Below, piece after piece: positions 1 to 21,256 of a stretch of DNA of 21,256 bases. Under the pieces are notes generated by a model. The model searched no databases, was not told the origin of the DNA, and saw only the letters and a program-made list of their open reading frames with translations. How positions within the stretch are numbered: position 1 is the stretch's first letter; every line of letters begins with the position of its first letter. Source of the DNA: a virus; the IMG/VR virus record IMGVR_UViG_3300033150_000539, positions 1 to 21,256 of that record; one strand, 5' to 3'. The position numbers and the translations under genes were made by a program.

Positions 1-920
1 AGAGGATCTCGTGCGACGAGGACTTCATCAGCGAAAATATCAAACTTATCATACTGGCTACTTTCTTTCGCTAGCGGCTGCACATTAAGCGGGGTAAGCT
101 CGGAGATATAGACCTTCTCCGAATCAACAACGAACAGAGTACTCAAGCTCCCACCGGTTAACGACGTAATAGTAGCGCAAGTTGCACTTACCTGTTGTGT
201 ATCAGGAATCTGGTTACTAACCAGGATGGGCACCTCGTTATAGCTCAAAACCTCAAAACCACCCCTAACCTTTACTGTGTTGATAAACCTTTGCTGGGTT
301 TGCATAAGGGCCCTTATTCTCCTTCGGGTTCTCTTAGAACATACGATCATACCGGGCATACCGCGAATAGCATCAAGAGCTTGATCTAAGAGAGCCAAGG
401 TCAAATCTCCGCCTGAAGAGTTCGAACCAGCAGGGATGATATTCGAGGCGTCACACAATTTATACAAGCCGTCAAACTCCTTGGAATCCGCATCGGAGTC
501 GCCCCAGCAAATTGCGTACTCCTCTTTGTCTCTAAAATCCTCCGCTTTGGCCTCCATCTCAGCAGTCAAAAGGTCGACGTACTTAGCTCCAATTGCACGG
601 GCCTTACGAGTAACCTTCCCTTGCGTACCGATGGTCTTATACAAAAATGCAACCTGCGCATAGGTACCGGTCTCCTCGTCAAAAGAATCAGTATCAGAAT
701 AAAACGCAGCCTTAGTAGCACCAGGAGTTCGCCTATTAATATAAACGCCAGCACCTGAGCCGGGCTTCCTGGGAAGGTTCTGCCTTAGGGGGTTTAGATG
801 CTCGACCATCTGGGTAATGATCTTGTCAACCTCCTTTGGGAGAATATCGGCAATCCCCTCATAACCTCCGCCAGTATTCTCTGCAAGTGCCCTTCGAAGT
901 TCCGAAATAGGATTCAACAT
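1..920 (-). CDS. Major capsid protein (HK97 fold), 3' end beyond window
   Basis: This frame is open from an ATG at 920 to the left edge, giving about 306 residues without a stop, so the C-terminus is missing. It begins MLNPISELRRALAENTGGGY and has the style of HK97-type major capsid proteins. A helical N-terminal arm comes first, then an acidic loop with aromatic residues (AAFYSDTDSFDEETG). A charged helix that would form the spine (LLTAEMEAKAEDFRDKEEYA) follows, and later a region containing GMIVCSKRTRRRIRALM. The start is fixed by a long Shine-Dalgarno match (AAAGGAGGTGA, 927-937) lying inside the last codons of the protease/scaffold gene. The protease stop and the capsid start share one base (TAATG), so the two are translationally coupled. 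Its place right after protease and scaffold is the classic head-gene order. The family call rests on context and pattern rather than alignment. Confidence 0.85.
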   Translation of the reverse strand, partial: MLNPISELRRALAENTGGGYEGIADILPKEVDKIITQMVEHLNPLRQNLPRKPGSGAGVYINRRTPGATKAAFYSDTDSFDEETGTYAQVAFLYKTIGTQGKVTRKARAIGAKYVDLLTAEMEAKAEDFRDKEEYAICWGDSDADSKEFDGLYKLCDASNIIPAGSNSSGGDLTLALLDQALDAIRGMPGMIVCSKRTRRRIRALMQTQQRFINTVKVRGGFEVLSYNEVPILVSNQIPDTQQVSATCATITSLTGGSLSTLFVVDSEKVYISELTPLNVQPLAKESSQYDKFDIFADEVLVARDP

Positions 921-1498
921 TACCGCTCACCTCCTTTCTGTTTTTCCATAAAATTCCACAGAAGCCGCATCTTCTCAGAAGGTTCGGCGTTCTGGTACTC
1001 GTCCGACTCAATAAACCGTCGAACTACATCATCTGGTGTCTCTTCCGTCTTCTCGCCTCGGACCACTACAGTCTCCTTTAACTCCTTAATCTCTTCCGCA
1101 AGAGCGCGGACACTCTCTAGAACCTCACTTGTAGGCTTCTCCTGTGCAGAAGCGGTCTCCTCTTCACCGCCTTCTTCTGCCGATCCCTCTTCAGCAGACT
1201 TTTTTGCGGGGTAAGGATAGGGATAAGGATATTTCTCCAGTTTATCCCAAATCTTTTCAAGCATTGCCATCACATCGTCGAGCTTCTTCATTATAGCATC
1301 CAAGTTCGCCGCTTTGAGCAACTCATCCGTTCGCTCAACAAGGGAGGAAACACGTTCATCAAGGTCAAGCAGAAGTTCGAGCTGACTAGACTCAACGGCT
1401 TCCATCAGCTCCTCAGTACCCTCCTCTTCCGGAGTCAGATCTTCCTCTTTGACCTCTTTCTCCTGTGTCTCCAGCTCTTCTGTTTTCTTGTCACCCAT
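920..1498 (-). CDS. Scaffolding protein from an internal in-frame start
   Basis: This 192 aa product shares the frame and stop of the protease gene. It starts at an internal ATG (MGDKKTEELE) preceded by an 11-base perfect match to the 16S anti-Shine-Dalgarno (AAGGAGGTGAT, 1502-1512), with a normal spacing of about 7 bases. The protein is acidic and almost wholly helical, with no protease residues. There is a first coiled coil at about 30-89, the repeat YPYPYPYP at 90-97, a Glu/Ala/Gly-rich linker, and a second coiled coil at about 122-147. The C-terminal end (about 155-190) has basic and aromatic residues suited to capsid contact. Nested scaffolds in the 3' part of the protease gene are known, for example lambda C/Nu3. 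That this one is expressed separately is inferred from the ribosome site. Confidence 0.75.
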   Translation of the reverse strand: MGDKKTEELETQEKEVKEEDLTPEEEGTEELMEAVESSQLELLLDLDERVSSLVERTDELLKAANLDAIMKKLDDVMAMLEKIWDKLEKYPYPYPYPAKKSAEEGSAEEGGEEETASAQEKPTSEVLESVRALAEEIKELKETVVVRGEKTEETPDDVVRRFIESDEYQNAEPSEKMRLLWNFMEKQKGGER

Positions 1499-2065
1499 AC
1501 TATCACCTCCTTGTTCTAAAGTTACGTCCCTCTGTAAAGAGGTAAATGCATCGTCATTCGCACTCCGTTGAACATACCAGGACTGGATTTCTGCTTCATC
1601 AACTGCAGGAACGGAAACAACGGATACTTCGAGTAGCTTCAAATCATCTATAACCGAAGTTGCCTTGTTCGAATTCTCGTCCCACTCTTCATGAGAAGAA
1701 AGAATCCGCCCACGGATCGAAAACTTGTTTAGGGTCCCTGACCTTATCTTATCTTGAATCTTTTCCTCGGATCGATCAATAACTGCAGTTACAAATAAAC
1801 CCTTATCATCTAGTTTAGCCTCGTGGATCCGTCCAATAGGGAGATCCTGATTGTGGTTAAAAAGAACAGTTTTTCTCTTCTTAAGATCCTGAGAAGCATT
1901 GGTCAGTGCCTTTCTAGAAATTATAGCATTATCCAACCCCTTATCATAAGTGGTAGCGTAACCGGCTATAACAAGTTCACCTGGCCGAGCAATCTTCTGG
2001 GTTACATCTTCGGGAGCACGAATAAAATCAGGGTTTATCTGGAACAATCCGTTATCAAACCTCAT
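920..2065 (-). CDS. Prohead maturation protease with C-terminal scaffold domain
   Basis: This 381 aa protein is a phage prohead protease of the HK97 (S78/U35) type, which cleaves scaffold and capsid during head maturation. Residues 30-160 form the protease domain. FNHNQDLPIGRI holds the probable catalytic His71, LNKFSIRGRI holds the nucleophile Ser116, and LLEVSVVSVPA is the typical strand after it. From about residue 190 the protein becomes highly acidic and helical: coiled coil, a (YP)4 repeat at 279-286, then another coiled coil. This is a fused delta/scaffold domain. I chose the start at 2065 rather than an upstream in-frame codon at 2110 because AAAGGAGGTG sits just before 2065. An internal start at 1498 gives a separate scaffold product. 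It lies between the phosphoesterase-like gene and the capsid gene. Confidence 0.88.
   Translation of the reverse strand: MRFDNGLFQINPDFIRAPEDVTQKIARPGELVIAGYATTYDKGLDNAIISRKALTNASQDLKKRKTVLFNHNQDLPIGRIHEAKLDDKGLFVTAVIDRSEEKIQDKIRSGTLNKFSIRGRILSSHEEWDENSNKATSVIDDLKLLEVSVVSVPAVDEAEIQSWYVQRSANDDAFTSLQRDVTLEQGGDSMGDKKTEELETQEKEVKEEDLTPEEEGTEELMEAVESSQLELLLDLDERVSSLVERTDELLKAANLDAIMKKLDDVMAMLEKIWDKLEKYPYPYPYPAKKSAEEGSAEEGGEEETASAQEKPTSEVLESVRALAEEIKELKETVVVRGEKTEETPDDVVRRFIESDEYQNAEPSEKMRLLWNFMEKQKGGER
1208..1231 (-). repeat. (Tyr-Pro)4 coding repeat between scaffold coiled coils
   Basis: Four tandem TAY-CCN codon pairs encode YPYPYPYP. It separates the first coiled coil of the scaffold domain from a low-complexity Glu/Ala/Gly linker and probably breaks the helix as a stiff spacer. 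Repeat number could vary among relatives. Confidence 0.8.
1502..1512 (-). promoter_or_regulatory. Strong internal ribosome binding site for the nested scaffold
   Basis: On the minus strand this reads AAGGAGGTGAT, complementary over 11 bases to the usual 3' end of bacterial 16S rRNA. It lies inside the protease reading frame (codons for Q-G-G-D), 7 bases from the GGAGG core to an in-frame ATG at 1498. A match this long at the right distance within a coding frame is unlikely by chance. Confidence 0.8.
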
Positions 2066-2142
2066 TTTACACCTCCTTTCTCTCGAGCAACTTTTTTCTC
2101 TTAAAGTCACCGAGAAGCTAATTTATGGCAAGGGGTACGCGT

Positions 2143-3027
2143 TCACACCCTTAAATTAACCTTTTTCCAACTCCCTTCTTTCAAAAACTTATATTGCTTT
2201 TGACTTTTTAACGCCAAAACCAAACTGTCTCTAACCTTTAGACGTTTTGCCTTTGACTCGATATTCCAATACTGAAAAACTCTAGGAATTCTCGCCTTTA
2301 ATTCCACTGGAAGCCCGCTGGCATGCACAGGTGGAATAAATCGCTTTTTTACAGCACGTAAAGAAAGAATGTAGGGAGTCTGATCCTTTGCTTTAATCCA
2401 CAGAAATCCACTAATCTCCTTACCTTCTTCTAGCTTCTGTGTTGTTCCAACAATAGTAGGTTGAGCACCGGCAGTAAAAAATGTAAAATCCTTACCAAAG
2501 GGACGGAGAATGTATCTCCCTCTAAACGCTTTTCCCTCCGTAAAATAAAACTCAAATTCATCTAACTTCCGTGTCAAATGCTCCACTTTACCTCTATCTA
2601 CGACAGTCATGTAAGACCACCACTTCCGTAGCGCCCTTGCTCCAACCGTACCTGGCGGGGAAATGTACTTTTTAACTTTCATCCAAGCTTTAGATTCCGG
2701 AAGTTTTACAGTAGCCGCCAAGCTTCGCTGGCCTTGTATTTCTCCAGTTTTAAAATTCAATTTAAAATTTTTAGGGTTCTTTATAACTTTCAGAAACTCA
2801 GACCAACCCTCTAGTCCATTAGGTCGATGTTTAACAGCCCCTGATTTATAAATAAAGAGGGTAACGCCGATCATGCTACGAGGATCACCACAATATCCCA
2901 TACGTAAATCTCCGTGTAACACACTTGCCCAGTGCACGTGAAGTACATAATCAAACTTCCCCTCGCACCAAACTAAAAAAGGGGCCACATACCTCTTAAA
3001 GTCTTTTGATGTAATATTTTCTCCCAT
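2143..3027 (-). CDS. LigD-type 3'-phosphoesterase-domain-like protein
   Basis: This 294 aa protein has near its N-terminus the segment HWASVLHGDLRM (residues 32-43). It aligns without gaps to the signature of the LigD 3'-phosphoesterase domain (H-x-A-S-x-L-H-x-D-x-R). His32, His38, Asp40 and Arg42 sit at metal- and phosphate-binding positions. Later, PPGTVGA (124-130) matches the Pro-x-Gly-x-x-Gly-Ala turn of that family, and GKAFRGRYILRPF (165-177) matches its G-x-x-L-x-G-x-(F/Y) strand. The second His/Tyr pair of the LigD active site is not evident, so activity is uncertain. Residues 200-294 form an extra C-terminal part with TPYILS and IPPVHASGLP that I cannot assign. LigD phosphoesterases clean 3' ends before ligation. 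Here the gene sits between terminase and prohead protease, an odd place for a repair enzyme. The Shine-Dalgarno before the ATG is weak. Confidence 0.62.
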   Translation of the reverse strand: MGENITSKDFKRYVAPFLVWCEGKFDYVLHVHWASVLHGDLRMGYCGDPRSMIGVTLFIYKSGAVKHRPNGLEGWSEFLKVIKNPKNFKLNFKTGEIQGQRSLAATVKLPESKAWMKVKKYISPPGTVGARALRKWWSYMTVVDRGKVEHLTRKLDEFEFYFTEGKAFRGRYILRPFGKDFTFFTAGAQPTIVGTTQKLEEGKEISGFLWIKAKDQTPYILSLRAVKKRFIPPVHASGLPVELKARIPRVFQYWNIESKAKRLKVRDSLVLALKSQKQYKFLKEGSWKKVNLRV

Positions 3028-3066
3028 AACCTAATTAAAGCCGCCTACTAAACTCTAGGCAAGATG

Positions 3067-4512
3067 TTAGAGCTCGACAACAACATACCCACTCCCCGCT
3101 CTCTTCTTTTCTAGAAATAATCGAATGGCCTCACGACTAAACCACCATGCGAAAACCGTGTCATCCTTCTTACTATAGGGATATGCTAGAACTTCTCTTT
3201 TCCACTGACACCAGGCACATTCACACTCAAGAGGGTGATTCCAAGAAGGTATCGCCCACATATTATTGTCGAGCTCGACCCTCAAAGAGGGAATACCAAC
3301 AGAAATGAGATGCTTCTGAACCCCAGTGTAATAAGGTTTCAATGGTAACTTACTAACTTCCGCAATCCAGTCTTGCATCATTGACTGAGTTGCGTTTGAC
3401 TCAATCATAATAACTTCGGGCTGGTAATGTCTATACATACGAATAAGCTTGCGCGTAACGTCAGGGGACGATTGTTTTAATCTAACTATATCTACGGGCC
3501 AACGAAGAAGTGTCTCAACATTAACACGTGTTACGAAGATAACCGAGTAATCCTCCGACTTACCTGCGGAGATATCAACCCCAAAGTAACATTTCAATAT
3601 TGAAGGATCGGTGTTACTGAACTCAGGTGGATTAGATCCAGGAGAAAGAGGCCAATCAGCTCGCTGCTTAAAACAATCAGGAGGGAAGAGCGCATTATCA
3701 ACACGTGTTGGACGGTGACGAAAGCCCTTATCAAAAGCCAGTGGATTTTCTTTCCATTTCTTGTAAAGCTTCTCTCGTGTCCAAACCTGTGGCCAAAGAG
3801 GATCAAAATTATCATTTATGGACCAAACTTTTCGAAATCCCCAATCCTTATTCCGAAGGAGCTCGGAAAGAAGATCATCGTCGTCCCAAATAGTTCCAAC
3901 TACAACAGCTTGATTTCCTTGAGGCTCAAGGGTATTCATCCAAGTATCATAAAACGCTTCCTTTACCTTCCTCCGTAATCCCGCTGTTACCGAATTTAAA
4001 TTATCTACCATATCATCACCGATCACAACATCCGATCTCCCTCCAGCACCTGTCGATAAGATACTCCTTGCCTCAATTGTAGGATCTCGCAGAACCAACG
4101 ATCTCTCAACATATAATCGGTCCTTAGTCCAATACCGTGTCTTGGCAGGTCTAATGTTGGGAAACACAAATTGATATCTCTTGTTAAAGAGAAGTGTACT
4201 TGAAACAGCGGATAAAATCTCACGCCCTTTATCAATCGAGTTTGTTATTATCTTTATCCTTATATTAGGGTTACGCCCAATTAACCAGGTGGAGTACGCG
4301 ACAGAAACAACAGTCGTCTTTGAGTGCGCCCTAGGAGCGGCAATTACTACGCGCGAGTGCGCCATAAGAGCATCGATCCACTCTCTATGCATTTCCGATA
4401 CAGGGAAACCAAAAACAAAGATCAAATAGTGAAGGAAGCTATGTTGGCAAAGGATTCGAAGATTCTTAAGAGAAAGATGTAAGTTATTTCGCTTTAAACT
4501 TTGAAAAGGCAT
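3067..4512 (-). CDS. terL: Terminase large subunit (TerL)
   Basis: This 481 aa protein is the DNA-packaging motor: an N-terminal ATPase and a C-terminal RNase H-like nuclease that cuts concatemers at the portal. The Walker A-like loop is APRAHSKTT (59-67) and Walker B is DVVIGDDMVD (161-170). In the nuclease domain the acidic metal ligands are probably Asp313 (FGVDISAGKSEDYSVI), Glu371 (VIMIESNATQ) and Asp450/451 (SKKDDTVFAWW). Length and motif order fit TerL. It starts 29 bases inside the end of the upstream TerS-position gene, suggesting coupling. GGAG is rather far upstream, so a start a few codons later is possible. A CECAWC motif at 429-434 may bind metal. Confidence 0.93.
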   Translation of the reverse strand: MPFQSLKRNNLHLSLKNLRILCQHSFLHYLIFVFGFPVSEMHREWIDALMAHSRVVIAAPRAHSKTTVVSVAYSTWLIGRNPNIRIKIITNSIDKGREILSAVSSTLLFNKRYQFVFPNIRPAKTRYWTKDRLYVERSLVLRDPTIEARSILSTGAGGRSDVVIGDDMVDNLNSVTAGLRRKVKEAFYDTWMNTLEPQGNQAVVVGTIWDDDDLLSELLRNKDWGFRKVWSINDNFDPLWPQVWTREKLYKKWKENPLAFDKGFRHRPTRVDNALFPPDCFKQRADWPLSPGSNPPEFSNTDPSILKCYFGVDISAGKSEDYSVIFVTRVNVETLLRWPVDIVRLKQSSPDVTRKLIRMYRHYQPEVIMIESNATQSMMQDWIAEVSKLPLKPYYTGVQKHLISVGIPSLRVELDNNMWAIPSWNHPLECECAWCQWKREVLAYPYSKKDDTVFAWWFSREAIRLFLEKKRAGSGYVVVEL

Positions 4513-4852
4513 CTACGACTTCTTTAAACTCCTGTAACGCTTGATATGCGAGATCTTCCTCACCCTTTTTGCGTTTACCGTGTAATTCGTGTTTGAATTT
4601 TAATACTAACTCCAAACCACGGAGAATGTCACCCCAATTTTTAGGCTTAATGCTCTCATCCTCTCGAAGTACATTAATGATCCGCTGAGCAATGGTATCA
4701 ATCGCTTCTTGCTCCGGCAAACCGGAACTTTCTTCCTCAAAGTCCTCAACAGGATCGTCAACGACCTCCGACTTCCCCAAGCCCAGTATTGGAGGTATAT
4801 CTATATCCTCAATAGAAGGGAGTCCAAAAGCGTCTTTAACTTTCTTTGACAT
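4484..4852 (-). CDS. Putative small terminase or packaging accessory protein
   Basis: This 122 aa protein lies directly before TerL and overlaps it, the usual place of the small terminase that recognises packaging DNA. I see no clear helix-turn-helix. The N-terminal 50 residues are acidic and probably disordered (VVDDPVEDFEEESS). The rest is helical (EAIDTIAQRIINVLRE, then WGDILRGLELVLKFKHELHG with a basic KRKKGEE). I start it at the ATG at 4852 (MSKKVKDAFG). The open frame continues 16 codons upstream, but those overlap the neighbour and lack a ribosome site, while AGGAGG lies about 12 bases before 4852. It overlaps the previous gene by 17 bases. The function is inferred from position only. 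Confidence 0.5.
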   Translation of the reverse strand: MSKKVKDAFGLPSIEDIDIPPILGLGKSEVVDDPVEDFEEESSGLPEQEAIDTIAQRIINVLREDESIKPKNWGDILRGLELVLKFKHELHGKRKKGEEDLAYQALQEFKEVVDAFSKFKAK

Positions 4853-5498
4853 CTTTAAACATTTCCTCCTGAGGAATCTCAACTCCCCAACTCGGTACAA
4901 GAAAGTACCGAGAAGGCAGTTTCAAATTAATATCAAAGTAATTTGCCTCAGAGAACTTCAAAGGTACCTCCTTTACACCGCCATCTGTAAAAACAATCCT
5001 TGTTAGTTTCTCTTTGACTTGTTGAAACTCTTTATTAAAGGTTCTGCTATTCGTTCGACATACGACACCTTCGGGCGAATAAAACCAAACCCCTATCGTT
5101 ATATCTCGCCCTCTCAAACGCTCAAGTACGTAACCTCTATGTACCTGTTTAAGAGTGCGATTATGACTCCCCGCGTTTGCAGGAAGTACCACTTTCTTCT
5201 GCGCCCTTTCCTTATCAGTAATACAATAAAAATCAGGAGCTAATACAGAACCGAGCTCTTCAGGAGTAAACTTCACCAACCGAACAGTTACTGGGGAATA
5301 ACTCAAGCGAACTTCTCCTTCAACGAGCTCACTCCCCTCTAACTGAACGCCTCTCGAGAGAGCCTCTTGAAGAAATCGGTTCTTTGTACTAACAGACATG
5401 TTTCCTTCCTTCCACAACCAGGTCCCTACTAATGTACCATCTTTATCTACAATATACCCAATCTTAGACTCTATCTCTTTGACAAACTGGTTAGCCAC
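4836..5498 (-). CDS. Hypothetical phage protein, 220 aa
   Basis: I do not recognise this protein. It is soluble-looking, mixed alpha/beta, with no membrane segment. Beta-rich stretches include ITIGVWFYSPEGVVCRT and LKLPSRYFLVPSWGVEI near the C-terminus. The start is GTG (5498), seven bases after GGAGG, and lies inside the last codons of the portal fusion gene (28-base overlap), so the two are coupled. The end overlaps the next gene. Between portal and terminase genes one might expect a head-completion or packaging factor, but nothing in the sequence shows this. Confidence 0.7.
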   Translation of the reverse strand: MANQFVKEIESKIGYIVDKDGTLVGTWLWKEGNMSVSTKNRFLQEALSRGVQLEGSELVEGEVRLSYSPVTVRLVKFTPEELGSVLAPDFYCITDKERAQKKVVLPANAGSHNRTLKQVHRGYVLERLRGRDITIGVWFYSPEGVVCRTNSRTFNKEFQQVKEKLTRIVFTDGGVKEVPLKFSEANYFDINLKLPSRYFLVPSWGVEIPQEEMFKDVKES

Positions 5499-8400
5499 TT
5501 CGTAGCCTCCTTCCGTGTTTTAAAGGTAGAGAGTTTTTCATAAATATCAACCAAATTCGTCCTGCCCTCCGTTACAGCGGAAACTATCTTATCCATCAAG
5601 ATATCTAAGTCCTCTTTCTTAACTTTTAAAGTCTTCTCAAGAAGATCTCGCACGTCTTTAAGAGTAACGAGCGTCTTCCTAGGAGGTGCTGCCTTCGCTT
5701 TCTTTGGAACCTCTTTTGGTTTTGGTTCCTTGCTTGGCATCTTCTCCTTCTCAGGTGCTCTTAAGAATTTATCGATCGCGTCCTTAATGCGTTTGCGAAT
5801 ATCTTCGCCCTCCTTTTTAGCTGCGCCCTCAAACAACCCGACCAGTTCCTCGATACCAACATCCTCCTTAACATGTGCCCACAATAGCTGTGGAGTTAAC
5901 CCTTTTACTTGGTCCCTCGTCAAGCCGAGGCGCGTCAAAGCTTCAAAAACTCTTTGCCACATAGGATGCTTGCTAATAAGAGTTTCAGGTCTAACAACAA
6001 GGTCTTGAAGGAGTGACTCCATAAAAAGGAACAACTCAGGGTCACTAAAATACAAGATAGAAGGATTACTTATGTATGTAGCAAAAACCTCCGCAAAAGA
6101 TTCGTCGATACTCTGCAACGAGTACAAGCGCAAGGGAAGGGCCCAATTTCTTAATGCCGTTTGAAGTTTAGGATAAATAGGCTTAAAGACTTCGTCCCTA
6201 AAAATGTCTCTTGATCCCAAGAAAAAGCTGCCTAACGTATTCTTTTCACTCGCGTCTAACATCTCGCTCATGTACCCCATAAATTTCTGGGCCTCTTTTT
6301 CGGTAAGATAGGGCAGAGTCTGTTCATAAAAAGGTATTAAAATCCTCTCTCTATAAACAAAGGCAAACGCATCTCTCATTGAAGAACGCGCAACAAAATG
6401 TCTTTCAAAAACATGATGCCCTAACTCGTGAAGGAACTGAAAAGTATCTCCTGTAGTCGTTATGGAACCGACAAACGACTTTGAAAAATCCTTATAAGAT
6501 CCTTCCAAGGAATAAGAGGCGTCATAACGAGAGACATCGGATAATTTAATACTCGCCAGGCCGTCCCAAAAGGATGATACTCTTAACGAGGGGTGTGCTT
6601 GTAATATATCCATCAGTTTATCACGAAACTCAGAATCAACATGCGATATTCGCGAAAGAATCTTTTCAGGAGTTTGAGTCGCTCGCCAAGGAGCCGTACG
6701 GGCCTTGCGAACCCTATCTATCCACTTTGCATAGGAGGTTGGGGACCAGAAATTCGCAGCGAGAAGCTCTCGAAAAGCGGTCATCCCAACGATATCCTCT
6801 CTATGCGGGCTAAAAATCGACGCCCGAAACATGTGAATAAAAAACTCTCGAGAGTCAAAGTAAGCCTTAGGAGGGAGATCAAAAAGCTTCAAGGACAAAT
6901 CCTTGAAAGGCTCAAAGTTCCCCTCCAACCACGGATCCTTCAATTCAGCAGGCAAAAACTTCTCTAAATAACCATCCCACAACGACTTTCTCGCCCTCTC
7001 CATTACAGACATCAACTCGGCAACAAACGGAGAGCTTGGATATTGAAAATTTTGCCGAAGAAGGATATTTAAAGCCGTCGCATCAACAAAAGCTGCGCGA
7101 ATCTGATCCTCGGAAAACGATGCCGGAATCTCAAGAACATTTCGAATTGCGTCGTATCTAGGTTGCGTAAGAGCCTTGTGTAAACGTACCTCCTTAAATA
7201 ACGAAACGTATGAAGGTTCGCGTAACTGAGGGGTTTTCTTTAACGCATCGACTATCTTTTTATCGATACGTTCAACAATATCCGAAAAAGCGAGTGCTAC
7301 TTCTTTCGCCGGAACGTGAAGATTTTTTAAACTTATTTTCTCCCCAATCCACTTATTCACAGCTGCCTGAGATATATTTGAAATAGGCTCAAGAACACAT
7401 CTACAGTTATGCCCGCATCTAACTCCGTATCCGGGCCAAGTCTGGAGTAACTCTAACATAGAAGGCCTAAAAACTCTCCCCTGAAGTGCTGCACAATCTT
7501 CACAGTTACCGCTCCAGAGACATTTACCGTTTCTCATAACATAAAGAGTGTGCCACTTAGGAAGGGTCACATCGTAAACTTTGCCCTTGTAATAAGTACG
7601 ATGTATTACCGCATCGCTAACAAAGCTTAAGTCACTAGGGACTGAATCAATCCCTAAAGGAACTTTGTGATAAAAAGAAACCTTTGCATATTTAATTAAA
7701 TCTTCAGAAAGAGTTCTCCTGAGTCCCTCTCCAACATATACAAAACATTGATGGTCGGGGGTTACTAATAGGTCAGTCTGATTACCTTCAAAATGAATCA
7801 TCTCCCCGTCGTACTCAAATGACTGATAAGCAACCGGTTTCACCCACTCAACTTGGGACAGGTCTCTAGGATTAATACTCAACATCTTCTCCGATCCATC
7901 TAAGTCTTTAAAAAACTTCCAGCCTTTATCCGTTAACACCCGTGTCTCTTCATCATAACATGTAACATCATCACTAATACCTACCCACCTCAAAAGAACT
8001 CCCTGAGTTTCCTCAAAGAGCCTTGAAACAAGAACCAGCGGAAGATTTGCAAAGAGTGTAACAAATCCTGCAATGGCGATAACGGAGCGCATGAAATTGT
8101 CAAAATCCTTCTTAACCTGCTCCCAACTACCTCTTTTTGCCTCATTATGTATAGTATCTAACCGATTCTTCCAATTCCGAATGGCTTCTTCCCGCAGGCG
8201 TCGATCGTGTTCTTCAATTTCCTTATTAATCACGTCTTTGTCAAAAGTGTCTAACCCCCAAAATTGAGCTACTCGCTCATAACCAAGATCTACCGCGTCC
8301 TCTTCATATGAGTCAAGTATCCCTTCAACCGATAAAAGAAGCGGTACGTAAGAAGGGAGGACAGATGCCGTCTGACGTAACATAACCCGCTCTTCAAACG

Positions 8401-9751
8401 AGGAACGATAATCTAGCAATAACTTCTTTAAATCATCTTGCATCGATTTCAAAAGGTTCATTCGTTTCAACACAAACCTGGCCGTTCTTTCATCAGGAAG
8501 CAGTGACAAATTCTTCAGTTGCTCGACCTTCTCAAGCGAGAGTGCTCGGGTAAGATCAAGTTCGTGCTCAGGGGCCGTTAACGGTACAACCGGCTCTTCT
8601 TGAGAAGGTTGTTGCGATTTACCCAAAGGTGTCAATCCCTGAGGTTGCATCACAGAAATCTGATCACCTCCCTTCACTGGAGGGAGGTACATAAACTGTC
8701 TTGCTTCGTTAGGCGAAATCAACCCCGATTTTGTCCCTTCAATTATTCTCTGGAGAGAATGAGCGGGTGGCACCTTGAACTTAAATGTTACCCCATACGG
8801 CTTAAGAAATCTGTTCAAACGATTCTGAATCGCTCGTGCAACAGTAGGTACAAGTGTTGAGTACATCAAATCTTCATTGGACTCCGCCTGAAGTAAACTA
8901 CTCCCGGGTGGGACGAATCCAAAAGCACTACGTACTAACCAGTCAAGTCTATCTAAGAATGTAGACACCATTTGAATATCAAACTGTTTTACTAACTCAA
9001 TCCACTCGCCTTTTCCCGCACCCCATACAATAGGGATCTTTACTTTATCACCAGCAACCAGAGAAGTTAAGTCCTCCTGAAACTTGTTAACTACGTCTTC
9101 GCTAAGCTCTTCCGGGAATATAAAGGCACCAATTGGTTTTCGGGAGTCAGGGTCGCTCTTAACTAGATTCTTTAAAAGACTCGCAACTTCATAAGTTAAG
9201 GACTCGAGAATAGGAATTCCTTCGCTCGCGTAAGTTTTAGGAACAAGTTGTATATATACTAAATCGTCCGGCTGGAAGCGATAAACCTTACCGAGTCCAA
9301 CTTGTTGAATATACCCGCGCAGGCGCCCATCCCTTTCATAAACAGGATGAAAAGTCGCTGCATCTCTGGCGGTAAAACCGGTTAAACGACCACCGACAGT
9401 CTTCAAAGGAACCAAAACACCCCTGTTCAAAACAAGTATATCTACAGTCAAAGCAATCAAAGTATCTCGAAACGTTTCTCCAGTTACAGTCTCGCGAACG
9501 AATATGAGATCAACAACTTCTTTCTTCTTTAACCCTAACTGTACATCATACTCCCGTGGCAAATCAGCAACTGCGCTGGCAATCTGTTCTACACAACGTC
9601 TAACAATACTAGTCTCTCGATAAATTTGGCGTAGCTCAGACGCAGAAAGAATGGACGTCAAACTCAAGGCCAGGCTAGTCGATATTGAAGCCTCACCTAC
9701 TGCCTTCTCTCGAACTTTCTGTTCCTTTTTCTCTTCGAGCTGTCTTTCCAC
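5471..9751 (-). CDS. Portal-MuF-metallopeptidase fusion interrupted by an intein
   Basis: This 1426 aa precursor joins several domains. Residues about 35-335 are a phage portal (YRETSIVRRCVEQIASAVADLP, then FVPPGSSLLQAESNEDLM), the dodecameric ring through which DNA passes. Residues about 480-790 are a MuF-type minor head domain. Its cysteine motif C-E-D-C-A-A-L-Q-G-R-V-F and later WPGYGVRCGHNCRCVLEP are split by an intein at 598-749. A hydrophobic stretch (556-580) precedes the intein. The C-terminal third has a zinc peptidase signature, FLHELGHHVFERHF (His1108, Glu1109, His1112), with SIDESFAEVFATY (Glu1217 or Glu1221) as likely third ligand. Residues 1330-1360 are a Lys/Pro-rich linker before a helical tail. 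The start is GTG at 9751 with AGGAGG upstream. After splicing the protein would be 1274 aa. Portal-MuF fusions exist; the added peptidase is unusual. Confidence 0.88.
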   Translation of the reverse strand: MERQLEEKKEQKVREKAVGEASISTSLALSLTSILSASELRQIYRETSIVRRCVEQIASAVADLPREYDVQLGLKKKEVVDLIFVRETVTGETFRDTLIALTVDILVLNRGVLVPLKTVGGRLTGFTARDAATFHPVYERDGRLRGYIQQVGLGKVYRFQPDDLVYIQLVPKTYASEGIPILESLTYEVASLLKNLVKSDPDSRKPIGAFIFPEELSEDVVNKFQEDLTSLVAGDKVKIPIVWGAGKGEWIELVKQFDIQMVSTFLDRLDWLVRSAFGFVPPGSSLLQAESNEDLMYSTLVPTVARAIQNRLNRFLKPYGVTFKFKVPPAHSLQRIIEGTKSGLISPNEARQFMYLPPVKGGDQISVMQPQGLTPLGKSQQPSQEEPVVPLTAPEHELDLTRALSLEKVEQLKNLSLLPDERTARFVLKRMNLLKSMQDDLKKLLLDYRSSFEERVMLRQTASVLPSYVPLLLSVEGILDSYEEDAVDLGYERVAQFWGLDTFDKDVINKEIEEHDRRLREEAIRNWKNRLDTIHNEAKRGSWEQVKKDFDNFMRSVIAIAGFVTLFANLPLVLVSRLFEETQGVLLRWVGISDDVTCYDEETRVLTDKGWKFFKDLDGSEKMLSINPRDLSQVEWVKPVAYQSFEYDGEMIHFEGNQTDLLVTPDHQCFVYVGEGLRRTLSEDLIKYAKVSFYHKVPLGIDSVPSDLSFVSDAVIHRTYYKGKVYDVTLPKWHTLYVMRNGKCLWSGNCEDCAALQGRVFRPSMLELLQTWPGYGVRCGHNCRCVLEPISNISQAAVNKWIGEKISLKNLHVPAKEVALAFSDIVERIDKKIVDALKKTPQLREPSYVSLFKEVRLHKALTQPRYDAIRNVLEIPASFSEDQIRAAFVDATALNILLRQNFQYPSSPFVAELMSVMERARKSLWDGYLEKFLPAELKDPWLEGNFEPFKDLSLKLFDLPPKAYFDSREFFIHMFRASIFSPHREDIVGMTAFRELLAANFWSPTSYAKWIDRVRKARTAPWRATQTPEKILSRISHVDSEFRDKLMDILQAHPSLRVSSFWDGLASIKLSDVSRYDASYSLEGSYKDFSKSFVGSITTTGDTFQFLHELGHHVFERHFVARSSMRDAFAFVYRERILIPFYEQTLPYLTEKEAQKFMGYMSEMLDASEKNTLGSFFLGSRDIFRDEVFKPIYPKLQTALRNWALPLRLYSLQSIDESFAEVFATYISNPSILYFSDPELFLFMESLLQDLVVRPETLISKHPMWQRVFEALTRLGLTRDQVKGLTPQLLWAHVKEDVGIEELVGLFEGAAKKEGEDIRKRIKDAIDKFLRAPEKEKMPSKEPKPKEVPKKAKAAPPRKTLVTLKDVRDLLEKTLKVKKEDLDILMDKIVSAVTEGRTNLVDIYEKLSTFKTRKEATKWLTSLSKR
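7505..7960 (-). mobile_element. Mini-intein (152 aa) within the MuF domain
   Basis: Residues 598-749 of the fusion protein form a Hint-fold protein-splicing element. It begins with Cys (CYDEETRVLTDKGWKFF, block A). Block B is LLVTPDHQCFV (T-x-x-H), block F is YYKGKVYDVTLPKWHTLYV, and block G ends CLWSGN, followed by Cys as the +1 residue of the C-extein. At 152 aa there is no room for a homing endonuclease. The penultimate His of block G is Gly, a variation known in some active inteins. Removing it joins DDVT to CEDCAALQG, restoring a normal MuF motif, which strongly supports these borders. It lies in frame with no stop. Splicing activity is inferred. Confidence 0.92.
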
Positions 9752-9772
9752 AAATCTCCCTCCTGCTACGGG

Positions 9773-9801
9773 TTGACTTCAACTTTTTTCATCTTTATAC
9801 T
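9773..9801 (+). promoter_or_regulatory. Sigma70-type promoter for the nucleotidyltransferase-like gene
   Basis: TTGACT (9773-9778) and TATACT (9796-9801) are spaced by exactly 17 bases, close to the sigma70 consensus. The likely start of transcription is around 9808. AAGGAG (9822-9827) and the ATG at 9833 follow. It lies in the divergent gap between the portal operon and the plus-strand gene. Confidence 0.75.
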
Positions 9802-9823
9802 AAAAAACACATTAACGAAGCAA
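9794..9823 (-). promoter_or_regulatory. Possible divergent promoter for the head operon
   Basis: On the minus strand TTGCTT (9818-9823) and TATAAA (9794-9799) are spaced by 18 bases, about 43 bases before the portal GTG. The -10 overlaps the -10 of the plus-strand promoter. This is a plausible but weaker match. The head operon could instead be read through from upstream. Confidence 0.4.
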
Positions 9824-9832
9824 GGAGTAAAA

Positions 9833-10624
9833 ATGAAAATAGCACAGCTTTTGGGCGCAAACTTATCAAAAATCTCGACAAAAGATTTAATCTTTAAGCA
9901 CTCCATCATAATTGCATTGATTAAAAAGGCCCGCAAAACTAAAAAGGGCGCAGGGGGCTTGTCACTCTCTCAACTCTTAAACCTGGACAAACTTATAGTT
10001 AAGGAACTTAATAAAAGGGGTGTCAATGCACATCGAGTTAAAAGGGGACTCGATAGGATTTTGCCGTTCCAAATCAAAAATCCGTTCATTATTGTCACTG
10101 GATCCATCTTCTACGGAACTCCACACGACCTTGACTTTATGATTTTCACTCCTTTTAAGATCGAAGATGACCCTATCGCCCGACTAGCAAGAGAAAGTCT
10201 TAATAAATTCCTACCCCACTATGTGCACTGGTCAAATTCATACTACGGAACACCATTTTCAACATTTGCATCCGTCTATAACCTCGAAGTAACTCCTAAG
10301 ATGCTCAGTAGAAAGTATGCCCCCATGTTCCCAAAAGGGAACGCTAAACCCATTTCCATTGATTTAGGAAAAATTTTGAGCAGTTTACCGGACAAACTGA
10401 TTCTCATAAAGAACTTTATACATTACGCGCCTGCATACCATCTTTTTCTCGCTCCCAAGCTTCCTATTTACTATTTTGTCCCTCTCTATATAAGACTACA
10501 AAGAATGTTTCCGGTAGAAGAAAGGCCTGAAATAAAAACAATAAAAGGGCGAGTACACCAGAACTGTATTCCGGTATATGACTTGATTCTTCGAAAGGTC
10601 CCTTTTAAGGTCACCGAAATGTAA
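9833..10624 (+). CDS. Nucleotidyltransferase-fold protein
   Basis: This 263 aa protein carries the signature of a DNA polymerase beta-like nucleotidyltransferase: VTGSIFYGT (Gly90-Ser91) followed by HDLDFMIF (Asp99 and Asp101). ISIDLGK (Asp177) is a possible third acidic residue. Such enzymes transfer NMP to nucleic acid, protein or small molecules; the substrate cannot be read here. The N-terminal 70 residues are a helical, basic region (IIIALIKKARKTKK, then LDKLIVKELNKRGVNAH). I start it at 9833, because an earlier in-frame TTG falls in the promoter itself, while AAGGAG lies 5 bases before this ATG. It is one of two plus-strand genes and ends directly against the stop of a minus-strand gene, with no gap and no clear terminator. 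It looks like an independently transcribed insert. Confidence 0.68.
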   Translation: MKIAQLLGANLSKISTKDLIFKHSIIIALIKKARKTKKGAGGLSLSQLLNLDKLIVKELNKRGVNAHRVKRGLDRILPFQIKNPFIIVTGSIFYGTPHDLDFMIFTPFKIEDDPIARLARESLNKFLPHYVHWSNSYYGTPFSTFASVYNLEVTPKMLSRKYAPMFPKGNAKPISIDLGKILSSLPDKLILIKNFIHYAPAYHLFLAPKLPIYYFVPLYIRLQRMFPVEERPEIKTIKGRVHQNCIPVYDLILRKVPFKVTEM

Positions 10625-10909
10625 TTAGCCTCGAAGGAAGTAACCTAAGATAAAACTTATCGCGCTTACGGACCCAGCAATTAACAAAACTTTCGTGAGT
10701 ATCCCTTTTAAGGAGTTCCAAACATCATCAACTCGTAACTTCACCTCTTTCACATCAGAAGCACATTTAGACTGAGCCTGGCACGACTCAGCTACTTTCT
10801 TCTCTAAAGAAGCAATTCGCTCAATTAACTTCTCATTAGTAGATGTATTCCCCTTAACAAGTTCAACTAATAACTCCTCGATTGTAGAAAGCTGTTTTAA
10901 TTCGGTCAT
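10625..10909 (-). CDS. Coiled-coil protein with C-terminal membrane anchor, holin/XhlA-like
   Basis: This 94 aa protein has a helical coiled-coil region (about 10-65, including STNEKLIERIASLEKKVAE) and one membrane segment near its C-terminus (LTKVLLIAGSVSAISFILGYFL, about 70-92). It ends with RG. This layout is that of XhlA-like phage proteins that work with a holin in lysis, but the same shape occurs in many unrelated membrane-bound coiled coils, and no endolysin is nearby. It starts at an ATGA overlap with the preceding GAF-like gene and lacks its own Shine-Dalgarno, so it is probably translated by coupling. It is the last gene of the accessory operon. Confidence 0.6.
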   Translation of the reverse strand: MTELKQLSTIEELLVELVKGNTSTNEKLIERIASLEKKVAESCQAQSKCASDVKEVKLRVDDVWNSLKGILTKVLLIAGSVSAISFILGYFLRG

Positions 10910-11172
10910 TGATACGCATGCGTCCCCGTAATCGCGTTTTGAAGTACTGCTCTGAGAGTAGTATTGTGCTGTAGTCTTAACAAAGCAAGCGCAAGAACCG
11001 AAGCGAAACTTTTTACAAACTCAATCTCTTCTCTAGAAAAGGGTATCTCTTTCTCATCAAAAACCACCATGAAACCCCATTTCCCAATCTCCTCACCTGC
11101 TACAGGAACTGCTAATGCACGGCCTATCTTATTTCCAAACCAATTCAAAGGATCATCAAGTTCCCTCATCAT
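10906..11172 (-). CDS. GAF-domain C-terminal half
   Basis: This 88 aa piece resembles the second half of a GAF domain. GRALAVPVAGEEIGKWGFMVVF matches the strand pair that closes the ligand pocket, and PFSREEIEFVKSFASVLALALLRL matches the final helix. It lacks the first half, which seems to lie in the preceding gene in another frame. No Shine-Dalgarno precedes its ATGATG start. Skipping one G in GAGGGAA (near 11162-11168) would fuse the two frames into one continuous domain. It may therefore be a frameshifted remnant, a sequencing error, or the second product of a coupled pair. Confidence 0.55.
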   Translation of the reverse strand: MMRELDDPLNWFGNKIGRALAVPVAGEEIGKWGFMVVFDEKEIPFSREEIEFVKSFASVLALALLRLQHNTTLRAVLQNAITGTHAYQ

Positions 11173-11440
11173 TTAAAAGTCGTTCGAGCCAACCCGCAGG
11201 CAGCTCAAAACCCCCCAGGGGATAGGATACGTCACTCTTAAAGTAACCAAACAGGGGAAAGCTTACGGCACCATCCTTCTCAAAAGGTGAAACAACGATG
11301 TTGGCCTCAAATGCCGCTCCCATAATCTCAACACACTTTTGAACTTTTTGTCCATCAATTAAGTTCCTCGCAAGAATATTAAAGACCTGCGGATAAACAT
11401 TAATTAGCGCTGTTAGACCTGACCTTAATTGAGGATCCAT
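11156..11440 (-). CDS. GAF-domain-like N-terminal half (putative)
   Basis: This frame encodes about 94 aa from the ATG at 11440 (MDPQLRSGLTALINVYPQVF); the frame is open further upstream to 11527, inside the response regulator. The start is weakly supported (GAAGG nearby). It reads like the helical entry and first strands of a GAF domain (KVQKCVEIMGAAFEANIVVSP). It ends in ERLLNDEGT just where the next frame takes up a GAF C-terminal half. It overlaps the response regulator by 41 bases and the next piece by 17. The original may have been a receiver-GAF fusion later broken by two +1 shifts. Confidence 0.45.
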   Translation of the reverse strand: MDPQLRSGLTALINVYPQVFNILARNLIDGQKVQKCVEIMGAAFEANIVVSPFEKDGAVSFPLFGYFKSDVSYPLGGFELPAGWLERLLNDEGT

Positions 11441-11762
11441 CGAGACCTTCAAACGCAACGAGTCCAACAGGCAAAACACCATGAAACCCGCAAATTTGGG
11501 CAACCTTACGTACTCTATCTGAGGCATAACCGGTCACCAAAATAGCTCTAGAAGGATCAAACTGATCCAAAACCGAGAATACTTGCCCATTAAGTACAAC
11601 AACATCCAAAATGTAAAAATCGGGTTTTACTTCAACGTTCAGCTTTTTAAACTCCTCAATCGTCTCACAAGTACAACATTCACAATCTTCAAATCTACCC
11701 TCAAGGAGCGTTTTAAAATAAGTTCTCATCAAGGCATCATCGTCTAAAACCAAAACCTTCAT
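11400..11762 (-). CDS. Response-regulator receiver-domain protein
   Basis: This 120 aa protein is a single CheY-like receiver. MKVLVLDDDALMR gives the acidic pocket (Asp7-9), DFYILDVVV the phospho-acceptor Asp53, and AILVTGYASD the switch Thr77. The conserved Lys normally found after the fifth strand is missing: the text reads GVLPVGLVAFE. The tail is also short and lacks the usual last helix, consistent with a frameshift near the end. There is no output domain in this frame; GAF-like pieces follow. I start at the ATG at 11762, with GGAG about 8 bases upstream; a GTG one codon earlier is possible. It follows the SQD1-like gene by 12 bases. Phage-borne receivers are uncommon. Confidence 0.75.
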   Translation of the reverse strand: MKVLVLDDDALMRTYFKTLLEGRFEDCECCTCETIEEFKKLNVEVKPDFYILDVVVLNGQVFSVLDQFDPSRAILVTGYASDRVRKVAQICGFHGVLPVGLVAFEGLDGSSIKVRSNSAN

Positions 11763-11774
11763 CACATTACTCCG

Positions 11775-12851
11775 TTACCATAAAAAACGAGGTAAGGTTG
11801 TTATTTGCTTCTTTCTTTCAAAGCAAACATCAATTAACGCTCTTAAATCAGACTCTAAATCGATTGTACTATCAGAAAAAAACTCATTCAAGAGGTTCCG
11901 TTCAATTCGAACAAATTGGTTCCAAGTAAATTCAAACAATTTTCGCGAAAAAAACCCAACCCGTAATCGCAACCCAAAGTCCTCAGCAAAAATATGTTTT
12001 ATTTTATAAATAAGATCCTGAAAGCTTACCATTCGATCAAATAAATGCACAACTGGCCTATCAATCTTCTTCGTCAAAAGGTACGAAAAGCCTTCAACAA
12101 ACTGTCGAACTGACAAAATTGTGTAAAAACCCTCAAAAGGGACGTTAACAATTCCCTGCCGGACTCCCCTTGCACAAAAGTAATTAATGTAGGTACCATG
12201 AAATCTGTCTACGTGAAGTCGGTGTAAGGGTTCCTCTTCGGGGTATACACCAAAGACGGATCCCACTCGTAAATCAACAACCTTCAGTGCAAATTGCCTT
12301 CGAATATAAGGGAGTAAAATTTGTACAAAAGCTTCTGTACATTGGTTAAAAGAATCTCCCTTAACAGGGAAAGGAAGAAAATCCTCTAACTCGTTATGAT
12401 GAATCATAAGAGGCTTCTCAGGGAGAGGTAAGCGAGAAGGGTAATAAGAGTTCAGGTCAGTTACTACAAATACAGGAACTTGCTGTATAGAAGACTTATG
12501 CAGTGCATATGTTAAAGAAATAACATTATTAAGACTCTCAACACATAGCAACTGACTATGTTGCTGAAACAAGAAGGGACTATATAAGCGAGACAAATCA
12601 ACAATTAGATCTGGCTCAAACTTCTCCAAAACGCGTCGAAGTGCTACCGATTCAGAGATGTCTATCTCAACAGCTTGAAGGTCTTTTAAAGATCCAAAAG
12701 AGTGTGGAATAATAGAATAGGAAGAAGTTTGAGCTACTAACGCTTCCCTTCTTAAATTATCCAAACCTAAAACAGAATGACCCTCTTTTAAGAGATGATG
12801 TGCAAGAGCAAACCCTAAATAACCATCGGCGCCTAAAACAGCAATCCTCAT
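11775..12851 (-). CDS. SQD1-like NAD-dependent epimerase/SDR with altered active site
   Basis: This 358 aa protein is an extended short-chain dehydrogenase. GADGYLG (7-13) is the Rossmann glycine motif, followed by VLGLDNLRR. Several stretches follow UDP-sulfoquinovose synthase (SQD1): GADGYLG like GGDGYCG, KFEPDLIVDL like SFEPDSVVHF, and HRLHVDRFHGTYINYFCARG like [20 protein letters not shown]. At the catalytic Tyr-x-x-x-Lys, where SQD1 has SSFYHLSK, this protein has DSFNQCTE, so both Tyr and Lys appear lost (Asn and Glu). It may bind a nucleotide sugar without the usual chemistry, or be an inactive relative. It overlaps the preceding glycosyltransferase by ATGA, which places it in sugar metabolism. 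The SQD1 comparison is from memory of the family, not an alignment run. Confidence 0.75.
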   Translation of the reverse strand: MRIAVLGADGYLGFALAHHLLKEGHSVLGLDNLRREALVAQTSSYSIIPHSFGSLKDLQAVEIDISESVALRRVLEKFEPDLIVDLSRLYSPFLFQQHSQLLCVESLNNVISLTYALHKSSIQQVPVFVVTDLNSYYPSRLPLPEKPLMIHHNELEDFLPFPVKGDSFNQCTEAFVQILLPYIRRQFALKVVDLRVGSVFGVYPEEEPLHRLHVDRFHGTYINYFCARGVRQGIVNVPFEGFYTILSVRQFVEGFSYLLTKKIDRPVVHLFDRMVSFQDLIYKIKHIFAEDFGLRLRVGFFSRKLFEFTWNQFVRIERNLLNEFFSDSTIDLESDLRALIDVCFERKKQITTLPRFLW

Positions 12852-13816
12852 TTTAGCGAAAACCTGTGTAACCCCTTAAATTCCTCTTCAATACCCAACA
12901 CAGACCTACACATCAAATTGACAAACTGTTTTGCTCGAACCTCAACACTATGAAACTTCCTAACCAAACTATATCCTTGTTTGGTTATCTCTTCTATCCG
13001 ATCCTCGTCTTTCAAAATGCTCAGGATTTCTTCCTCAAAGGAAGACATGGACACGGGCAAGTAATGTTTACCAGGAACGTAACCTAATTCATCGAGATCT
13101 CTAAACGGAGGAGCTACCAATAAAGTAAAGGACGCAGGAATTTCAAAAAATTTCTGTACCGGGTAATTATAGATACTTCCACAGGTAGGGCAAACCTTTG
13201 CCGAATTTAAGAGCTTGGCATAAGAGTCATGAACTATTGCAGTCTTAGAACTAAAGTGTCCGTATCCGGGATGGGGTACATGCATAAAATTAGGGTAGCT
13301 CTTAAAGGTTTCTAAATAAGCAGCACGAAAAGGATAAACATCCTTATGAATGGCCCCGGTAAGCAAGATATCAATAGACTTTTCGCGAGACCACTTTCTA
13401 AAAACTTTCGTGTCAACTCCTATAGGTAACCAATCGCAAGGAGCAACATCAAGTAAACGGGGAAATACTTTCAACGTCCCTTCCTTATACTTCACTATAA
13501 CAAAATCAATCTTATTCTCCTTAACAAACAGGAGACGTTCATGTTGAAAACTATGAACGTCCCAATAGTGAACAACTTTAGGAAGCGTAACTTCAGCAAG
13601 ACCCCCCAGTGGAGGAGTAACAGGTGGGGCCTCACCCAACATTAACAAGTCAAAAGACTTCCCCTCATCAGCAAGTTTCTCCAACAACGTTGGGACGTGG
13701 CACGACTCATGATGAAAAGTAACATCAGCAACTTCAGCAAGGGCCTTTTTAAAGGCTAAATGTCCAAGACTAATCCAATTTGTAAAATCCTTACAAATGT
13801 ACAAAATCCTTAACAT
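12848..13816 (-). CDS. Glycosyltransferase, CgeB/GT4-like
   Basis: This 322 aa protein looks like a GT-B glycosyltransferase of the CgeB type. LRILYICKDF opens the N-terminal Rossmann domain. The acceptor side includes LMLGEAPPV and VVHYWDVHSF. The donor side has DWLPIGVDTKVF, then VQKFFEIPASFTLLVAPPFR followed by DLDELGYVPGKHYLPV, a characteristic segment of this group. The C-terminal helix follows a typical EEILSILKDEDRIEEITKQG. The start has AAAGGAG at the right distance. Substrate is unknown. A CPTC motif (209-212) may bind metal. It could glycosylate host surface polymers, phage structural proteins or phage DNA. Confidence 0.8.
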   Translation of the reverse strand: MLRILYICKDFTNWISLGHLAFKKALAEVADVTFHHESCHVPTLLEKLADEGKSFDLLMLGEAPPVTPPLGGLAEVTLPKVVHYWDVHSFQHERLLFVKENKIDFVIVKYKEGTLKVFPRLLDVAPCDWLPIGVDTKVFRKWSREKSIDILLTGAIHKDVYPFRAAYLETFKSYPNFMHVPHPGYGHFSSKTAIVHDSYAKLLNSAKVCPTCGSIYNYPVQKFFEIPASFTLLVAPPFRDLDELGYVPGKHYLPVSMSSFEEEILSILKDEDRIEEITKQGYSLVRKFHSVEVRAKQFVNLMCRSVLGIEEEFKGLHRFSLK

Positions 13817-13819
13817 GTC

Positions 13820-14050
13820 TCACTCCTTTTTAAATCGAGAAGATAGTTCAAAAATTTTGTCCCCTTTCTGAGAAGGGTCCTTCTCAAGATGATAAATATT
13901 AAACCTCAAGTACTTATCTGGGATTCCCTTAGGAAACGCCGTACAAGTATAATCCTCACGGAAATGTTTGCAAAAAGGGCACGAAGAAAAGTGATCCTCT
14001 CCCGGGTGTTTCGCGCGGTATTCATTTAACCATTTCTCAAGGTCAAACAT
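13820..14050 (-). CDS. Small Cys-rich protein of unknown function
   Basis: This 76 aa protein has CPFCKHFREDYTCTAFPKGIPD (Cys24, Cys27, Cys36), a pattern that recurs in small phage and bacterial proteins (C-x-x-C...C-x-A-F-P-x-G-I-P), and a downstream His (NIYHLEKD). The three Cys and one His suggest a zinc site. A Shine-Dalgarno (AGGAG) precedes the ATG. It follows the metallopeptidase gene by 4 bases. No function is known to me. Confidence 0.7.
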   Translation of the reverse strand: MFDLEKWLNEYRAKHPGEDHFSSCPFCKHFREDYTCTAFPKGIPDKYLRFNIYHLEKDPSQKGDKIFELSSRFKKE

Positions 14051-14054
14051 GAAC

Positions 14055-15059
14055 TCATCTCCTCCCTTTCAACCAGAAGTCAAAATAATCGTACGCTTCG
14101 GGCCATTTTATCCGCAAGATTCGACGCTTCTCAGGGTCGGCGTTCGCATAAAACGCAAATGCTTCGGAAAACCCTTCTTCGGGATCCTGAAGACTAGGGA
14201 GAGTCAGGACAGGCGTATCGAGTGGATCCCGCATAAGCTCTCTATAAAACCGAAGTCGTACAAAATTACGGTTAACACACGACCGTTCACGCCCGTAATT
14301 CTTAACCGACTGATCAAAAAACCGAGCACCGTCCGGAAGAACTCTACTTATATAAGGAGCATAAACCTTACTCCCAAAATCCACATAGTGACCCGGAAAA
14401 CGGTCAGAGAAGCGACTCTGAATAAAGTGGCCAGCTTCGTGCAAAAAAGTGTGTCCATACTCGGAAATGTGGTGAGTTACGGGATAAACTTGAATACTTA
14501 TAGCTCCGGAGCCCTGCGGAAACGCAAGATCGGCGAACTTTACTACTTCAGGGTCAAATCCATAGGTCCTTGGAATCTTTATCCCCAAATAGGTTCTAAT
14601 ACGCGCTCTATCAACAGCAGAAAACTCTGCATAAAACTCTTTTGTAAGCATCCTCTCCAAACTATTAGACGATCTTAAAATGTTCGCGTCTGTATAAAAT
14701 CCATAAGGAGCCGCGGTAGCGGTAGTAGCACGATGAAAGGATAAACTAATCTGTTGAAACTCCTTCTCATAAGGTGTTCCTTTAATAACATTAAGAAAAG
14801 AGTCCATTTGAGCTAAAATCTCCTTACGAACCTTAGGAGGTGGCACCGCCGGAAATTCTAAGAAATGATACGATTCAAACCCTGCGTTACTCAACGCTTT
14901 ATTGACAGTTCGGGAATCAACAACCTTTATAGGAGACTTTCTCACGAAGCTAACCATCCAAAGGAAATATTTCCTATATTTCTTCTTTACAATAGGGATC
15001 TTTCTCCCTCCCTTCGTAATCCACTTCTCTATCCATTCAGATGGAACTTCAAACTTCAT
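14055..15059 (-). CDS. HExxH zinc metallopeptidase, paralogue of the portal-fusion C-terminus
   Basis: This 334 aa protein has TFLHEAGHFIQSRF (His207, Glu208, His211), the zinc and catalytic residues of a gluzincin-like peptidase. DPEEGFSEAFAFY (Glu295 or Glu299) is a probable third ligand and matches the layout of the portal fusion (FLHELGH...DESFAEVFATY). No signal peptide or membrane segment is seen. The N-terminus is basic (WITKGGRKIPIVKKKYRKYF). The start has GAGGAG 7 bases upstream and overlaps the end of the preceding small gene by 11 bases. Substrate is unknown: candidates are phage head proteins during maturation or host proteins. Sequence similarity outside the motifs is low to the eye. 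Confidence 0.75.
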   Translation of the reverse strand: MKFEVPSEWIEKWITKGGRKIPIVKKKYRKYFLWMVSFVRKSPIKVVDSRTVNKALSNAGFESYHFLEFPAVPPPKVRKEILAQMDSFLNVIKGTPYEKEFQQISLSFHRATTATAAPYGFYTDANILRSSNSLERMLTKEFYAEFSAVDRARIRTYLGIKIPRTYGFDPEVVKFADLAFPQGSGAISIQVYPVTHHISEYGHTFLHEAGHFIQSRFSDRFPGHYVDFGSKVYAPYISRVLPDGARFFDQSVKNYGRERSCVNRNFVRLRFYRELMRDPLDTPVLTLPSLQDPEEGFSEAFAFYANADPEKRRILRIKWPEAYDYFDFWLKGRR

Positions 15060-15309
15060 ATCGATCTCCTCGATAAGGATCTACACTATATTCAAACCAT
15101 TCATCCTTATCGTTCAAGGCTTTAACTGCTTTTTTGGCGTCTTCCAAAGACACATACCTCCTTAAAACTGCCCAATCCTGAAATGCAAACAAACCCCTTC
15201 GGTACTTCTCCTTGGGCCGCCAGTAGATAGGAATCTTACGCTTCCTGGCTTTGTGTCTATACTTGGGAACTTCACGATCAAACTTCGATTGAAAGTCCGT
15301 CTCTTGCAA
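15049..15309 (-). CDS. Small basic hypothetical protein
   Basis: This 86 aa protein starts with TTG at 15309, 9 bases after GGAGG, inside the end of the MBL-fold gene (32-base overlap). Its first half is very basic (KYRHKARKRKIPIYWRPKEKYRRG) and its end acidic and aromatic (NDKDEWFEYSVDPYRGDRY). I do not recognise a family. The basic stretch could bind nucleic acid, but this is a guess. It ends inside the start of the metallopeptidase. Confidence 0.6.
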   Translation of the reverse strand: MQETDFQSKFDREVPKYRHKARKRKIPIYWRPKEKYRRGLFAFQDWAVLRRYVSLEDAKKAVKALNDKDEWFEYSVDPYRGDRYEV

Positions 15310-15979
15310 TAGTCAGATCCTCCCTCTCTAAAATCTCCTTTACTTTTGTATCTCCCTTTAAAACAGGTTGACGCCCAAGATGAGTAAAAATGACTTTCTT
15401 CCAACCCAACTGGGAAGCGTAACGAAGTTGAGATTTCATAGACGTATGTCCAAAAGGCTCCCCTCCTTTTTCCTTTACTCTTATTATAGGGCGATTTATG
15501 GCGGAGCCGTCACCAATGTAAACCCGAAGATTCCTTAATGTTCCCCATCCAATACGAGGACGAATAATATCTGTAAAGATGCCAACTTCGTCATTTATAA
15601 CAACGCCCCACATAGGACATCGAATCGAATGAAAACACGAAACTGCCTTTAAAGAAACATCACCCCGCTTAAATGGGGGCCGTCGGAACGACGTCGGGAT
15701 AGCCTTCCAGTCACGGATCAACTGGCGGCGTACTAAAGAAGTACATACAAGAATCGTTGGAATTTCCTTGTGTTTTAAACCACTTACATGGTCGCTATGT
15801 GTATGGCTAACATACAAAAAATCTACATCCTTAAGCTTATCAAAAAACGCCTCTTCACCACAATCTATTTGAAAGCGGGTCTTACGGGTCTCAACAATTA
15901 TACCAGTTCTTAATTTATGATGAGGAGAGCTCTCTTCAATCATCCCCTTCGAACCTAAAAACGTAATCTTATACTTCAT
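15278..15979 (-). CDS. Metallo-beta-lactamase-fold hydrolase
   Basis: This 233 aa protein has the metal-binding signature SHTHSDHVSG (His59, His61, Asp63, His64), preceded by FQIDCGEE and LYVSHTH as in the MBL fold. Further probable ligands are His117 (CFHSIR), Asp157 (YIGDGSA) and His200 (IFTHLGRQPV). The fold covers nucleases (RNase Z, SNM1 and DNA exonucleases), phosphodiesterases such as PhnP, and others. The single domain and short length do not show a beta-CASP insert. Its substrate is therefore open; a nucleic-acid or cyclic phosphate role is plausible beside a phage ligase. It directly abuts the SpeD-like gene. Confidence 0.8.
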   Translation of the reverse strand: MKYKITFLGSKGMIEESSPHHKLRTGIIVETRKTRFQIDCGEEAFFDKLKDVDFLYVSHTHSDHVSGLKHKEIPTILVCTSLVRRQLIRDWKAIPTSFRRPPFKRGDVSLKAVSCFHSIRCPMWGVVINDEVGIFTDIIRPRIGWGTLRNLRVYIGDGSAINRPIIRVKEKGGEPFGHTSMKSQLRYASQLGWKKVIFTHLGRQPVLKGDTKVKEILEREDLTIARDGLSIEV

Positions 15980-16336
15980 TTAATTTCGCCCCCTCTCAAG
16001 AAAGGAGGAATCCATCCTCTTCGCCTTAAAAAAATCCTTCACATATTTCTGAATCTTTAAAGAGTCAAAAGCCTTACAACTAAAAACATCAATATAAGCA
16101 GCATTGCATACAAAAGCAAAATGACCCGAAACCAGAGAAGTCTCGATTAACTGCACAAGGGTGTACCCTTCAGTCGGACCCCGTCCAAACCATTCGATAA
16201 TAGGATCACCAAATCTCTTAACGTCAAGTATATCACAGAGTCCGATAACAAATTCCCTTAGCTTCCTCTCACTAGTAATAAGAACTCGATCGCACTCATA
16301 TAAATCTAATATCAGATGGTACCCCCAACCTTTCAT
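15980..16336 (-). CDS. Second SpeD-like protein (AdoMet decarboxylase-related)
   Basis: This 118 aa protein belongs to the S-adenosylmethionine decarboxylase fold. It opens MKGWGYHLILDLYECD, similar to GRHILIDVFEV of its neighbour, and has QLIETSLVSGHFAFVCN followed by AAYIDVFSCKAF. Aligned without gaps from the shared Cys, Ser67, His72 and Cys87 fall on Ser62, His67 and Cys82 of the neighbouring SpeD, so it may also form a pyruvoyl group. The HTWPE segment and the Glu before the cleavage Ser are not kept (Thr here), so substrate may differ. I start it at ATG 16336, after GGGGAG; a longer frame to 16405 would overlap SpeD by 110 bases. The overlap chosen is 41 bases. Confidence 0.72.
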   Translation of the reverse strand: MKGWGYHLILDLYECDRVLITSERKLREFVIGLCDILDVKRFGDPIIEWFGRGPTEGYTLVQLIETSLVSGHFAFVCNAAYIDVFSCKAFDSLKIQKYVKDFFKAKRMDSSFLERGRN

Positions 16337-16682
16337 CACGGATTGCTCCCCTCTCAACAGTTGTGACCTTAGAATATCCTCCCTGAAGAAAGGATAGAAT
16401 CTCACGCATGGCGAGATCCAAGTTAACAGTTTTTCCGCACGTGAACAAATCTACAGCGGCGTAAGAAGCTTCGGGCCAGGTATGAATAGTGAAGTGAGAC
16501 TCTGAAATTATAACAACACAACTTACGCCATGAGGTTCAAAATGATGCGCGTGTGAATGAAGAACTGTTGCGCCTGCCTTACGGGCGGCTCGAACAAGCC
16601 GCCGGAGAATCAGCTTCTCATCATCCAAGATTTTAAAGGGAACTTCAAAAACATCAATCAAAATATGCCTACCAACGCTCAT
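16296..16682 (-). CDS. speD: S-adenosylmethionine decarboxylase, class 1B
   Basis: This 128 aa protein is a prokaryotic class 1B SpeD, which makes decarboxylated SAM for spermidine-type polyamines. It is a self-cleaving pyruvoyl enzyme. VVIISESHFTIHTWPEASYA holds the cleavage site Glu61-Ser62 and His67, and VDLFTCGKTV holds Cys82, all where expected. Length is typical. Phage SpeD homologues exist and some have shifted to decarboxylate arginine or ornithine, so the substrate should not be taken for granted. No aminopropyltransferase is seen in the window. The start has an ATGA overlap with the methyltransferase and a GGGGG ribosome site. Confidence 0.93.
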   Translation of the reverse strand: MSVGRHILIDVFEVPFKILDDEKLILRRLVRAARKAGATVLHSHAHHFEPHGVSCVVIISESHFTIHTWPEASYAAVDLFTCGKTVNLDLAMREILSFLQGGYSKVTTVERGAIRDERLGVPSDIRFI

Positions 16683-17254
16683 GGTCTTACCCCCTTTATC
16701 TTCGCAAGAAACGTTCGACAGCCGCTTTTACCGCCATCACACATCACAATCTCGGCTCCAAAATTCTCAACAAACTCCAAGGGAGACCAAGCTTCTTTAT
16801 GACCTTCGAAATCGTCTTCCCATCTTCCATGAGGGGAAGGAGAAAAATCCTCCGGAAGAGGAGTTGAAACAAAAACAGCTTTGATCGCCTTCTGTACCAA
16901 GACATGCAAAAGGTCATAACCTTCAAGCTTGTCCATGTGTTCAATTACATCAAATAAACATATAAGCTCGTAAGGGGGAAAATCAGCCCAGGAAATAGTT
17001 CGGACGTCCTGAACAATTACTTTGTTGTATACATACTCATGAAGGGGTGAGACATACTTTGGATAAGCTTCGATACAATCAATTCGTACTTTCCATTCAG
17101 GAGGGAAAACGTTCCAGTTCCAAACATCCAAAAATTCACGGAAGAGTACTCCCCATTTCCCAAACCCGGGGCCTATATCTAGGATACTCTTTGGCCTTAA
17201 GTCAAGAACCTCCCTTAAGATTTTCGAAATTGCAAAAGGGTTGCTCGATGGCAT
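16679..17254 (-). CDS. Class I SAM-dependent methyltransferase
   Basis: This 191 aa protein has motif I SILDIGPGFGKWG (Asp26, Gly28, Gly30, Gly32) and ELICLFDVIEHMDKLEGYDL, the post-motif segment seen in small-molecule methyltransferases. VFVSTPLPEDFSPSPHGRWE follows at the active site side. The acceptor is unknown; with glycosyltransferases around it a sugar is likely. AAAGGAG lies 8 bases before the ATG at 17254. It overlaps speD by four bases. Confidence 0.85.
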   Translation of the reverse strand: MPSSNPFAISKILREVLDLRPKSILDIGPGFGKWGVLFREFLDVWNWNVFPPEWKVRIDCIEAYPKYVSPLHEYVYNKVIVQDVRTISWADFPPYELICLFDVIEHMDKLEGYDLLHVLVQKAIKAVFVSTPLPEDFSPSPHGRWEDDFEGHKEAWSPLEFVENFGAEIVMCDGGKSGCRTFLAKIKGVRP

Positions 17255-17279
17255 GTCAAAACTCCTTTACGTATGCAGG

Positions 17280-17471
17280 TCAAAAAAGCTCCTTCTTATT
17301 ATCAGCCTCCTCTAATACGCGAAGAATGCGCAACAACTGCTGTCGAAGCTCGGTAAACAAATGTAGGAGATCCTTTTGAGTGGATATAATAGCTTCCTGT
17401 TCTCGGTTAATCTTCAAAATGATTCCCGCGATGTTACTAATACCATTGCGGAACTCGTGTTTTAAGTCCAA
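17280..17471 (-). CDS. Small coiled-coil hypothetical protein
   Basis: This frame gives 63 aa from a TTG at 17471, seven bases after GAGGG and 4 bases past the stop of the preceding methyltransferase. An ATG at 17537 would extend it but lacks a ribosome site and overlaps the neighbour by 62 bases. The protein is helical (KINREQEAIISTQKDLLHLF, then ELRQQLLRILRVLEEADNKK), likely a coiled coil. No function can be given. Confidence 0.5.
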   Translation of the reverse strand: MDLKHEFRNGISNIAGIILKINREQEAIISTQKDLLHLFTELRQQLLRILRVLEEADNKKELF

Positions 17472-17475
17472 ACCG

Positions 17476-18006
17476 CTACCCTCGAATCCAAAAGCGTTGT
17501 AATGTATGAAGTTCACTGCACAACTTATTAATGTCATGCAATGGGTAGAAATTCAAGACGTTTAAGAATGAAACGTCTCTCTCGGTAACTTCAACACCCC
17601 AATCATGAACTCCCAAAACGCTTCTTGAAGGAAGTAAAGGTGCATAGGTTCGAATTTCCTTAGGTTTATTTCCGTTATCACAATACAGGAACGTAGTTGT
17701 ACAACTTAAATATTCGGAAATCTTCTTTCTTATAAGAGGATTCTTAAGAACATCACCCTTCAAAAAGGCAAAAACATCAATCATGCGCATATCCGTCACA
17801 TCCACTGAGAGGAATCTTTTCCCACGTATAAGACATTCTACCCAAAGGAAGGTGGACAACCCTCCTTTATACGTCCCCAACTCAACAACCTGATAAAAAT
17901 TCAAACGGTCAAAAAGCTCATCTAACACATAAAGAGATGCAAATGAATGACGGATAGGAACCCCAAAAAGTTTGTTCTCCGACGAGAGTTTCTCAAGAAT
18001 ACTCAT
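17476..18006 (-). CDS. CmcI-like class I methyltransferase
   Basis: This 176 aa protein resembles CmcI/cephalosporin hydroxylase-type methyltransferases. QVVELGTYKGGLSTFLW (Glu42, Gly44, Gly48) is the SAM site, RFLSVDVTDMR the second strand, and RSVLGVHDWGVEV the C-terminal loop. Members methylate sugars and antibiotics. It is shorter than typical. I start at the ATG at 18006, 8 bases after AAGGAG, which shares one base with the preceding stop (TAATG). Confidence 0.72.
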   Translation of the reverse strand: MSILEKLSSENKLFGVPIRHSFASLYVLDELFDRLNFYQVVELGTYKGGLSTFLWVECLIRGKRFLSVDVTDMRMIDVFAFLKGDVLKNPLIRKKISEYLSCTTTFLYCDNGNKPKEIRTYAPLLPSRSVLGVHDWGVEVTERDVSFLNVLNFYPLHDINKLCSELHTLQRFWIRG

Positions 18007-18818
18007 TAACACAACTCCTTACAAATACTTGATCCTTTTTCCGCGAGATAGCGAACCGCTTTCGCAAACAGAGTAGATGGTCGCTCCTTTACGAAGTCAG
18101 GAGAGAGGTAAAAGTTATTCCGACGAAGCGTAGTACCCCACAAGTGAAGGGAAAAAATATCCTTTCTCAAAAGCTCTCCGATATCATGCGGAAATGGCTG
18201 AAACAACTTTTTCCACTCCTGCCACCCAATCGAATAATGATGTTCCTTATTCCAGTCAACACAAAAGTATTCCTTTAACTCAGTATACCATTGCGAGCCT
18301 ACCAGATTGAACGTGTTCGGCTGCCATCGCTGAGTAAAGTGCTGTAACATAAATTCAAATACGGGGTGTCCTTTCCTCGCATAAACAATCCCGTTACTTA
18401 AACGAGCACCATCTTCAGAGGATACATACGTTTCCCCCACAGGAAGTGCCCGAAATGATTTAAGTACTAATGTATCAACATCGCAATAGAATCCGCCGAA
18501 GCGGCACAACGCGTAGATCCTGAAAAAATCGGCCTTATTAACAACAGAATACTGTCCTTTAAGAGACTTATAGACTCGAAAAGCCTCTTCGTCGAAGAAT
18601 TGTTCGGGAGATACAACCTCAGAAACTTCCGGAAAATAAGTTTTTCGGACAAAATCAGAAGTCATGTCAACGGCGGAAACATCCAAACACAGAATAACCT
18701 CATCAAATCCAGCGACAGTACATAGGGAAGAAACACTTACTACCACATACAGAGGCACGTCTCCCCTGGCTAACCAAAACATAAAACATGTTTTAAATGG
18801 GCTTAGTAAGGAATCCAT
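18006..18818 (-). CDS. Glycosyltransferase, GT32/DXD sugar-transferase type
   Basis: This 270 aa protein has KADFFRIYALCRFGGFYCDVD followed by TLVLKS, the classic DXD region (Asp113-Val-Asp115) of PF04488-type glycosyltransferases related to OCH1 and capsule transferases. A GT-A fold with a metal-bound nucleotide sugar is expected. Later SNGIVYARKGHPVFEFML and SLHLWGTTL also fit the family. The N-terminus is hydrophobic but does not look like a signal peptide. It starts inside the end of the preceding GT2 gene (26-base overlap). Confidence 0.88.
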   Translation of the reverse strand: MDSLLSPFKTCFMFWLARGDVPLYVVVSVSSLCTVAGFDEVILCLDVSAVDMTSDFVRKTYFPEVSEVVSPEQFFDEEAFRVYKSLKGQYSVVNKADFFRIYALCRFGGFYCDVDTLVLKSFRALPVGETYVSSEDGARLSNGIVYARKGHPVFEFMLQHFTQRWQPNTFNLVGSQWYTELKEYFCVDWNKEHHYSIGWQEWKKLFQPFPHDIGELLRKDIFSLHLWGTTLRRNNFYLSPDFVKERPSTLFAKAVRYLAEKGSSICKELC

Positions 18819-19617
18819 TAACCGACCCCCAATTAGGATTAATTTCTTCTATCCAACGCTCTCTTGACCACCTTAACATTTCAAATACCTCATTACGATT
18901 AGCCGCAACATTAGGGTTTACTGGATGGTAAAGATGATGTAAAGTGACGGGAAGTTGTCTCACCTCATAACCGAGTGCTTCCAACTTAGCCCAATGCGCG
19001 TTATCCTCGCTAGTCCTCCCAAAAAATCTCTCGTCCATGCCGTGAAAACTGAAGTAAGTCTTACGGAAACAAGTAAAAGCACCACCTGCTGCTCCACTCT
19101 TCGAAGGGTAAGCCACTCTAAGTGGAGATGTATTCACAAATTCATATCGAGGGAGCTTAAGGGTGTCATTAGTATCCTTCTCGTTTAAATATACAATCTT
19201 ATTCCACGCAACTCCCACATACTCTTCCGATGTAACGTTTTCGAGGACTACTTGAATAAAATCAGGAGGAAACACTAGGTCCGAGTCGCTTAAAACAATT
19301 ATATCACAAGTAGCTAAATGACGAACTCCAATATTAAAGTTCCAAGCCCTATTATAGGGCGTCGTCGTAAAGATTTTTAAGTACTTTAGCTCCGTCTTAT
19401 CTGGTAAGATGGACAAAAGCACTTCACGATTTAATGCTTTAAACGGTCCAGATTCAACGATACATAGTTGAGAAACTCCTTGAAGAGATGAAATACATTT
19501 CAATAATAAAGGGAGGCGCCTTTCATGGTGTTCGTACCCAATAACGACTGAAATAGATCTCTTTGAAACTTTTTTACGCTCTTTTCGAGCAGGTTCTACG
19601 GTACCTCTAATCAACAT
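18793..19617 (-). CDS. Family 2 glycosyltransferase
   Basis: This 274 aa protein has the GT-A elements of GT2. ISVVIGYEHHERRLPLLLKC opens the nucleotide-sugar domain, YNRAWNFNIGVRHLATCDII precedes the DXD (SDSDLVF, Asp111 and Asp113), and GGAFTCFRKTYFSFHGMDE then RFFGRTSEDNAHW is the acceptor region (GMDE and ED). HHLYHP lies near the end. It is the first gene of the accessory operon, with GAGAGG before the ATG and a promoter-like pair upstream. The donor sugar is unknown. Confidence 0.88.
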   Translation of the reverse strand: MLIRGTVEPARKERKKVSKRSISVVIGYEHHERRLPLLLKCISSLQGVSQLCIVESGPFKALNREVLLSILPDKTELKYLKIFTTTPYNRAWNFNIGVRHLATCDIIVLSDSDLVFPPDFIQVVLENVTSEEYVGVAWNKIVYLNEKDTNDTLKLPRYEFVNTSPLRVAYPSKSGAAGGAFTCFRKTYFSFHGMDERFFGRTSEDNAHWAKLEALGYEVRQLPVTLHHLYHPVNPNVAANRNEVFEMLRWSRERWIEEINPNWGSVNGFLTKPI

Positions 19618-19635
19618 TGCATCCTCTCCAGCTTG

Positions 19636-19664
19636 ATTTTAAGAAAAAAATCGTTTAACCTCAA
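19636..19664 (-). promoter_or_regulatory. Probable sigma70-type promoter of the accessory operon
   Basis: On the minus strand TTGAGG (19659-19664) and TAAAAT (19636-19641) are 17 bases apart, just upstream of the GT2 start at 19617, in the gap shared with the ligase gene. A plus-strand match for the ligase is weaker: TTGATT (19633-19638) and TAACCT with 17 bases between. Confidence 0.5.
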
Positions 19665-19682
19665 CTAATAAGGAGGTAAAAA

Positions 19683-20681
19683 ATGCTTGCAAGAGAAATA
19701 CGTCCAGGAAAATTTAATGGTCGACGGCACGAATATGTCGCGTTTGTCTTCCACGTAAAGGAAGTCAACACAAAAGACTTAATAAACTTTATCCGAAAGA
19801 AATACGGATCTACTCCTGACTTTATCATCGAACCTAAATACGATGGTCTATACATTCAAATCAGTAAAGACGGAAACACCGTAAAAGCGTTTAGTGATCA
19901 GGGTAACCGATTACGCTTACCCCCTACAATCGCGCAAAGCATAAAAGCCCTTCCATGCTCAACACTAGTTGCAGAAGGAGAGCTCGAAACGTACATCAAC
20001 CAAAGACATCAACCCCGCGGTGTAACTATCGGGTTAATGCACAAAAAGGAAAAACCAATAGGTAAATTACATCCGGTTCTCACCCTTTTCGATTGTCTTT
20101 ATATAAACGGTAAAGACTTCTCAACCAAAACGACATTAGAAAGGCTCAAAGCTTTAGAATCGTTAAAGTTACCCTCAAAAATAACGCCTACGGACATTTT
20201 CCTAAACCGCGTTCCATATCAACGGGCGCGATCGCTCGATGAAATTGACCGAAGTGTGCGCAAGTTTTGTCGAATTAAGCACTTCGAAGGTGCCATCCTC
20301 AAAAAGACGTCGCAAACTGCGCACAACCTAGAATTCATAAAATTCAAAAGATACATCGAGTTCGCCCTTCGAATAGCAAATAAGATTCCAACAAAAACCA
20401 AAGGCGTATACAACTACGATCTTGCAGCTTTGAACGAAGCTGGCAAATACGAAATTGTAGGAAGAAGCTTCAACTCCGCCCTCTCACTAAAAGAGGGAGA
20501 CACCGCTGCCGTCGCATGTTTTAACGTTAGCATCTACTTAGATAAAACAGGAAAACGAATCCGCGTGAGGTTGTACAGCTCTACGATTCAAAACAAGACA
20601 ACAGCCGCCGTAAACACTATCAAGACCATCCTCGAAACGGCGCGAAGCTATAACATGCTCGAAGTCCATAAAATTACTTAA
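19683..20681 (+). CDS. ATP-dependent DNA ligase
   Basis: This 332 aa protein is a short ATP-dependent DNA ligase that seals nicks through a lysyl-AMP. Motif I is EPKYDGLYIQI with Lys52 as the nucleotidyl acceptor. Motif II-like VAEGELETY (96-104), motif III LTLFDCLYING (133-142), motif IV FEGAILKK (201-208) and motif V EFIKFKRY (217-224) follow. The last 100 residues fit an OB-fold (EGDTAAVACFNVSIYLD). No accessory DNA-binding domain is apparent. AAGGAGG lies before the ATG. It is one of two plus-strand genes and its stop overlaps the end of the KH gene by eight bases. Confidence 0.92.
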   Translation: MLAREIRPGKFNGRRHEYVAFVFHVKEVNTKDLINFIRKKYGSTPDFIIEPKYDGLYIQISKDGNTVKAFSDQGNRLRLPPTIAQSIKALPCSTLVAEGELETYINQRHQPRGVTIGLMHKKEKPIGKLHPVLTLFDCLYINGKDFSTKTTLERLKALESLKLPSKITPTDIFLNRVPYQRARSLDEIDRSVRKFCRIKHFEGAILKKTSQTAHNLEFIKFKRYIEFALRIANKIPTKTKGVYNYDLAALNEAGKYEIVGRSFNSALSLKEGDTAAVACFNVSIYLDKTGKRIRVRLYSSTIQNKTTAAVNTIKTILETARSYNMLEVHKIT

Positions 20682-20940
20682 GACTTGAAACCTCATATAC
20701 GGTCTTGAGATCAAGCCGGGCTCCCAAACAACGAACCAGGTGTCGCATGGCAGAAACGGTACTTCCTTTCTTCCCGATCAAGAAGGATAGAGTCTTGGGA
20801 GAATCAGCTTTAACAGTAAACAGCACTATTGAATCTCCCTTGTAAGTTTCAATATTCACAGTATCAGGATCATCCACCAGAGACTTTGTCACTTGAGATA
20901 CAAGTTCAGTCAATTCTTTTACCTTATCATTCTTACTCAT
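20674..20940 (-). CDS. KH-domain RNA-binding protein, KhpA-like
   Basis: This 88 aa protein carries a type II-like KH domain. SFLIGKKGSTVSAMRHLV holds the G-x-x-G loop (GKKG) between two helices, preceded by the strand SIVLFTVKAD and followed by KTVYEV. It resembles bacterial KhpA (YlqC) but has a charged N-terminal helix (KNDKVKELTELVSQVTKSL). Such proteins bind RNA and help small RNAs or cell-shape control. AGGAGGT precedes the ATG. Regulation may come from the upstream repeats and promoter. Confidence 0.82.
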   Translation of the reverse strand: MSKNDKVKELTELVSQVTKSLVDDPDTVNIETYKGDSIVLFTVKADSPKTLSFLIGKKGSTVSAMRHLVRCLGARLDLKTVYEVSSLK

Positions 20941-20985
20941 TCTCCAAACCTCCTATAACTCTTCAAAACTCAATTTCCGCATAAA

Positions 20986-21002
20986 CGCGTAACTCCTACG
21001 CG
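20986..21002 (-). promoter_or_regulatory. Short hairpin with a Shine-Dalgarno-like loop upstream of the KH gene
   Basis: CGCGTA and TACGCG form a perfect 6-bp stem around a five-base loop. On the minus strand the loop is GGAGT, and an ATG follows 3 bases after the stem, opening a 9-codon frame (MRKLSFEEL, stop) that ends before the KH ribosome site. It could be a leader, but nothing else supports it. Confidence 0.3.
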
Positions 21003-21057
21003 GAGCCCAAAAGCACTGTTCGAAAAAAGGCTTACAACCTCCGAGGGGTGCAACACG

Positions 21058-21086
21058 CTAATAGTATCCATCAAATCAAGTCTCAA
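21058..21086 (-). promoter_or_regulatory. Possible promoter for the KH gene
   Basis: On the minus strand TTGAGA (21081-21086) and TATTAG (21058-21063) lie 17 bases apart. The -35 lies across a tandem direct repeat. The 204 bases between the upstream gene end (21145) and the KH start contain no convincing gene; a 33-codon frame there lacks a ribosome site. Confidence 0.4.
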
Positions 21087-21092
21087 ATCAAG
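21071..21092 (-). repeat. Tandem 10-bp direct repeat, possible operator
   Basis: CTTGATTTGA occurs twice in direct orientation on the minus strand, at 21083-21092 and 21071-21080, two bases apart (12-base period). It overlaps the -35 and spacer of the candidate KH promoter, where a regulator could bind. Confidence 0.5.
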
Positions 21093-21144
21093 ACCAAATA
21101 GAAACACTAATCCTTTTTATGACACAAAAACAACGGTAACCTCT

Positions 21145-21256
21145 CTACCCGTTCTCAATCTTCTCAGACGCTAGAACAAATCGAGTACAAATAACACGTG
21201 CCAACTTACGGGCAAGCTTCATAGCCTCTTGAACATTGGGGAGAACCGCCGCGGCC
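21145..21256 (-). CDS. 3' end of a gene entering from the right edge
   Basis: An open frame enters from the right edge and stops with TAG at 21145-21147, giving the last 36 residues. It ends in a helical, basic stretch (EAMKLARKLARVICTRFVLA) then SEKIENG. Its product cannot be named from this fragment. Coding is likely because the frame is clean and matches the transcription direction of the neighbouring genes. Confidence 0.5.
   Translation of the reverse strand, partial: AAAVLPNVQEAMKLARKLARVICTRFVLASEKIENG

Follow-up and report, generated by a model that had tools for sequence, protein, structure and literature searches.

A Gly-Asn mini-intein at a MuF cysteine motif in a phage portal-MuF fusion protein

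Inteins in the minor head proteins of phages are already known. The minor head protein gene of cryoconite phage AB09 carries an intein given as a 0.8-kb homing endonuclease (PMC7468147), and that of coliphage vKMB36 carries one of about 900 bp (PMC11162368); as far as the accessible parts of the two reports go, both elements sit in a minor head protein like the one studied here, but they are larger and no portal fusion is mentioned. Phage portal proteins can also host inteins (the PORT inteins), although at a site that differs from ours, and the RDF intein of mycobacteriophage Bethlehem is an active class 1 intein with a penultimate Gly, like the type described below, but it has an endonuclease and occupies another gene and site (both from the available text of PMC5050341). 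The Gly-Asn inteins found in the RNR, NAMPT, and ThyX genes of phages such as Stab20, a T5-like Salmonella phage, PTm1, and P1201 match our element in their N-terminal half and share its penultimate Gly at the C-terminal end (...GN/S or GN/C; slashes mark splice junctions). However, they are 304-345 aa long, which leaves room for a homing endonuclease (HEN), and reside in nucleotide-metabolism genes, whereas our element has 152 aa and lies in a head protein. Among open-access titles and abstracts on inteins in head, MuF, minor capsid, and portal proteins, we found no report of an intein at a MuF cysteine motif. As an insertion site, the one described here (MuF-a) is new but of a known kind.

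We analyzed positions 1 to 21,256 of IMG/VR virus record IMGVR_UViG_3300033150_000539 (21,256 nucleotides; hereafter, the window), in which residues 598-749 of a 1426-aa ORF form an insert (Table 1). A sequence-only reading had proposed an endonuclease-less mini-intein of 152 aa at 7505-7960, placed exactly at the first Cys of the MuF CxxC motif in a portal-MuF fusion. Our analysis bore out the element, its exact coordinates, and the nature of its host. The insert begins with CYDEETRVLTDKGW, ends in SGN, has a mass of 17.7 kDa, and is followed directly by the codon (7504-7502) for the Cys of CEDCAALQG. Class 1 residues are present, i.e., C1, the TxxH of block B (T67-P68-D69-H70), N152, and a Cys at +1.

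Table 1. Coordinates of the intein, its host gene, and a further gene in the window
Feature	Position	Strand	Basis
Portal-MuF fusion ORF, 1426 aa including the intein, GTG start; portal, intein-split MuF, C-terminal HExxH...ESFAE zincin-like region	5471..9751	-	phrog_12; zincin from motif only
N-extein, residues 1-597, ends ...GISDDVT	7961..9751	-	sequence
Mini-intein, 152 aa (C1 ... N152)	7505..7960	-	sequence, profiles, predicted structure, structure comparison
Intein blocks A-B, residues 1-75 (C1; T67-P68-D69-H70)	7736..7960	-	85% identity to sister virus
Linker, residues 76-120; place of the homing endonuclease in full-length relatives	7601..7735	-	39.5% identity to sister
Intein blocks F-G, residues 121-152 (YDVTLPKWH...SGN; D130, H137, G151, N152)	7505..7600	-	87.5% identity to sister
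+1 Cys codon, first Cys of MuF CEDC	7502..7504	-	sequence
C-extein, CEDCAALQG...CGHNCRC (remaining MuF; b site CGHN/CRC empty) and zincin-like region	5474..7504	-	sequence, alignment
MBL-fold gene, uninterrupted VSHTHSDH motif	15278..15979	-	sequence; sister copy interrupted

Searching the 152 aa against intein profiles, as had been suggested, gave matches to the N-terminal profile TIGR01445 (intein_Nterm; residues 1-74, E 1.2e-4, 23.0 bits vs cutoff 24.5), the C-terminal profile TIGR01443 (intein_Cterm; residues 127-147, E 0.11, 12.8 bits vs cutoff 15.6), and PF14890 (E 0.03, 14.6 bits vs cutoff 35.8); these matches are weak and below the curated cutoffs, yet they are correctly placed. No endonuclease domain was detected in the insert by Pfam at E up to 1, and the linker spans 45 aa. 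The N-terminal part resembles intein stretches in the RNR and NAMPT genes of named phages (E down to 1e-11), and the 40 named-phage records matched at E up to 1e-3 bear NAMPT, RNR, DNA polymerase, thymidylate synthase, methylase, terminase, and "portal" annotations. In addition, the AlphaFold2 model of the intein (pLDDT 87.2, pTM 0.83) has a Hint fold, with 6zgq as its best PDB match (Foldseek E 6.8e-8; VIA Z 18.4; rmsd 2.3 over 147 residues), and all of the top 50 PDB entries by Z belong to inteins (in part given as intein homing endonucleases), to bacterial intein-like (BIL) domains, or to hedgehog Hint domains. The identity of the insert as an intein is far beyond chance.

Block F holds D130 and H137, the former presumably at the F:4 place (in a block numbering partly taken from the accessible part of PMC4031507). 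Although 6zgq is a class 3 intein, a class 3 assignment of our element is ruled out by the presence of C1 and by D130, instead of Cys, at that place. With G151 as its penultimate residue, the intein falls outside the canonical His-Asn subtype; the penultimate His is an assisting residue that is common but does not define class 1, according to the available text of PMC4031507. The missing His, the narrow failure of the N- and C-terminal intein profiles to reach their curated cutoffs, and a BIL domain among the structural matches (2lwy, Z 15.1) would all suit a decayed or cleavage-only Hint domain, which would cleave or stay as a structural part of MuF. However, C1, the block B TPDH, N152, and the +1 Cys are all there, and the family and sister sequences considered below argue further against such a domain.

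The host assignment rests on both exteins. Residues 38-385 of the N-extein match portal proteins (PHROGs phrog_12, E 1.1e-17), with a Pfam portal match (E 0.0013) under its cutoff. Once the flanks of the intein were joined in silico, PF04233 (Phage_Mu_F) was matched at profile positions 67-111 (E 2.3e-4; 22.3 bits vs cutoff 29.6), and no match to this profile was found in the unspliced ORF (P0001) at E up to 1. The C-extein contains the CxxC..L.G motif followed by the CRC motif (CEDCAALQG...CGHNCRC). Since gp3 of Arthrobacter phage Sonali is annotated as "portal and MuF-like fusion protein", portal-MuF fusions are already known. A PDB sequence search with MuF returned only a chance-level match (E 7.5), and in an AlphaFold2 model of the intein with its MuF flanks (14-row alignment), the post-intein part has a pLDDT of about 31-41, which is too poor to read precursor folding. 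We also observed zincin-like motifs: HExxH...(E)xFAE towards the C-terminal end of the portal-MuF fusion (about 6090-6445, minus strand), and, in similar form (HExxH with EGFSEAF), one in a distinct protein of 334 aa (14055-15059, minus strand) that weakly matches PF07737 (E 0.012).

Our data reveal that MuF has two intein sites, a (filled in the window) and b (HPN/CRC), and this finding is new. The +1 Cys had been regarded as MuF's own metal-motif Cys. It is indeed the first CxxC Cys in the window, but only 12 of the 19 aligned MuF rows have this residue, whereas the b-site Cys is found in all 19; the a-site Cys is thus not universal, and the putative metal site belongs to only some MuF proteins. 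Site b is filled in at least 18 other loci (11 among the best 80 of 123 viral-contig relatives, 4 found by pattern scan, and 3 by the genome-contig scan, the latter in Bacillota, Bacteroidota, and Methanobrevibacter records). These loci carry 15 distinct inteins, 12 of them in the 73-row tree described below (which includes two near-identical pairs, L027/L028 and L053/L056) and 3 outside it. In each case, the insertion lies between HPN (or a variant) and CRC, CRS, or CRT, the later MuF cysteine motif. PF04233 was matched at E 0.047 or better in seven of the nine b-site N-exteins scanned (three of these above the cutoff), and no match was found in those of L027 and L053. The HEN-size b-site inteins in the tree have 339-355 aa, and the minis 142-167 aa (L026, 142 aa; L027/L028, 148; L032, 145; L039, 167). 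In L027, L053, L032, and L039, the long regions C-terminal of the intein are, as we judge from recognised motifs, of the ADP-ribosyltransferase or peptidase type. The b-site inteins therefore resemble ours in lying in the same domain, in having a MuF motif Cys at +1, in belonging to a related intein family, and, for some, in being minis, but they occupy the later cysteine motif.

Site a is uninterrupted in all 13 aligned b-site rows, and site b is uninterrupted in the window. Alignment showed Sonali and the archaeal virus vir080 to be intein-free at both sites, and MuF rows without an insert at site a include these two, L026, L121, and others, so the segment does not look like a conserved, unspliced part of MuF, the finding that would have spoken against an intein. 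A comparison of related phages for empty sites, which had also been proposed, succeeded in part: intein-free MuF exists in other phages, but the exact empty-site pattern had no match, and two scans of five loci each (the same five contigs) gave no empty-site copy among close relatives of the window virus. No further MuF-a intein was found outside this virus family among the loci from the viral-contig scans (distant terminase relatives L111-L117 apart; one of the scans gave the best 80 of 123 relatives), nor among the best 80 of the 84 genome-contig relatives. Similarly, when two b-site stretches of MuF plus intein were compared with named phages by tblastn, no MuF intein was found among the best 50 of 76 and 16 of 16 records, which instead contained inteins in other genes as well as intein-free MuF.

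The relatives themselves come from a scan with four mini-inteins (A1), which detected 123 in viral contigs and 84 in genome contigs (the best 80 of each were considered). The genome-contig relatives among these best 80 span many bacterial and archaeal phyla. Host genes, named in part by motifs we recognised, presumably include terminases, methylases, and sugar epimerases. From the viral loci, the four pattern-scan loci, and five named phages (genome loci left out), we parsed 85 inteins, 73 of them unique, with 22 C-terminal ends set by hand. These 73 end in GN (n = 58), SN (n = 11), SQ, GQ, KN, or HN (n = 1 each), i.e., the penultimate residue is Gly in 59 and His in only 1, and the +1 residue is Ser in 33, Cys in 21, and Thr in 19. 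The predominance of GN over HN makes the penultimate Gly a family trait. Moreover, the accessible part of Kelley 2016 (PMC5050341) reports that a phage intein with a penultimate Gly splices, that changing this Gly to His leaves more precursor and slows splicing, and that a block F His is able to assume the role of the penultimate His; in the window intein, H137 stands in the place of this possible substitute. The earlier view that the penultimate Gly occurs in few active inteins misplaces the emphasis, and Gly as the mark of a weak or rare intein is ruled out by the family norm and by that active phage intein. Within the set, Asp at F:4 tends to go with a +1 Cys and Cys with a +1 Ser or Thr, in a regular-expression reading that is wrong in many rows (20 doubtful) and with phylogeny uncontrolled; this pairing may represent a mechanistic covariation.

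At the same residue, a sister virus carries a 150-aa intein with 71% identity to ours (whole protein, 76%) in four IMG/VR records (L003-L006), which are identical over the stretch compared and have equal scores over the whole protein. Since the window is a metagenomic virus record, an assembly or gene-calling artefact has to be weighed. Its probability is negligible, as the ORF is a single open frame without stops, recurs over its whole length with 100% identity in a second IMG/VR record, and exists in diverged copies that rule an artefact out; one of the four sister records (L003, the same contig as L022) matches a MAG contig (L132, bacterium isolate AUK014) with 99.9% DNA identity over the 1350 bases compared.

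The residues expected to take part in splicing are identical in the window and sister inteins. Outside the linker, identity is of the same order in the two splicing regions (Table 1), the MuF core (86%), and the portal part (82%), and far lower in the linker itself. Synonymous differences are saturated in eight of nine regions (proportion 0.76-0.87) and reach a proportion of 0.69 in the linker, whose dN/dS of 0.30 points to some constraint, so that the contrast between blocks and linker is one of degree. With the splicing blocks conserved, the linker diverged, and synonymous change saturated or close to it, selection probably acts on splicing, and by this comparison the blocks have been retained as strictly as the host MuF domain. 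Most simply, the endonuclease would have been lost before the window and sister viruses split. Blocks conserved like the MuF core, MuF homologues that lack an intein, and Gly-Asn as the family norm together make a decayed or cleavage-only Hint domain very improbable.

We consider it highly likely that the element is a class 1 mini-intein of a large phage and archaeal Gly-Asn family, inserted at MuF-a, self-excising, deprived of its endonuclease, and retained in an essential head protein. Judged from its residues and conservation, it is very probably active. We infer the course of splicing from established intein chemistry. C1 would form a thioester, which the +1 Cys, the leading cysteine of MuF's own CxxC, would take over. 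Cyclisation of N152 would proceed without a penultimate His, probably with help from H137 of block F; an S-N shift would produce a native T-C bond, yielding a 1274-aa portal-MuF protein and the free intein. We propose that the intein, having lost its endonuclease, is kept because an essential head protein would be disrupted whenever splicing failed, and because precise loss seldom happens.

The intein may also act as a switch, with delayed or conditional splicing (redox, metal, or temperature) gating the competence of the portal-MuF protein and head assembly. Such a role would fit the +1 Cys in a putative metal motif, Cys at both C1 and +1, retention without an endonuclease in two diverged viruses, and the conditional splicing under zinc and oxidative stress reported for mycobacterial DnaB inteins (accessible parts of PMC7360933 and PMC6195587). 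Nevertheless, the cost of imprecise loss explains retention equally well, the sequence bears no sign of a switch, and in the one phage intein tested, the penultimate Gly spliced faster than His (PMC5050341, available text); we therefore regard a switch as unlikely.

The window intein and those at site b may be related by descent. In the full 73-row tree, MuF-a and MuF-b inteins group together with L072 and L087 inside (support 95/95), and an earlier 55-row tree, in which some C-terminal ends were wrongly cut, gave 98/92; these trees have few columns (117 in the 73-row tree) and their bootstraps were unsettled. The host gene of L072 is presumably methylase-like. When only the 21 rows with a +1 Cys were used, the grouping had a support of 91/89, with L087 inside, whereas the N-terminal part alone did not recover it and placed MuF-a next to L029 with weak support (78). 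A common origin of MuF-a and MuF-b inteins is thus suggested, although the N-terminal control does not support it. A broader scenario is unlikely as a whole: the two conserved MuF cysteine motifs would be a recurrent intein target in bacterial and archaeal phages (b in many lineages, a in this family), the a-site mini would come from a b lineage and have moved some 30 residues, both sites would supply the needed +1 Cys, and metal-site formation and head assembly would wait for splicing.

Further inteins occur in this virus group. The MBL-fold gene of the sister virus (L019 4230-5594) is split within its HxHxDH motif by a 166-aa mini-intein (VSH/.../SHPDH) with a +1 Ser, so that the window and sister genes form a natural pair without and with the insert. 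In addition, a sulfoquinovose-synthase-like epimerase of the sister virus (G002; L020 2946-5099, minus strand) contains two inteins, one Gly-Asn of 143 aa (KLG/.../TMGEYG) and one His-Asn. At the epimerase site KMG/.../TMGEYG, Nitrososphaerota and other archaeal MAGs (L198, L202-L204) have 349-aa, HEN-size inteins, and the window's own epimerase paralogue resembles UDP-sulfoquinovose synthase (NF041015, E 8.5e-29, under the cutoff). The 73-row tree places the MBL intein with L075/L085 (94/99) and the epimerase intein with L055/L066/L090 (97/88); these separate groupings look like separate acquisitions, and duplication of one intein within the phage is not supported as the source of the other inteins in the sister virus. 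Inteins commonly sit at active-site motifs, and as this is general in the present virus group, the location at a metal motif is not special to MuF. Two other features of the window were observed. Two adjacent AdoMet decarboxylase homologues (15980-16405 and 16296-16682, minus strand) match PF02675 (E 4.4e-19 and 3.6e-35), and the former of the two is divergent and may act on a different substrate. A response-regulator gene that is one 301-aa ORF in the sister (L019 9088-9993) corresponds to three overlapping shorter ORFs in the window (10906-11765, minus strand), which indicates a frameshift in the window or a sequence error.

Collectively, the element is a real, well-placed mini-intein of a known and mostly ordinary kind. 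It adds a natural Gly-Asn mini-intein of 150-152 aa with a +1 Cys that is HEN-less across a long divergence, and it shows one small head-protein domain struck at two cysteine motifs. The family also offers small splicing domains that lack a penultimate His. As some of its b-site inteins have a HEN-size insert and others do not, MuF lends itself well to studying why inteins outlast the loss of their mobility and whether splicing can time virion assembly.

Follow-up and report, generated by a model that had tools for sequence, protein, structure and literature searches.

The window analysed here, a stretch of 21,256 nucleotides, is a linear IMG/VR virus record; among its genes are those for the phage head (terminase, portal and head maturation protease). 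Its minus strand carries two adjacent genes whose products both belong to the Pfam AdoMet_dc family: ORF A (16296..16682, minus strand; 128 aa), a canonical class 1b S-adenosylmethionine decarboxylase (SpeD), and ORF B (15980..16336, minus strand; 118 aa), a SpeD homologue of the SpeDC type that is a predicted pyruvoyl-dependent L-ornithine decarboxylase. ORF B was first listed at 15980-16405 with a GTG start at 16405. No Shine-Dalgarno sequence was found upstream of this GTG, while the ATG at 16336 is preceded by a strong one (TTGAGAGGGGAGCAATCCGTG-ATG), the ribosome-binding sequence ahead of it being GAGAGGGGAG, with the Shine-Dalgarno-like AGGGGAG located at 16346..16352 (minus strand) within speD. 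Furthermore, the homology of ORF B begins at M24 of the listed frame, which corresponds to the same ATG. Because of these features, the true start is probably ATG 16336 and the listed GTG is wrong, so that B would have 118 residues and the 3' end of speD would overlap the 5' end of speDC by 41 nt (16296..16336, minus strand). A similar overlap, again with a strong ribosome-binding site, is found in a 137-kb relative of the window (L136).

ORF A scored 128.9 bits against TIGR03330 (SAM_DCase_Bsu; curated cut-off 75.65) and matched Pfam AdoMet_dc with an E value of 3.6e-35. It also contains the ESH...HTWPE...C motif (SESHFTIHTWPE...FTC), and it is therefore a class 1b SpeD by both score and motif. 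Its AF2 model has a pLDDT of 90, and the alignment to Ser63 of the Thermotoga SpeD places the pyruvoyl serine at Ser62, in the motif S-E-S-H (codon 16497..16499, minus strand). In the tree, ORF A groups with the Thermotoga SpeD and with the SpeDs of two viral speD-speDC-speE sets (98/92).

ORF B also matched AdoMet_dc (PF02675; E 4.4e-19, 69 bits, cut-off 25). Its AlphaFold model, which was built from 53 aligned sequences, has a mean pLDDT of 96, and the best match among solved structures was the Thermotoga SpeD 1TLU (Z 17.5, rmsd 1.8 over 113 residues), with a further match to the Aquifex SpeD 2III (Z 16.3); the model thus gives B the AdoMet decarboxylase class 1b fold. The three residues of the pyruvoyl site are retained in the alignment to the Thermotoga SpeD: S63 corresponds to Ser67 of B, the predicted pyruvoyl serine in the motif I-E-T-S (codon 16136..16138, minus strand), H68 to His72 (16121..16123, minus strand) and C83 to Cys87 (16076..16078, minus strand). 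E62 is replaced by Thr66 and the segment H-T-W-P-E (68-72) reads H-F-A-F-V. By these marks ORF B falls outside the class 1b AdoMet decarboxylases, scoring 34.9 bits against the TIGR03330 cut-off of 75.65 and having Thr66 in place of Glu and Phe75 in place of Pro. These results agree with the first-pass annotation of this DNA, which had described a canonical class 1B SpeD overlapping a second SpeD-like gene (the overlap is now corrected to 41 nt), had matched Ser, His and Cys of the second protein to the pyruvoyl-site residues and had seen that the Glu before the Ser and the HTWPE segment are altered; it had also proposed that a failure of B to align to the AdoMet decarboxylase fold would speak against all this, and B does align to it.

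SpeD homologues devoid of AdoMet decarboxylase activity that act as pyruvoyl-dependent ornithine (SpeDC) or arginine (SpeDA) decarboxylases have been reported in phages, bacteria and archaea in the accounts that we draw on here (PMC9992855; PMC10407285), and the text of PMC10407285 that we follow names four residues of the central region, Gln, Thr, Phe and Tyr, as diagnostic of SpeDC. All four are present in ORF B (Q62, T66, F73 and Y81), the alignment columns having been inferred from the order in which that text gives the residues. Since searching directly for close relatives of B gave only one IMG/VR contig and one marginal bacterial stretch, the SpeDC family was sampled with a motif pattern, by which genes for SpeDC-type proteins were recovered in at least 120 viral stretches. 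All 53 SpeDC sequences in the alignment have the Ser, His and Cys as well as Q/I/E/T, an invariance that this pattern partly forces for Q, T and F. The unforced tests of the column assignment are the Tyr, which lies outside the pattern and is found in 73 of 76 viral SpeDCs, and a cellular Leptospira speD-speD2-speE set in which the second gene, found by similarity, carries the same four residues; both support the assignment. The motif is not absolute, since in one Rhizobium plasmid protein, recovered by similarity, Q, T and Y are accompanied by Ser at the Phe site.

A phylogeny with phage SpeD relatives (97 sequences) placed all the SpeDC-motif proteins on one side of a branch (99/94), with ORF B inside this viral clade and, within it, in a subclade of nine rows (100/98). 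This tree was built on few columns and has several long branches, so that its finer detail is unreliable, and it contains no biochemically tested SpeDC, because the tested phage ornithine decarboxylases (LBP, UCP01-04) were not among the matches in the phage collection. Four of the eight subclade neighbours of B (L014, L044, L052 and L077) belong to viral speD-speDC-speE sets, which apparently represent a full route from ornithine to spermidine on phage contigs. The sets of L044 and L077 are flanked by QueE, and PhoH and QueD are also near that of L044.

Membership of this clade does not by itself settle the substrate, as the phage SpeDC UCP01 is described as accepting arginine as well as ornithine and the ODC clade also holds a bona fide phage AdoMet decarboxylase (PMC9992855). 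An arginine decarboxylase of the SpeDA type, or a mixed ornithine/arginine activity, is suggested by UCP01 and by the pelagiphage SpeD homologues, described as arginine decarboxylases in the same source, and the speD-speD2-speE-speB arrangement of a Microcystis phage (MaAM05, see below), which includes an agmatinase, implies that tandems of the arginine type may exist in phages. However, the pelagiphage proteins have Thr at the Gln site and Ser or Cys at the Phe site and lack the Tyr, whereas B has Gln, Phe and Tyr and sits in the viral SpeDC-motif clade. Moreover, SpeDA proteins, taken here as those without this Gln/Phe/Tyr set and usually accompanied by an agmatine-using gene, would need a gene of the agmatinase family for the arginine route, and none (PF00491) was found in the window or its relatives, so that we consider this reading unlikely. 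Less probable still would be a reading of B as an additional AdoMet decarboxylase that has diverged. The Sinorhizobium phage group, the closest named cultured-phage match to B besides one huge uncultured phage, includes the sole member of the ODC clade that tested as a bona fide AdoMet decarboxylase according to the parts of PMC9992855 used here, and phiM12 of this group has Q, D, F and Y at the diagnostic sites. But the residue before the Ser is acidic both in phiM12 (Asp) and in AdoMet decarboxylases (Glu) and is Thr in B, and a canonical SpeD already adjoins B. From its diagnostic residues and its place in the tree, B is most likely a SpeD-derived pyruvoyl ornithine decarboxylase. The earlier suggestion that it decarboxylates another substrate thus gains support at the sequence level, and Q/T/F/Y and the clade would narrow that substrate to L-ornithine.

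It had also been proposed that B forms mixed dimers with A as its partner, or acts as a regulator; the trypanosome AdoMetDC prozyme would be a model for such a role. Class 1b SpeD functions as a dimer, and the two overlapping genes are conserved together, as would be expected of partners. Among the matches listed, a SpeD-type gene lies directly beside SpeDC in 18 of 120 viral loci, in both orders, and no adjoining SpeD was detected at the other 102, which argues against this reading; the pairing requires nine changes on the SpeDC tree, and the pair has therefore been formed or broken repeatedly. Activity can be lost in such pairs: on one viral contig (L100, 4310-5098) a SpeDC with Arg at the position of the pyruvoyl serine (QLIETRNICAHF) adjoins an odd SpeD (HWYNE), and this protein is a possible dead paralogue and, from its sequence, would be a better prozyme candidate than B. 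Whereas the prozyme of trypanosomes has no catalytic activity (PMC5201418), B keeps S67, H72 and C87, all invariant in the SpeDC rows, and has lost none of the catalytic or processing residues by which a dead paralogue of this type would be recognized. Published SpeDCs, in turn, are active when expressed alone. The proposal of a dimer partner or regulator finds no support in these data, and we attach very little probability to it.

The pair is part of a conserved block. Directly downstream of speDC lies an ORF for an MBL-fold, RNase Z-like protein (15278..15979, minus strand; phrog_392, E 1e-7, and partial matches to NCBIfam RNase Z), and the order methyltransferase, speD, speDC, MBL and following genes is common to contigs of up to 137 kb whose terminase is 87% identical to that of the window. 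The speD-speDC-MBL block shows 67-78% identity in these syntenic relatives, and SpeD and SpeDC themselves are 67-74% identical. Both genes are under purifying selection, with dN/dS of about 0.16 for SpeD and 0.11 for SpeDC, ratios that are rough as they come from a simple count with dS above 1. In L136 the three genes follow the same order and stay joined despite an ATP-grasp-like gene (1507-2646), which in the relatives sits between the methyltransferase and speD and is missing from the window. The MBL-fold gene of L136 (3338-4537) bears a Hint/intein-like insert within its metal-binding SHxHxDH motif (SH|CYDEKTEVF...CFSGN|SHPDH); the Hint match is below the cut-off, and the copy in the window has no such insert. 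Upstream of speD, ORF 16679-17254 matched Methyltransf_23 weakly (Rossmann methyltransferase-like); it was considered as a hidden aminopropyltransferase and rejected, as it has no match to PF01564. The cassette is set in a series of genes for glycosyltransferases and epimerases. Elsewhere in the window, the portal protein ORF (5471-9751, minus strand; 1426 aa) contains an intein-like segment (CYDEETRVLTDKGWKFF...LYVMRNGKCLWSGNCEDC) and a C-terminal zincin-like HELGHH motif, another zincin-like ORF (HEAGH) is located at 14055-15059, and a KH-domain RNA-binding protein of the KhpA/KhpB type is encoded by the phage at 20674-20940 (minus strand; PF13083, 47.6 bits).

With these elements we infer the following route. 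Both genes would be expressed from one message, each with its own Shine-Dalgarno site. ORF A would cleave itself at Glu61-Ser62 and convert S-adenosylmethionine to decarboxylated AdoMet, and ORF B would cleave itself at Thr66-Ser67, generating its own pyruvoyl cofactor, and convert L-ornithine to putrescine. Spermidine synthase (SpeE) takes these two compounds, putrescine and decarboxylated AdoMet, as its substrates and would presumably be provided by the host; infection would then raise or sustain spermidine, to the possible benefit of the phage. A spermidine boost is the simplest account because the products of A and B would be precisely the two SpeE substrates, and we are fairly confident that the pair constitutes auxiliary metabolic genes supplying both spermidine precursors in dependence on the SpeE of the host. 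In profile searches, SpeE (PF01564) was found neither in the 21-kb window nor in related contigs of up to 137 kb, and arginase/agmatinase (PF00491) and deoxyhypusine synthase/SpeY (PF01916) were likewise not found in the window or its relatives. The first-pass statement that no aminopropyltransferase is present thus holds for the 21-kb linear fragment, although little can be concluded from what a fragment lacks. The lack of SpeE in any close relative, together with the glycosyltransferase and epimerase setting, could also indicate that decarboxylated AdoMet and putrescine feed a phage-specific polyamine product other than spermidine, with which a neighbouring transferase would decorate a glycan, a protein or DNA; the upstream methyltransferase-like ORF or the ATP-grasp ligase beside speD in the 137-kb relative may be the candidates for this role. 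We regard this as quite improbable and favour the supply of both spermidine precursors to a host SpeE.

Both enzymes were already known, as was the pair in cells. With the SpeDCs described in PMC10407285 and with those of phage LBP and UCP01-04 (PMC9992855), as far as these accounts go, B shares the fold, the Ser, His and Cys residues, the Q/T/F/Y motif, a length of about 118-122 aa and the occurrence in phages. It differs in detail from the common NICAHF type of viral SpeDC, both in its LVSGHF...FVCNAAY stretch and in its subclade. Compared with the Thermotoga class 1b SpeD (TM0655), whose class includes ORF A, ORF B has the same fold without E62 and T69-W70-P71-E72. Cellular SpeD1-SpeD2(SpeDC)-SpeE clusters and SpeD-SpeDC fusions are reported from Atribacteria, Anaerolinea, Sumerlaeota and Desulfotignum in the portion of PMC10407285 considered here; these clusters likewise put a canonical SpeD beside a SpeDC, for both spermidine precursors, and the Leptospira speD-speD2-speE set matches them. 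Unlike those clusters and fusions, the pair in the window is carried by a phage; it consists of two overlapping genes with no fusion between them, and an MBL-fold gene stands where SpeE would otherwise be. Two adjacent SpeD homologues are also present in GenBank in the cultured jumbo Microcystis phage MaAM05 (PhiMa05; L005, MW495066), whose genome paper names one SpeD only. Its second SpeD differs from that of the window in having an AESH...H motif and an agmatinase neighbour, with SpeE present, and given this neighbour it may be an arginine decarboxylase. The passages of PMC10407285 and PMC9992855 to which we refer describe the pair in cells and single genes in phages, and not a SpeD-SpeDC tandem in a phage. 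These data suggest that phages carry a matched pair for both spermidine synthase substrates and that some viral contigs bear a whole speD-speDC-speE set, which strengthens the view of polyamine supply as a metabolic target of phages and advises against labelling such genes simply as 'S-adenosylmethionine decarboxylase'. The phage SpeD-SpeDC tandem is, in this context, a modest extension of systems already known.
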